Position numbers and translations under genes: made by a program. Under the pieces are notes generated by a model. The model was not told where the DNA came from and did not search any database. It saw only the letters and a list, made by a program, of their open reading frames with translations. A stretch of 64,000 nucleotides of DNA from Candidatus Methanoperedens sp. BLZ2 (GTDB taxonomy: Archaea; Halobacteriota; Methanosarcinia; Methanosarcinales; Methanoperedenaceae): positions 1-64,000 of the forward strand of contig NZ_NTMG01000085.1 in the NCBI RefSeq assembly GCF_002487355.1, in the 5' to 3' direction. Within the stretch, counting starts at the first letter, position 1; every line of letters begins with the position of its first letter. This document shows positions 1-64,000 of the stretch, one piece after another.

Positions 1-56
1 TCAGCATTATCAGATATATTCTTGATGTTAGCGGTGTGAAAGTATTATCTAAAGGC

Positions 57-103
57 GGGGTACGCTTCCTCCCCGGAATGAATTCCGGGGCATCCGCTAC
101 CCC
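57..103. repeat. Nested inverted repeat (hairpin)
   Basis: An inner perfect 9-bp inverted repeat (CCCCGGAAT / ATTCCGGGG, loop GA, 71-90) sits inside an outer 6-bp repeat (GGGGTA 57-62 / TACCCC 98-103). It lies just upstream of the fwdB remnant. It could be the end of a mobile element or a decayed terminator; the sequence does not decide. Confidence 0.6.
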
Positions 104-213
104 TGAACCCCGGAGGACAAAGTGACAGGTTTGAACCAGGCTGCACCCGATATTTGTATTCATTCAAATTATGGCAATCCTTTCAAAATGGATGCAGGAA
201 ATAAAATCCCTAG

Positions 214-489
214 TCTGCTGACCTTGTTTCTCACTTCCCTGCTACATGCGCCGAATACTTGAAGGAGATACCCATGGCATGCCTTGATATTGCTCCATGC
301 CCGACCACGCTTGCTTCTGATGTCGTATTGCCCGGCGTTATCGATGCCATGGAATGCGACGGTACATTCTACAGGCTGGATGATGTGCCTGTGTATTTCC
401 AGCCGTTCACGAAATCGCCTTTCGGGTTCACGCAGAGTAATGAGGATACGATGAAACAGTTATTTGAGAGGATAAAGCGTTTGAGATAA
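214..489 (+). pseudogene. fwdB: 3' remnant of formylmethanofuran dehydrogenase subunit B
   Basis: About 91 codons are open after an in-frame TAG at 211-213 and end at TGA. The translation matches my memory of the C-terminal region of FwdB/FmdB: ADLVSHFPA, IDIAPCPTT-like (here LDIAPCPTTLASD), VVLPGVIDAMECDGTFYRL, and the closing SNEDTMKQLFERIK. FwdB is the molybdopterin/tungstopterin subunit that carries out the formylmethanofuran/CO2 step of the methane pathway and is usually over 400 residues, so only about a fifth is left. There is no plausible start codon with a ribosome binding site and the upstream frame is closed by stops. The fragment is followed by hairpin DNA and a broken transposase, so it looks like debris moved or cut by transposition. 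The match is by recollection of the family, not by alignment. Confidence 0.62.
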
Positions 490-493
490 ACAG

Positions 494-551
494 CGAACTG
501 ATACGAACTCGAAACGAACTCTGGTTTAGTTGTAGGTTGTTCTCGAGTTCG
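494..551. repeat. Inverted repeat sharing a 17-mer with position 62187
   Basis: Arms CGAACTCGA (504-512) and TCGAGTTCG (543-551) form a perfect 9-bp inverted repeat. The left side begins with the 17-mer CGAACTGATACGAACTC (494-510), which recurs exactly at 62187-62203 inside another hairpin. It follows the fwdB remnant directly and may be a mobile-element end or a terminator family. Confidence 0.6.
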
Positions 552-729
552 TTGACGACATGTTAATGCCTCTCTACTATCCTTTTTTGGGTGGCGTGGT
601 ACGGTCCGAGAATTAACATGGCCAATAACGGCCGATTCGTTGACTGGACCACTTCCGCGCAGCTGTCGTTATGCAAAAGGAACGTGCGAATGGCTGTATG
701 CTGCGATACACCACAAAGGAGGCAATACA

Positions 730-1550
730 ATGGAGGAAAAATATGTAGGGATCGATATCCATAGAGACTATGGAGTAGCTTGTGTCCAGGATATCAAAGG
801 AAAGATAGTCGATGAGTTTCGGTTTGGAAACGATATAGAAGGAATAAACAAAGTCAAAGATAAGTTAGGTGGAAGAAAAACGCATATTGCAGTTGAATCC
901 ACCGGGAACATGTGGATCGTATTTTGGGACAAACTTGAAGAGAATGAATCTGATCTTCATCTAGTCCATCCCCTCAAGACAAAAGCTATAGCATCGAACA
1001 AACTAAAAAACGACAAACTTGATGCAAAAATGCTTGCAAAATTGTTAAGAGGTGATATGTTGGTATGCTCTTATTTTCCTCCTCGCGATGTGCGGGATGA
1101 GCGAGAAACAGTCAGGCTCAGAGCTTCAATTATATCAGAAAGCTGGAATTGAGTTTCTCAACACTCTGGAGCTTAGACCTGTCGATATGTCTGCTATCAA
1201 GAGCTATCTGGAGACATTGAAAACCCTGAATACCCAGATCGAGTTGATGAACAGCCAGATAGCAAATAAGGATAGTGAGGATGTCAAACTGCTCATGTCA
1301 ATTCCAGGGATTGATTATTATAGCGCTGTTCTCATACAGATGGATACTTGTGCAGTGTGCTCACATTTCTGTAAGAAGCAATTCTAAAATCAATGAATTC
1401 TATAGCAAAATCGCCAAAAGAAGAAGCGATAATAAAGCAGTTGTGGCAGTTGCCCGAAAACTTGTGAAGATAATATATGCTGTACTTTCCTCCAGAAATC
1501 CTTCACTCTATGGTGATAAGATAAAGACTGAAAAAAGATCAAACGGATGA
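730..1550 (+). pseudogene. IS110-family transposase, frameshifted and internally deleted
   Basis: The start at ATG 730 is set by AAAGGAGG at 716-723. The first frame encodes an IS110-type DEDD (RuvC-like) domain: GIDIH near residue 8, AVEST, and NDKLDAKMLAKLL. It breaks near 1110-1150. The reading continues in a second frame with a helical section and SIPGIDYYSA (start of the Transposase_20 region, to about 1340). It then moves to a third frame with FYSKIAKRRSDNKAVVAVARK, ending at TGA 1550. The whole is about 270 codons where intact IS110 transposases have 320-400, so parts of the linker and of the C-terminal domain are missing. IS110 elements lack terminal inverted repeats, so the element ends cannot be read here. 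It must be non-functional. Confidence 0.85.
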
Positions 1551-1602
1551 AGAAAATAGCAGAAAGAACCACTTGAATTTAAATTAACCACGCTTATAAA
1601 AA

Positions 1603-1649
1603 GAGGCTATTTTCCATCAAAAATAGCTTCAGCGCCGCAGCTTCGCTGC
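1603..1649. repeat. Two small hairpins downstream of the transposase remnant
   Basis: GCTATTTT (1606-1613) pairs with AAAATAGC (1620-1627), extended by G-C, A-T and G-T pairs outside. A second hairpin GCAGC-TTC-GCTGC lies at 1637-1649. They may be the IS end or a terminator. The rest of 1551-1843 is AT-rich with no gene. Confidence 0.5.
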
Positions 1650-1843
1650 AGTGGGTATGTGTATACAGACGATAAAATATATTAGCTAGCGGCATCATAT
1701 TGGTATTTGCCCAGCCAAGGTTAGAAGGTGAGCATTAACATGGCTGTTAATTTTTTTCATATCAGATCGCAAAGATAATTTGAATTGTTTGGTTTTTAAC
1801 TATAATAAATAGTTGAATCGTGATTAGTATAATCGTGTTTCAA

Positions 1844-3016
1844 CTATTTCACAGACACTATCTTCACAATATCCCCATTCTTCAGCTCGTGTTTCTCCCC
1901 AAGCCTCATCTTGGTGCGCGCATCGACTGCATGGAGGAAACTCTTTCCGATGTCCGTATGTATCATGAAGGCAAGGTCTTTTGGCGTACTGCCTTTTTTC
2001 ATAATGAATGCATCGGGAAGTATTGTTCCTTTCTTATCTGTGAACCTGTTCTCATCTTCAACCGGATAAACAACGATCAGTTCAAGAAGCTTAAAAACCG
2101 TTTCATTGATGCATTTCTGGATACCTGTGCCGCCATTCTTCTTCAAAAGCAGCCGGATTTTTGATAACGCTTCTTTCTGGGCGCTGGTTAGGTTTGGTGA
2201 TTCAACAAAATCAGCATCTCCGGGAATGTATTTTATGGCGCCGCTCTTATCTGCAAGGCGCAGCACAACTTCTGTTGCTCCGCTTACCGGGATAGCTCCC
2301 TTTTTCAAAAGGCGCTCGATATTTTCCTGTGAAGCGATATCTATTTTATTGGCTGCAATTATAAATGGCTTACTTTCAGCCCGGAGCATATCTGATAGCT
2401 CGATTATCTGCTCTTCTGTCCAGACCTGGGGCTTATCGCGCGGCAGTCTCATCCTTGAAAGAATGGTCCTGACATGTGCTTCTGTTATTCCTGCGCCTTC
2501 AAGCTGTGATGCGATAGTCTCTTCGATCTTTAGTCCTTCTGCATTTACCTTTCTTGAAAGCCTCTCCCAGTTGCGCTTCAGGATGCCTGCCATCCACATG
2601 GTTATCTCATGCGGAAGGAATTCTATATCTCCAAGCGGGTCATGCGAACCCACTGTAACGGGATTACCTTCGATATCAGTGCCGCCGGATGCATCTATTA
2701 CATGGATTATGGCCTTTGCCTGCCTGAGATTATCAAGAAATTCATTGCCAAGTCCCCGTCCTTTATGGGCATCAGGCACAAGACCCGCCACATCGATCAT
2801 TTCAACCGGCACGAACCTCGCACCTTCCCTGCAATTACCGCAATCAAGTTTCAATTCCCTGCATGGGCATACAGTCCTCACATATGCCACGCCATGATTC
2901 GCATCGATAGTGGTAAAAGGATAGTTCGCTATCTCAACATTCGCAAGGGTTGCAGCTTTAAAAAATGTTGATTTTCCTGAGTTTGGTTTCCCGGCAAGAG
3001 CTATTGAAATGGACAT
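1844..3016 (-). CDS. YchF/Obg-like GTP-binding protein with TGS domain
   Basis: A 390-residue P-loop GTPase of the Obg/YchF group (COG0012-like). G1 is GKPNSGKST near residues 9-17, G3 is DVAGLVPDAHKGRG near 75, G4 is ANKID near 220, and a TGS-type C-terminal domain occupies about 310-390 (IHTDIGKSFLHAVDART). A cysteine cluster CPCRELKLDCGNC lies between G1 and G3, as in the archaeal form of this family. Members bind ATP or GTP and associate with ribosomes or translation factors; the exact archaeal role is not settled. It is the last gene of a minus-strand block and is separated from the roadblock gene by about 40 bases. Full length. Confidence 0.88.
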   Translation of the reverse strand: MSISIALAGKPNSGKSTFFKAATLANVEIANYPFTTIDANHGVAYVRTVCPCRELKLDCGNCREGARFVPVEMIDVAGLVPDAHKGRGLGNEFLDNLRQAKAIIHVIDASGGTDIEGNPVTVGSHDPLGDIEFLPHEITMWMAGILKRNWERLSRKVNAEGLKIEETIASQLEGAGITEAHVRTILSRMRLPRDKPQVWTEEQIIELSDMLRAESKPFIIAANKIDIASQENIERLLKKGAIPVSGATEVVLRLADKSGAIKYIPGDADFVESPNLTSAQKEALSKIRLLLKKNGGTGIQKCINETVFKLLELIVVYPVEDENRFTDKKGTILPDAFIMKKGSTPKDLAFMIHTDIGKSFLHAVDARTKMRLGEKHELKNGDIVKIVSVK

Positions 3017-3057
3017 GCTGCTAATACATATCTTTTGAACTTAACTTTTATGTATAT

Positions 3058-3423
3058 TTAAAGGATTTCCTTAATTTTTCCTGCTGTCTTTTCAATTTCT
3101 TTTATGATGGGATCAAGATTTGCGTTATTCGTCGCCATAACTGATATTAACGCTTTTGAACCTGCTGATGTTGTGATCAGCTTTCCGCCATTATAATCTA
3201 CTATCACACGATTGGGATTGACTTTTTCAAGCTTATTAGTGGCCGTTTCAGCAGCACGCAGCATGTTTGCTGACATCAGGGTAAGCATTTCCGATCCTTC
3301 GGTTGCATGTTCACCGATAAGATAACCATCACGACCTGCTAATGCGATCATTTTCACACCATTCATTTTCTTCAGGTCTAATAGAACCTTATTATATACA
3401 TCCGACATTTTTTTTTCTGTCAT
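3058..3423 (-). CDS. Roadblock/LC7-domain protein
   Basis: A 121-residue single-domain protein with the roadblock/LC7 pattern: an amphipathic N-terminal helix, the strand VKMIALAGRDGYLIGEH, the helix LMSANMLRAAETATNKL, then the strands NRVIVDYNGGKLITTSA and KALISVMATNN. In archaea and bacteria such proteins (MglB-like) often regulate small GTPases or act as dimeric scaffolds. The start at 3423 is supported by AGGTG about 8 bases upstream on the minus strand; an internal Met at residue 6 is the alternative. The adjacent GTPase gene makes a regulator/GTPase pairing tempting, but YchF is not a known roadblock partner, so this is inference only. Confidence 0.82.
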   Translation of the reverse strand: MTEKKMSDVYNKVLLDLKKMNGVKMIALAGRDGYLIGEHATEGSEMLTLMSANMLRAAETATNKLEKVNPNRVIVDYNGGKLITTSAGSKALISVMATNNANLDPIIKEIEKTAGKIKEIL

Positions 3424-3550
3424 ATATTACACCTATCATATATTACACTAATAAAGCATGCACGTGTGATATTATAATTCTTTCGGGTATGTCTAAAAAT
3501 ATCCGTTTTTCAAAATCTATTTCTTGAGACATGGTATGTCACAAAAATAA

Positions 3551-4594
3551 TCAGGTATGTACCTTGACCTCATTAAGGAGGAATGGAGGATAAAAAACCC
3601 CATTTTCTGTGATAAGAGCAGTCACATTCTCCATTGGAGTTGCGTCAAAGGCCGGATTATAAACATTTACCCCGAGTGGAGCTATCTGGTGATTCCCAAA
3701 ATATTTCAGTTCTTCAGGTTTTCTTAATTCGATCTCGATTTCATCTTCAAACCGTTCAAAATCAAATGTTGAAACAGGCGCTGCAACATAAAATGGCACC
3801 TGGTGCTCTTTTGCAATGACCGAATGTGTATATGTTCCGATCTTATTGAACACGGCATCCTGGGTGATCCTGTCTGCGCCCACAATGACTTTATCAACCA
3901 TTCCTTTTCTCATCACATGACCTGACATGCTGTCTGTGATTAGCGTTACCGGAATTTTGTCCTCCATTAATTCCCATGTTGTTATCCGGCTTCCCTGGTT
4001 TAGAGGTCGTGTCTCGCAGGAAATAACTTTTATATCTTTTCCCTGGGCGCGGGCAGAACGGATAACTCCAAGGGCAGTTCCCCAGTCCACACAGGCAAGC
4101 CTTCCCGCGTTGCAGTGTGTCATGACAGTATCCCCATCTTCAAGGAGCGTAGCGCCATGCTCCCCAAGCTGCATGTTCTTTTCCACATCCTCATCAGCTA
4201 TTGCTTTTGCCTCATCAAGCGCGAACATCCTTACTTCTTTGATATTCTTTGCATCCTCTAAAGCCCCCAATACGCGTTTTACTCCCCATGAAAGGTTTAC
4301 TGCTGTGGGTCTTGTGGCGATTATAGTATTTGCGGCATCCTGGATGTCATCTATTGATCTGTCCAATGAGCTGGCATTGCTTCGAAATGCAGCAAGAGCA
4401 ACACCAAAACCTCCGGCAGCCCCGAGTGCAGGCGCGCCGCGGACGCGAAGGGATTTTATTGCTTCGCATAATGTATCTATTGTAGAGCATTCGATGACTT
4501 TATATTCCGCAGGCAGAAGGGTCTGGTCTATCATCGTAATATTGTTGTTATTTTTATTCCAGTCTATTGTTCTCATTGAAATCGTATTTATCAT
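3551..4594 (-). CDS. mtnA: S-methyl-5-thioribose-1-phosphate isomerase
   Basis: A 347-residue eIF2B/MtnA-family sugar-phosphate isomerase. It has RVRGAPALGAAGGFG near 51-64, THCNAGRLAC with the expected catalytic Cys161, RPLNQGSRIT, and GADRI with Asp241. These residues correspond to the Cys160/Asp240 pair known for bacterial MtnA, which favours MtnA over the archaeal ribose-1,5-bisphosphate isomerases. It converts 5-methylthioribose-1-phosphate to the ribulose form in methionine salvage or related 5'-deoxynucleoside recycling. ATG codons at 4594 and 4576 both fit. No Shine-Dalgarno is visible and a TATA-like run (4600-4610) lies about 29 bases from 4576, so a leaderless start at 4576 (MRTIDWN) is quite possible. 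Confidence 0.9.
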   Translation of the reverse strand: MINTISMRTIDWNKNNNNITMIDQTLLPAEYKVIECSTIDTLCEAIKSLRVRGAPALGAAGGFGVALAAFRSNASSLDRSIDDIQDAANTIIATRPTAVNLSWGVKRVLGALEDAKNIKEVRMFALDEAKAIADEDVEKNMQLGEHGATLLEDGDTVMTHCNAGRLACVDWGTALGVIRSARAQGKDIKVISCETRPLNQGSRITTWELMEDKIPVTLITDSMSGHVMRKGMVDKVIVGADRITQDAVFNKIGTYTHSVIAKEHQVPFYVAAPVSTFDFERFEDEIEIELRKPEELKYFGNHQIAPLGVNVYNPAFDATPMENVTALITENGVFYPPFLLNEVKVHT

Positions 4595-4623
4595 TCGTGT
4601 TTAAATAAATTGCTTTTAAAGTG

Positions 4624-5475
4624 CTAATAAGACTGTATCCGATTCGATAACTCAAGAATAATATCTGCTGCTCTCTGCGATCCTTTCATTTCCCGTGCAT
4701 TGTCAGAAAATAACTTCGCTTTTTCCTTGAATCTATTTTCATTCAAAAGAAGTTTTATCTTTTCATAGAGAATTTCGCCGTTAAAGGATTCGTAATCCAG
4801 GGTTTCGCACATCCCTAATTCTTTCATCCTTTTTGCATTATATTCCTGCTCGACATGATCTTTTATCGGAATAATAAGGGCTGGTTTTCCAAGTGTCAGG
4901 ATTTCCATGGCGGTGCTGTGACCTGCCTGTGCAATAACAAGCTCTGCTGCTGCTATATACGGAGATGGATCTTCACAGAACCCCACAACGGTTGTGTTTT
5001 TTGGTATATTGTCGCTTTTGAATTTGGCAAATATAAGCCCGATAAGGTTCAACAGGAATTTGCTTTCCTTGAAAAAAGACTCAATGCTTGTCTGGTTGGA
5101 TATTATAATGCAGGGCAACCCGAGTTTGAAGGCTGCAAAAACTGAGGCGCCCCTGCCATCTGCAACCATGCATGTTGCAGAAAAATCCTCCATGATCTTT
5201 TTTTCCCGGGATATTATTCTTGAATAATGAAGTACTGAATTTGTGCTTTGTGAAATTGTAGCTTTGAGGTCAAAGGCTCCATCTTTTGCCGTCATTTCGA
5301 ATTCTTTTTCAATTTTAATGCAATCAAAACTCTTTTTCAGGCGATCCAGTGCATAACCATAACTCCCCATGAGAACATTGGCCCCGGAGCTTTTAAGTTT
5401 CGCAGCTATTGCCATATCCCTGCTTGAATGACCATAACCTTCCCCACATATTGAAAAATAAATATTGTGAACCAT
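4624..5475 (-). CDS. MurG/UGT-like glycosyltransferase
   Basis: A 283-residue GT-B type glycosyltransferase. The N-terminal ICGEGYGHSSRDMAIAAKL is the typical glycine/histidine loop. The C-terminal half has AQAGHSTAMEILTLGKPALIIP and DHVEQEYNAKRM, the nucleotide-sugar binding signature of the Glyco_tran_28_C/MurG fold. It is shorter than most family members (about 350), although both halves are recognisable. The substrate cannot be read. It lies upstream of mtnA in the same direction. With so many sequon-rich surface proteins in this window it could serve surface glycosylation, but that is inference. A TATA-like run at about 5497-5508 lies roughly 27 bases upstream of the ATG, which suggests a leaderless or short-leader mRNA. 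Confidence 0.78.
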   Translation of the reverse strand: MVHNIYFSICGEGYGHSSRDMAIAAKLKSSGANVLMGSYGYALDRLKKSFDCIKIEKEFEMTAKDGAFDLKATISQSTNSVLHYSRIISREKKIMEDFSATCMVADGRGASVFAAFKLGLPCIIISNQTSIESFFKESKFLLNLIGLIFAKFKSDNIPKNTTVVGFCEDPSPYIAAAELVIAQAGHSTAMEILTLGKPALIIPIKDHVEQEYNAKRMKELGMCETLDYESFNGEILYEKIKLLLNENRFKEKAKLFSDNAREMKGSQRAADIILELSNRIQSY

Positions 5476-5819
5476 ATATTCTTAGATTCGGATTTGATGT
5501 ATATAAATATCACCAACCACGGTTGCTATTTCCGATTATCGGGTATGATTTAAGGGTGCGAGCTTTCCGGAAGGCGTACAATCCGCCTGCTCTGATTATC
5601 ATGATGCTCATTTTTATTTCAATTAAAAAATTAAATCAATAGTTTTAAATAGAATCATAGCATCAAAATCTTTTGGCTGCTTCATTTAAAAGATGTTGGG
5701 GGGCCATTTTCAATGGATAGGTGGTAATATGATATTTGATAATCACATTTTGAAAGGGTACACCCTTCGAATCGCGGTTGGAATAACGGCGTTTGCATTG
5801 GCGGCGGGGGAGAGATAGT
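5476..5819. other. Divergent intergenic region, no gene seen
   Basis: 344 bases between the divergent glycosyltransferase and protease genes. It contains the TATA-like run of the minus-strand gene (5497-5508), the sequence ATTATCATGATG at 5596-5607 that resembles the TATCAT/ATGATA motif upstream of other surface genes, and a TTTAAATA run near 5643 that could serve the protease. GGGGGAGAG just before 5820 is the protease ribosome binding site. No tRNA or convincing small ORF was seen. Confidence 0.5.
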
Positions 5820-8800
5820 ATGACTTATCTGAGAAATAATAATATTAGAATTGGAAGTATATTTTTATTTTGTATTCTTGCGGTAGTTATTATAAATCCC
5901 TCTATAGCTCAGGAGTCTCCTGTAACTCTTAATTCCTCACATGATCCAATATTACGGAATATAAGTCATATTGATAGTCCTGCAGGGTGGGCGAAAACCG
6001 CAAAAATTGAAAAAATCGATGGTGGTAAGACTATTTTGGTCTCCACTGAAATAAACTCTCTTTCCCTAAAACTTAATGATGAAAAAACAAAGGTAAATTT
6101 AACGATCAATGACAATAGAACCGATGAATTCATTGTGAGGATGAACAATAACAAACTCAACATTTACAAAAATTTTATGGATGAACCGGCACAAGCTGGT
6201 CTTTTCTCAAGAAATAATAACCAATCATCAAGAAATAGATTTGATATCACTTCATTAAAATCGGAACATAGGCCTGGAGAATTGCTCGTTAAATATACTA
6301 AGAAATTACCAAAAAAAGATTTTGAGAATTTCTATAAGTCGCAGAATATCACGCTAATAAAGGACTATCCTAAAATCGGATATCATCTAATTAGAGTTGA
6401 TGAGTCAAGACTTGAAAATACTATAGAATCTCTCTCCAGATCTAATAAATTCGAGAATACAGAGCCAAATTATATAGTAAAAGCGCTCAAAACTCCAAAC
6501 GATCCACGTTTTAATAAACTCTGGGCGATGAATAATACTGGCCAGACCGGAGGCATACCTGATGCAGATATAGATGCACTGCAAGCATGGGACATTTCCA
6601 CAGGATCTAAAGAAGTAATTGTTGCAGTAATTGACACTGGTGTTGATTATACTCACGAAGACCTTGCAGGCAATATGTGGACAAATCCTGGAGAAATTCA
6701 GGGTAATGGAATAGACGATGATAATAACGGTTTTGTGGATGATTATTATGGCTGGGACTTTGCATATGACGATAATAACCCCATGGATGTATATTTTCAT
6801 GGCACACATGTCTCAGGGACTATAGGAGGAGCCGGGAACAATGGCAAAGGTGTGGCAGGTGTATCATGGGATGTAAGCATTATGGCTGTAAAATTTATAG
6901 GCGACGATGGTTGGGGTTACACATCAGATGCAATTGAAGCAATTAACTATGCAACCATGATGGGCGCTGATATAATGAGCAACAGCTGGGGAGGAGGAGA
7001 ATACTCATCAGCATTAGAAGCAGCTATCAGAGCTGCGGATGAGGCAGGAATTCTTTTTGTGGCAGCTGCAGGAAATTGGGCAAAAGACACAGACCAATAT
7101 CCAAATTATCCTTCTGGCTACGATGTCCCGAATGTCATATCAATAGCAGCAACAGATAAAAATGATCATCTTGCCGATTTTTCGAATTATGGAGTTCTGA
7201 CCGTCGATCTCGGGGCGCCAGGTGTTGATATTCTCAGTTCAGTCCCAGGTAATTCGTATTCTTTATATAGCGGAACTTCTATGGCCGCACCTCATGTTTC
7301 AGGAGCAGCTGCACTATTAAAAGCATTCAACCCATCACTTACTCATCTTGGAATCAAGAATATCTTAATGAAAAGTGTTGATCCTCTCCCCTCTTTGTAT
7401 GGAAAGACTGTGACTGGAGGACGTTTGAATGTTCAAAAAGCTCTCACTTTCGCTCTAACATACACCACAGTCTGTCCTATTGGCTGTGATTACACAAGTA
7501 TTCAGGCAGCTATCGATGCAGCAAATCCAGGAAACACAATTATCGTGAGAAGTGGGACATACTATGAGAATGTAAATATTTCCAAGCAGTTGATCCTCCG
7601 TGGATTTGGTAGTCCTGTTGTGGATGCCAGGGGTAGTGGAAGTGCGATCAAGCTTTCTGCGGACGGAATTATTCTTGAAGGATTTACAGTGACCGGGGGA
7701 GCCTCTTATCTGGAGGCAGGGATCAAGATCATTTCAAATAATAACACGCTCAGCGGCAATAATGCAAACTCGAACAGTCTTGGGATTTTCCTCGACTCCT
7801 CTAACTACAATAACATAACCAGCAACAACATCTCCAATAGCACTTCAGTTGGAATCAAAGTCTATGACACTTCCACAAATAATACCATCAGCGGCAACAA
7901 AGTTACTAATGGTAATTCTGGAATATTCTTCGTCTACGCCTTTAACACAACCGCCACCAATAACATCATGGAAAACAACCTCTTCAACTTTGGAGTGGGC
8001 GGCAATCTCAGATCTCATTTTGAAGGAAATAATATCTATACAACAAATCTCGCTGACGGAAGACCGGTATATTATGTAAAATATGCAAAAAACACAATCT
8101 ATGGTGTTTCAACAAAAGCAAGCACATTCTACTGTATTTTATGCAATAACGTGACTATCAAAGACCTGGAAATGTCCAATATGGACAAAGGAGTATATTT
8201 CTGGGGAACCAACAACTCTCGACTCCAAAATATAACGGTTAAGCAAAGTGGGTGGGGGATCTTCATTAGAAATTCTTCCAATAACTCGATCAGGGACAGC
8301 AAATTATCAACCAACAATCTACAAGATTATTCTGAAAGAGGTGTCACGATTTATTCTTCAGATGACAATACTCTGACAAATAACACTTTTATTTTGAATA
8401 ATTATGGAATAGAGCTCTTTTCTTCCACCAGAAACACTATCTACAACAATTATTTCAACAATACTAACAATTTTCTGTTCAGTGGCTCGATTTTAAAGAA
8501 CACCTGGAACGTCACTAAAAATTCAGAAACGAACATAATTGGAGGCCCTTATCTTGGAGGGAACTTCTGGGCAAATCCATCAGGGAATGGTTTCAGCCAG
8601 ACCTGTTCGGATAGTAATATTGATGGATTATGTGATTTAAAATATTCGCTCAATACTACCAATGCGGACTACCTGCCGCTTAAATACAAATCTGCTACAG
8701 GAATCACTGTCGTATCTCCAAACGGTGGAGAAAACTGGACTCGAGGCACAACGAAAACTATTAAATGGAATTCAACCGGAAGTCCAGGGGCGTATGTAAA

Positions 8801-9851
8801 GATAGAACTCCTGAAACCTGGTAAGTTGAACCAATTGATCATATCAGCAACCCTGAATGACGGCTCGCATCCATGGCTGATCCCAGCGGCACAGGCGCAA
8901 GGAAGTGATTATAAGGTAAGGATCACAAGCACTGCCAATACTGCTTACAATGATACCGGCGATAGCAATTTCACCATCCCTGTTCCGTCATTCAAGGTAA
9001 TTTCTCCCAATGGTTCAGAATCCTGGACAAGGGGAACGATTCAAACAATAAGGTGGAATTCAACCGAGAGTCCTGGAACTTATGTGAAAATAGAACTCCT
9101 AAGACCTGGTAAGCGGAACCAATTGATCATAGCAGCAACCTTAAACGATGGTTCACATCCATGGCTGATCCCTCCTGCGCAGGCGCCGGGAAGTGATTAC
9201 AAAGTAAAGATCACAAGCACCATTAACGCTTCTAACAATGACACCAGTGATACCAACTTTACTATCCCTGTCCCATCTTTCAATGTAGTCTCTCCAAATG
9301 GAGGAGAGAACTGGACAAGGGGAGCTATTAATATTATAAACTGGACATCAACCGAGAATCCGAAAAGTTACGTGAAGATAGAACTGCTGAAACCCGGTAA
9401 GCTGAACCAATTGATCATATCGGCAACCTTAAATGATGGTTCACATCCGTGGCTGATCCCGGCTGCACAGGTGCCAGGAGCCGACTACAAAGTGAAAATT
9501 ACAAGTACCATTAACGCTTCTAACAGTGACACCAGTGATACCAACTTTACTATCCCTATCCCATCCTTCACTGTAGTTTCTCCGAATGGGGGAGAGAACT
9601 GGACAAGGGGAACGATTCAAACAATAAAGTGGAATTCAACCGAGAATCCAAAAGGTTATGTGAAGATCGAACTCCTGAAATCAGGCATCCTGAGCAGAAC
9701 GATTGTGTGGAGAACTCTTAATGACGGTTCACAAACCTGGACAATTCCAGCGACTCAAGCAAGCGGAGCAGACTATAAGATCAGGATTAGCAGCACGAGT
9801 AATCCAGTTTATACAAATTCCAGCAAAAGCAACTTCAGTATCAGTATTTAA
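5820..9851 (+). CDS. Secreted subtilisin-family protease with beta-helix and four Kre9-like repeats
   Basis: A 1343-residue protein read from ATG 5820, chosen over 5793 because GGGGGAGAG precedes it and it places a signal peptide (hydrophobic IGSIFLFCILAVVIIN, then AQE) at the N-terminus. A propeptide-like segment comes before about residue 215. The S8 peptidase domain has the full triad: Asp272 (VIDTGVDYTHEDL), His330 (FHGTHVSG) and Ser487 (GTSMAAPHVSG). Residues about 560-950 form a right-handed beta-helix of NosD/PbH1 type with many NNT/NNS sequons. Residues about 960-1343 are four near-identical ~97-residue repeats (VVSPNGGENWTRG...) resembling the Kre9/Knh1 family. There is no C-terminal membrane anchor, so it is probably secreted or wall-bound through these domains. 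It lies upstream of the surface and cytochrome genes; processing of surface proteins is a possible but unproven role. Confidence 0.9.
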   Translation: MTYLRNNNIRIGSIFLFCILAVVIINPSIAQESPVTLNSSHDPILRNISHIDSPAGWAKTAKIEKIDGGKTILVSTEINSLSLKLNDEKTKVNLTINDNRTDEFIVRMNNNKLNIYKNFMDEPAQAGLFSRNNNQSSRNRFDITSLKSEHRPGELLVKYTKKLPKKDFENFYKSQNITLIKDYPKIGYHLIRVDESRLENTIESLSRSNKFENTEPNYIVKALKTPNDPRFNKLWAMNNTGQTGGIPDADIDALQAWDISTGSKEVIVAVIDTGVDYTHEDLAGNMWTNPGEIQGNGIDDDNNGFVDDYYGWDFAYDDNNPMDVYFHGTHVSGTIGGAGNNGKGVAGVSWDVSIMAVKFIGDDGWGYTSDAIEAINYATMMGADIMSNSWGGGEYSSALEAAIRAADEAGILFVAAAGNWAKDTDQYPNYPSGYDVPNVISIAATDKNDHLADFSNYGVLTVDLGAPGVDILSSVPGNSYSLYSGTSMAAPHVSGAAALLKAFNPSLTHLGIKNILMKSVDPLPSLYGKTVTGGRLNVQKALTFALTYTTVCPIGCDYTSIQAAIDAANPGNTIIVRSGTYYENVNISKQLILRGFGSPVVDARGSGSAIKLSADGIILEGFTVTGGASYLEAGIKIISNNNTLSGNNANSNSLGIFLDSSNYNNITSNNISNSTSVGIKVYDTSTNNTISGNKVTNGNSGIFFVYAFNTTATNNIMENNLFNFGVGGNLRSHFEGNNIYTTNLADGRPVYYVKYAKNTIYGVSTKASTFYCILCNNVTIKDLEMSNMDKGVYFWGTNNSRLQNITVKQSGWGIFIRNSSNNSIRDSKLSTNNLQDYSERGVTIYSSDDNTLTNNTFILNNYGIELFSSTRNTIYNNYFNNTNNFLFSGSILKNTWNVTKNSETNIIGGPYLGGNFWANPSGNGFSQTCSDSNIDGLCDLKYSLNTTNADYLPLKYKSATGITVVSPNGGENWTRGTTKTIKWNSTGSPGAYVKIELLKPGKLNQLIISATLNDGSHPWLIPAAQAQGSDYKVRITSTANTAYNDTGDSNFTIPVPSFKVISPNGSESWTRGTIQTIRWNSTESPGTYVKIELLRPGKRNQLIIAATLNDGSHPWLIPPAQAPGSDYKVKITSTINASNNDTSDTNFTIPVPSFNVVSPNGGENWTRGAINIINWTSTENPKSYVKIELLKPGKLNQLIISATLNDGSHPWLIPAAQVPGADYKVKITSTINASNSDTSDTNFTIPIPSFTVVSPNGGENWTRGTIQTIKWNSTENPKGYVKIELLKSGILSRTIVWRTLNDGSQTWTIPATQASGADYKIRISSTSNPVYTNSSKSNFSISI
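8705..9849 (+). repeat. Four tandem ~290-bp coding repeats
   Basis: Four in-frame tandem copies start near 8707, 8998, 9289 and 9580. Each encodes SPNG(G/S)E(N/S)WTRG, then IKWNST-like, YVKIELL, TLNDGS and a closing NFTIP/NFSI. Long stretches are almost identical at the DNA level, for example the segments encoding LKPGKLNQLIISATLNDGSH. This indicates recent internal duplication and a site where copy number could change by recombination. Confidence 0.9.
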
Positions 9852-9950
9852 GTCCTGCATAATGTGGGAAAAAAGCAAGATGTTATAGGGAAAAAAAGAT
9901 AAGCTCCTGAGCCAAATATAAACTATCGAAAAGGAGTGACAATAAAATAA

Positions 9951-10793
9951 ATGAACCGGAAGATTGAAAGCATATTAAAAGGCAAACCAACACTGGAAGG
10001 CGCGGGAGTACACCTGAAAAGGTCATTCGGTTTCAATGAAGTGCCTTTATTGGATCCTTTCCTGCTTCTTGATGATTTCCATTCCGATAACCCTGCTGAC
10101 TATATCGCCGGATTTCCCTGGCATCCGCACAGGGGTATTGAAACAGTGACATATGTGCTGGAAGGCGCGGTGGAACATGGTGACAGCATGGGAAATAAAG
10201 GTGTGATCCAGCCAGGTGATGTGCAATGGATGACTGCCGGAAGAGGGATCATCCACCAGGAAATGCCAGAAGGACATAATGGGCATATGTGGGGTCTTCA
10301 GTTATGGGTGAATCTTCCATCCACTCATAAAATGATGGAACCAAGGTACAGGGAAGTAAAAAAGTCACAGATACCAGAAGTCATGATAGATAAAAACGTT
10401 AGCATCAGGATCATTTGTGGGGAATTCGGGAACACAAAAGGACCGGTACAGGATATCGTGGTCGATCCTGAGTATCTTGATATTACGATGGCTCCTGGCT
10501 CGGAATTTGAGCATGGTATCAAGAGGGGGTACAGGGCATTCGCTTATGTGATCGAAGGAAGCGGATTTTTTGATGCTGATAAGAAAAAATCAACAGGCAT
10601 CGAACATCTGGTAATTTTCAAAGATGGGGATAATGTGAAAATCACAGCAGGCGAAAAGAGCCTGCGTTTCCTACTTGTATCGGGCAAACCTCTTGGCGAG
10701 CCTGTAGCATGGGCCGGGCCTATTGTTATGAATACGCAGGAGGAACTGTATATAGCTTTTGAGGAATACCGCAATGGTACGTTTATCAAATAA
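9951..10793 (+). CDS. Pirin-family cupin protein
   Basis: A 280-residue two-cupin protein. The N-terminal pirin signature includes FGFNEVPLLDPFLLLDDF, then FPWHPHRGIETVTYVLEG with the metal-binding histidines, a glycine-rich GDVQWMTAGRGIIHQEMP, and a second cupin towards the C-terminus (PGSEFEHGIKRGYRAFAYVIEG). Length is normal for pirins. Some pirins are metal-dependent quercetinase-like oxygenases and others are regulators; the archaeal role is not known. GGAGTGA lies about 13 bases before the ATG. It stands alone between the protease and a MITE-like element. Confidence 0.93.
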   Translation: MNRKIESILKGKPTLEGAGVHLKRSFGFNEVPLLDPFLLLDDFHSDNPADYIAGFPWHPHRGIETVTYVLEGAVEHGDSMGNKGVIQPGDVQWMTAGRGIIHQEMPEGHNGHMWGLQLWVNLPSTHKMMEPRYREVKKSQIPEVMIDKNVSIRIICGEFGNTKGPVQDIVVDPEYLDITMAPGSEFEHGIKRGYRAFAYVIEGSGFFDADKKKSTGIEHLVIFKDGDNVKITAGEKSLRFLLVSGKPLGEPVAWAGPIVMNTQEELYIAFEEYRNGTFIK

Positions 10794-10835
10794 GTTCGTT
10801 TTTTTCTTAATCATATCTTTGTTGCTCGTTTCACT

Positions 10836-10992
10836 AAGGCCTTAACTTAGAACCTATCCGAAAAGTTGAAACCACAAAGAACACAGAGAGCGCAGAGATT
10901 TTTAAACATGTCTCTGTGTTCTCTGTGATCTCTGTGGTTCATTCGGAAATATAATATTGATTGATTTTTCGGATAGGCTCTTAATGGCTTAA
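10836..10992. mobile_element. MITE-like non-coding inverted-repeat element
   Basis: An outer inverted repeat pairs AGAACCTATCCGAAAA (10849-10864) with TTTTCGGATAGGCTCT (10967-10982), 15 of 16 positions matching. Weaker pairing continues outside (TTAAC / TTAATGGCTTAA). Inside it, 10869-10897 and 10911-10939 form a second long inverted repeat built of ACAGAG/CTCTGT units ending in AACCAC/GTGGTT. There is no ORF. Size (about 150 bp), terminal repeats and lack of coding fit a MITE or a repeat-derived hairpin. The rest of 10794-11106 holds nothing else recognisable. Confidence 0.6.
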
Positions 10993-11106
10993 TCTTCGAG
11001 GAGGCAATTGCGGCCAAATCCCGTAACGCATTTGTTTTCATATTTTTTCTTTAACACCAATAAAATTCAAATTTGGTCACATTCTAAAATTTTTACCTTG
11101 CTTGAG

Positions 11107-11135
11107 AAACTATATATATCATCATAACAATGATA
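11107..11135 (+). promoter_or_regulatory. TATA box overlapping a TATCAT-N7-ATGATA inverted repeat
   Basis: AAACTATATATATC (11107-11120) is an archaeal TATA-like element. It runs into the inverted repeat TATCAT (11117-11122), 7 bases, ATGATA (11130-11135). A similar repeat with a 4-base spacer precedes the 1180-residue cytochrome gene. A repressor or activator overlapping the TATA box would be placed like this; the regulator is unknown. Confidence 0.5.
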
Positions 11136-11214
11136 ATCCAAATGTAAATTTTGTGGGCAGGCCATGAAATTTATAATTATGGTGTCATTTAAAACTACGG
11201 AGGAAATGGTATTA

Positions 11215-14200
11215 ATGAAAAGAACTGAGGGTAATATATTAGATTTTTTAAGAATTGTTGTGACCACAATGCTGTTTTTAGTGTTTATAGCAGGGACAGC
11301 GAGCGCTTTTAATTTTCAAGGATATGCTTATGATGAAACAAAAGGCGGTCTGAACGGTACTAATGCAAGTATAGAGGTGTACTCATTTGGTCCACAGGGT
11401 CCCCAATTACAAACAACTCACTCTAATTTGAGTAATACATCAGGGTATTTTAATGTCAGCGGTGTTACGGATAACCCATTATATTTTTATAAAATAGTAT
11501 TGAGGCACTTTAATGCAACAAATAATACCATTGATTACATCGGCCAGTCATTACCAGAGTTTCCATATCCGCAAATATTACAACTTACGATGGGCTCCCC
11601 GATCGATTTTTATCTGAGACCCGGCGGCACAATAAATATTTCGGCAGTAAATGTGACTGGTGCCGTTACAACTTTCAGGTATCAGATAAAGGACACAAGA
11701 CTTGGATATCCAATAGCTTCAAACTTTAATAGCGAAATATCAAATGCCCTGGTCTATGTTCCTGCAAACAGAAGTTATTCTATCATGATATATCCGAACC
11801 AGAGTTTTCCTGTTAGCTATGACCTGAATAACCTCACAACATATACAGATAATTATGCAAATATTTCATTTAATACTTCCAACTTATTAAGAAGAGTCAC
11901 TGGCTATGCAAATTTATCCAATGGCTCATCTAACTTCACAAACCTGAATATAATAGCTTACCTGATGGAACCTGGAAGCATGATATTCCAGGATCATCCA
12001 ATGCCTTACAACATGAGCGCATGGAATTGCGATGGTGGGGATTGCCAGAGTGATATTTATGACCCGGCAAATGGTACTTTTAATATAACACTGCCAGGGG
12101 CACAGATGACGGCGAACATATTGTTGTTTGCAACTGCAAATCAGGGTGAGAATTATTATGGAGCGTTTAGGAATATATCCCTGGATTATTCGAATACATC
12201 GGTACCTAACTTTAACTTTACACTGGAGACACTTCTGGGCACCACAACAATCATTCAGTTGAATAACGCAAGTGGAGGACCGGGAGGGCCGCCGGGTACA
12301 ACCAATATAACGACCAAAAAGTTATCCTTCCGGTTGAAGAATGAATCTTCAGGGAACAATATAAGCGGTTTTGCACATGTTGAAGTGAAGGTTAATTACT
12401 CTGCTTATAATGGCTCAACTTTTAACTGGATGACAGATGTTTCGCAAGCCAGCAATGGTTCATTCAGCATCCCTGTAATCAATGCGGATATAAACAAAAT
12501 AAACATATTCACACAGGATTTTGCGCCTCTTAAGACTTCAAAGACATCAGCCCAATTGGCGACTGAGCCTGTAGTTATTAATCTTACATCATTTGAACCC
12601 GGAGCAATAAATCGCAGTGGACCGCCACCAGATATTAAGATAAAGATGCTGAAAAGCAATCCACAGTGTGATGTTCCACAGCCGGCACCGGGCTGCAATT
12701 TATTCAATGACGCCGGCGGCGAAAAGAACATGGCTGATTTTAACCCGTTCAAGGTAGTTATCGGCGGCGGCAAAATAAGCATGAGGATGAAGCTTGTCAG
12801 CAATAACATCACAGTGCATTACAAGAATGTGGATATGCTGGCATCAGGACCGCCGGATGCAGTGTTTGATCCCAGTGCAAATCAAACATCCCAGAACGGG
12901 ACATTATTAGAACAGGTATGGCGGTTTGGAAGCATGGGACCGGAGATATATGATGAAGTTCTCATAGGTATTCCTCTTGGTAGTGTAAATCCAAACAATG
13001 TTTCAGTTAAACTCGGGAAACTGTATGATAATAGCTGGAACGAAGCATGGAATATGAGTGTAAATGATACATCTCAAATTCCGTCAGATTATAGCGCTTT
13101 CAATACAACATGGTTTAATAACGCTACAGGCATGCCGTGCACTACCAATATAACATCACCCTGTTATTTGGATCTAACAAGGAGAATGGTCTGGCTCACC
13201 ATCCCTCATTTCTCAGGAGTAGGACCTACTGTTTCAGGAACTGCTGGAAATTTCACTGCAAATCTTACCAACAGCACAGGGATCGCAGGGAGAAATGTAG
13301 CCATGAATTTCACGATGAATGATACCGTAAACACTACTTCATGGTACAACATCACATTCCCGGACGGCTTTGATGCAAGTGCAGCTATAGTTAATATAAG
13401 CATCAATGGCTCAGCAGATCCGTTGGATTGGGAAAAGACCAATGGTACACTCTTCGTGAATGTATCATCAAGCACTGGTCTGGCGAATATTAGTGAGGTC
13501 CAATATATCAATATCAGCAACATCACATTGCCGGGATCGACAGGAATTAAAACGATTAACGTTACAACAAGTAACGAATTAATTGTTACGTTGAATTATA
13601 CGGTTGCAACATACGGCGTTAACCTGTCAGTTTCAGGCATTGCAACAGGGACAACCAATGCAACAGTAAATAAGACATACACCCTTCTCCTGCAAAATAA
13701 TGGTTCTGCTACAGATACATACAACCTGACCGTAAATTCAACCAATGCGTCCACAGCAGCCCTGAATGTAAGCGAAAATATTACTTTAGGATCAATGGAG
13801 ACCCGGACAATACTTCTGAGCGTGACAAATGCCGCAGAAGGAACTGCTTATGTCAATGTTACTGCACGGTCGTTAAACGATTCGACCAGAGCAGGTTCTA
13901 TCAATACAATCACAACCATTACTGCGGCACCCGTAAGAAATGTCATCCTCACGATCGATCCGGTGTCAGCTGCAGCCTCAACCAGGCCCGCAATAAACGC
14001 GACCTATACCATTAACCTGACAAATACAGGAAATATGGTAGACTCATATACGCTGGTACTGGATGGGGATACAACGGCCTCAGTGAATGCCACAAATATT
14101 ACTTCAATCAACGACCTTGCAGCAGGAGCTTCAAGAATATTCCTTCTCAATGTGACAAATACAACGCAGGGAGTATTCCACATAAATTTGACAGCGACTT

Positions 14201-16848
14201 CATCAGACCTTATTACGAATGCTTCTGTCAATACCACAACGTCTGTGATTCTGGATCAACCTGATGTGGCAGCCTCTTACTGGGGTTATGTCGCCATTAA
14301 TGGCGTTTTAAGCTCAGGTTATATTAGTGTACACGGATCAAACGGTGCTGAAGTTGCGAATACGACCAGCGCCTCTAATGGCACATACCAGGTAGCAGTG
14401 CCATGGGACGATATCTATACACCCGCTGATGAGGGTGTGGTTTCAGGAGAAACCATAACTTTCAATGTGAACAATATATCAGTGCTATCAAGAACCATAG
14501 CTGTAGTCAATAGTGGAAATAATACCAGGCTGGATCTGGGACTGTACAATGGAACCATAATCGGCAGCGTTCTTAAAGCAAGTACGGGCCTTGGAATAGA
14601 CGGCGCTACAGTTACCATCACAAATGCCACACTTGGCCTGTCGGTAACCACGACAACCGATCCATTAGGGTCATATTCAGCTCCGGTTTTCCCTGCAACA
14701 TATTCGATAAATGTTACAAAAACAGGATATTTGAGCAATAATACTACAACAGGCAAGATTGTTACTGCAAATACCAGCACACCAGTGCCTGCTATTTTGC
14801 TGTCCCCCAATACAGTCACAGTAACCGCAAACAGAACAGTGGGATCAGCAAATGCAGGACAGAAAGTCACTTTCAACCTGACAGTGGTTAATACAGGTGA
14901 CAATGCAACGTTCACTGTAGTAACCTCACCTGCAAATGACACAACGACAGTGACAAACACTACAACACCATCTCCGCTGCTTCTTAATACCATTACATCC
15001 ACAGGAAACGTAATTGTGGAAGTGAACAACAGCAACCTTGGAGGCTGGCCTGTCACAGTAATCATCAGCAATGGTACACAGTCAAAGACCGCAAGAATCA
15101 CACTGAATGCGATCATGAGGAATTCAAGCGTAGCTAACACCACAATCAACAGTACGGTTAACAATTCAAATGTTACAGGCGGTGCATATCTGGAAAATAC
15201 GACTGTTGATAATGCAACAGTCGCAAATGCAACATTGATAGATGCAACTGTACGGGACAATGCAACCATCTCAGGTAACTCGACGTTGATAACGAATTCA
15301 ACCATAACAGGCCCGGGTACAACAATCACTGATGGCTCAGTTATCACAGGTACCTATGCTGACTCAAACATCGACAACTCTACAATTGGAAATGCAACTG
15401 TAGATAGTTCGAACCTTACCCGTTCAACTATAAGCGATAATGCATCGATCACGAATTCTACATTGACAGGCGCAACAGTTGCCAACTCGACATTAACCAA
15501 TGTGACTGTAAGCGGTGAAAGTTCGATAACAAATGTTGCAGGCCTTGACAATATAACCATGGGAGGCGTGACCATCATCGGACAGGCAGCTTATGACTAT
15601 GAAGGTATGATCTCGGCCACTACAACCGGCTGGGTAACCTACCAGACAATAAATTTCACGACGGTTTACGAAGCTGTCCGTATTTCCCAGCTGGTTATTG
15701 AGCAGAGTGGAGATATAATTATTCCAGCAAATATATCTACTGCCATAAATGTCACCCGGGGAGTTTCCAGGAACATCAGTATGAATGTCACTGCCAGCAG
15801 GAGTATGGACATAAACGTCTCAGAAACTTTAATAAGCCCGGATGGTGTCGGATTGGGTTCAGGAAAGATCGGGAACTACCTGGTCATCCGGAGCAATGAC
15901 ACAAATGCATCGAATGTCACGAACCATACCTTGAGATTATATCTGGATGTCAATCCGGCAAATTATACTGGAGGCGTCAAGATATATTATTTCAATACGA
16001 CAGCAGCAACACCAGCATGGGAAGCTTTGACAACAACTGCAAGCGGTAATGAAAGCGGCAGGTGGTATCTCGAAGCAGCACCCAACCACTTCAGCACATT
16101 CGCATTGCTTGGAACAACAACCCCAACCACTACACCATGTAGCAGTTGTGGTGGCGGCGGCGACAGCGGTAGCGGTGGAGGTGGCGGAGGAGGCAAATCA
16201 GCTGAGAACGTATCAAATATCGAAGTGATCGAGAAATATGATCTGCAGATATCAAAGGATGCTCTCACATCCTACAGGTTCACCGATAAAAAGAACCCCA
16301 TAATGTATGTCAATATAACAGGCAATACCACTCTGGGGATTATCACCGCATCTGTAGAAGTATTGAAGAATACATCGACCCTCGTGAGCTTCCCGCCTGA
16401 GGGACTTGTGTATAAGAACGCCAATATCTGGGTCGGAACTACGGGCTTTGCAACATCAAAGAACATCAAGGATGCTCTCATCAAATTCAGGGTTGCAAAC
16501 TCCTGGATGAGTGAGAACCGCGTTCAAAACAGCGCTATGGTTCTTGAGAAATGGGATGGTAGCAACTGGATACAGCTTGAGACAAAGTTCGTGTCAAAGG
16601 ATGATACCTACTCATACTTTGAGGGCAGGACAAATTCCTTCTCGCCCTTTGCAATAGTTGCAAAGGCAGGCGGCGCACAACCAACTGCCACAGTAACATC
16701 CACTCCAGCCGGAACACCCACACCCGGATCAACAGCAAAGCCGGGTGGAGATGCGGGAGGTATCCCGTCATGGATCATCGGATTGATAATCCTTGTGATC
16801 ATCGGGGCTGCAGCATACTATTTCCTGGTGGTGAAGAAGAATGAGTAA
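11215..16848 (+). CDS. Giant surface protein with PGF-pre-PGF domain and C-terminal membrane anchor
   Basis: About 1877 residues from ATG 11215. This start follows GGAGG (11199-11203) at a usable distance and gives a clean signal peptide (FLRIVVTTMLFLVFIAGTASA); ATGs at 11164 and 11206 are in frame. The exported part is extremely rich in N-X-S/T sequons. In order: beta-sandwich and carboxypeptidase-regulatory-like segments, repeated CARDB/NEW3-like domains (about 800-1030), a SYWGYV module (about 1035-1120), a second regulatory-like repeat, a solenoid-like tract of NST/NAT units (about 1300-1455), a GGGGDSGSGGGGGGG linker, and a PGF-pre-PGF domain (about 1670-1810, with NIWVGTTGF and NSFSPFAIV). 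A Thr/Pro stalk and one transmembrane helix (IPSWIIGLIILVIIGAAAYYF) with a basic tail close it. It is probably a glycosylated cell-envelope scaffold anchored in the membrane, expressed alongside the adjacent cytochromes. No enzyme motif was seen. Confidence 0.87.
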   Translation: MKRTEGNILDFLRIVVTTMLFLVFIAGTASAFNFQGYAYDETKGGLNGTNASIEVYSFGPQGPQLQTTHSNLSNTSGYFNVSGVTDNPLYFYKIVLRHFNATNNTIDYIGQSLPEFPYPQILQLTMGSPIDFYLRPGGTINISAVNVTGAVTTFRYQIKDTRLGYPIASNFNSEISNALVYVPANRSYSIMIYPNQSFPVSYDLNNLTTYTDNYANISFNTSNLLRRVTGYANLSNGSSNFTNLNIIAYLMEPGSMIFQDHPMPYNMSAWNCDGGDCQSDIYDPANGTFNITLPGAQMTANILLFATANQGENYYGAFRNISLDYSNTSVPNFNFTLETLLGTTTIIQLNNASGGPGGPPGTTNITTKKLSFRLKNESSGNNISGFAHVEVKVNYSAYNGSTFNWMTDVSQASNGSFSIPVINADINKINIFTQDFAPLKTSKTSAQLATEPVVINLTSFEPGAINRSGPPPDIKIKMLKSNPQCDVPQPAPGCNLFNDAGGEKNMADFNPFKVVIGGGKISMRMKLVSNNITVHYKNVDMLASGPPDAVFDPSANQTSQNGTLLEQVWRFGSMGPEIYDEVLIGIPLGSVNPNNVSVKLGKLYDNSWNEAWNMSVNDTSQIPSDYSAFNTTWFNNATGMPCTTNITSPCYLDLTRRMVWLTIPHFSGVGPTVSGTAGNFTANLTNSTGIAGRNVAMNFTMNDTVNTTSWYNITFPDGFDASAAIVNISINGSADPLDWEKTNGTLFVNVSSSTGLANISEVQYINISNITLPGSTGIKTINVTTSNELIVTLNYTVATYGVNLSVSGIATGTTNATVNKTYTLLLQNNGSATDTYNLTVNSTNASTAALNVSENITLGSMETRTILLSVTNAAEGTAYVNVTARSLNDSTRAGSINTITTITAAPVRNVILTIDPVSAAASTRPAINATYTINLTNTGNMVDSYTLVLDGDTTASVNATNITSINDLAAGASRIFLLNVTNTTQGVFHINLTATSSDLITNASVNTTTSVILDQPDVAASYWGYVAINGVLSSGYISVHGSNGAEVANTTSASNGTYQVAVPWDDIYTPADEGVVSGETITFNVNNISVLSRTIAVVNSGNNTRLDLGLYNGTIIGSVLKASTGLGIDGATVTITNATLGLSVTTTTDPLGSYSAPVFPATYSINVTKTGYLSNNTTTGKIVTANTSTPVPAILLSPNTVTVTANRTVGSANAGQKVTFNLTVVNTGDNATFTVVTSPANDTTTVTNTTTPSPLLLNTITSTGNVIVEVNNSNLGGWPVTVIISNGTQSKTARITLNAIMRNSSVANTTINSTVNNSNVTGGAYLENTTVDNATVANATLIDATVRDNATISGNSTLITNSTITGPGTTITDGSVITGTYADSNIDNSTIGNATVDSSNLTRSTISDNASITNSTLTGATVANSTLTNVTVSGESSITNVAGLDNITMGGVTIIGQAAYDYEGMISATTTGWVTYQTINFTTVYEAVRISQLVIEQSGDIIIPANISTAINVTRGVSRNISMNVTASRSMDINVSETLISPDGVGLGSGKIGNYLVIRSNDTNASNVTNHTLRLYLDVNPANYTGGVKIYYFNTTAATPAWEALTTTASGNESGRWYLEAAPNHFSTFALLGTTTPTTTPCSSCGGGGDSGSGGGGGGGKSAENVSNIEVIEKYDLQISKDALTSYRFTDKKNPIMYVNITGNTTLGIITASVEVLKNTSTLVSFPPEGLVYKNANIWVGTTGFATSKNIKDALIKFRVANSWMSENRVQNSAMVLEKWDGSNWIQLETKFVSKDDTYSYFEGRTNSFSPFAIVAKAGGAQPTATVTSTPAGTPTPGSTAKPGGDAGGIPSWIIGLIILVIIGAAAYYFLVVKKNE

Positions 16849-16855
16849 GAATTCG

Positions 16856-16880
16856 GGGGCTTTATGCCCCTTATTTTATT
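16856..16880 (+). terminator. Hairpin plus T-rich terminator
   Basis: GGGGC (16856-16860), loop TTTAT, GCCCC (16866-16870), then TTATTTTATT. It directly follows the surface-protein stop and lies before the ribosome binding site of the next cytochrome gene, so it may reduce read-through between the two. Confidence 0.6.
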
Positions 16881-16937
16881 GTCATGAAATCATGCTGACT
16901 AAAAAGGAGATTAAATGAAATGAAGGAGGCTAAAATT

Positions 16938-19775
16938 ATGAGAAAAGGAATTATATTAGGTATAGGAATTTTGATAATACTGCTGGCGCTGGCAGGAACT
17001 GGAAGCGCTAAATCTGGCTTTACAGCAGGAAACTGTAGCTATTGTCATGTAGATCTCAATATCGACTCCACACTAACAAGCCAGGGCAATAATTTTAAAG
17101 ATATTCATAAATTTAACGGTAATGCGGTGCCAACAAATGTTAGTAGTTGTTCCACATGTCATACAAATTTGGCTACAACATTTTTCCCGCTAACCTCGAA
17201 TGGTTCATCTTACAACAGCACTCATAGATTCAATAGTACCATGCTGGCTTCTAAATTGTTTGCAGCGCCAGCATGTGGTAACTGCCATGTGAATGCCAAT
17301 GGGAACAATTTCACTCTGCTAACAGGCACTCCAACATACCTGAATTCTTCGGTATGCGAAGACTGCCACAAAGCGAAGTACGATAACTGGACGAACACGA
17401 TGCACCGCGTCATGTTGACCAAGAACACTTCAGGTGCGGCGATGAACCTCAGTCTTCCTGACTTTGATGGGTTGAACTGGACTAATACGAACGTCTCATA
17501 TATGATAGTAGGTAAAACTTCTTTTAGATACCTTAATGCCACAGGATATTTATTCAGGAAATATAACGTTTTAACAGGGGAATTTACGCCTTATAACACA
17601 ACTGATCCGGAAAATAGACCCCAATACTCATGTGGAACCTGCCACACCACAGGCTATAATGCGACTGGCGGTAACGAGAGCAATTTATCCGGAATAATAG
17701 GAACATGGGAAGAAGAAGGAATTACATGCGAGAACTGTCATGGACCTGGCGGCAACGGCCATAATGTGACCGTTTACACCAAGGGCGAGGATTGTATAAG
17801 ATGCCATTATGGCGATACCAGACAGGGACCGGCAATGACAAACAAACATGCACTTGGCCCTGCTGAAGAATCCACTAACCCCAGCTGTACCCAGTGCCAT
17901 TCGCCGTATAACAGGTATATAGGAGCTCCGGCGTCAACTGGTGATGGTACAAATATAACATGCTCAGTATGCCACAATCCCCACAGTACGACTGATAGCC
18001 AGTACGGGCAGATATTAGCGAACAATAGTTTCAATGCCACCATAATGGCGAATCTGAAAGATGCGAAATTGAGCTTCTTTAACGGAACCGCGAGCAATGT
18101 CAGCAAGTTCAACAATACCAGCGTGTTCACAGGTACCAATGCTTCATTGGTGGCGGGAAATGATATATTTGATAACCTGAGCCTTATCACCGTATTATAC
18201 CCATTCCTTGGAAGCACGTCAAAAATCTATAATACCCAGGTAATAGATGACAGCTATGGTACTACAGGCATTGATCTGACAGGCCGTCCTGAATCTGAAG
18301 TCCTGTGCTCACAGTGTCACTACAGGCATGGATTGGAACATATACCTGGCTTAAACCTTAGCCATGGCAGGAATAATGTAACTAACGCTAACGAAACTGC
18401 AACATGCGTTGACTGCCACATGTCCAATGCAGGCGGAAAGAAGGATCATTCCTTTGATGCGCAGGAGGCAACGAACTATCCGCAGTACACATGTTCAAAG
18501 GGTACGAATTGCCATGTGACAAGCGCTGAGAACTTGAATTTAAGCAATATTTCAATAGTTCCTGTGGAAACCGAATGGGCTGCAAGCAGGCATAACAAAA
18601 CCCAATTTTACAAAAATGATTCCTACTTTGCAAACCAGACTGGCTTTAGCAGCAGCGGCGCCCCCAAGCGCAATAATAGCGAATGCATGAAATGCCATTC
18701 ACCATTTGAATGGAACCCTTCATATATAGTTAGAAACGTATCTGATTTCAGGGGTATAACATGCGCGATTTGTCATAATGTACACGATATGGGCGACTCG
18801 ATAAACGAATCAGGTCTGAAGTATAGCTGGTACAACAGGGATGCAAGCTATGCAAGCGGAAGATACAAAGCTAACTACACACTGATGGCAAATACCACAG
18901 AACTGTGCGGTAACTGCCATTCGAATGATAATCCCAGAATATACAGGGCAGGGCCTGGCTGGAACGGAACAGACGCTACCAGTACCAGCGCCACAGTTTA
19001 TCCAATTTCACCGCACGGCTGGCCAGCGAAGGATCTTTTCCTTACCTCTCCGAAGGAATCAGGTCAGGGCTTCGAATGTATTGATTGCCACATGTATGTC
19101 AACAAGACCAATGCCACAGGATTAGCGAGCGATACCGATAAGATAACGGGACATACCTTCAGAGTGAATGAAACCGGTCTTCAGAATACTTCAAGATGCA
19201 ACGGTTGTCATGACGGATTAAATCATGGCGGAACAATATATTCTACAATTCCAGACAGGATTGACACTGTACAAGCCGCTACCCAGGCGAAGTGGAATTC
19301 CGCTAACTCAACAGTTAGGGGTGCACTGGCAGAATATAAGAACTATACAGGCGTGAAGAACCTGAGCGCGGATAAGATCGCCAGGGCATACTGGAATCTC
19401 AAGCTTGTGGAATCAGACGACAGCTGGGGTGTACATAACCCCGATAAGGCGATTACACTGCTTGATGAAGCTGTAGCTTATGCGGATGCTTCAAATGCCT
19501 CTCTCGGGCAGGCATTAGTATCCACGGTCAACCTGACCGCAGGATGGAACCTGAAGGCTCTCCAGAATGCATCAGCGGTTACATCGCCGGTCTCGGTAAT
19601 GTCATCGGTGGCGAGCAATATAACCGTAGTCTGGGGTTATAACACCAGCAACCCGGCAGATCCATGGGAATTGTATGACCCTGCCATGCCCTCATCTCTT
19701 AACGATCTGACACAGATCGTTGCGGGAGAAGGGTACTGGATATATGCAATAAGAGACTGCGTGTGGACTGTATAA
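16938..19775 (+). CDS. Large multiheme c-type cytochrome (16 CXXCH + 1 CX5CH)
   Basis: 945 residues from ATG 16938, preferred over 16920 because AGGAGG lies at 16923-16928 and a signal peptide (IILGIGILIILLALAGTGSA) follows. I count 16 CXXCH motifs from CSYCH near the N-terminus to CNGCH about two thirds along, plus one CX5CH (CSKGTNCH). Many extra histidines (HKF, HRF, MHRV, HGW) could be distal heme ligands. The protein carries NXT/S sequons throughout, so it is exported. The last ~90 residues have no heme but a module with GWNLKAL, VVWGYN, WELYDP and GEGYWIYA, which I believe recurs at the ends of surface proteins in this group. There is no C-terminal anchor. It is probably an extracellular electron carrier working with the 1180-residue cytochrome downstream. 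Its exact type is not recognised. Confidence 0.93.
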   Translation: MRKGIILGIGILIILLALAGTGSAKSGFTAGNCSYCHVDLNIDSTLTSQGNNFKDIHKFNGNAVPTNVSSCSTCHTNLATTFFPLTSNGSSYNSTHRFNSTMLASKLFAAPACGNCHVNANGNNFTLLTGTPTYLNSSVCEDCHKAKYDNWTNTMHRVMLTKNTSGAAMNLSLPDFDGLNWTNTNVSYMIVGKTSFRYLNATGYLFRKYNVLTGEFTPYNTTDPENRPQYSCGTCHTTGYNATGGNESNLSGIIGTWEEEGITCENCHGPGGNGHNVTVYTKGEDCIRCHYGDTRQGPAMTNKHALGPAEESTNPSCTQCHSPYNRYIGAPASTGDGTNITCSVCHNPHSTTDSQYGQILANNSFNATIMANLKDAKLSFFNGTASNVSKFNNTSVFTGTNASLVAGNDIFDNLSLITVLYPFLGSTSKIYNTQVIDDSYGTTGIDLTGRPESEVLCSQCHYRHGLEHIPGLNLSHGRNNVTNANETATCVDCHMSNAGGKKDHSFDAQEATNYPQYTCSKGTNCHVTSAENLNLSNISIVPVETEWAASRHNKTQFYKNDSYFANQTGFSSSGAPKRNNSECMKCHSPFEWNPSYIVRNVSDFRGITCAICHNVHDMGDSINESGLKYSWYNRDASYASGRYKANYTLMANTTELCGNCHSNDNPRIYRAGPGWNGTDATSTSATVYPISPHGWPAKDLFLTSPKESGQGFECIDCHMYVNKTNATGLASDTDKITGHTFRVNETGLQNTSRCNGCHDGLNHGGTIYSTIPDRIDTVQAATQAKWNSANSTVRGALAEYKNYTGVKNLSADKIARAYWNLKLVESDDSWGVHNPDKAITLLDEAVAYADASNASLGQALVSTVNLTAGWNLKALQNASAVTSPVSVMSSVASNITVVWGYNTSNPADPWELYDPAMPSSLNDLTQIVAGEGYWIYAIRDCVWTV

Positions 19776-19807
19776 GTCCACACTTTTTATTATTTTGGAG
19801 TGACAGA

Positions 19808-20830
19808 ATGAAAAAAAATATTTTATTAATAATACTATTGTTTTTGGTCCCTATAGGCCAGGCAATAACCGAACCGCTTGTGACTTCTTATTGGGGTTAT
19901 GTGACAGTAGATGGCATCACAAAGCCAAATGCATCGGTTACAGTGCTTGATTCATCATGCAATGTAGCTGTAAGCACAATAAGTACACAGAATTCTACGT
20001 ACCTGGTAAAAGTACCCCTGGATAGAGGCATAGTTTCCGGCGAGACCCTGACTTTCAATGTAGACGGCAAGACCGCAACAAAACAAACAGTTGGCGCCAA
20101 AGGAACAAACAACAGGCTGGACCTGGCAGTATTAAGTTCTTCAACAAATACCTGTACTGCCGGAGGAGATAGCGGCGTCAATGGAGGCGGAGGAGGAGGC
20201 GGAGCAAGTATTTCTGCAGAAGCCTTTGAGAATGTCCTGAAGAAAGAAACCAGGGAGGAAGTCTTATCCATAAATGTTCTCAGGTCATTTAGTTTCACGA
20301 CCCCGGAACTGCCCGTTTCCGAGATAACGATAACGAGCAGTATAAATGCCGGTCTTATAAATGTCCAGGTCGAGCTTCTTAAGAGCAGGTCAACACTGGT
20401 GAAAGATGATGCTCCGGGAGATGTTTATAAATACGTCAATATCTGGGTTGGCACATCAGGTTTTGCAGTGCCAAAGAACATAAAAGAAGCTGTTATCAAA
20501 TTCAAACTTGAGAATTCCTGGCTAACATCAAAAGGTTTAAAGGAATCGGATATCTCAATGCACAGATGGGACGGGACACAATGGACCTCGCTTGCTACTG
20601 AGAAAAAGAACAGTGATGAGAAGTTCACGTACTATGAGGCAAAGACCAACGCATTCTCACCGTTTGCCATTTCAGGCGTTAAAGAGATAACAGCGCCTGC
20701 GGCCGGGGTTAAAGTAACTAACCAGACGCAAACTCCCGCACCTGCGGCTACTAAAAAAGCGCCAGGGTTAGAGTTCGTTCTTGCCATAGCGGGTTTGATG
20801 GCTGTAGTTTTAAGAAAGAGAAGCAAGTAG
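19808..20830 (+). CDS. PGF-pre-PGF surface protein with PGF-CTERM-like anchor signal
   Basis: 340 residues from ATG 19808, preceded by GGAGTGACAGA. Signal peptide KNILLIILLFLVPIGQA. A SYWGYVTVDG module (about 24-115) matches the one in the 1.9-thousand-residue protein, including IVSGETLTFNV and NNRLDL. A polyglycine linker, a PGF-pre-PGF domain (about 150-300, YVNIWVGTSGFAVPKNIKEAVIKF, NAFSPFAIS) and a Pro/Ala/Thr stalk follow. The end, APGLEFVLAIAGLMAVVLRKRSK, looks like a PGF-CTERM signal (here PGLE instead of PGFE), the tag that archaeosortase A processes with lipid attachment. It is a reduced version of its large paralog. It lies between the two cytochrome genes, so it may scaffold or anchor them. 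Confidence 0.88.
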   Translation: MKKNILLIILLFLVPIGQAITEPLVTSYWGYVTVDGITKPNASVTVLDSSCNVAVSTISTQNSTYLVKVPLDRGIVSGETLTFNVDGKTATKQTVGAKGTNNRLDLAVLSSSTNTCTAGGDSGVNGGGGGGGASISAEAFENVLKKETREEVLSINVLRSFSFTTPELPVSEITITSSINAGLINVQVELLKSRSTLVKDDAPGDVYKYVNIWVGTSGFAVPKNIKEAVIKFKLENSWLTSKGLKESDISMHRWDGTQWTSLATEKKNSDEKFTYYEAKTNAFSPFAISGVKEITAPAAGVKVTNQTQTPAPAATKKAPGLEFVLAIAGLMAVVLRKRSK

Positions 20831-20873
20831 CTGTCTCTTTTTTTACTTTTTTATATATCAATTTTTTTGATTT
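20831..20873 (+). terminator. T-rich transcription stop region
   Basis: Two T tracts (CTCTTTTTTTACTTTTTTA at about 20834-20852, and a further AATTTTTTTGATTT run) directly follow the PGF-CTERM gene. U-rich tracts without a hairpin are normal archaeal intrinsic terminators. Confidence 0.5.
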
Positions 20874-20960
20874 AAGCATTAAAAAACTCAAAAGTCTCCA
20901 ACACATTTATTGATAATCACTGCCATAACATAATAGGGGAATCTGCAATACTAAAGTTAA

Positions 20961-20992
20961 TATATCATCAAATCCATATCATAATGATGATA
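20961..20992 (+). promoter_or_regulatory. TATA-like element with TATCAT/ATGATA inverted repeat
   Basis: TATATCATCA (20961-20970) repeats the core seen at 11115-11124. TATCAT (20977-20982), 4 bases, ATGATA (20987-20992) forms an inverted repeat about 45 bases upstream of the cytochrome ATG. Shared architecture with the site at 11107-11135 suggests co-regulation. Confidence 0.45.
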
Positions 20993-21035
20993 ATAATAAG
21001 AACCGATTTATCGTATTAATTGTATTGAGTATTAT

Positions 21036-24000
21036 ATGAAAAAAATCCCTATCATACTGGCATTGTTGGCCTATCTTATATTCCTCAGCCCAGCAGGCAG
21101 TGCGCTTGAATGCATGGTATGCCACAGCTCTAATGCGAACGAATTCCCTTTAATTAACCTGTCTCTTTTTGGTGTTCATGCGGATGTCAATTCTACAGAT
21201 GGGGCAGGAAATATTACAAGTGGGGACTGCATAGCATGTCATTATTCGGCCAATACATTGGTTTTCCATAGTTTTCCAATATCCACATACAGCTGCGAGG
21301 ACTGCCACATTAATGGAACAGTTCCGGCTGCCCCCAGGGTTTCTAATCATAACAGGACAGGCAATGTGTCCGTGATAGCGTCATGCGCTGATTGCCATAA
21401 TAAGACCTCAAACCTTTTCAGATACAGCGCCAACGCAAGCGCAGCCCATTATGGAAGGAACGCAAGCTTCGGCCTGGCTCCTGGCGAGTCGTACTGTGCT
21501 TTTTGCCATCAGAATTCCTCAACTGTTTACAGTGATGTCATGCAAAACCAGGACAATAGTATGAGAGGAAACCACACATCCGGCATAATCAATTCCACCC
21601 ATCCCGCAGGGCGTCCCTATTGCACGACCTGCCACGGGACTGACAGGATACACGGCACAAACCTGACAAAGCCGGTTCCGAATTCAGGATTCTGCAATAA
21701 CTGTCATCAGAGCGACAGGCTGCAAAAGGACAGGCATGCAGGAAGTGTGGAATGCATACTGTGTCATGCAGATACGGATTCGGATATCCATAATATAAAA
21801 TATTTGCTTCCGGATGGAACATACCGCAGCGTGAACGCTACCGGCTGCGGGGATTGTCATGATTTCGGACTTCCAGCGCCTTACTTCAGGCTCCAGTTCC
21901 AGGCAGCGAACTGCACTACCTGCCACCTGGGGAACGGCCTGGTAAAATTTGCAGGCGCGCCGCGCTTTCCCTCGCCATTGATGCACAGTTCTAATCCTGC
22001 TTCCGGAGGATTGTGGAACGGCACACAGGCCGCTTACTGGGACAGCCAGGTTAACGCCTGCTATTATTGCCATGGGAAAACACTTCATGATACTAATGCG
22101 CCTGGAAATGTCTCGAATATCACTGCGGGAAACGCCCTGAACCAGAGCATTACAAATACAAGTTTCTGGTGCGCCAACTGCCATTACAATGGCAGTGACC
22201 CCTCTGGAAATTATTCCTATAATGCCACGTCCTATACTCCCATACCGCCTGAAATGCAGAACAAGTCCGGGCTTGTTCCTGCAACAGCAACAGATGGGAC
22301 TACTTTCTACAACCACTCGCTGGCTGAATATTCCGATCTTGCATGCAGGACGTGTCATGCACCAAATGCTCCTGCAACAAGTGCTTTATTCATTCACAAT
22401 GTTGGCGCAGGCGGAGGAGGGCCGGATTGCATCTCCTGCCATGATAGCAGAGGCGGAGGTGCGCCTGCTGATAAGAGAATAGATATCGTTTCATTTAATT
22501 TGAGCGTACATTATGGCATGAACGGAGGCGGGAACGGTGCCTGCTGGGCATGCCACGGCAACGGAACCCAGCCTCTGGGACATCCTCCGGAATATAAGTC
22601 ACCGAAGAAGTGCAGCAATGATACATGCCATTCCCTGGACCAGAAATTCCGCGCTCCCATGATATATTCACATTTCAGGAACGCAAGCCTGATTGACAAT
22701 CCCACGAACGCTTTTAATTCCAATGTCACAACCAATAATGACTGTCAGGGATGCCATGCAAACAGCGTAAATTCACAGGGCAGGAACATAAATTCAACAG
22801 TATCCCATTTTGCCTCGGGTGATCTCTTTGACAGTATAAATTGCATATACTGCCATCTTAATGAGGATAATTCCAAAGAGTGGGGGAACGCTACGTTGAT
22901 ATACGAGAACAGGACCGCACTTATAGAACTCAACAGGGAAAATAACAGATTCACCGCCAGGGAGGGGGAATATATAGACCTGGGTTTCGGTTTCATCCTC
23001 AAAGTAATTGAAGTCTCATCGGTCAGGAGCAGCGTGTTGATAGAACTTAGAAAAGAAAATCTAATTGTTGATAAGAGACTTATAGGAACTGGAAATTATA
23101 CATATGAGGAGTACCTCACTATCGATAATGGTAGTGTAAAAGTGCCTGCGATTGTAATTAATGTCACAGGCATTTTTAAAGGAAGTGATACTGGCTTTAT
23201 CCAGTATGAAGGTTTCAGGCTAAAAAGAGTCCATCCTGAGAAAAAAATCACGTCATGTTATTCATGCCATGTGAAAGCAATGCCAAAAGCAAAGTATAGA
23301 GTCATCGAAAGGGTCAGTGGTGAGAAAGATGAGATCTATTACACTAAGGAAACGGCCAATTTTACAGATAATAAAATATTCGATGAAAATGTTGTTCTTC
23401 AATTATTAGGAGTACTTACTGACGAAGACAAGCATGTGACCATACAGCCGGAAAAACGCAGGTCGCTGTATGAAGGACAAGTCTGGAATATCTCGGAAGG
23501 AACAAGCCTTGTAGTAAGAGGCGTGGATACAAAAAGCGAAGTTGTTATTCTCCAGCTGCGTACTGGCAATTATTTTTATGAGGATATCGTAAACAGGGGT
23601 GGTATATTTGAATTCAATCCGCAAATTAATTATCTTGGGAACCAGCCAAAAAATATCACGGTTTTCAGGGCAAGGGTGTCGGGAATAATCCAGGCAAGGC
23701 CGAAAAATATGGTAGTTATTGAGGATGTGGTTTCCCTGTCGCCTGATATCAGGAAAATAAATGCAAATCAGACGCTTGCTGGTTATAATACAAGCTGGCT
23801 GTGGGAAAATTCAACCATTAATGTCGGGAAAATACCTGACAATTTCCACTCTCCCCAGATCTATGACGGCGGAAACGGCGGGGGAAACTGTCTTTCCTGT
23901 CACGGGAGGGAGGGCTTTTCACAGAAAAAAGTATTCTCACTCGGAAAGCATGATACACTGAATGGCGGAGGGGACAATGCCTGCCGCGCATGTCATGGCG

Positions 24001-24578
24001 GGACTGCGGATATACAGGCACATCCGGCTGGTTACAAGAACCCCAGGAACTGCCTGAGCTGTCATGCGGCTACAAATAATAATTATAACGCCGTGTACAT
24101 AGGCGACGAGGAGCATAAGAACGAAAAATGTGAAACCTGTCATGTATCAAATATCCATGAAATTACAGGGCTGCACATGACGCCTTCGGTTAAAAAAACA
24201 GTAATTACAAAAGAAAATAACATGACCATATTGAGAGCATCGGTAACTGCGGGATATAAAATGAAAGTAAGAGATGCCAGGTATTACATTGATACACCGC
24301 TTAATAAATCACGGATGTCCCCGGCAGATGGGGTTTTTGATTCACAGGCAGAGGATGTATTTGCCCGGATGGATATATCAAAATTATCGCCAGGCAAACA
24401 TGTGGTGTATGTTGAAGCCATGGAGAGAAACAACAATTGGGGAGTTCCATCTTCAGTTGAGTTCATAATAGAGGGCGGGAGTTTGAAAGCCCCGGAGACG
24501 AAAAATACAAGTATGCTCACATTGGCAGACACGTTAGCTATATTAGTGGTCGTTTTTGTTTTGAGACGTTTTAGATAA
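21036..24578 (+). CDS. Multiheme cytochrome fused to S-layer-like modules (22 CXXCH + 1 CX4CH)
   Basis: 1180 residues. Signal peptide KIPIILALLAYLIFLSPAGSA ends right before the first CMVCH. Seventeen CXXCH motifs and one CX4CH (CSNDTCH) lie in residues 29 to about 615. Residues about 620-900 resemble two S-layer duplication-type modules (FTAREGEYIDLGFGFILKVIEV, LIELRKENLIVDKRL, then a second unit with LYEGQVWNISEGTSLVVRGV) with one CYSCH between them near 742. Four more CXXCH (CLSCH, CRACH, CLSCH, CETCH) follow at about 950-1035. An Ig-like segment (about 1045-1155) and a C-terminal hydrophobic helix with RRFR close it. Cytochrome/S-layer fusions are known from ANME-2 archaea, where they are proposed to carry electrons through the proteinaceous wall. 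The position and anchor here fit that. The S-layer assignment rests on pattern memory. Confidence 0.9.
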   Translation: MKKIPIILALLAYLIFLSPAGSALECMVCHSSNANEFPLINLSLFGVHADVNSTDGAGNITSGDCIACHYSANTLVFHSFPISTYSCEDCHINGTVPAAPRVSNHNRTGNVSVIASCADCHNKTSNLFRYSANASAAHYGRNASFGLAPGESYCAFCHQNSSTVYSDVMQNQDNSMRGNHTSGIINSTHPAGRPYCTTCHGTDRIHGTNLTKPVPNSGFCNNCHQSDRLQKDRHAGSVECILCHADTDSDIHNIKYLLPDGTYRSVNATGCGDCHDFGLPAPYFRLQFQAANCTTCHLGNGLVKFAGAPRFPSPLMHSSNPASGGLWNGTQAAYWDSQVNACYYCHGKTLHDTNAPGNVSNITAGNALNQSITNTSFWCANCHYNGSDPSGNYSYNATSYTPIPPEMQNKSGLVPATATDGTTFYNHSLAEYSDLACRTCHAPNAPATSALFIHNVGAGGGGPDCISCHDSRGGGAPADKRIDIVSFNLSVHYGMNGGGNGACWACHGNGTQPLGHPPEYKSPKKCSNDTCHSLDQKFRAPMIYSHFRNASLIDNPTNAFNSNVTTNNDCQGCHANSVNSQGRNINSTVSHFASGDLFDSINCIYCHLNEDNSKEWGNATLIYENRTALIELNRENNRFTAREGEYIDLGFGFILKVIEVSSVRSSVLIELRKENLIVDKRLIGTGNYTYEEYLTIDNGSVKVPAIVINVTGIFKGSDTGFIQYEGFRLKRVHPEKKITSCYSCHVKAMPKAKYRVIERVSGEKDEIYYTKETANFTDNKIFDENVVLQLLGVLTDEDKHVTIQPEKRRSLYEGQVWNISEGTSLVVRGVDTKSEVVILQLRTGNYFYEDIVNRGGIFEFNPQINYLGNQPKNITVFRARVSGIIQARPKNMVVIEDVVSLSPDIRKINANQTLAGYNTSWLWENSTINVGKIPDNFHSPQIYDGGNGGGNCLSCHGREGFSQKKVFSLGKHDTLNGGGDNACRACHGGTADIQAHPAGYKNPRNCLSCHAATNNNYNAVYIGDEEHKNEKCETCHVSNIHEITGLHMTPSVKKTVITKENNMTILRASVTAGYKMKVRDARYYIDTPLNKSRMSPADGVFDSQAEDVFARMDISKLSPGKHVVYVEAMERNNNWGVPSSVEFIIEGGSLKAPETKNTSMLTLADTLAILVVVFVLRRFR

Positions 24579-24751
24579 AATGTGATATTTGAGGACTTGT
24601 CCAACGCATAACTTCAAGGGAAACATTTAAGGTTAATAGTGCCGTACAAGGGGCGCACGTCTGCGAGGTTTTAAGAGAATTGCCATTTATTGAGGAATAT
24701 TTTTCATCCGTGATTGGTAGCGTTTATTTAAGATTCGTGGATGATACGGTT

Positions 24752-24840
24752 GGGCTCGTAGCTCAGTCAGGCAGAGCACCGGGCTTTTATTCAAATGAGA
24801 AGAAACCCGATGGTCGAGGGTTCAAATCCCTCCGAGCCCG
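24752..24840 (+). tRNA. tRNA-Lys(UUU) with a 15-base intron
   Basis: The acceptor stem GGGCTCG (24752-24758) pairs with CGAGCCC (24833-24839), discriminator G at 24840, no encoded CCA. The D arm is GCTC/GAGC. The T arm is GAGGG-TTCAAAT-CCCTC (24816-24832). The anticodon stem CCGGG/CCCGA has four pairs and one outer C-A mismatch. The loop reads CTTTTA then A, giving anticodon TTT at 24786-24788. About 15 extra bases (24790-24804) lie between positions 37 and 38, the canonical archaeal intron site cut by the tRNA splicing endonuclease. A TATA-like GTTTATTTAA lies about 25-30 bases upstream. It heads the RNA polymerase cluster. Confidence 0.92.
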
Positions 24841-24860
24841 TCTGCCCGGGAGGTAATTGT

Positions 24861-25118
24861 GTGAAAGAGAAAGAGAATACCGGCAGGGAGTTCAATCCCC
24901 TAAAACATAGAATGGTACCGAATCACGAAATATTAAGTGAGGATGAAGTTGAAAAAGTATTAACCGAATTCAAAGTAGAAAGAGAGCAATTGCCTAAAAT
25001 CCGAATAATAGATCCTACCGTAGTGGCAGCAAAAGCAAAAGTCGGAGATGTAATACGGATCACCCGGGAAAGCAAAACGGCAGGTATAGCTTATTATTAT
25101 CGCATGGTAATCGCGTGA
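24861..25118 (+). CDS. rpoH: DNA-directed RNA polymerase subunit H
   Basis: 85 residues from GTG 24861, chosen because GGGAGGT lies 8 bases upstream; an ATG-started frame would run into the tRNA. The body MVPNHEILSEDEVEKVL...QLPKIRIIDPTV...VGDVIRITRESKTAGIAYYYRMVI is the conserved RpoH/Rpb5 C-terminal domain that all archaeal H subunits have. It binds in the lower jaw of the polymerase near downstream DNA. First protein gene of the rpo operon, 18 bases before rpoB2. Confidence 0.95.
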   Translation: MKEKENTGREFNPLKHRMVPNHEILSEDEVEKVLTEFKVEREQLPKIRIIDPTVVAAKAKVGDVIRITRESKTAGIAYYYRMVIA

Positions 25119-25136
25119 GCTGTAAATCGAGGTAAT

Positions 25137-26732
25137 ATGTTGGACAGAAGGGTACTATCAAAAGCGTATTTTACAAGTGACAAAATTGTTAGACATCATG
25201 TAGATTCTTTTAATGATTTCCTGGACCATGGTCTTCAGAAAGTCATTGAAGAGCAGAGAATAATTGAAACTGAAATTGAGGGAACATACGTCAAACTCAA
25301 AAAGATAAGAGTCGGTTTCCCTGTTGTGAGGGAGGCGGATGGTGCTGTTGATAAACTCCATCCCACTGAAGCGCGGCTTCGAAATATTACTTACGCTGCA
25401 CCGCTTTTCCTGAGTATGGCGATCGTCACGCCTGAGGGAGAAAAGGAAGAAAAAGAAGCAGAGATCGGCTTACTCCCGATAATGATCTGGTCAAAAGCGT
25501 GTAACCTTGTGGGATTGTCCCAGAAGGAAATGATCGAACTGGGAGAAGACCCGCAGGATCCCGGTGGATATTTCATAGTGAACGGTACGGAACGCGTCAT
25601 AACTACACTTGAAGATCTTGCCCCGAATAAGATCCTTGTGGAAATGGAAGAACGCTATGGTGAGAATATTGAAGTTGCCAAAGTATTCTCGCAGCGCAGG
25701 GGTTATCGCGCCCTTGTTGTTGTTGAGAGAAACAAGAAATCGATCCTTGAAGTTTCATTCCCATCCATATCGGGCAGGATCAATTTCGTCACTCTTATGA
25801 GGGCTCTTGGAATCGAGACCGATCAGGACATTGTCAATACCGTATCTGATGATCCTGAGATCATCAAATTCATGCTTGAGAACCTTGAAGAAGCTGAGGC
25901 TGCCAATAAGACCGAAGCAATGGAAAAAATAGGGTTAAGGGTGGCTTCAGGCCAATCCAGGGATTACCAGGTCAAAAGGGCGAATTATGTTATTGACAGG
26001 TATTTATTACCCCATCTTGGGAATGATGAAATTCACAGGATCGTAAAAGCACAGTTTATCGGCCGCATGGCACAGGCATGTTTTGAACTGGCGCTTACCA
26101 AAAGAGGCAGCGATGATAAAGACCACTATGCAAATAAGAGGCTAAAACTGTCTGGCGAATTGATCGAAGACCTGTTCAGGGTATCTTTCAACAGGCTTAC
26201 ACGTGATATCAAATACCAGCTTGAAAGGGCAAGCATGAGGAACAGGGATCTGAATGTCACGACAATTGTCAGGTCAGATGTTTTAACCGAACGGCTTGTA
26301 CATGCCCTGGCTACAGGTAACTGGGTAGGGGGCAGGACAGGAGTGTCACAATTGCTTGACAGAACTGATTATATTGCGACCTTGTCCCATTTAAGAAGGG
26401 TCATTTCACCTTTATCAAGAGCACAACCGCATTTTGAAGCAAGGGACTTGCATCCCACCCAGTGGGGGAGAATATGCCCTTCGGAAACACCGGAAGGCCC
26501 CAACTGCGGACTTGTGAAAAACTTTGCGCAGCTTGTGGAGATATCAACAGCTGCAGGTAATGAAGTACAGCTTAAGAAAATGCTCCTGGACATGGGTACG
26601 GCGCCGATCATACCCCAGCTTCTTGGAATGGAAGAAGTTCCCACAACATATGCCACGGAATTAGAAGCGCTTGAAGAAGCTGAAGAAATAAAAATAAATA
26701 TGCCGGAAGAGGAGGCTGAATCATTTGAGTAA
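25137..26732 (+). CDS. rpoB2: RNA polymerase subunit B''
   Basis: 531 residues, the N-terminal half of the second-largest polymerase subunit. Seen: the start [37 protein letters not shown]-like [11 protein letters not shown], and [31 protein letters not shown] near the end. A split B subunit (B''/B') is usual in methanogens and related euryarchaea. It forms part of the catalytic core, fork and lobe. It overlaps the start of rpoB1 by 8 bases, indicating translational coupling. Confidence 0.98.
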
Positions 26733-28539
26733 GGCAAGAGTTTTTTTAAACGGTGAACTTATTGGTACTATTGCAAATCCAAAAGAACTCGTCCATGATT
26801 TGAGAAAAAGACGGAGAATGGGTGAGATCAAGAAACAGGTGAATATCATATTCTATGAGGATACAAACGAGATAATCATCAACTCGGACCAGGGCAGGGC
26901 AAGACGCCCGGCAATAATTGTTGAAAACGGCAAACCTCTTGTGACACCAGAACATATTGAACGCCTGAAGAAGAAGGAGGTTACTTTTGATAGTCTTGTG
27001 GATGCAGGTTTAATCGAGTACCTAGATGCTGAAGAAGAAGAAAATGCGTTCATTGCGATCGATGAAAAGAATTTGAATCCCAAGCATAGTCATCTTGAGA
27101 TGGACCCCTCTTTGATCCTTGGAATATGTACAGGCATGGTTCCTTTCCCGGAACATAATGCATCGCCAAGGAACACAATGGGTGCGGGCATGGTCAAACA
27201 GTGTCTTGGTATGTCAACCCCGAACATGAAATTAAGACCTGATACAAGAGCCCACGTATTGCATTATCCCCAGAAAGCGCTTACTTCGACCCAGACCGCA
27301 GAAGCGATCGGTTTTGACACGCGCCCCGCAGGTCAGAATTTCGTTGTTGCGGTATTATCTTACGAAGGATATAATATTGAAGATGCCCTTGTTATAAACA
27401 AAGGTGCGATCGAACGCGGTCTTGGAAGAAGTCATTTCTTCAGGACGAACGAAGGAGAAGAAAGAAAATACCCGGGAGGCCAGGAAGATAAATTCGAGAT
27501 CCCTGATACGGAAGTAAGGGGTGCCAGAACTGCGGAAGTTTATAATCAACTGGATAGCGACGGTCTTGTTAATCCTGAAATTCCAGTCGGGCCAAATGAT
27601 GTCCTGATCGGAAAGACAAGCCCGCCAAGGTTCCTGGAAGAGCCGACAGAATTAGGTTTGAGCCCTGTGCAGCGCAGGGAGAGTTCTGTAACGATGCGTT
27701 CAAATGAAAAAGGTATTGTAGATACCGTAATCCTTACCGAATCTGAAAACGGTTCAAGACTTGCAAAAGTAAGGACACGGGATTACAGGGTACCTGAGAT
27801 CGGGGATAAATTCGCCTCACGGCATGGCCAGAAAGGCGTAATTGGCCTGATAGTACCTTATGAGGATATGCCATTTACAGAGAATGGTATGGTTCCTGAC
27901 CTTATAATTAACCCGCATGCCATCCCTTCAAGAATGACCGTAGGTCACGTTCTTGAGATGATAGGTGGTAAAGTAGGAGGACTTGAAGGACGCAGGATCG
28001 ATGGAACAGCTTTCTCAGGCGAATCAGAAGAGAATTTAACATCCTCACTTGCAAAATTCGGATTTTCAAATACCGGAAAGGAAGTTTTTTATGATGGAAT
28101 AACAGGCAATAAGATCCAGGCTGATATCTTTGTTGGAGTTATCCTTTACCAGAAGCTGTACCACATGGTTTCATCAAAAATGCATGCCAGGTCACGCGGA
28201 CCTGTACAGGTATTGACCAGACAGCCAACTGAAGGCAGGGCAAGAGAAGGAGGCTTGAGGTTTGGAGAAATGGAACGAGATGTTCTTATCGGGCATGGCG
28301 CTGCAATGGCCCTTAAGGAAAGATTGCTTGACGAATCAGACAGGGTCATGGAATATGTATGTTCTAACTGCGGCATGATAGCAACCCTCGATAAAAGAAG
28401 GAATACTACTATCTGCCATGACTGCGGCGCAGAAACTGATATACACCCTGTTGAGATGAGCTATGCCTTTAAACTGCTCCTTGATGAAATAATCTCTCTT
28501 GGCGTAGCGCCAAGGCTTGAATTGGAAGATGCTGTGTAG
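26725..28539 (+). CDS. rpoB1: RNA polymerase subunit B'
   Basis: 604 residues from a TTG start at 26725 inside the end of rpoB2, with GGAGG about 12 bases upstream. It continues the B subunit: [57 protein letters not shown] (hybrid-binding region), and the C-terminal zinc finger CSNCGM...CHDCG. Full length for the split form. Stops directly before rpoA1. Confidence 0.98.
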
Positions 28540-28548
28540 GTGAAAATT

Positions 28549-32321
<3,773 letters not shown>

Positions 32322-32333
32322 TGGAGAATAAGT

Positions 32334-32624
32334 ATGGAAACTGATTTAAATAAAGTATTCAGAAGCGTTTTATCAACAGGAAAAGTTGTCATAGGCACGC
32401 GTCAGACCATTGATGCTGTAAAAAATGGAAAGGCGCAGAGTGTTGTTTTATCATCGAATTGTCTTGAAAAAACAAGAAATGAATTAAAAGGAGTACCTGC
32501 AATAAATTATCCAGGAAACGGGTTTGATCTTGGGATTGCGTGTGGAAAGCCATTCTCAATTACAGCTTTTGCGGTTCTGGAGCCAGGTGATTCCGGAATA
32601 CTCACTTTAAAGGAGAATGAATGA
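32334..32624 (+). CDS. rpl30e: Ribosomal protein L30e
   Basis: 96 residues of the L7Ae/L30e fold: TGKVVIGTRQTIDAVKNGKAQSVVLSSNC, then NYPGNGFDLGIACGKPFSITAFAVLEPGDS. The gene sits between rpoA2 and nusA, as in other euryarchaea. GGAG lies before the ATG, and the end overlaps the nusA start by ATGA. Confidence 0.95.
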   Translation: METDLNKVFRSVLSTGKVVIGTRQTIDAVKNGKAQSVVLSSNCLEKTRNELKGVPAINYPGNGFDLGIACGKPFSITAFAVLEPGDSGILTLKENE

Positions 32625-33052
32625 GTGAAGTTAAGTTAAGCATGGATGGAATAAGGTACATCGCGTTATTTGAAAAAATCACGGGGGCGCAAGCAAGAGA
32701 TTGCTATGAGGATACCGAGAACAACAGGCTTCTTTTTGTAGTCAGGAGTGGTGATATGGGGCTTGCTATAGGAAAAGGCGGGGAACATATCAACAACGTG
32801 AAAAAGGCAATTGGTAAATCGGTAGAAATAATCGAGCATTCCGATGATCCTGTATTGTTCATTAAAAATGCATTTCATCCAATAACTTTAAAAAATATTA
32901 ATATTAAAATTAATGATGGCAAGCGTATAGCTTATGTAGAAGTTCCAACTAAAGAGAAGGGGCTTGCCATCGGGAGAGACGGCAAAAATATTGAAAAAGT
33001 AAAAAAGCTCTCCTTAAGGCATCATAATATAAACGACGTAATAATTCAGTGA
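32621..33052 (+). CDS. nusA: NusA-like transcription factor (two KH domains)
   Basis: 143 residues, the short archaeal NusA made of two KH RNA-binding domains. The first has GDMGLAIGKGGEHINNVKKAIGKSVEII, the second GLAIGRDGKNIEKVKKL. The S1 and N-terminal domains of bacterial NusA are absent, as usual in archaea. It probably acts in transcription elongation or termination. Overlaps rpl30e. Confidence 0.95.
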   Translation: MSEVKLSMDGIRYIALFEKITGAQARDCYEDTENNRLLFVVRSGDMGLAIGKGGEHINNVKKAIGKSVEIIEHSDDPVLFIKNAFHPITLKNINIKINDGKRIAYVEVPTKEKGLAIGRDGKNIEKVKKLSLRHHNINDVIIQ

Positions 33053-33086
33053 TTAAAATTATATACATATTGGAGGAAAAAACTAC

Positions 33087-33515
33087 ATGGGAAAAGGATT
33101 ATACGCGGCTCGTAAACTAGAGAGCGTCGACAAAAGTAATAGATGGAGCGATGGAGATTTCGCAAGACGAGCCCTTAATTTGGATGTAAAGGCTGACCCT
33201 CTCGGAGGCTCCCCGCAGGCAAGGGGTATTGCTCTTGAGAAAGTCGGTATCGAGGCAAAACAGCCAAACTCAGGGATCAGGAAATGCATCCGGCTTCAGC
33301 TTATCAAGAACGGCAAACAGATAACAGCTTTCTGTCCCCTGGATGGGGCTATTAATTTCATAGACGAACATGATGAAGTGGTCGTTGAACGGATCGGCGG
33401 AAAAATGGGGGGAGCCATGGGAGATATTCCTGGAGTTCGCTGGAAAGTAATATCTGTAAATAATGTTGATCTAAGACAAATGGTGCTTGGCAAAAAGGCA
33501 AAACCGGTGAGATAA
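33087..33515 (+). CDS. rps12: Ribosomal protein S12 (uS12)
   Basis: 142 residues. Archaeal/eukaryotic S23-type uS12: [57 protein letters not shown] (key parts [10 protein letters not shown]), and [19 protein letters not shown]. Decoding-centre protein of the small subunit. GGAGG at 33072-33076, and a TATA-like AATTATATACAT just upstream may give an internal promoter. Confidence 0.97.
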
Positions 33516-33516
33516 T

Positions 33517-34077
33517 ATGCAAAAATTATTCGGAAAATGGGATTTTACAGAAGTTGAGGTCAAAGACCCGAGTGTCAGGAGTTATATTAATCTTACACCT
33601 ACAGTTGTCCCGCATTCGGGTGGCAAGAATTCAAAAAAGCAGTTCGCCAAGACGAACCTGAACATTGTGGAGAGGCTCATAAATAAAGTCATGCGTGAAG
33701 AGCACAATACGGGCGCCAAGATAACTGTTACCACGATAATGATGGAAGCATTTGAAACAGTTAACAAGAGAACCGGTCAGAATCCGATACAGGTTCTTGC
33801 AAATGCTATTACAAATGCAGGCCCAAGGGAGGAAACAGTCAGGTTACAATATGGTGGTATTGCTGTTCCGAAATCTGTAGATACTGCTCCGCAGCGCCGC
33901 GTAGATACTGCTCTACGCCTTATCGCTGAAGGAGCCCAGAAGGCATCTTTCGGCACAAAGAAAACCCTTGCAAATGCGCTTGCAGAAGAGATCATCGCTG
34001 CAGCCAACCATGACGTAAAAGGATATGCCATGGGCAAGAAAGACAATATTGAAAGGGTCGCAAAAGCGGCAAGATAA
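33517..34077 (+). CDS. rps7: Ribosomal protein S7 (uS7)
   Basis: 186 residues. Archaeal S7: KLFGKWDFTEVEV, HSGGKNSKKQFAKTNLNIVERLINKVMR, NPIQVLANAITNAGPREET, and the C-terminal DVKGYAMGKKDNIERVAKAAR. It nucleates small-subunit head assembly. Starts one base after the rps12 stop. In most euryarchaea fusA follows directly; here a kinase gene on the other strand intervenes. Confidence 0.97.
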   Translation: MQKLFGKWDFTEVEVKDPSVRSYINLTPTVVPHSGGKNSKKQFAKTNLNIVERLINKVMREEHNTGAKITVTTIMMEAFETVNKRTGQNPIQVLANAITNAGPREETVRLQYGGIAVPKSVDTAPQRRVDTALRLIAEGAQKASFGTKKTLANALAEEIIAAANHDVKGYAMGKKDNIERVAKAAR

Positions 34078-34099
34078 TCGCATAACTGCGGTTGTGTGA

Positions 34100-34121
34100 T
34101 TACTTTTTATTTTTTTTTTTA
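34100..34121 (+). terminator. Long T tract after rps7
   Basis: GATTACTTTTTATTTTTTTTTTTTAAA-like run shortly after the rps7 stop, a strong U-rich archaeal terminator. It ends the rpo-rps7 transcript before the convergent kinase gene. Confidence 0.7.
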
Positions 34122-34211
34122 AATAGTTTGACTAACACCAGTCACGGACATCGGATTAGAAAATTCGAGGATTCTGATTAAATTCCAATGCTCTGTTACA
34201 TAATGCTATGT

Positions 34212-37200
34212 TCACTCTGCGCTTAGAACCTCATGTATGGTTCTCAATAATTTCTCAGCCGTGTAAGGCTTTGGTAAAAAAGCGTTCACTGTGCCTGCAG
34301 CTTTTGTTAGTTTGTCTTTCTCTGTTAATCCGCTTGCTGCAATAATCTTTAGCTGCGGATTGATTTTACGCAGTTCTTGAATGCTTGCCAGCCCGTCCAT
34401 AACCGGCATCATCATATCCATAAGAACAATTTTGATTTCTTCTCTGTTTTGCTCGTACAAAGCTATTGCCTCCAGCCCGTTATTGGCTGTGAGCACTCTG
34501 TATCCGTTTGTTTGTAATACTGAACTGGTGATATCACGGATCTGGGCTTCATCATCAACAATAAGAATCAATTCTCCAGATCCCCTGAAACGTTCATGCG
34601 CTGGCTCCTCCGCTTTCTGTGTTTCGGTCGTTGTAATTGCAGGCAAATGAACCTTGAATGTCGTTCCTTTTCCAGCTTCGCTATATACATTTATAAACCC
34701 GCCGTGACTTTTCACAATTCCAAGAGCGGTAGAAAGACCAAGACCTGTGCCTTTACCATTCTCTTTTGTTGTGAAAAACGGTTCGAACATCCTGTCCATT
34801 ATTTTAGGAGGAATACCGGCTCCGGTATCCGTGACAGCAATTACGATATAATGACCAACCCTGGCTTCAATATCAATATGAGTGTAGTCCTCATCAATGA
34901 AAATATTCCTGGCAGATATAGTCAGGATACCGCCGTCAGGCATAGCATCGCGGGCGTTCACGCACAGATTCATCAGGACCTGGTGTAGCTGTGTTGCATC
35001 TCCGGAGATTGTCCAGAGGTCTTTCTGTATATCGGTCATGATCTCAATCGATCTCGGAAATGTCTCTTGTGCTATCTGCCTTATTTCCGATATAAGATGC
35101 GCTGTTTGAAGAGGCATGCGTTCACCCTCTACACCTCGCGCAAATGACTGGACCTGCTTTATCAGGCTGGCTCCGCGTTTGGCGCTCCGGTCAAGAATAT
35201 CAATCAATTGCTGGCTTTTATTATCCGTGAATTTTTCCTTTAACAGTTCCAATGACAGCATTATCGGCGTCAGAACATTGTTGATGTCATGTGCTATACC
35301 TCCTGCAAGCGTGCCCACGCTCTCCATGCGCTGTGCCCGCAGGAACTGTTCTTCAAGCTTCTTTTTCTCAGTTATATCCGTATTTATGGCAAGTATTGAT
35401 TTTGGTTTTCCCTTATTATCATGCATCAGCGTCCAGCGGCTTTCGACAATGATTTCCCTGCCGTCTTTTGTTACATGGTACAGATCACCGTTCCACTCAC
35501 CCCTCTCAACTACGCTCTTTCGGGCTTCGATATGGCGGGATGAATCTTCTATATCTTTATACAGAAGCTCGCTGGCATTTTTGCCTATAGCTTCCTGTGC
35601 AGTCCAGCCGTACAGGCGTTGTGCGCTTTTATTCCAGTAAGTGATGCTGTCTTCTAAATTCCGGACTAAAATAGCATCCTGTGCCTTTTCAAGAAGAGCA
35701 GCCTGCTCCCGTACTTGCTCTTCGGATCTTTTGTGCTCGGTGATATCCATAAGAGACACTATACTCTTTTTTGTTCCAGGGATCATAGCGATGTTCAGGA
35801 AAATATCCTTTATACTGCCGTTCCTGTCAATTAACCGGATCTCGTATTTATTTGGAGCCAGCTTCGGGTCAACTCTCCGCTCACGGTGGTACTTTTTCAT
35901 CCTTTCCAGGTCTTCTTTTACAATAAATTCTGTCAAGCTTTTTTTACCTTCCACTTCCTCTCCGGGATAACCTGTGAGTTTTTCAAACTCTTCGTTCACC
36001 AGGGATATTTTAGTATCCTCTTCGATAATCGCCATCACTGTTCCGGTAGTCTCGAATACAGTCCTGTATCTGTCCTCTGACTCTCTTAGCGTATTTTCCA
36101 TACGCTTACGCTCAGTAATATCACGGGCTACAGATAATATGTAATTATTTTTTTCAAGAGAAATATAACTGATATTTACCTCTACAGGAAATATAGCGCC
36201 GTCTTTACGCCTCTGCTGACCTTCAAAAATCATATATCCTTTTTTCTTGACTTCTTGCACATGCTCTTTCCAGGAAGAATGATCTGGCAGGACGGTTGCA
36301 AAGTCAAAAACATGCATGTTAAGGAGTTCCTCGCGTTTATATCCCAGGCTGGTGCATGCTTTACCATTGGCATCCAGGATATGACCGGTTTCAGGGTCAG
36401 CAACAAATATAGCGTCGTTTGATCGATCAATCAGATTACGAAATAACCGTAGCTCCTCCTCAGCCCGCCTGCGCTCGGTTATGTCCTTCACAGTCCCTAC
36501 AAGTGCCACCCTGCTGCGAAAAGTACTAAGTCCAACATTTGCATTGATCAGTATCCTGGTTACTCCATCTTTATGCAGCACATGGAATTCATATTCTTTA
36601 GGTACGTCCTCTCCTGCCTGTCTTCGATAGTAGCGATCTGTGACCATTTTTGAATCTTCTGGCGCAACAAATTCCTGTAAATCCTTTCCAATAACTTCCT
36701 CCACAGTGTACCCGCCTATCCTGGCAAACGACTCATTTGCAAATTGGATTTTAGCATCCTGAATAATAAAGACGCCATCCTGGATATTATCAATTAACGT
36801 GCGATATTTTTCCTCAGATTGTTGTAGTGCTTCCTCAACCTGCTTATGCTCAGTGATATCCCTTCCGAAGCTAACAGTTCCAATGATTTTATCATTTTCA
36901 TATAAAGGGACGGTATTAACCGAAAGGATGAATATCTTGCCATCTTTGTTATATACCCTTACATCATAACTTTGTGGATTACCCTGGAGAGTTTTAAGGA
37001 ATATTTCATGTACTTTTGGTAAATCTTCCGGGAAAATCAGAGGGGCAAAGCTTTTACCGATCAATTCAGAAAGTTTGTATCCACTGGTTTCTTCACTCCG
37101 CATGTTAAAAAAAGTGAAGTTACCATCGTTATTTAATGTCCAGATGAGATCATGCGCAGTTTCGATGATTGTGCGGTAGCGTTCTTCGCTCTGGCGCAGC

Positions 37201-37823
37201 ACTTTTTGCTCGATGGTTATCAGTTTAGCCCTCAGTTGCATCTTCTGGAACCGTAATATCAGGGATCCGACCATTATCCCGGCTGCGATAATAACCAGGG
37301 TAGTATCTATACCAGCTTTCCTCTGTGCCTGATCCGCTCTTTCACTATAGATAGCGCTGGTATTGGTGATCATATCACTGAGCGCATTGAAACCCGGATC
37401 GACCCGCTCCTTATCAAGGATATCTGCTTTTTCAAGATCTCCCGCTGTTATCAACCTGAACATTTCATGCATATTGTTTTGGAATTCGAGCTGGGTTTTA
37501 TGAAGTTGCTGCAACCTCTCTTCGCCCGGATCAAGCAGCATTAATTCATCGAATGTTTGTGCTATCTGGCTCTCGACCTGCTGGACTTCTTCCAGTAATT
37601 CAGGACCAGGTCTCCTCTCGAATTGCCATTCCAGGGCGTCCAGATGGTATGATTGCCCTTTAAGGCGAGACAATAACAATTCTGCCTGGCGACTCTCATT
37701 AGCATACTGGTGGAGCATAGCAATAGTAGCAGCAGCTAACAATGCAACTGCTAATGCAAGAACAAGGATTGCCCACCCTGGAATTTGACTTTTGCTTTTC
37801 ATAATAGACATTAATGAACCCAC
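34212..37823 (-). CDS. Hybrid histidine kinase with five PAS domains and receiver
   Basis: 1203 residues. Two transmembrane helices (about 15-38 and 173-192) bracket an external helical sensor region. Five PAS/PAC units follow (about 208-830), each opening with an EERYRTI/EEKYRTL-like helix. The dimerisation/phosphoacceptor box is [22 protein letters not shown] (His at about 855). HATPase has [21 protein letters not shown] and [22 protein letters not shown]-terminal receiver (about 1083-1203) has VDDE, the acceptor Asp in [12 protein letters not shown], and the KP lysine in [11 protein letters not shown] 37823 is the longest start; ATGs at 37811 and 37802 are alternatives without clear ribosome sites. 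It phosphorelays an unknown signal. It lies antisense between rps7 and fusA, which is unusual and suggests insertion into the ribosomal cluster. Confidence 0.93.
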
Positions 37824-38020
37824 GAAATACCATCAAGGATCACAGATGCAAATACCACTGTGCGGTTGGAAAATGGTTATTAAGGTAATTAAATATACCT
37901 ATGATAATTATTTTCAATTGTTTATGACTATATTTGTATTTTTTCAGTTATAATCGCATGCTGAAGTATTGTATCCGTAATTTTGTAGTTTCCATAAGTG
38001 GTTTTTGGATTTTCAAAGTG

Positions 38021-38070
38021 TTTATATAGGATAGAATAATAGAGCAATAAAAATTTTAAATATAAGAGGT
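38021..38070 (+). promoter_or_regulatory. Promoter and ribosome binding site of fusA
   Basis: TTTATATA (38021-38028) is a good TATA box about 50 bases before the EF-2 ATG, and GAGGT (38066-38070) is the ribosome binding site. It restores independent transcription of fusA downstream of the antisense kinase. Confidence 0.6.
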
Positions 38071-38077
38071 AAATCAA

Positions 38078-40267
38078 ATGGGCAGACGAAAGAAAATGGT
38101 TGAACATGTCACTGAACTGATGGATAAACCCGAGTTTATCCGAAACATCGGTACAGTTGCACATATAGACCATGGAAAAACAACATTTTCAGATAATCTA
38201 CTTGCCGGTGCAGGCATGATCTCATCAGAACTGGCTGGCGAACAATTATTCATGGATTTTGATGAAGAAGAACAAAGACGTGGAATTACCATCGATTCTG
38301 CAACTGTTTCTATGGTACATCAGTATGAAGGCCAGGAATATCTCATCAACCTTATAGATACACCGGGTCACGTTGACTTTGGCGGCGACGTAACTCGCGC
38401 CATGAGGGCTGTGGACGGGGCGGTCGTTCTTGTTGATGCTGTCGAAGGTCCGATGCCGCAGACTGAAACAGTGCTGCGTCAGGCGCTTCGTGAAAACGTA
38501 ACACCAATTCTTTTCATAAACAAGGTTGACAGACTGATTAATGAGATAAAGCTTACACCCGCTGATATGCAAATGCGGCTGGGGCTTGTTATTGATAAAG
38601 TCAATAAGATCGTTAAAGGCCTGAAACCCAACGAATATGATAGACTGAAGCTTGACCCCGCAGTTGGCAAAGTTGCATTCGGATCAGCCTTAAATAACTG
38701 GGCGATAAGCATTCCCTATATGAAAAAGACCGGCATCGGATTTAAGGAAATTATCGAATTGTGCCAGGCTGAAAAGCAGAATGAACTTGCTATAAAATGT
38801 CCGCTTCATGTAGTAATGAATGATATGATCATAAAATTCCTTCCAAGCCCTGTCAGGGCACAGCAGGAACGAATAAAAGTCATATGGCATGGCGATAAGG
38901 AAAGTGATATCGGGAAGTCCATGATAAACGTGGACAGGAACGGCAAGATAGCTTTAATGATAACAGATATTACCACTGACCCGCATGCAGGTGAGGTAGC
39001 AAGCGGAAGGCTTTTCTCAGGTACTCTTGAAAGGGGCAAGGAAGTTTTCATTTCAGGAATGCCAAATGCGAACAGGATCCAGTCAGTAGGCCTTTTCATG
39101 GGTCCTGAGAGAATTGAGTGCGAGAAGATTCCTGCCGGAAATATCGTAGCAGTAACAGGTTTAACTGATGCGATAGTAGGTTCTACAGCATCAAGCGATA
39201 AAAGCATGACCCCGTTTGAGAGCATAAGGCATGTCAGCGAGCCTGTGATGACTGTGGCTGTTGAAGCTAAACACATGAAGGACCTGCCAAAACTTGTTGA
39301 AGTATTAAGACAGGTCGCAAAAGAAGACCCGACGCTCAAAGTAATGATAAACCAGGAAACTGGAGAACATTTGCTTGCAGGAATGGGTGAACTTCATCTT
39401 GAGGTAGTCGCAGGCAGGATCAAGCGCGACAAACATGTCGATATCACCACATCCAAACCGCTTGTTGTATACAGGGAAACAATTTCGGGTCATGTGGGTC
39501 CTGTTGAAGGGAAATCCCCGAACCGCCACAACAGGTTCTATGTGGAAGTTGAGCCTCTGTCCCCGGCTATAATTGAACTTATCAAGAATAATGAAATCTC
39601 AATGAGGCAGGGAGAAGTGGAGCGCAGGGACATACTGATGAAAGCAGGAATGAGTAAGGACGAAGCCAAGAGTATTGCCCATATTTATGAAACAAATATG
39701 TACATAGATATGACCAAAGGTATCCAGTACCTGCATGAAACAATGGAACTGATCCTTGAAGGATTTGAAGAGGTCATGAAAGCCGGACCTTTGTCCCGTG
39801 AACCAGTAATGGGCGTTAAAGTAAAATTAATGGATGCAAAACTCCATGAAGATGCAGTCCACAGGGGACCTGCGCAGGTCATTCCTGCATCAAGACAGGC
39901 AATCCAGGCAGCAATGCTTATGGCCGGTGCCACACTTCTTGAACCTTTCCAGAAAGTATTCATCCATGTTCCGCATGACCAGATGGGAGGCGCGATGCGT
40001 GAGATGCAGGGCCGACGCGGTTCTATATTAGATATGCAATCAGAAGGCGACATGACCATTATCGAGTCCAAAGCACCCGTTGCACAATTGTTCGGATTCT
40101 CCGGGGATATCCGCTCGGCTACTGAAGGCAGAGCTATGTGGAGCACGGAATTTGTCGGATTTGAACCGATACCGGGGAACATGCTTAATGAGATAGTGAT
40201 GGGCATAAGGCAGAGGAAAGGACTTAAACTCGAAATGCCTAAACCGAGTGATTTCATAAGTCCGTGA
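38078..40267 (+). CDS. fusA: Translation elongation factor 2
   Basis: 729 residues, archaeal EF-2 (aEF2). GTPase motifs: AHIDHGKTT (G1), [18 protein letters not shown] (G3), NKVD (G4). The C-terminal loop [15 protein letters not shown] carries the histidine (residue 595) that is modified to diphthamide in archaea and eukaryotes. It catalyses ribosomal translocation. The archaeal symbol aef2 is also used. 75 bases upstream of tuf. Confidence 0.98.
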
Positions 40268-40342
40268 TGAACGGAAGGTTTAAAAACAAAAACAACAATA
40301 CGGACAGAAAACAATCTTCAATAAATATAAAGGAGAAATATT

Positions 40343-41611
40343 ATGGCAGAGAAACCACATTTAAATTTAGCAATTATAGGGCATATAGACCATGGAAAAT
40401 CAACCCTTACAGGGCGATTAATGTATGATACCGGCGCCGTGCCGCCGCATATTATAGAAAAATACAGAGAAGAAGCAAAAGCGAAAGGTAAAGAATCCTT
40501 CGTTTTCGCATGGGTCATGGACTCCCTTAAGGAAGAGAGGGACAGGGGTATCACAATAGACGTTGCTCACCAGCGATTTGATACCGCAAAATATTATTTC
40601 ACAGTCGTGGACTGCCCTGGCCACAGGGATTTCGTAAAGAACATGATCACAGGCGCTTCACAGGCTGATGCTGCAATTCTTGTAGTCGCAGGCAAAGAAG
40701 GCGTCCAGTCACAGACAAAAGAACATGTATTCCTTTCAAGAACCCTGGGTATTAACCAGTTGATCATAGCAATCAACAAAATGGACGAAGTCAACTATGA
40801 TAAGGCTCGATATGATGCAGTAAAAGCCGATATAAGCACACTTCTCAAAATGGTGGGTTATAAGCCGGATGAAATAAACTTTATCCCGACATCAGCTTTC
40901 AAAGGCGATAACCTTGCAAAGCCAAGTGAGAATACAAAATGGTATACAGGACCGACTTTGCTTGCAGCTCTTGATATGTTGAAAATGCCAGACAAACCCA
41001 CAACATTACCACTTCGCATTCCGGTCCAGGATGCTTACACAATTTCCGGTATCGGAACAGTTCCAGTGGGCAGGGTTGAAACCGGAGTGATGAGACCTGG
41101 CGATAAAATAATATTCATGCCAGCCAAAGCAGTCGGCGAAGTCAAATCCATTGAAATGCATCACCAGGAAATAAAAGAAGCGGTTCCTGGCGATAACATC
41201 GGATGGAACGTAAGGGGTGTTGAGAAGAAAGATATCAGACGTGGAGACGTTTGCGGATCTGTTGCCAAACCTCCAACTGTTGCTGAAGAATTCACAGCAC
41301 AAATTGTTGTATTGCAGCACCCGTCAGCAATTTCTATTGGTTATACACCGGTTCTGCATTGTCATACTGCACAGGTTGCAGGAACGATCACAGCAATATT
41401 AAAGAAACTTGATCCAAAGACAGGTCAGACCGCAGCTGAAAATCCCGACTTCATAAAAGCCGGGGATGCAGCTATCGTGACGATCAAACCTGCAAAACCG
41501 CTATGTATCGAAAAGGTAAAAGATATCCCGCAGCTCGGTCGCTTTGCGATCCGGGATATGGGAATGACAATTGCCGCAGGAATGGTACAGGACATCAAAG
41601 CGAGAATATAA
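40343..41611 (+). CDS. tuf: Translation elongation factor 1-alpha
   Basis: 422 residues. [14 protein letters not shown] (G1), [38 protein letters not shown] in pieces (DCPGHRDF is G3), NKMD (G4), then two beta-barrel domains ([19 protein letters not shown]). Delivers aminoacyl-tRNA to the ribosome. AAGGAG precedes the ATG and a TTTAAAAAC run near 40276 may be a TATA box. rps10 follows 35 bases later. Confidence 0.98.
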
Positions 41612-41646
41612 TATTCTCACTTTTTCTCAATAAAACGGTGTTATTT

Positions 41647-41958
41647 ATGGTACAGAAAGCAAGAATACGTTTATCCGGGACAAGTCCTATTACTCTTGAC
41701 GGAATATGTTCACAGGTAAAAGATATCGCAGTTAAGACAGGAGTAAGCATTTGCGGCCCGGTTCCCCTCCCAACCAAGAAATTAGTAGTGCCATGCAGGA
41801 AAAGCCCTGATGGCGAAGGAAGTGCGACATGGGATCACTGGGAAATGAGAGTCCATAAGAGACTTATCGACCTTGATGCTGATGAAAGGGCACTGCGGCA
41901 GTTAATGCGCATACAGGTTCCCAAAGATATCAGTATTGAGATTGTTCTCACCAGTTAA
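41647..41958 (+). CDS. rps10: Ribosomal protein S10 (uS10)
   Basis: 103 residues from ATG 41647; a longer frame from 41503 lies inside tuf and is rejected because the family starts at [11 protein letters not shown]. Further family motifs: [24 protein letters not shown] and [13 protein letters not shown]. Last gene of the tuf transcript, followed by T-rich DNA near 41956-41980. Confidence 0.96.
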
Positions 41959-42076
41959 TTTTTTTACAGTCTTTTTTTAATATATTATTATAATTTGATT
42001 TTTATTGCAGATTTTCTGTAATTTATCCATCACAGGGACATTTTTGTCGCCATAAGCCTTTTGTATATGTATAGTA

Positions 42077-42101
42077 TTATGATAAGTATAGTGATGATAT
42101 A
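42077..42101 (+). promoter_or_regulatory. Upstream region of the pilin-like operon with ATGATA motifs
   Basis: TTATGATAA (42077-42085) and GTGATGATATA (42091-42101) lie 40-60 bases before ATG 42140. On the other strand the second reads TATATCATCAC, almost the core upstream of the surface protein (11115-11124) and of the S-layer cytochrome (20961-20970). Common control is a hypothesis. Confidence 0.35.
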
Positions 42102-42139
42102 GAATGAACGTGCTTAATTGCGGACAGTCAGGGCTATCA

Positions 42140-42652
42140 ATGAGAATAATTAACTTTTTAAAAAACGATAATGCCCAGGTAAATATAGATTATATAGCAG
42201 GGATAGGAATATTTCTCCTGTCAGTTTTTTTTGTTTTCCAGTTCATTAATAGTATATTTACTCCCTTTCAATCAAGCTCCGATCAGGTTACGCTTGCTGC
42301 GGACAGGGCAGGAACCGTACTTGTCGAACGTATGCTTCATGCAGATAAATCAAGTGAATTAAATGTTATAGACCAGGGTAAATTATATTATTTAAATGAT
42401 ACGAGATTAAATTATTCAAACATGGCTAACTATAATGCCGCACTTCTGGAAATTGGTTTATCCAGCAGTGAATCTGCGTTTAATATGAATATGACAGTTG
42501 CAAACCTTACTGATCCGAACAGACCGATGAACCAGAGCGGCCCTGCTCTTCCAAAAGCAACTGATATCGGGCAAATTAAACGTATAGTATTGATCATAAA
42601 TTCCTCTACTGGTTATAATGAAGCAGCTATTCTTTCCGTGAGGGTGTGGTAA
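42140..42652 (+). CDS. Pilin-like membrane-anchored protein 1 of the six-gene set
   Basis: 170 residues from ATG 42140 (42104 is the longer option). The short polar start FLKNDNAQVNIDYIAG followed by one hydrophobic helix (IGIFLLSVFFVFQFI) looks like a type IV prepilin-type N-terminus. The rest is a small extracytoplasmic domain with several sequons. It resembles haloarchaeal DUF7287-type proteins by layout, from memory. First gene of six that overlap or nearly touch, so all are probably made as one complex. No biochemical role is known. Confidence 0.7.
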   Translation: MRIINFLKNDNAQVNIDYIAGIGIFLLSVFFVFQFINSIFTPFQSSSDQVTLAADRAGTVLVERMLHADKSSELNVIDQGKLYYLNDTRLNYSNMANYNAALLEIGLSSSESAFNMNMTVANLTDPNRPMNQSGPALPKATDIGQIKRIVLIINSSTGYNEAAILSVRVW

Positions 42653-42654
42653 TC

Positions 42655-43242
42655 GTGTTCGATGAAAAAGGCCAGATGCATACAATGGAAGGAGTGGCAG
42701 CAGCCACAATAATGCTTCTTGTTATCGTATATGCAATAGATGCTACTTCGATGACACCCCTTACTTCTTCAACAGCCAACGTGCATGTGGAAACCGAACT
42801 TCAGGTGCTCGGCCAGGATATTTTAGGGGCGCTTGATTATGCTGAACCCGGATATAATTCAAATCTAACGAATGATATACTGAGATGGAATGGCAAAGAA
42901 TACATCTGGGATGGAACAAATTATATGGAAAAGGGGAATGCTTCGTACTCTCAAAATAATCTTACAAATAATCTAACGAACAATCTTAAATATACCCTTA
43001 TAAAGCAGGGCATCGCGCATAGTGTGGAACTGACTTTTCTTAGAAACGATGGGACTTTTTTAGTAACCCAGAAAATGATTTACAATGGGAATCCTTCAGA
43101 CAATGCCGTGATAGTTTCAAGGAAAATCGCAATACATAACAGTGATAATCCAAATGCGACTAATATTCAATTAACGGATATCGATCCCTCAACCAACCTT
43201 TATAATATTGTGGATGTCAAACTTATTTTATGGAGGATGTGA
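42655..43242 (+). CDS. Pilin-like membrane-anchored protein 2
   Basis: 195 residues from GTG 42655, preferred over GTG 42646 because GAGGGTG is better spaced. N-terminus FDEKGQMHTMEGVAAATIMLLVIVYAIDATSMTP: a GQ-x-x-x-x-E-G junction before the hydrophobic helix. It closely matches the RGQAYTLEG pattern I remember from haloarchaeal DUF7288 proteins. The exported part is rich in Asn and ends in LYNIVDVKLILWRM. It overlaps gene 1 slightly at its possible start and gene 3 by one base (TGATG). Confidence 0.72.
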   Translation: MFDEKGQMHTMEGVAAATIMLLVIVYAIDATSMTPLTSSTANVHVETELQVLGQDILGALDYAEPGYNSNLTNDILRWNGKEYIWDGTNYMEKGNASYSQNNLTNNLTNNLKYTLIKQGIAHSVELTFLRNDGTFLVTQKMIYNGNPSDNAVIVSRKIAIHNSDNPNATNIQLTDIDPSTNLYNIVDVKLILWRM

Positions 43243-43997
43243 TGGGAATAATAGAAAACGAGCGCGCCCAGTTTATGCTTCTTGCGGGTTTTATCATTGC
43301 GATTGGTCTTGTTATTGCCACGGTTATGCTCAATAATATCATATTTGAGAGCAATATGGCCGGGGAAGCAGGAGGAGATCCCATAAAATATGATCTGGTG
43401 AACCTCATGCGTATAAGTGGGGATGAAATAAAAAGCGCATACAGGAATGTAACAGCACCAGGGCAAAATCCTGCTCTGAAGTTTAGCAATTTCACTAAAC
43501 AAATGCAAAATTTCAATGAAAACTTATCAATAATCTATGCGCTGCATGGCGAATGTGTGAACTTGAGCTGGGATATAAGCAACTGGAACACCACTCGCTA
43601 CGCGAATTTCACAGAGAACGGGACTGCAAATGGCGCAAGGAACTGGACTGTAATTGAAAATGTAAAAGATTCAAATATAACAGTGAATGTAACAACAATA
43701 TCTCCTCCTTTTAATATAAGTATTAATAGTTCAACAAAATCATGGCAAATAAACTTCACCGCTCCTCAAAATATTACTATTAATAGTGCTCAAATCATTG
43801 CAAATGTAAGCGTCACTCCATATACAATATCATTTATAAATGGCGCAAATGTATCTGGCAGATTCAATATCACAGGTAATACAAGCAATAATAAATCCTT
43901 TATTCGTGCTCGCGATTACATCTTGAACGCCACAATACTTTTTTCCACCAGCGATACACGCGCCAATATCACTATTCCTGTATCTGTACCGTGGTGA
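43242..43997 (+). CDS. Pilin-like membrane-anchored protein 3
   Basis: 251 residues from ATG 43242 with GGAGG at 43232-43236. N-terminus IIENERAQFMLLAGFIIAIGLVIATVMLNNIIFE: E-R-A-Q-F before the helix fits a class III signal/pilin-type junction. It is similar in layout to haloarchaeal DUF7261. The exported part has many sequons and beta-strand-like alternation. Belongs to the same overlapping set. Confidence 0.72.
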   Translation: MGIIENERAQFMLLAGFIIAIGLVIATVMLNNIIFESNMAGEAGGDPIKYDLVNLMRISGDEIKSAYRNVTAPGQNPALKFSNFTKQMQNFNENLSIIYALHGECVNLSWDISNWNTTRYANFTENGTANGARNWTVIENVKDSNITVNVTTISPPFNISINSSTKSWQINFTAPQNITINSAQIIANVSVTPYTISFINGANVSGRFNITGNTSNNKSFIRARDYILNATILFSTSDTRANITIPVSVPW

Positions 43998-44001
43998 TAA
44001 T

Positions 44002-44466
44002 ATGAAAATAAAGAAATTATTAACAAATGAGGATGCAGTATCCGTCACAATTGGCTTTATTCTTATGTTTTCAATTACAGTGCTGGTTTTTTCCGGGATC
44101 ATTCTTTCTTTTTATACACTCTTAGATCAATCCAGAGAAACAGCAATGAGGGCAAGTTTTGATATCCTGGGAAGCGGATTTGCAGCGAGGGTAACTTCCA
44201 TGGATACCCTGGCAAATATAACAGGATCATACGAGGGTACTGTAAACGAGCTCGAATACGATTTTTCAATTCCTGCATCCATTGCAGGTGAGAGCTATAG
44301 TATCAATGTAACCCGCGAAAAGATATTCCTGGATGCTGAAAATGATGCAAAGGCCTGGATACCATTTAATTCTTCAGATATTATAAATGAAGAGATATAC
44401 AGCAATGCCCAGGACTATACACTGTGGTACGATAACAACAATAATACTATTAAAATAAAACAATGA
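44002..44466 (+). CDS. Pilin-like membrane-anchored protein 4
   Basis: 154 residues. N-terminus LLTNEDAVSVTIGFILMFSITVLVFSGIILSFYTLLDQ: EDAVS-V-T-I-G-F is the typical archaeal pilin/flagellin N-domain form (compare AVSTTVG in haloarchaeal DUF7266). The small extracytoplasmic part follows. GGTGATA precedes the ATG. It overlaps gene 5 by ATGA. Confidence 0.74.
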   Translation: MKIKKLLTNEDAVSVTIGFILMFSITVLVFSGIILSFYTLLDQSRETAMRASFDILGSGFAARVTSMDTLANITGSYEGTVNELEYDFSIPASIAGESYSINVTREKIFLDAENDAKAWIPFNSSDIINEEIYSNAQDYTLWYDNNNNTIKIKQ

Positions 44467-45206
44467 ATAACATAAAATTTCTTTCCTCGGAAGATGCAGT
44501 CTCTGAAGTAGTTGACTTTGTGACAATCCTCGGTTTACTGGTGCTATCCATTGGGCTCATAGGAATGGCAGGATATCCGATCGTGAAAAATGCCCAGGAA
44601 GCAAACCATATAGAAAATACAAAACAGAGTTTTATTGTACTTGCAAATAACGTCAATAAAGTAGCGATGGGGCAGGCGCCTTCTCAGAATGTAGAGTTGA
44701 AAATGTACGGCGGGTCGCTAAGCGTTACGGGAAATAGTTCCATCAATATTACAGCAATAAACTCGACGAACCAAAACGTCACTCTGGTAGACAGGCAGAT
44801 GCGAAGTATTGAAAGTGTTGTGGGGGAAACTATCATCGCTTATGAAGGAACGGGTGTATGGGCCAGGTATCCCAACGGCAATACAATAATAGTTTCAAAA
44901 CCGCTCATTTCCAATCAGAGCAAAATGCTTGTTATTCCTGTTGTGGCAATAGGCGGTACTTCGTCTATAGGCGGCAGCGGTATGAGCAGGGTTACAGCTA
45001 AAGGTATACCAAATATAGATTTTTATAAAAATATGAGAAATATCAGTGTAAGGATAAATAGCACTTATTCAAATGGTTGGGAGAATTATTTCATTAATGT
45101 TAAGGGCTGGAGTCCCTGTGATCCGGATGAATGCACTGCAAAACTTGAAATGGAAAATATTGATGTGTATATAATAAATATCCAGCTGGATACGGAGGTA
45201 GAATGA
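44463..45206 (+). CDS. Pilin-like membrane-anchored protein 5
   Basis: 247 residues. N-terminus FLSSEDAVSEVVDFVTILGLLVLSIGLIGMAGYPIV, then KQSFIVLANNVNKVAMGQAPSQNVELKMYGGSL and VGETIIAYEGTGVWARYPNGN. The order of motifs matches gene 6 (VGDSPLQ, GGTL, YEGGGVWAQY), so the two are paralogs, both like haloarchaeal DUF7289. Overlaps gene 4 and gene 6 by ATGA-type junctions. Confidence 0.74.
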   Translation: MNNIKFLSSEDAVSEVVDFVTILGLLVLSIGLIGMAGYPIVKNAQEANHIENTKQSFIVLANNVNKVAMGQAPSQNVELKMYGGSLSVTGNSSINITAINSTNQNVTLVDRQMRSIESVVGETIIAYEGTGVWARYPNGNTIIVSKPLISNQSKMLVIPVVAIGGTSSIGGSGMSRVTAKGIPNIDFYKNMRNISVRINSTYSNGWENYFINVKGWSPCDPDECTAKLEMENIDVYIINIQLDTEVE

Positions 45207-46492
45207 AGCTTTTTAGTTCTGAAAGAGCGGAAGCAGAAGTTATAGGCCACGTAATTATCCTATCCATTACTATTCTTGGAATAAGCATGATAACCCTGTT
45301 CGGCGTACCTGCGATTTACAACTTAGAAGATATGGCAAATTCCAAGAATGTGGAACAGGCATTTACTGTCCTGGACTCTCGTGCGAGCAGGGTAACATTG
45401 GGTGATTCACCGCTTCAGATAACAAATTTTGAACTTGGAGGAGGCACACTGACAGTCGAGCCGAACAGCTCCAAGAATCCGGGTTATATTTTTGTAAATA
45501 GCAGTGATTTTAATTTCACAATTCCGATGGGAAAGATAAAATATACTCTTGGCGACAGGATAGTGTCTTATGAGGGCGGCGGTGTATGGGCGCAATATGC
45601 AGGAGGAGGCACAGTTATGCTTTCTCCTCCAGAATTCCATTATAATGGCTGGACATTAACACTTCCTGTAATTAATGTAAGCGGCAATGCGTCTGTCGCT
45701 GGAAAAGGAACTACTGTGGTTTCTATCAAGAAAATGGAAGCCATGATAAAGTATCCAAATGCAAGCGCAGGAAGGATGAATCCGGTAAATGGCACTAATA
45801 ATGGAATAGTAAATGTCAATATCACAAGCGATTATTATAAATCATGGGCTGATTATGCGAGAACCTTAAGTTATACAAATGTTTCAGTTAATGATAAGAA
45901 TAAGACAGCTATTATTGTTCTTGAAGTTTTATCGCCGATGGGGACTTTTTCCTTACCCGCAGGTCAGATCACAATCAGGAATATTAACACAAGCAATCCG
46001 ACCCCAATAAATAATTTTTCAGTTAATCTTTTCGATAGCCAGATGAATAAACTTAATAATCTGGATTGGGAGATTGAAGCAAGAAATGGTACTACAGAAC
46101 TGGAATTGGAAGTAGAAAAAGATGGGAATGATTTAATTATCAAAATCGAATTCGATTCACCCGGTGGGGAGGAAGAATGGGAAGGATGCCTGTTGTGCGG
46201 GGGAGTTAGTAATTGGCCAAACTCTATAAATGTTGATTTCCTTAATCAAAGCATGAATCTTACGACAGATGATACTTTAAATACGTGGCCGGGCTCAGGA
46301 AATAGTCGTAGTGTTTATGATATTTTCCAGCATTATCTCAGTTTGATGGGATCTGATGTCACTTTTAACACAGATGAAAACAAAAAAGTAGATTATTCAA
46401 AATCGCAGTTAACACTTGACTATGATCCCGGCCCTGGCGCTCTCACTTTCCTGCACGTCACGGAGAACAGGGCTGATGTGGGGATAAGTTAG
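45203..46492 (+). CDS. Pilin-like membrane-anchored protein 6 (largest)
   Basis: 429 residues. N-terminus FSSERAEAEVIGHVIILSITILGISMITLFGVPAI, then NVEQAFTVLDSRASRVTLGDSPLQ, GGGTLTVEPN, SYEGGGVWAQYAGGGTVMLSPPEFHYNG in pieces, and LTLPVINVSGNAS. This is a very close match to the DUF7289 pattern I know from haloarchaea. A C-terminal extension of about 200 residues (from about 240) has sequons, a CLLC motif and an acidic tract. Last of the set, convergent with rpl11. Confidence 0.76.
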   Translation: MKLFSSERAEAEVIGHVIILSITILGISMITLFGVPAIYNLEDMANSKNVEQAFTVLDSRASRVTLGDSPLQITNFELGGGTLTVEPNSSKNPGYIFVNSSDFNFTIPMGKIKYTLGDRIVSYEGGGVWAQYAGGGTVMLSPPEFHYNGWTLTLPVINVSGNASVAGKGTTVVSIKKMEAMIKYPNASAGRMNPVNGTNNGIVNVNITSDYYKSWADYARTLSYTNVSVNDKNKTAIIVLEVLSPMGTFSLPAGQITIRNINTSNPTPINNFSVNLFDSQMNKLNNLDWEIEARNGTTELELEVEKDGNDLIIKIEFDSPGGEEEWEGCLLCGGVSNWPNSINVDFLNQSMNLTTDDTLNTWPGSGNSRSVYDIFQHYLSLMGSDVTFNTDENKKVDYSKSQLTLDYDPGPGALTFLHVTENRADVGIS

Positions 46493-46519
46493 TTAAAAAT
46501 ATATCTGTTGCCAAAAAAA

Positions 46520-47002
46520 TTAATTCGCCTCGGAGAATTCCGAGTCGAATTTACCGCTGTTGATTGCCGCTATTGCTTCCTTGGGTTTTAATCCTTCAAA
46601 GGTTATACCAAGGGGAACGCATGAACCAACGACTTCTTTTACTGTATTTTTCAATGATTTTGCAAGAGTGTCGCTCTTTTTCATTTTGGCTATCTTGACA
46701 GCCTGTTTGGCCGTTATATTTCCAACGGTCACGGTATTCGGTGTTCCTGAGCCCTTTTCTACTCCAGCCTCTTTTATTATGAGTGCTGATGTCGGGGGTG
46801 TTCCCACCGTTATTGTGAATTGTTTCTTATCATCAATAATTACTTTGACCGGGACCTGCATTCCCTTAAAAGCTGCTGTCTGTTCATTTATTTTTTCTAT
46901 TATTGCCTTTACATTTACGCCAAGCGGGCCAAGTGATGGGCCCAATGGCGGACCTGCGGACGCTGAACCGCCGGAAACCAATGCTTCTACAACGCTCACC
47001 AT
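46520..47002 (-). CDS. rpl11: Ribosomal protein L11 (uL11)
   Basis: 160 residues: VEALVSGGSASAGPPLGPSLGPLGVN in pieces (PPLGPSLGPLGVN), VKVIIDDKKQFTITVGTPPTSALI, and the C-terminal RNA-binding half with GNITAKQAVKIAKMK and LGITFEGLKPKEA. Part of the GTPase-associated centre. Last gene of secE-spt5-rpl11. L1, P0 and P1/P2, which often follow in archaea, are not here. Confidence 0.97.
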   Translation of the reverse strand: MVSVVEALVSGGSASAGPPLGPSLGPLGVNVKAIIEKINEQTAAFKGMQVPVKVIIDDKKQFTITVGTPPTSALIIKEAGVEKGSGTPNTVTVGNITAKQAVKIAKMKKSDTLAKSLKNTVKEVVGSCVPLGITFEGLKPKEAIAAINSGKFDSEFSEAN

Positions 47003-47022
47003 GTTAATATCTCCTGTTAATA

Positions 47023-47490
47023 TTATTTCTCTTCTTCTTCTCGTTTCAATATTCGAACATTATCACCGCGAACTGTTACGGGGATGGGGACCATCGCCTC
47101 GAACAATTCAACTGTAATCTCTTCATGAGTTGAATCAATCCTTTTTACTCTTGCTTTTTCTCCCTTGAATGGACCTGATATCAGTTCCACTATGCTTCCT
47201 TCTGTAATTCCGGTAACTGAAAGTTTGGGCGTGAGGAAATGGGATATTTCATCGAAATTTGACTGGCCTTTAATCATTGCCCTGGCGTGGGGAACATTCT
47301 GAATGACCTCATCCACTGCTTCAGGACTTTCCGCTTCGACAAGAACATAGCCTTTCAGTTCATCAGGGGCAAGCACTGCATATATGCCCAGATGCTCTTT
47401 CTTGGTAACTTTCTCTATCAAATTCGCTACCGTCCTTTCCTGGTTCGCTGTTGTCTTGATGACATATATGGCGGCAGCTTCATCGTTCAT
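47023..47490 (-). CDS. spt5: Transcription elongation factor Spt5 (NusG)
   Basis: 155 residues, archaeal Spt5: NGN domain with YVIKTTANQERTVANLI and GYVLVEAESPEAVDEVI, a linker, and a KOW domain with GSIVELISGPFKGEKARVKRID. It clamps RNA polymerase with Spt4 and increases processivity. The start overlaps the secE stop by ATGA. Confidence 0.96.
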   Translation of the reverse strand: MNDEAAAIYVIKTTANQERTVANLIEKVTKKEHLGIYAVLAPDELKGYVLVEAESPEAVDEVIQNVPHARAMIKGQSNFDEISHFLTPKLSVTGITEGSIVELISGPFKGEKARVKRIDSTHEEITVELFEAMVPIPVTVRGDNVRILKREEEEK

Positions 47491-47684
47491 TTAAGCCATC
47501 CCGGCATTACCGTTACTAATATATAAATGATAAAACCTATGAATCCTACTAAAAGTATACCTGCACCGGCTACTTTTGCAATCACTGAAAATTCTTCTCT
47601 TGATGGTTTCCTTGTGAGCTTGAGCACCCTGACGTATTCGCTTAATCTCAAAGGAACATTTCCTATTTCTTTATCTTCGAACAA
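47487..47684 (-). CDS. secE: Preprotein translocase subunit SecE (Sec61 gamma)
   Basis: 65 residues: an amphipathic helix LSEYVRVLKLTRKPSREEFSVIAKVAG, then one transmembrane helix ILLVGFIGFIIYILVTVM. Clamp subunit of the SecYE channel. The secE-spt5 order is conserved in archaea. Upstream (47685-47936) is AT-rich DNA with no supported gene. Confidence 0.94.
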   Translation of the reverse strand: MFEDKEIGNVPLRLSEYVRVLKLTRKPSREEFSVIAKVAGAGILLVGFIGFIIYILVTVMPGWLK

Positions 47685-47936
47685 TATTTTTCACATCCAT
47701 GTTTTTAATGATTGCATGATTATTATAAAAGCTACCCTAAAATAATAGCAGTCTATAATTATACTCAACATAAAAATAGTTTTTGGTATAAATTTATTCA
47801 CATTTTTATATTATTTTTTTTTTTCAAAAACTGGATGAAACTTCTCATCTGTGTCTTAATTTTGCTGGTGCCAATAGAAACATATACAGGATATAATGAC
47901 AAAAGATACAGTCTATACAAAAACCATAATTATTGA

Positions 47937-48296
47937 TTAAACATGTGCACCAATAATATCATCTAAAATTCTTGTATAATCTATTTTTTTTCCTCCACTT
48001 ATAATTATTGTATACAAGTCTTTAAAAGATATTGACTCGTGCGCTTCAAATTCATTAGAGGAGAAGGTTATACAATTATCCCCCGTTAGAAGACAATGCT
48101 CTATATCTCTTACGTCATTAAATTGTGGATAACAACTTAGAGCAATAACGCCATCTTCTCTCTTGAGAATTCCCCATACATATTTATTGTCGTATCTGAA
48201 AAAGTGTTCTCTTCCATGTATTAATATATCAGTTATTTTATGTTTATTTATAATCATGGATTTTATAGTTAATATATTTTTAATCATATTTCTCAC
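47937..48296 (-). CDS. Partial duplicate of the unknown protein at 48490-49287
   Basis: 119 residues. From about residue 18 (NKHKITDILIHGREHFFRYDN) it is colinear with the last ~100 residues of the neighbouring gene: WGILKREDGVIALS, CLLTGDNCITFSS, ESISFKDLY, ILDDIIG. The N-terminal ~17 residues are unrelated and the helical N-terminal domain of the parent is missing. It may be an expressed single-domain paralog or a dead copy. The C-terminal domain is not recognised. Confidence 0.5.
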   Translation of the reverse strand: MRNMIKNILTIKSMIINKHKITDILIHGREHFFRYDNKYVWGILKREDGVIALSCYPQFNDVRDIEHCLLTGDNCITFSSNEFEAHESISFKDLYTIIISGGKKIDYTRILDDIIGAHV

Positions 48297-48800
48297 TATG
48301 TACTGTATATTTTTCTTGTAATTTTTCTATTAGTCATATTTAACTCAGATGTTATAAAATTATTGCTGGCAGTATAACTACATGCTTATCTATATGTTTT
48401 GATAGGAGATTAGTTCGCATGTTTATTTTATTATTGTATATTTTATCAAGATTTTAAACTATTACTGATTATATATTTAAATTTTTAACCTAATTACTTA
48501 TAATATCATCTAAAATTTTTGTAGAATCCAATTCTTTTTTTTCTTCAACGATAAATTTATACAAGTCTTTAAAGGATATTAACTCACACTCTTCAAATTT
48601 ATCAGAGGAGAAGGTTATACAATTATTCCCCGTTAGAAGACAATGTTTTATATCTTTTACGTCATTAAATTGTCGATAATAACTTAGAGCAATAACGCCA
48701 TCTTCTCTCTTGAGAATTCCACATATATATTTGTTGTCATATTTAAAAAAATGTTCTCTTCCACGTATTAATATATCAGTTATTTTATGTTTATTCTGTT
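47955..48800. repeat. Tandem duplication of ~290 bp (47961-48250 and 48507-48796)
   Basis: Two direct copies about 546 bases apart. Long stretches are identical, for example GAGGAGAAGGTTATACAATTAT and AGCAATAACGCCATCTTCTCTC (each shown in part here); overall I judge them clearly above 80 % alike by eye. Both copies stay open in the same frame. Confidence 0.8.
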
Positions 48801-49287
48801 GATTTATGGGGTTATTGATTTGTTTTTCCAATTCCTTGAAATGCTTTATAATTCTATCAAGATAAATCTCATTTTTATTGGCAAATCCTATAAGAAGTTT
48901 TAATAATTCTTCATTATTTGTTTTGATATTTTCAAATTCCCTAATTGCATAATGAAAAAATACCTCTGGTTCTTTCTTTGCCGCTTCCTTTATATTTTCT
49001 TTAAATTTCTCAGAAAATTTCATATACAATCGTAAAGCAATTTCGGGTGATACGCCATTATCAATTACTATCTTTAGGAAAGTAGCCTTTTCGATTATAT
49101 TTATATTGTTAAAAATTTCTTTTTGATTTCTATCTATTTCCCGTAATTCATACCAACCATCGTGTTTTTCCCGTGTTATTTCATCGATAGTTTGGTCTAA
49201 TGCAGACCTGATGGGGTCTTTTTTTAATATCTTCTTAGCAACATCGTATAAAGCATTAGTAATTAATCCCTCAGATAATCCTATCAT
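48490..49287 (-). CDS. Hypothetical two-domain protein
   Basis: 265 residues. The first ~160 are charged and helical (ALYDVAKKILKKDPIRSALDQTIDEI, KATFLKIVIDNGVSPEIALRLYMKF, a long KNEIYLDRIIKHFKELEKQ helix). The last ~100 are a compact alpha/beta unit (KITDILIRGREHFFKYDN...ILKREDGVIALSYY...CLLTGNNCITFSS...). No catalytic motif and no signal peptide or membrane helix, so probably cytoplasmic. Low GC compared with its surroundings suggests acquired DNA. A role in defence or signalling is possible only by the look of the neighbourhood. Confidence 0.55.
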   Translation of the reverse strand: MIGLSEGLITNALYDVAKKILKKDPIRSALDQTIDEITREKHDGWYELREIDRNQKEIFNNINIIEKATFLKIVIDNGVSPEIALRLYMKFSEKFKENIKEAAKKEPEVFFHYAIREFENIKTNNEELLKLLIGFANKNEIYLDRIIKHFKELEKQINNPINQQNKHKITDILIRGREHFFKYDNKYICGILKREDGVIALSYYRQFNDVKDIKHCLLTGNNCITFSSDKFEECELISFKDLYKFIVEEKKELDSTKILDDIISN

Positions 49288-49468
49288 AATCTCTGGGTAG
49301 ATAGATTGACTACTGTATATATTGTTTGCTTTATGCCTATCTGGTAGGAATCTTCCAATCTGGATTTTTGGGATTTGAAGGTTTGTCTTTCAAGTATATT
49401 GATATTTAGATACAAATAACCAGATGATTTAAATAGAACTTACTGCGCAAGGTCACCGGGCACCAACC

Positions 49469-49846
49469 CTAAGTAAAGGGAGAACATTCTTTGAAATTCG
49501 TAAGTTCTTCTGGCAGTAATTTGCATACCATTGGTCTTAATTTACTGTACCATTCATAAGAAACTAAAACAAGAGTTAAAGGCGTCAGCACTTCCAATAC
49601 CCCGGAAGATGCATCGAACTGTTTGATCCCCTCTGATAGATCGGAAAAAATGAAAAATATGCCAAATAAAAGATATAAACAATTTTTTCTTAAGAAAGGT
49701 CCTGTTATTATTGACTGTACCAATTTTTTATCGATTTCTTTCCATAAGAAAAATATTTGAATTGAAAGGAAAATAAAAAATAAATACAAAGTATATGTTA
49801 AAGAATCAATAATTTTATAAATCATAATTTCATTGGAATTATGCAT
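49469..49846 (-). CDS. Small hypothetical membrane protein
   Basis: 125 residues with about three hydrophobic helices (SLTYTLYLFFIFLSIQIFFLW, LRKNCLYLLFGIFFIFSDL, VLTPLTLVLVSYEWY). Basic residues between helices. No known motif. Low-GC codon use like the neighbouring unknown genes. I do not recognise the family; it may be an accessory or acquired gene. Confidence 0.5.
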   Translation of the reverse strand: MHNSNEIMIYKIIDSLTYTLYLFFIFLSIQIFFLWKEIDKKLVQSIITGPFLRKNCLYLLFGIFFIFSDLSEGIKQFDASSGVLEVLTPLTLVLVSYEWYSKLRPMVCKLLPEELTNFKECSPFT

Positions 49847-49907
49847 ATTTTCCTATCCTCTTAATGCAACCCATATTATGATTATGATGATTATAAACTT
49901 TGTGGTG

Positions 49908-50780
49908 TCACTTAATTAAATCCTTTAGATATTCGATGATATCGATCGTGACATCCACCCCGCACGCCTCGAATATACCTTTGCCAGAAGGCGTTCCATT
50001 GATCTCAATAACATAAGGTTTATCGCCTTCGATAATATCCACGCCAGCGTAAGTCGTTCCGATAACTTCCGAGGCTTTCAAGCTCAATTTTTCCTGTTCG
50101 CCTGTCAATATGCAGGGTTTTGCGCTACCTCCCTGGCTCAGGTTATTGATCCAGCTTCCTTCTGGTGCTATCCTGTAAATCGAGCCCATTACTTTATTAT
50201 TCACAACAAATACCCTGATGTCCCTTCCTGGATTGGGAATAAATTCCTGTATATACACAAGGCCGTTTTTTTCAAGCAGTACTTTGAGTTTCTGCCTTCC
50301 CATTTCATTGTTTTTTACGCATTCTACGCCAATTCCTTTATATCCGAACACAGGCTTCACCACAGCGCGCCCAAAAGATGCCAATGCGTCAAGCGCTTCC
50401 TCCCGGGAATTTGTCACCAGGGTAACGGGTGTATTGATCCCATTATTTCGGAACATATAACTTGAAACATATTTATTGGCAGACCTTGCAATTGAATCCG
50501 GCGAATTGATGACCGCTATACCAAGGTCTTCCAGCTGGCAGAGGATATCGAACCTGAAAGAAACATCATTTCTTGTTGAAGGTCCAAGGTCTCTTACAAT
50601 AATAGCATCAAGAGTTGTAAGATCGATCTCCCCTGAGTATAACTTACCTGATGGGATGTTTGAAGTCGCTTCATTGAAGCTAAAAGCCAGTGCTTCCATT
50701 CCGCATTGCATAACGGAATTATGGAGTGCAATTCCAGTCCAGTCTGCCGGGTCTGTTACTGAAATACCTATCTTTTTCAT
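49908..50780 (-). CDS. mptN: RimK-like ATP-grasp ligase, probably tetrahydromethanopterin:alpha-L-glutamate ligase
   Basis: 290 residues, the size of M. jannaschii MptN. ATP-grasp features: NSPDSIARSANKYVSSYMFRNNGINTP, GRAVVKPVFGYKGIGVECV (ATP loop), QEFIPNPGRDIRVFVVNNKVMGSIYR, SQGGSAKP, and AGVDIIEGDKPYVIEINGTPSGKG (metal binding Glu/Asn). RimK-like ligases add glutamate to coenzymes in methanogens: MptN to methanopterin, CofF to F420. Length and overall sequence favour MptN, which would make a sarcinapterin-type C1 carrier; CofF or an unknown target cannot be excluded. Starts 4 bases after the DUF434 gene. Confidence 0.72.
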   Translation of the reverse strand: MKKIGISVTDPADWTGIALHNSVMQCGMEALAFSFNEATSNIPSGKLYSGEIDLTTLDAIIVRDLGPSTRNDVSFRFDILCQLEDLGIAVINSPDSIARSANKYVSSYMFRNNGINTPVTLVTNSREEALDALASFGRAVVKPVFGYKGIGVECVKNNEMGRQKLKVLLEKNGLVYIQEFIPNPGRDIRVFVVNNKVMGSIYRIAPEGSWINNLSQGGSAKPCILTGEQEKLSLKASEVIGTTYAGVDIIEGDKPYVIEINGTPSGKGIFEACGVDVTIDIIEYLKDLIK

Positions 50781-50784
50781 TTTG

Positions 50785-51444
50785 TCATCCCGTAAATTCG
50801 TTTATTCTTGAAATACCGGCTTCAAGGTGCGGGATTTCGCATATCATACAAAAAAGAAAATTAATTGTTCTTTCAGCGTTATCTATTATCACGCCATCAC
50901 TTGATGCTACAATATCATGGGAGCACTTTAAATCATGATCCGCATGTCTTGAAGTACGAGCATCGCCAATTAAACCTGCCTGATCGATTTTTTCCCGGAG
51001 CAATCCTGCCAGTAAACCACTTTTACTGATTTGTGAATCAAAGAGAAAACATACTTGTGAAGGGCCTTTCTCTTTTAAGAATGATAATATCAATTCGATG
51101 GCATGATGTGTATTCCCTGAAGTATTGAAATTCCTGGATATGCCCTTTATGTCCCTGATAACCCTATCATCGCAAAGAATTGCTTTTTTCTCAAGGATAC
51201 TTTCCATTCCGATAATGATGTTATACCCGTCAATTATGACCTTATTTCCCCGTATTTTATCACATGGCAGGAATTTCAGGCGCCTTTTTTCACAAATCGA
51301 CCTTGCGATAACTGCCCTTGAAAGAATATGCCTTGAATCAGAATCCATCCTGTAGTGATCGCATACAAATCCCACAGCGCTTTTTTGGGGAAATCCCCTG
51401 TTAAGAAGATATCTAATGTCAATAGCTGCATCCTCAATACTCAT
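50785..51444 (-). CDS. DUF434/DUF5616 protein (COG2454-like)
   Basis: 219 residues. The N-terminal domain (AAIDIRYLLNRGFPQKSAVGFVCDHYRMDSDSRHILSRA) matches DUF434. The second half has VIIDGYNIIIGMES, HHAIELILSF, VCFLFDSQISKSG and the closing ASSDGVIIDNAE, a pattern of acidic residues reminiscent of PIN-like nucleases, as in DUF5616. Function unknown. Its ATG overlaps the pelota stop (ATGA), so it may assist mRNA surveillance by guilt of association; that is inference. Confidence 0.8.
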   Translation of the reverse strand: MSIEDAAIDIRYLLNRGFPQKSAVGFVCDHYRMDSDSRHILSRAVIARSICEKRRLKFLPCDKIRGNKVIIDGYNIIIGMESILEKKAILCDDRVIRDIKGISRNFNTSGNTHHAIELILSFLKEKGPSQVCFLFDSQISKSGLLAGLLREKIDQAGLIGDARTSRHADHDLKCSHDIVASSDGVIIDNAERTINFLFCMICEIPHLEAGISRINEFTG

Positions 51445-52487
51445 GGGTTCACCCTGAACCGCAAAAGTGCGGCTATACCTCCCAGTGCTTCAAGCTTCTT
51501 TCCGGGCTCAAACTCTGTGCTAAATACTACAATTCTTCCCTGTGAATGCTCAACTTCTTTTAAGAATTCATCGATTGATTTGCCTTCACGTTCTGTACGA
51601 AGCAATTCATCAGTAATCAAAAGAGTATGGATGGCTCCAAGGTTCTGTGCGTTCCTGACATCTGCCATTCCATAGGATACTTTCCCGTTTATGGATATCT
51701 CTTTCATCAATTCTTCAATAAGTTTTGCTTCCCTTCCGATCCTTGATTCTTCCATTATCCTGTCAACTGCGCCCCTTCGAAGCACCTCCTGGAATCCGGA
51801 TATACCGATTGAAGTTGTATCTTCAAGAACCGCTTTTTTTGCGAGTTCAGGTTCCCTTGTTCTTATGAACTCAAGAAAATCCTCTTTTGTAAATCCCGGT
51901 CCTGCAAGTATGACAGCATCTACTTTCTCTGCCGCCCATTTTAACTGCGAAGCCAGTTCCCCGAAGAATTCATTACGTGTATTGCCCTCGCCTTTTCCAA
52001 GTGATTGCCGAAGCGATGATGATTCTTCAACGCCGAACTGTCTTACCATTCCTATGGATGCCTCTCCTTCTTCTATTGTTGCGATAATCACTTTTGGGCG
52101 CATGGATGCGATTTGCGCTTCTTTTATTCTTTCGAGCTGGTCGCTTTTCCACGTTTTGATTATGGATATATCAGTTCCCTCTTCGATGTTTATAGTGTGG
52201 TATGCGCCGGTATCAATTCCATCAACTATAGTGCCATGAACACGCAGGCGGTTTGCGAACTTATGGAATTCCACTTTCTCGACACATATCCCGAGCCGCA
52301 TCGTTTTCTTATCAGCTTTTTCAGGTCTCAGTTTATCCGTAGCTCCCTCAATACGTCTTTTCGTAACTGCAAAAACAATGTCCTGGGGCTCAAGTATGTA
52401 TTTTAAATGCCACATGTCATCTAATGATTCCACCATGAGCGAGATCTCACCATCATTTCCCCGCAGGTCTTTTTTTAACAGTTTCAT
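51441..52487 (-). CDS. pelA: mRNA surveillance protein pelota
   Basis: 348 residues from ATG 52487, chosen over 52526 because the family begins MKLLKKDLRG and GGTGATT lies just upstream. Domains: N-terminal Sm-like (DDMWHLKYILEPQDIVFAVTKR), central eRF1-like (VDAVILAGPGFTKEDFLEFI), and C-terminal (YGMADVRNAQNLGAIHTLLITDELL). Like Dom34, it recognises stalled ribosomes with aEF1A/ABCE1. It lacks the GGQ of release factors, as expected. 4 bases downstream of the S-layer-like gene. Confidence 0.96.
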   Translation of the reverse strand: MKLLKKDLRGNDGEISLMVESLDDMWHLKYILEPQDIVFAVTKRRIEGATDKLRPEKADKKTMRLGICVEKVEFHKFANRLRVHGTIVDGIDTGAYHTINIEEGTDISIIKTWKSDQLERIKEAQIASMRPKVIIATIEEGEASIGMVRQFGVEESSSLRQSLGKGEGNTRNEFFGELASQLKWAAEKVDAVILAGPGFTKEDFLEFIRTREPELAKKAVLEDTTSIGISGFQEVLRRGAVDRIMEESRIGREAKLIEELMKEISINGKVSYGMADVRNAQNLGAIHTLLITDELLRTEREGKSIDEFLKEVEHSQGRIVVFSTEFEPGKKLEALGGIAALLRFRVNP

Positions 52488-52491
52488 CCAA

Positions 52492-53013
52492 TCACCATAG
52501 TTTCCGGCCAATATAAAATAACGCAATTATAAAAATAATTCCGGTTATCCAGATCATAAATTCAGGAATGGGCTGTTCCGGGGGTGGGACGCTGTAGTTA
52601 GCCTGTTCCGGGGTCTTAACAGGTGTTATTCCAATGATTTTTGGCGCGGGCATATCAGGATCAGTGTATTGGTACACAGGAAAAAAAGAAACAAGATTAG
52701 TATCTTTTGAACCCGAATATATATTATCCACTCGCAGGGATAATATTGTCCTGTTCGTCTTATTGTATGTGAAGTAGTCTTTAATGTGTATAATTTCACT
52801 CTTCACGACCGTGTCGTTTGATTCTAATTCAAGCCAGATGGAATCCTCATTGCTCACGCTTTTTAATTTTACTACATACCCCTGGGGAAGGCCATATGAA
52901 TCTCCCGTAGAAAGATAGAAATCAGTTCCATTCAGGATAGTATCATTTGCTGCTGACCCTGAAAGTGCAAGAATAATTAAAGATACCGCCAAAGCCAATA
53001 CATTTTTTCCCAT
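52492..53013 (-). CDS. Membrane-anchored protein with one S-layer-like module
   Basis: 173 residues. Signal peptide NVLALAVSLIILALSGSAA. One domain with YLSTGDSYGLPQGYVVKLKSVS, SIWLELESNDTVVKSEIIHI, and LRVDNIYSGSKD resembles a single S-layer duplication-type module, like those inside the 1180-residue cytochrome. A Pro-rich stalk, one C-terminal helix (MIWITGIIFIIALFYIG) and RKLW follow. Probably an external membrane-anchored protein. Divergent from the small gene at 53077; upstream of pelota in one transcript. Confidence 0.75.
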   Translation of the reverse strand: MGKNVLALAVSLIILALSGSAANDTILNGTDFYLSTGDSYGLPQGYVVKLKSVSNEDSIWLELESNDTVVKSEIIHIKDYFTYNKTNRTILSLRVDNIYSGSKDTNLVSFFPVYQYTDPDMPAPKIIGITPVKTPEQANYSVPPPEQPIPEFMIWITGIIFIIALFYIGRKLW

Positions 53014-53076
53014 TTGTTTTCATTGACTTTATACACATGCTTATATATTTGCTTTACATCTCACACAAAACAAAAT

Positions 53077-53331
53077 ATGGTTATTTCAGTCAGGGTATGC
53101 TCAGGAAGGACAGCTTTTGAGGTGAGCACCAATATTAAGATCGATCTGGCCAGGGCAAGTTGCGTTCTTGATCCGAAGATTTCAACAAAACATATATTAT
53201 TGTTGACATATGAGGGAGTGGACGTCTCAATGTATCCAAGCGGCAGGATGCTTATAAAAGCAAAAACAAGGGAAGAATCAATTGATATTGCGCGCAAGCT
53301 CTTAACATACCTGGGTTATGTTGAAATTTGA
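53077..53331 (+). CDS. Small conserved-looking protein with a TBP-like half repeat
   Basis: 84 residues from ATG 53077; a longer frame from 53014 has no family-like start. VISVRVCSGRTAFEVSTNIKIDLARASCVLDPK, then YEGVDVSMYPSGRMLIKAKTREESIDIARKLL. Strand SMYPSGRMLIKAKT and the following helix look like half of a TATA-binding-protein saddle (compare LIFSSGKMVVTG). A real TBP needs two such repeats. Could be a TBP-like regulator acting as a dimer. Function unknown. Confidence 0.6.
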   Translation: MVISVRVCSGRTAFEVSTNIKIDLARASCVLDPKISTKHILLLTYEGVDVSMYPSGRMLIKAKTREESIDIARKLLTYLGYVEI

Positions 53332-53714
53332 ATTATACCACATTTTGTATCATATTTGTTACCAAAAACTATTAATTATGACAAAACAGAATAATCAATT
53401 ACCATATATCATGAATGTGTGTGAATATGGTGCACGCTATGATGAGCTAGTATGAAATCGGCAGAAAAGCCATATTGGAAATAGAAAGAGAATTTCCAAG
53501 TTTCCCGGGCGTAAAGGTCCTGTGGCCATACATGGTCTAAAAGGAAGTGGCTCGACTGGGATTTCACCCGATGGGGGTGCAATGAGAAAGCGTATGGAGC
53601 GCAATTTGCGGCAAGCAATCACAAATGTTCGTGTTGCAAGGGTGCTGCAGGCCCTGCGGAAATCATCCGGGGGTCAGCTCATCAACCCACTCATTATTTA
53701 ATGTCATTTCCCTA
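53332..53714. other. GC-richer intergenic stretch with hairpins and a possible 59-codon ORF
   Basis: 383 bases between convergent genes. 53440-53700 is GC-richer than nearby intergenic DNA. It has hairpins TGGAAAT/ATTTCCA (about 53475-53497), CACCC/GGGTG (about 53565-53579) and GCAA-CAC/GTG-TTGC (about 53613-53636). This could be a structured RNA. A frame open from 53456 to TAA 53699-53701 could start at GTG 53522 and code a basic 59-residue peptide (RKRMERNLRQAITNVRVARV), which I do not recognise. It does not match RNase P RNA, SRP RNA or a tRNA as I know them. Confidence 0.35.
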
Positions 53715-54248
53715 TTATTTTACAAGGCCGAATTCCATATTACTAATGATATTATTTTTGTCTTTAAACTGATATTCTCGCTGGCTTCGATTTCCTCTTC
53801 GAATAAGTATATTCTCGCGGGACATCCTTGCAAGATATGTTGATACCGTGCTGAGGCCGATTTTTCCGTAAACCGACTCGTATTGTTTTTTTACGTCAAG
53901 AGATGTGAACCATACCCTTGGGTATTCAAATCTTAAGAACATTTCCAATCTTTCTTTTAATGTCAATGTTTTTGATTCACTTATGTTGTTCATAATCGAG
54001 GTCCGGGGTGGAATTTCATTTCTTGTTTTTGAAGCAGCAAGAATGAATTTCATAGCTGATAATACCGGGAATTCACCTTCGAATTCGGCATCTGCCTTTG
54101 TTCCGTCATCTTTGACAATATGCACTTGCACTTCAACTTCATCAGCCTCGATTGAATTAAGGTAAGCAACTGCAAGGTCAATGCATTCAGGACCTTTATA
54201 ATTTATGCTGCAAGCGTTTGTTCCTTCGATTTCAAGCCTTATTTTCAT
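53715..54248 (-). CDS. Winged-helix DNA-binding protein
   Basis: 177 residues from ATG 54248 with GAGGT four bases ahead; TTG 54257 is less likely. An N-terminal alpha/beta domain of about 100 residues (KIRLEIEGTNACSINYKG, EVEVQVHIVKDD) precedes a C-terminal winged-helix (LTLKERLEMFLRFEYPRVWFTSLDVKKQYESVYGKIGLSTVSTYLARM in pieces, then LIRRGNRSQREYQF). The wing region is basic. Likely a transcription regulator whose first domain may sense something. Its targets are unknown; the AT-rich region shared with acs is a candidate. Confidence 0.68.
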   Translation of the reverse strand: MKIRLEIEGTNACSINYKGPECIDLAVAYLNSIEADEVEVQVHIVKDDGTKADAEFEGEFPVLSAMKFILAASKTRNEIPPRTSIMNNISESKTLTLKERLEMFLRFEYPRVWFTSLDVKKQYESVYGKIGLSTVSTYLARMSRENILIRRGNRSQREYQFKDKNNIISNMEFGLVK

Positions 54249-54257
54249 AAACCTCAA

Positions 54258-54714
54258 AAAATTGGAGGACTGCCCGCCCCATCGAGACAGACAGTTTTAC
54301 ATCCGGATTTCCCCTCCGATGTTTCCTTCGTTTTAAATAGTGTTCGTTTTGTGAACGACTTTGTAAATAGATGTAATTATTGGTATATATACTTTTCAAT
54401 TGAAATAAAGGTAAATGGATATATATGTTAAATATAACAAAATTAAAGGGTATTTTAAATAAATATGGATTATTATGCATTTTTTTATCAATTTGAATAA
54501 CAATATTGTTTAATATTATTTAATATTTGATTTAAACCTTCAATTATGTTTAAATTATTTTTCCAGTGGAAACAAAGGGGTACGTATTATTTTAGCTTAA
54601 CACACCTCTTCACAAATTTTTTTGAAAAATATTGTTTAATAATGTCTATATTCATACAGAAAAACTGGACAATCTATTTTAATAATAACACTAAATTAAG
54701 ACAGGTGAACCGGC
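54258..54714. promoter_or_regulatory. AT-rich divergent control region of acs and the winged-helix gene
   Basis: 457 bases, very AT-rich. It contains the perfect palindrome AACAATATTGTT (54499-54510). The 13-mer AATATTGTTTAAT occurs twice, at 54502-54514 and 54628-54640. GTTCGTTTTGTGAAC lies at about 54342-54356 near the minus-strand gene, and several TATA-like ATTTAAATA runs are present. No gene. Good candidates for regulator sites upstream of acs. Confidence 0.45.
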
Positions 54715-56676
54715 ATGGCTGAAAACACAATAGAATCTTTACAGGATGAAAAACGTATCTTTTATCCGCCTTCTGAATTTAGCAAAAAAGCATATATAAA
54801 AAGTTTTGATGAATATAAAGAAATTTATAAACAATCGATCAGCGACCCCGCATCATTCTGGGCAGAGAAAGCACAGCAGCTTGACTGGTTCAAGAAGTGG
54901 GAAAAGGCCAATTTCTGGGATCCTGAAAAAGCCATTTGCCGCTGGTTCGAGGGTGGAAAGCTGAATGCATCATATAATTGTCTTGACAGGCACCTATCCC
55001 AACATAGGGACAGGATCGCTATACGCTGGGAGGGTGATGGCGGTGAAACACAACTATTCACATATGAACAATTATATACGGAAGTCTGCAAATTCGCGAA
55101 CGTGCTGAAGAACAAAGGTGCAAAAAAAGGGGATAGAATAGCGATTTACCTCCCCATGATCCCCCAGCTTGTGATCTCAATGCTGGCATGCGCAAGGATC
55201 GGAGCCATTCACAACGTTGTATTTGCAGGTTTTAGCGCTGATTCATTAGTAGATCGCATTCATGATAGTTCATGTTCATTTGTAATCACGGCTGATGCTG
55301 GTTTAAGGGGAGGGAAAATCGTCCCGCTCAAGGAAAGTGTCGACCGGGCGATAAGCGGCAATGAAAAAAATTCTGTGAACACAGTTATTGTTTACGATCG
55401 CACAGGCACAAAAGTGAATATGAAGCAGGGGAGAGACTTCTGGTGGAATGAGGAGGTTAAGAACGCAAGCACTGAATGCAAACCGGAAGTGATGGATGCT
55501 GAAGATCCGCTATTTATTCTTTACACAAGCGGAAGCACCGGCAAGCCAAAAGGTGTGCTTCATACCACTGGCGGATATTTATTGTATGCTATGCAGACTT
55601 TCAAATGGATATTTGATTACAGGGATGAGGATTTATTCTGGTGCACTGCTGACATAGGATGGATAACAGGTCACAGTTACATTGTGTATGGGCCGCTTGC
55701 AAGCGGCGCAACAAGCCTGATGTTTGAAGGTGTTCCGAATTATCCAGAGCCTGACAGGTTCTGGGAACTTATTGAGAAATATAAGGTGACGATTTTCTAC
55801 ACAGCTCCGACAGCTATCAGGGCTCTGGAGCGAAGCGGGGATGAATGGCCAAAAGGACGAGACCTCTCAAGCCTTCGGCTTCTTGGAACCGTGGGAGAGC
55901 CAATAAATCCCGAGGCATGGATGTGGTATTATAACGTGATCGGGAACAGGCGCTGTCCCATAGTGGATACATGGTGGCAGACTGAGACCGGGGGAATACT
56001 GATAACACCACTTCCGGGAGCTACACCTCTCAAACCCGGTTCTGCGACATTTCCTTTTCCAGGAATTGAGCCTATGGTCGTGAAAGCGGATGGAACTGAA
56101 GCGGGCATTAATGAAGGCGGGCAGCTTGTGATAAAGAAGCCCTGGCCCGGGATGATGAGAACTGTTTTCGGCAGCCATGAGCGCTTTATCGAGAAGTATT
56201 TTGCCCAGTTCCCGGGAGTGTACCAGACCGGGGACAGCGCACGAAAGGACGAGGATGGATATTTCTGGATCATGGGAAGGATCGACGACGTGATAAAGGT
56301 TTCAGGGCACAGGCTGGGAACTGCGGAGATAGAGAGTTCACTTGTGTCCCACAATGCAGTTGCTGAAGCCGCTGTTGTGGGTTATCCGCATGATATTAAA
56401 GGAGAAGCCATCTACGCCTTTGTCACACTTAAAGAAGGAGTGACAAAGAACTCTGACCTGAAAGCCGATCTTGTCACCCATGTCAGGAATTCTATTGGTC
56501 CAATCGCAAAGCCTGAGAAGCTGCAATTTGCAGATGCGCTTCCCAAGACGCGCTCTGGAAAGATAATGAGACGCATATTGAGGAAGATCGCATCTGGCGA
56601 TGTCCATGACCTGGGGGATATCACTACGCTTGCTGATCCGTCTGTTGTGGAAGTGCTTGTGGAGGAGAGGGAGTGA
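54715..56676 (+). CDS. acs: Acetyl-CoA synthetase (AMP-forming)
   Basis: 653 residues, full length. ANL-superfamily motifs: [19 protein letters not shown] (ATP loop, from about 277), [43 protein letters not shown] and the C-terminal lysine in [15 protein letters not shown], the usual acetylation site. It makes acetyl-CoA from acetate, ATP and CoA. In a methanotroph it may take up acetate or, run in reverse, release it. Monocistronic; upstream repeats suggest control. Confidence 0.97.
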
Positions 56677-56698
56677 ATTGAAAAAACATAAAGCATTT

Positions 56699-56717
56699 AT
56701 GTATGCAATGCATACAT
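56699..56717 (+). promoter_or_regulatory. Palindromic operator of the UPF0175/PIN pair
   Basis: ATGTATGCA-A-TGCATACAT is a perfect 9-bp inverted repeat with one central base, ending 7 bases before the antitoxin ATG at 56725. Position and symmetry fit autoregulation by the antitoxin, as is usual for toxin-antitoxin operons. Confidence 0.6.
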
Positions 56718-56724
56718 TACATAC

Positions 56725-57030
56725 ATGACAGAAATAAGCATTTCTGCAAGGATTCCTGAAGAAATATTCTCTGAACTTGAGAAATTTATGAAAGAGGAAT
56801 CACTTGAAAAATCAGCTTCTATCAGGAAACTGCTTTCGGATGGGCTACAGAAATGGAAAGTAGAGAAGGCTTTGAGGTTCCTTGAGGACGGAAAAGTGAC
56901 CTTCCTTAAGGCGGCGGAAATGTCTGGAATGACAGTATGGGATTTTGCTGATGCCGTGAGGGAAAAAGGAATAGTATGGATAAAATCCCAAAAATTCATA
57001 CAACAGGATATGGATGATGCGCTGCGATGA
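56725..57030 (+). CDS. UPF0175-family antitoxin
   Basis: 101 residues. N-terminal ribbon-helix-helix-like EISISARIPEEIFSELEKFMKEESLEKSASIRKLLSDGL, then ALRFLEDGKVTFLKAAEMSGMTVWDFADAVREKGI in pieces, which is the UPF0175 signature. Such proteins bind DNA and neutralise a PIN toxin. It overlaps the next gene by ATGA. Confidence 0.85.
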   Translation: MTEISISARIPEEIFSELEKFMKEESLEKSASIRKLLSDGLQKWKVEKALRFLEDGKVTFLKAAEMSGMTVWDFADAVREKGIVWIKSQKFIQQDMDDALR

Positions 57031-57533
57031 AACCACTGGTATTTGACGCCACGCCTTTGATATATCTGGGGAAGATAAAAATTTTAGATAAAGTGGCGCA
57101 TTTCCCTGAAGATAAATATATCACTAAATCCATTTTCAGGGAAGTGGTGGAAAGAGGCAAAGAAATCGGAGAACCGGAAGCCTTCATGATTGAAAAAATT
57201 ATCGAGGCTGGTATAATAAAAATAAAGAACCCTCACAATAAAAAATACATACATCACCTTACAGACAATCCAAAAATCCATCCGGGTGATGTGGATACAC
57301 TTGCTCTCGCTTCTGAATTGGATGGAATCGCGTTATTGGATGACGAAGAAGCAAGAGGAATGGCACAGATGGAAGGAATAGGGCATCATGGAACTATCTA
57401 TTTGCTCCTTCGTATGATGAAAATGAAGCTTATAACCAGAAAAAAGACGCTGGAAAGCCTGAATGAGATGATACATCACGGTTGGAGATGTTCGACAGAA
57501 TTGTATGCTGAGATTTTGATGGCGATGAAATAG
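57027..57533 (+). CDS. PIN-domain toxin (DUF3368-like)
   Basis: 168 residues. Acidic PIN residues: FDATPLIYLGKI near the start, the central E in IFREVVERGKE, and PGDVDTLALASELDG...LLDDEEARGMA. The DUF3368-type C-terminus (GTIYLLLRMMKMKLITRKKTLESLNEMI in pieces) fits an intact ribonuclease toxin paired with UPF0175. Probably cleaves tRNA or mRNA when released. Confidence 0.85.
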   Translation: MKPLVFDATPLIYLGKIKILDKVAHFPEDKYITKSIFREVVERGKEIGEPEAFMIEKIIEAGIIKIKNPHNKKYIHHLTDNPKIHPGDVDTLALASELDGIALLDDEEARGMAQMEGIGHHGTIYLLLRMMKMKLITRKKTLESLNEMIHHGWRCSTELYAEILMAMK

Positions 57534-57607
57534 AAGGCGATTTTGAAGGGAAAAGTGAGTAAAGATCAAATGAGTCCAAATGTTAACGGAAACCGAAGGA
57601 GTATGAA

Positions 57608-58153
57608 ATGATGATAATTGGTGAAGAAATTGTGAAATGTATAGAAAGTAATGAAGAAGAAATCCGAAACCTCTACCTCAATTACGCCAGCCTTATTACA
57701 GATAAATTAGAAGAAACCTTACAGAATGCCCTCATTTCAGTCCTCCTCTTTGGCAGCGCTGCAAGAGGGGAAGCGGAAGAGGGCAGCGACATCGATATTC
57801 TGATAGTTACTGAAAAATTCGGAAGCGAAGGGCGGTTTGAGGTTTTTAATGCGATTGAGAAAGACCTGAAAGCTTCTGAGGAGTACCAGGAACTAAAAGA
57901 TAATAAACTCGGTACACTTATCAGCCCTGTTCCACTTACACCTTCTGAAGTTAAAAACAATCCTTCCATCCTTCTGGATATGGTTACAGATGGAATAATC
58001 CTTTATGATGTAGATGATTTCATAGAAAATAAAATGAAAAACTTGAGAAAAAAACTCAAAAAAATGGGGTCTAAAAAGATATTTCTTGATAACAAAAGAT
58101 ATTTCTGGGATCTTAAACCGGATTATAAAATGGGAGAGGTTGTGGTAATATGA
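57608..58153 (+). CDS. MNT-type nucleotidyltransferase
   Basis: 181 residues. LLFGSAARGEAEEGSDIDILIV is the GS-x10-DxD minimal nucleotidyltransferase motif (shown in two parts: GSAARGE, GSDIDILIV). The C-terminal ~60 residues are Lys-rich (NKMKNLRKKLKKMGSKK). AAGGAG lies 6 bases upstream. In complete MNT/HEPN pairs the enzyme adds AMP to the HEPN toxin. It overlaps the start of a truncated HEPN gene by ATGA. Confidence 0.88.
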   Translation: MMIIGEEIVKCIESNEEEIRNLYLNYASLITDKLEETLQNALISVLLFGSAARGEAEEGSDIDILIVTEKFGSEGRFEVFNAIEKDLKASEEYQELKDNKLGTLISPVPLTPSEVKNNPSILLDMVTDGIILYDVDDFIENKMKNLRKKLKKMGSKKIFLDNKRYFWDLKPDYKMGEVVVI

Positions 58154-58242
58154 GGACTGATGAGCTTGCGCTGGATTATATCGACCGCGCTGAACTTACG
58201 CTTGAAGAAGCAAGGAATGCATTTGAAAAAGAAGTTTATTAA
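58150..58242 (+). pseudogene. Truncated HEPN-domain gene
   Basis: Only 30 codons: MRTDELALDYIDRAELTLEE then ARNAFEKEVY and TAA at 58240-58242. This is the first helix of a HEPN domain as normally encoded after an MNT gene. The rest, including the catalytic R-x4-6-H, is absent, and the downstream 60 bases do not restore it. It probably results from a deletion; the surviving nucleotidyltransferase has lost its partner. Confidence 0.7.
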
Positions 58243-58303
58243 GGAAGGAAAAAAAGCCTAAAACCGATAATTCTATTAATCATGCAATTAATCAAAGCGG
58301 AAC

Positions 58304-60859
58304 ATGGAACTTCCGAAAGAATACGATTATAACACTATTGAAGAAAAATGGCTGGATACATGGCAGGATTCCATGTACTATTTTGACTGGGACTCGACAA
58401 AACCCCGGTTCATAATCGACACACCGCCTCCTTATCCAACCGGGAATTTCCATATCGGCAATGCTCTTAACTGGTGTTATATCGATTTTGTTGCCCGCTA
58501 CAAAAGAATGCGCGGTTTTAATGTGATGTTCCCCGAAGGCTGGGACTGCCACGGTCTTCCCACTGAAGTAAAAGTCGAAGAAAAACACGGCATCACTAAA
58601 AGCCAGGTTTCAAGGGAAGAATTCAGGCGCATGTGTGTGGAACTGACCGAAACTAATATCGGGCGCATGAGGAAGAGCCTGCGGCGTCTCGGGTTTTCCA
58701 TAGACTGGAGCAACGAATATATAACGATGGAGCCTGCTTATTTCGGAAAAACCCAGCGATCCTTTGTTCAGATGTACAAAAGCGGCATGATATACCAGCA
58801 GAACCATCCTGTGAACTGGTGTCCGCGCTGTGAAACTGCCATTGCTTTTGCTGAAGTCGAATACGATTCCCGGACCACGCTCCTGAATTATCTTAATTTT
58901 GATAAGCTGAAAATAGCAACAACACGGCCTGAACTCCTGGCTGCATGCGTTGCCGTTGCTGTTAATCCTGATGATGAAAGGTACCGGGAATTTGTGAACA
59001 CAGAAGTAAAAGTGCCTGTTTTCGGACATAATGTAATAGTTATTTCTGATAAGAGCGTCGATCCCTCGTTTGGTACAGGCGTTGTCATGATATGCACTTT
59101 CGGTGACAAGCAGGACGTTAGGTGGTGGGTCGAACATAAGCTTCCGCTTCGAAAAGCGATCGACAAAACGGGAAAGATGACTGAACTTGCCGGGAAATAT
59201 GCTGGAATGAGCACATCGGAATGCAAGAAAGCCATAATTGAAGACATGGAAAAGGGCGGGATATTATACAAACAGGAAGAACTTCCACAGAATGTGGGGT
59301 TGTGCTGGCGCTGCAAGACAGCGATAGAAATACTGTCCGAAAGGCAGTGGTTCGTGAAAATAATACATGATGATATCCTGAATACCGCAAACGAGGTCAC
59401 CTGGATTCCCGATTACATGAAAGTCAGGCTTGAGAACTGGACAGGTACAATGGAATGGGACTGGTGCATATCAAGACAGAGGATTTTTGCAACTCCGATA
59501 CCGGCATGGTATTGTTCCAGATGCGGGAAGACAAAAGTAGCAAAAGAGGAATGGCTGCCTCTTGACCCTACACAGGCGCAACCTCCTGAAGCCTGTGAAT
59601 GCGGGTCAAAGGAATTTAAGGGAGAAGTGGATGTCCTTGATACATGGATGGATTCCTCAATTTCTGCCCTTCATGTATCCGGCTGGCTCAGCGACCATCC
59701 GCTCCTTCTGCCTGCACAGCTTCGCCCGCAGGGGTATGATATTATCCGTACATGGTCTTTTTATACAATATTAAGGGCTAAAGCGCTGCTTAATAAAAGG
59801 CCATGGGATACTATCCTGCTAAATGGCATGGTGCTGGGTGAAGACGGCCACAAGATGAGTAAATCCCGCAATAACTTCGTTATACCTGAAGAAGTTATCA
59901 AGAAGCATGGCGCAGATGCCTTCAGGCAGTGGGCAGCTATTGGCGGAACGACGGGTTCGGACATTATTTTCTCATGGAAAGATGTTGTAGCAGGCTCGCG
60001 CTTTTTGCAGAAACTATGGAGCATCGTGAGGTTCTCATTACCGCATATTTCAGAAAAGCCTGCAAACCTTACGCCTATAGACCTGTGGCTTCTTAGCAAA
60101 TTGAACAGGCTTGTTAAAGAAACCACGGAAAAGATGGATGCATACCAGTTCGATGAGACTTTTAAAGCAATAAGAGGATTTGCATGGGATGTGCTTGCTG
60201 ATAATTATATTGAGCTTGCAAAATCAAGGCTTTATGGAGAAGGGGAGGGAAAACAGGCTGCTCAGTATACGCTTCATGTTGCAATTGAGACCATTTCACG
60301 GCTTCTTGCACCATTTTTGCCTTATTTTTCCGAAGAGATTTATTCACACATAAAAAAGGAAAGTGTGCATCTATCGCCGTGGCCAATAGTTTTTGAAGAG
60401 CTTATCGATCCCGATGCTGAAGCAAGAGGTGAATTGATAAAAGAGATGACTTCTGCGATAAGGCGTTATAAAGCAGAACATGGTATGCCATTAAATGCCC
60501 CGCTTAAAGAAATTGAGATATATTCCAGCATACCTGATGCATCTGATATCGCCGGCGCTGCCAATTCCGCGATAAAACTCAAACAAGGAACTCCGGATTT
60601 CGAGCTTGTGCCAAAGGCGATAAAACCGAATATGAAGGTCCTTGGCAAAGCCTACAGGAACAGGGCAAAATCAATTGCAGAAGCGCTTGTAAATGCTGAC
60701 ATGAATCTTGCAGGGTCTGGAAATATTACACTACAGGTAGATGGTGAGGAAATAACTCTTGATGCATCATATTTTACTCTTGAAAAAGAAAGGCTTTTGA
60801 AGGGGAAAGCAGTGGACGTCCTTGAAGTTGGAACTTCTACGATCGTAGTTATACGTTAA
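58304..60859 (+). CDS. valS: Valyl-tRNA synthetase
   Basis: 851 residues. Class I motifs: [16 protein letters not shown] (HIGH-type) near residues 46-61 and [10 protein letters not shown] (KMSKS) near 517. The editing domain includes [23 protein letters not shown] in pieces. Zinc-type cysteine pairs WCPRCE, LCWRCK, YCSRCG are as in archaeal ValRS. The anticodon-binding domain ends the chain, with no long C-terminal coiled coil. Charges tRNA-Val. Confidence 0.97.
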
Positions 60860-60898
60860 TAATTATGCGTTATCAGAAAAGTTTATAGTCAGCAGATG

Positions 60899-60915
60899 CC
60901 CTATTACCACTAGGG
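60899..60915 (+). promoter_or_regulatory. Small hairpin covering the thi4 ribosome binding site
   Basis: CCCTA (60899-60903), 7-base loop, TAGGG (60911-60915). The ribosome binding site AGGGTGA (60912-60918) is half inside the stem, 4 bases before ATG 60923. It could tune translation. It does not look like a TPP riboswitch. Confidence 0.35.
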
Positions 60916-60922
60916 TGAAAAT

Positions 60923-61771
60923 ATGACAAATATCAGCGAGATACATGTTACAAAAACGATAGTTAATGAATTCATGGATGATTTCATAGAGAATATTCTT
61001 GACAGCGATGTTGTTGTCGTGGGCTCAGGACCATGCGGTGTCACGGCCGCAAAGTACTGTGCAGAAAAAGGTCTTAAGACTGTTATGATCGAGAGGAACA
61101 TCTATGGCGGCGGAGGTATGTGGCAGGGCGGCTTTCTATTGCCAAAAAATACTGTCGGTGCCCCCGCGAACAAACTGCTTGAAGAGTGCGGTGTAAATCT
61201 AAAAGACGCTGGAAATGGACTTTTTGTTTGCGATTCATTTGAGATGGTCTCAAAGATGCTGGTAAGTGCATGTAATGCAGGTGTGAAATTGCTCAACTCT
61301 ACGAATGTTGAAGACCTGGTACTCAAAGAAGATCATGTTGATGGCGTGGTCATCCAGTGGTATCCGGTACAACAAATGCCTAAATTCATTACATGTATGG
61401 ACCCGATCGCGATCAGGTCAAAAGTAGTAATTGATGCAACAGGGCATGATTCGTTCCTTGTAAAACGCTTAAGCGAACAGAGATCAGGCATCCCTAAACC
61501 TCCGGGCTGCGGTTCACTCTGGGTGGATGAAGCAGAGAAAAAGACGGTGGAACTCACTCATGAGATATATCCTGGTCTTATCGTGGCAGGAATGTCAGCA
61601 ACCTCAACATACGGCGCTCCGCGCATGGGACCGATATTTGGCGGAATGCTCCTTGCAGGAAAGAAAGCAGCAGAGCTTGCGTATGATAAAATCAGGGGCG
61701 TAAGGGTAAAGGGCATGGGAAAGGAAATAAAGATCAGCAACCGTGCGCCTGATGTCCTTGTGACCGAATAA
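60923..61771 (+). CDS. thi4: Thi4-type thiazole synthase
   Basis: 282 residues. FAD/NAD Rossmann start VVVVGSGPCGVTAAKYCAEKG (in part), ERNIYGGGGMWQGGFL, ATGHDSF, and the C-terminal GMSATSTYGAPRMGPIFGGMLL in pieces identify Thi4/ThiF-like adenosine thiazole synthase, which makes the thiazole of thiamine from NAD and glycine. At the sulfur-donor position it has Cys158 in TCMDP, like yeast (SCMDP) and haloarchaeal forms, where methanococcal enzymes have His and use free sulfide. It may therefore act as a single-turnover enzyme using its own Cys. Confidence 0.9.
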   Translation: MTNISEIHVTKTIVNEFMDDFIENILDSDVVVVGSGPCGVTAAKYCAEKGLKTVMIERNIYGGGGMWQGGFLLPKNTVGAPANKLLEECGVNLKDAGNGLFVCDSFEMVSKMLVSACNAGVKLLNSTNVEDLVLKEDHVDGVVIQWYPVQQMPKFITCMDPIAIRSKVVIDATGHDSFLVKRLSEQRSGIPKPPGCGSLWVDEAEKKTVELTHEIYPGLIVAGMSATSTYGAPRMGPIFGGMLLAGKKAAELAYDKIRGVRVKGMGKEIKISNRAPDVLVTE

Positions 61772-61777
61772 ATATAA

Positions 61778-61803
61778 TTTGGGCGAAAGCCCAAACATTT
61801 TTC
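61778..61803 (+). terminator. Hairpin terminator after thi4
   Basis: TTTGGGC (61778-61784), GAAA tetraloop, GCCCAAA (61789-61795), followed by CATTTTTCTTTGTTTTTT. A 7-bp stem with a GNRA loop and T tract directly after the thi4 stop. Confidence 0.7.
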
Positions 61804-61870
61804 TTTGTTTTTTCCTCTTACGATTATCTTTTTATACTGCCACATCCAATAATTTAATGGAGGTAAAATT

Positions 61871-62110
61871 ATGGCATTTAACATGATGGATAATTGGGGT
61901 TATGGAATGATGGGTGGAGGTATGTTGATAGTTGGACTCATATTCTGGATATTGATTCTCGTAGGACTCGTATTGCTCATTAAATACCTGTGGCAGGGCG
62001 CCGGAATGAGAGGAGGCCCTGAATCAGCGCTTGAAGTCCTGAAGAAAAGGTACGCAAGAGGAGAGATAAGCAAGGAAGAATTCGAAGAGAAAAAGAAAGA
62101 CCTGATATGA
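61871..62110 (+). CDS. SHOCT-domain small membrane protein
   Basis: 79 residues. An N-terminal Met/Gly-rich start, one transmembrane helix (LIVGLIFWILILVGLVLLI), then the short C-terminal SHOCT motif ALEVLKKRYARGEISKEEFEEKKKDL. SHOCT domains are oligomerisation tails found in many small membrane proteins. GGAGGTAAA lies before the ATG. Function unknown. Confidence 0.85.
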   Translation: MAFNMMDNWGYGMMGGGMLIVGLIFWILILVGLVLLIKYLWQGAGMRGGPESALEVLKKRYARGEISKEEFEEKKKDLI

Positions 62111-62181
62111 AATCGCATTACAGCGCTAATATTTGTCATAAAAAGCGCTCTGCGTTCTTATATGAACAAATAAACAACTAA

Positions 62182-62242
62182 CTGAACGAACTGATACGAA
62201 CTCACGCAATCGGAGTTCGTACGTGTTCGTATTAGTTCGTTG
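62182..62242. repeat. Long hairpin sharing a 17-mer with position 494
   Basis: AACGAACTGATACGAAC (about 62185-62201) pairs with GTTCGTATTAGTTCGTT (about 62225-62241), one or two mismatches. It includes the exact 17-mer also found at 494-510. T-rich DNA follows (TTTTTCTTTATATTTTTA), so it can act as a terminator for the SHOCT gene. Nothing else is coding in 62111-62478. Confidence 0.65.
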
Positions 62243-62333
62243 TTTTTCTTTATATTTTTACATTGTCATACATGAACCCTTTTCATTGCAGAATTTGTGT
62301 TTTAAATCTCACAAATATATCAATTTTTCAATG

Positions 62334-62402
62334 CCCCATAGCCTGCCACTGGGTACGTCCGGTGTGACGCGCGGGAATCAACAGATATAATGAGCGCCGA
62401 GG
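62334..62402. repeat. Dispersed repeat, copy A
   Basis: Starts CCCCATAGCCTGCCACTGGG, then TACGTCCGGTGTGACGCGCG, GGAATCAA and ends TGAGCGCCGAGG. Same order of blocks as copies B (63132-63200) and C (63565-63630). Non-coding. Confidence 0.75.
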
Positions 62403-62478
62403 TTTCAGTCATAAATGAAAAGATTTAAAGACTTCTAAACAAATATAGTATTAAATATAAATCTGCATACGGTGAAAA

Positions 62479-62694
62479 ATGGTAAATGTTATTTTGAAAC
62501 TCCCTGATGATCTAAGCTGGATAATAAATAATAAAGAAGGGTTAAAATGGGTAGAGGCAGCTGTCATAAATAGGCTAACAGATATTAAAATTGGAAATCT
62601 GCTTGCCGAAAAAAGCGAGTTGCAGGATGAAGATGTAGACGAAATTGATCATATAACTAAACGCTCTCTCTACAATATGATACGGGCTGAATGA
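62479..62694 (+). CDS. Putative antitoxin of a PIN-type pair
   Basis: 71 residues: VNVILKLPDDLSWIINNKEGLKWVEAAVINRL, then LLAEKSELQDEDVDEIDHITKRSLYNMI in pieces. Small, with a possible N-terminal DNA-binding strand-helix region, and it overlaps the PIN gene by four bases (ATGA), the standard antitoxin-toxin order. The family itself is not recognised. Confidence 0.65.
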   Translation: MVNVILKLPDDLSWIINNKEGLKWVEAAVINRLTDIKIGNLLAEKSELQDEDVDEIDHITKRSLYNMIRAE

Positions 62695-63104
62695 TGAAAT
62701 TAGTTTTGGATTCAAATATCATATTTTCTGCCTTAATAAAAAAATCAAAAACAAGAGATATAATCCTGAGCGATTTATTTGAACTTTATGCTCCTGAATA
62801 CATTTTCAACGAAATAACAAAGCATAAGGAACTCCTATTAAATAAATCCAAACTGGACAGAGGGGATTTTGATGCCCTTCTTTTGTTATTGCAGAAACAT
62901 ATTCACCTTTTATCAAAAGATAAATACAACGAAAAGATGGCTATTGCTGAGGATATTTTAAGGAATATAGATATAACGGACTCGCCGTTCTTAGCTCTTG
63001 CTATGGCTTTGAGTTGCTCAATTTGGAGCAATGATGGGCATTTTAAACAATAAGATAAGGTTTTAGTTTATACGACTAAAGATCTGACAATAAAAATCAG
63101 TTAA
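62691..63104 (+). pseudogene. PIN-domain toxin with an in-frame stop near its C-terminus
   Basis: The open part (62691-63053, 120 residues) has PIN residues LVLDSNIIFSALIKKS, FNEITKH, and TDSPFLALAMAL...WSNDGHFKQ. The frame is then stopped by TAA at 63051-63053. It goes on in the same frame as DKVLVYTTKDLTIKIS and stops at 63102-63104, which is the normal PIN C-terminal strand and helix (compare VYTTKEL). All acidic residues come before the stop, so a shortened toxin might still fold. It may equally be a recent nonsense mutation. Confidence 0.7.
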
Positions 63105-63131
63105 AATCATTACGCGGCGTGCTCCCCCTGT

Positions 63132-63200
63132 CCCCATAGCTGCCCTGGGGCTACGTCCGCTGTTACGCGCCGGGAATCAATAGAGTCAGTGCGCGCCGAG
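63132..63200. repeat. Dispersed repeat, copy B
   Basis: CCCCATAGCTGCCCTGGGG, CTACGTCCGCTGTTACGCGC, CGGGAATCAA and TGCGCGCCGAG, in the same order as copies A and C. Non-coding. Confidence 0.78.
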
Positions 63201-63311
63201 CATATAAAGAAGCCTCAGCTTTGCAAACTTTGCGGTATAAGGAGCCCGTATTATCAATTTTGGAATATTAAACACACGGCGCCGGGTAACTGCTATAAAT
63301 CGAAATTAAAA

Positions 63312-63381
63312 AACCACAGAGTCCTCAGAGGGCACAGAGTAAAAACCACAACTCTCTGTACTCACCGTGTCCTCCGTGGTT
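63312..63381. repeat. AACCACAGAG-type inverted repeat
   Basis: Starts AACCACAGAGTCCTCAGAGG and ends CCGTGTCCTCCGTGGTT. The two sides are imperfectly complementary. Same unit style as the centre of the MITE-like element at 10869-10939. Confidence 0.55.
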
Positions 63382-63493
63382 ATTCTCCTTACACGGGCGC
63401 AGGATATTTATTAAAATTTAAATATTAATTTCTCGGCGCGATAGGTTCCCGATGCAGCCGACCTGAATAAAAAACAGAGCAAGAGCACATTCG

Positions 63494-63517
63494 ACAGGAT
63501 AACAGGATCAACAGGAT
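63494..63517. repeat. Three short direct repeats ACAGGAT
   Basis: ACAGGAT occurs at 63494-63500, 63502-63508 and 63511-63517, one or two bases apart. Origin unknown. Apart from this and the other repeats listed, 63105-63688 holds no gene I can support. Confidence 0.5.
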
Positions 63518-63564
63518 TCGAACCACAGCTTTCATGAAATCCCCAAGCAGCGCACTCCCCATGT

Positions 63565-63630
63565 CCCCATAGCCGCCCCGGGTTACGTCCGCTGTGATGC
63601 GCCGGGAAGCAAGCGAGTGATGGGCGCCGA
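63565..63630. repeat. Dispersed repeat, copy C
   Basis: CCCCATAGCCGCCCCGGG, TTACGTCCGCTGTGATGCGC, CGGGAAGCAA and TGGGCGCCGAG, colinear with copies A and B. Non-coding. Confidence 0.78.
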
Positions 63631-63688
63631 GATTTTAGTTAAAATAACGCGCCCAAACCACAGATTTCCAGGAGAAGTATATGTACTT

Positions 63689-64000
63689 TCAGGCGTCCCT
63701 TATCTTAAAAACCTTATCTTTCAAAACAATAAATTTTTTATAGACGTTGGTCGATTTCAACAATGTTTCAAGTAAATGCATCCTTATAGCACTATTTGTG
63801 GTGGAAGTCCTAATCAATATTACTCCGCTTGATGGTTTTTCTAATCTGAAAACAAGTTCACCAAAATCCTTATCGTCGGTAATCAAAACTCTTCCTTCTA
63901 TGTTTGCTTTGTCCAGAACTTCATCATCAGGTGCAGACGGTTTCCAATCACCCACAAAAATAGTATCATATCCTGCAACATTCAATAGATTTGAAAGTCT
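63689..64000 (-). CDS. DUF5615 PIN-like protein, 5' end outside the window
   Basis: At least 103 residues stay open to the window edge, so the true start lies beyond 64000. Motifs: GYDTIFVGDWKPSAPDDEVLDKA, RVLITDDKDFGELVFR (acidic PIN-like pair), GVILIRTS, and FIVLKDKVFKIRD. This fits DUF5615, a predicted nuclease toxin that usually follows a DUF433 antitoxin. The missing N-terminus would be about 15-20 residues (KFLAD-type start). Confidence 0.82.
   Translation of the reverse strand, partial: RLSNLLNVAGYDTIFVGDWKPSAPDDEVLDKANIEGRVLITDDKDFGELVFRLEKPSSGVILIRTSTTNSAIRMHLLETLLKSTNVYKKFIVLKDKVFKIRDA

Follow-up and report, generated by a model that had tools for sequence, protein, structure and literature searches.

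A six-gene pilin set in Candidatus Methanoperedens sp. BLZ2, its likely motor in trans and adhesion domains grafted onto its orthologues

Six consecutive genes of Candidatus Methanoperedens sp. BLZ2 very probably constitute a pilin set, and their best explanation is that of the dedicated pilins of a euryarchaeal PilB4-type (clade 2) T4P, likely driven in trans by a motor locus on another contig (C33) and carrying several of its subunits at an adhesive tip. The genes are located in a window of 64,000 nucleotides (the whole stretch of DNA analysed, positions 1 to 64,000 of contig NZ_NTMG01000085.1). The families, their order, their linkage in relatives, co-occurrence with an ATPase, N-terminal features and domain grafts were all observed directly. 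An earlier note on this DNA had listed the six proteins as being of unknown function, which is overstated, as the pilin set of PilB4-type was described as part of a T4P already in 2016 (PMC4858521). The pilin set as such is known, whereas assigning a motor to it and finding grafted domains on its orthologues is new.

The six genes reported between positions 42140 and 46492 were all found as open reading frames (Table 1), with a second possible start for gene 1 at the ATG at 42104. They are mostly overlapping, as was stated before, with junctions of -7, -13, +4, -4 and -4 bases, corresponding to four overlaps and one 4-base gap. The families named in the earlier note for genes 2 to 6 were returned by Pfam in the same order, in case of gene 3 with a match too weak for the curated cut-off, its DUF7261 assignment being mainly based on gene order and an HMM built in this analysis. 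The family of gene 1 was missing from that note and was supplied by Pfam. A search of the six proteins against NCBIfam gave no model for any of them, and a literature search by name for five of the DUF families found no paper. Genes 5 and 6 are paralogues (HHalign E 1.5e-50), and gene 4 has the N-terminal helix alone in common with them. A common origin of all six heads is unsupported: the DUF7289 copies are the only clear paralogues, and the remaining heads display no mutual similarity at HHalign sensitivity.

Table 1 Pilin-like genes of the six-gene set (positions of the window)
Gene	Assignment	Position	Strand	Length (aa)	Remarks
1	DUF7287 pilin-like	42140..42652	+	170	Pfam E 1.3e-30; leader KNDNA/QVNIDY; conserved order
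2	DUF7288 pilin-like	42646..43242	+	198	GTG start; Pfam E 3.3e-44
3	DUF7261-like pilin-like	43230..43997	+	255	Pfam 1.3e-3, under curated cut-off
4	DUF7266 pilin-like	44002..44466	+	154	DUF7266 3.3e-13; Pilin_N 1.1e-4
5	DUF7289 pilin-like	44463..45206	+	247	Pfam E 1.7e-28
6	DUF7289 + DUF7308 pilin-like	45203..46492	+	429	DUF7289 6.6e-25; DUF7308 3.7e-12

In agreement with what had been read from the letters, each of the six proteins possesses exactly one hydrophobic segment, which is N-terminal and directly follows a short leader, and none carries the polar end region typical of ordinary signal peptides. The leaders are class III-like, with A or G as last and Q, V or E as next residue; in genes 1-3 the mature part begins with Q, preceded by A/G, and genes 4 and 5 as well as many relatives exhibit a PilA-like DAVSxxxx motif. 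All six thus combine the short hydrophilic leader (G/A end), the about 20 hydrophobic residues opening a helix and the single transmembrane segment of type IV pilins. AlphaFold2 models were obtained for gene 2 (pLDDT 84), with helices at residues 7-35 and 37-64 (one break) followed by an alpha/beta head, and for gene 6 (pLDDT 87), with a helix at residues 7-65 followed by a large head that is almost all beta. Both share a lollipop shape of an N-terminal helical stretch of about 58 residues and a beta-containing head, in line with the N-terminal helix of about 50 residues and beta-rich head of pilins. Foldseek searches of both models against the PDB gave no significant match to a solved pilin, a supporting rather than a defining feature since pilin heads vary widely, and profile comparison by sequence returned just weak pilin matches in the N-terminal part. 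Laminin-G/neurexin-like Foldseek matches of gene 6 were weak and not significant. The proposed sequon richness of the external domains applies to the six taken together (3.99 per 100 aa versus 2.02 in other window proteins) and, compared with shuffled sequences, to gene 3 (21 N-glycosylation sequons versus 5.8), gene 6 (15 versus 6.8) and gene 1 (6 versus 2.5). As a trait of all six it was rejected, as genes 2, 4 and 5 are not significant against composition.

Of 60 relatives, 50 encode DUF7288, and across the phylum DUF7287 turned up in 279 out of 392 genomes; among 14 control genomes, both were matched in Haloferax volcanii only. The genera g18 and g19 are devoid of the pilin set. The order 7287-7288-7261-7266-7289(-7289) is kept in loci of Methanoperedens, Methanococcoides, Methanolobus, Methanohalophilus and Methanomethylovorans as well as in haloarchaeal loci. 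Gene order is thus conserved across Methanosarcinia and Halobacteria, as the claim of conservation between distant archaea had it, and because it recurs identically in dozens of genomes, the set is no product of chance. Moreover, in many haloarchaeal loci the pilin set directly follows an ATPase (775-1377 aa) and TadC (about 670-730 aa), with ATPase-TadC-DUF7287-7288-7261-7266-7289 forming a single gene run (e.g. L090, L092, L093, L104). Six unrelated single-pass surface proteins co-transcribed by chance would account for the dissimilarity of most heads in HHalign and for the missing significant fold match, but this is highly improbable in view of the phylum-wide order, the common class III-like N-termini and the ATPase-TadC adjacency. 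No part of a first broad alignment (A1) was sufficiently conserved to be used for scanning genomes. Besides the full set, a second, shorter pilin set adjoins it in Methanolobus and relatives (L107, L193, L194, L202, L204 and others), comprising DUF7287 (about 320 aa), DUF7288 (about 173 aa), DUF7261 (about 153 aa), DUF7266 (about 147 aa) and one DUF7289. In a distant genome, an ORF that looks transposase-like by eye (L121:10595-12214, plus strand) lies between DUF7287 and DUF7288.

Within the window, no ATPase or membrane platform gene adjoins the set, which stands alone as stated earlier, and the Methanosarcinales loci examined likewise have no ATPase or TadC adjoining it. The earlier note had proposed to look for these genes elsewhere, and a contig-by-contig search of the BLZ2 genome returned four T4P-type ATPases, on contigs C33, C14 (archaellum), C29 and C28. 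The likely cognate locus is that of C33, which encodes a MinD (262 aa), an ATPase (795 aa) and a TadC (655 aa) and has no pilin ORF beside these three genes. It is likely the motor of the six-gene set, acting in trans, which would explain why ATPase and platform are absent beside the set. In a quick ATPase tree, the C33 enzyme groups with the haloarchaeal ATPases adjacent to pilin sets (SH-aLRT 93). A careful tree, from which long-branch clades were left out, places C33 opposite C29 and the haloarchaeal PilB3-type across a supported split (82/92), with its sister not fixed by the tree. The pilin-set-adjacent haloarchaeal ATPases are separate from the PilB3-type C29 in the ATPase trees, and the Pfam domain PilB3_C, which PilB3-type proteins match strongly, gives weak matches for C33 and the pilin-set ATPases. 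The C28 ATPase is part of a diverged ATPase/TadC-like pair (L029, 6143-10383, minus strand), in which the partner in TadC position has no Pfam match and the ATPase groups with one other only in the tree.

Co-occurrence was assessed in 110 genomes of the order, a C33-type ATPase being scored as present from a best match of 724 bits upwards, with the next class not exceeding 650 bits. Both this ATPase and DUF7288 occur in 76 genomes, neither in 29 and a single one in 5 (DUF7288 alone in 3, the ATPase alone in 2); the corresponding Fisher value of 7e-21 is uncorrected for phylogeny and overstates the evidence, as the absences mostly fall into two related genera and hence represent few evolutionary events. 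Exchange between motors and pilins does happen, since one near-complete genome in 2 contigs (G203) has the pilins without a C33-type ATPase and the set at L121 lies beside an ATPase of another clade. The latter case, the argument of Makarova et al. that motors and pilin sets exchange (PMC4858521), and the ability of Haloferax PilB3-C3 to complement loss of PilB1-C1 (PMC6491452) would also suit a tip complex common to several filaments, including PilA pili of the PilB3-type C29 motor. Such sharing is nevertheless unlikely, given that g18 and g19 are without the set while the g18 genome included in the trees retains C29-like ATPases only, and that the haloarchaeal adjacency concerns one ATPase clade.

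A dedicated set with C33 as motor would correspond to the PilB4-type (clade 2, HVO_1160 locus), a T4P system with its own pilins which, according to Makarova, Koonin and Albers 2016 (PMC4858521), has a minor pilin family in common with the PilA system, duplicated and 250 to 550 aa in length. The pilins expected of this type are arCOG02911 and arCOG03926. By fit to this description, arCOG02911 is probably DUF7289. Shared features are the own pilin set, the duplicated minor pilin of variable length, the N-terminally extended ATPase, TadC and a separate MinD/FleN ATPase. Linkage of the pilins to an N-terminally extended ATPase and TadC is found in the haloarchaeal relatives, with C33 as candidate in trans in BLZ2. 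In contrast to PilB4 as described, the pilins are unlinked from ATPase/TadC here and in the examined Methanosarcinales loci; furthermore, the available part of that description does not mention grafts on several of these subunits, and the arCOG-to-DUF mapping is one we infer. An ATPase-TadC locus without adjoining pilins is also known from the Halobacterium pil-1 and Haloferax PilB3 pili, for which a function in adhesion was demonstrated (PMC4292770). Unlike C33, however, these are of PilB3 type and are paired with the C29 locus of BLZ2 by the trees and PilB3_C.

Several orthologues carry non-pilin domains inserted into or appended to the pilin module. In one sister family, DUF7288 proteins reach 1511-1604 aa through an insert of about 1300 aa that splits the pilin domain in two and contains five FG-GAP repeats (matches of 5e-29 and 2e-30). 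DUF7261 is extended to 758 aa by a VWA domain (6.5e-11, DTSGS kept) in L113 and to 795 aa with an Ig-like domain in L116, and the 907-aa protein of L114 gives a sub-threshold Ig match. DUF7266 bears Big_7 Ig domains (4.9e-18) in the Methanoperedens-type loci L057 and L216 and PKD (4.8e-10) in the haloarchaeal L099. A Pfam search of the six window proteins gave no recognised grafted domain. Adhesion-type domains on three subunits suggest exposed positions and favour an adhesive, interchangeable minor-pilin tip; in bacterial precedents, such modules sit at pilus tips (PMC8179133, PMC12075869). The modular minor pilins PilB (vWA) and PilC (lectin) of Streptococcus sanguinis similarly bear an adhesion domain on a pilin module (PMC8179133), the archaeal VWA with its DTSGS motif paralleling the vWA of PilB, but here the pilin families are unrelated, the host is an archaeon, the grafts occur on three different subunits and no graft is recognised in the window copies. 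The Myxococcus Kil/TadEFG tips likewise comprise several minor pilins whose gene cluster can stand apart from the locus of the motor, with modular heads and proposed interchangeable tips (PMC12075869). They differ in having three instead of six subunits, and the likeness is one of gene organisation and modular build. A literature search for modular pilins and archaea found no study of archaeal modular pilins, which does not prove that none exists.

The earlier proposal of one multi-subunit assembly, perhaps a minor-pilin tip, is well supported as to the assembly by gene order, N-termini, predicted folds, haloarchaeal ATPase/TadC adjacency and grafts, and the tip location may be deduced from these. 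The six proteins would be inserted by Sec and their leaders cut by an A24 prepilin peptidase, for which two loci are present in the BLZ2 genome, before the MinD-ATPase-TadC machinery of C33 would assemble them into an adhesive pilus. On balance, most of the six may well belong to a priming or tip complex, with heads that might touch surfaces or partner cells, although a short filament is possible instead. The bulk subunit could be the DUF7266 protein of gene 4 or the stand-alone PilA encoded on contig C16; proteins of about 600 aa with modular build in some loci make DUF7266 an awkward major subunit. Six distinct subunits, several of them large, without an obvious abundant major pilin also recall the pseudopilus of type II secretion, so that a short piston or another secretion or envelope device could be envisaged. 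This is rather improbable, as adhesion domains on orthologues suit surface display and the stand-alone PilA could supply the bulk subunit. Archaea of this kind are not known to have an outer membrane or a secretin, which likewise counts against a piston.

With an adhesive pilus as the preferred reading, six families of 'unknown function' become testable parts of one pilus, and an orphan pilin operon of an anaerobic methane-oxidising archaeon gains a likely motor. The grafts suggest that archaea, like bacteria, diversify pilus tips by adding adhesion domains to a fixed minor-pilin set. The six-pilin platform, conserved across Halobacteriota, might tentatively be regarded as an exchangeable tip and an archaeal parallel to the modular tips of bacteria. 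Individual lineages would have equipped it with adhesin or receptor domains (FG-GAP propeller, VWA, Ig, PKD), and in Methanoperedens it could mediate attachment to minerals or partner cells. This bears on the question how anaerobic methane-oxidising archaea attach to either.

Further features were noted in the window. Two adjoining ORFs on the minus strand (47937-48296 and 48490-49287) have a near-alike C-terminal region, HKITDILI.GREHFF.YDNKY..GILKREDGVIALS, and the longer one has no Pfam match. A hybrid histidine kinase of 1203 aa, in which about five PAS domains are combined with a receiver (34215-37823, minus strand), is encoded on the strand opposite to the adjoining translation genes. 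Finally, large multihaem cytochromes with MtrC/MtrF-like domains are encoded at 16920-19772 and 21036-24575, the second also with an S-layer domain, as expected for extracellular electron transfer by Methanoperedens.
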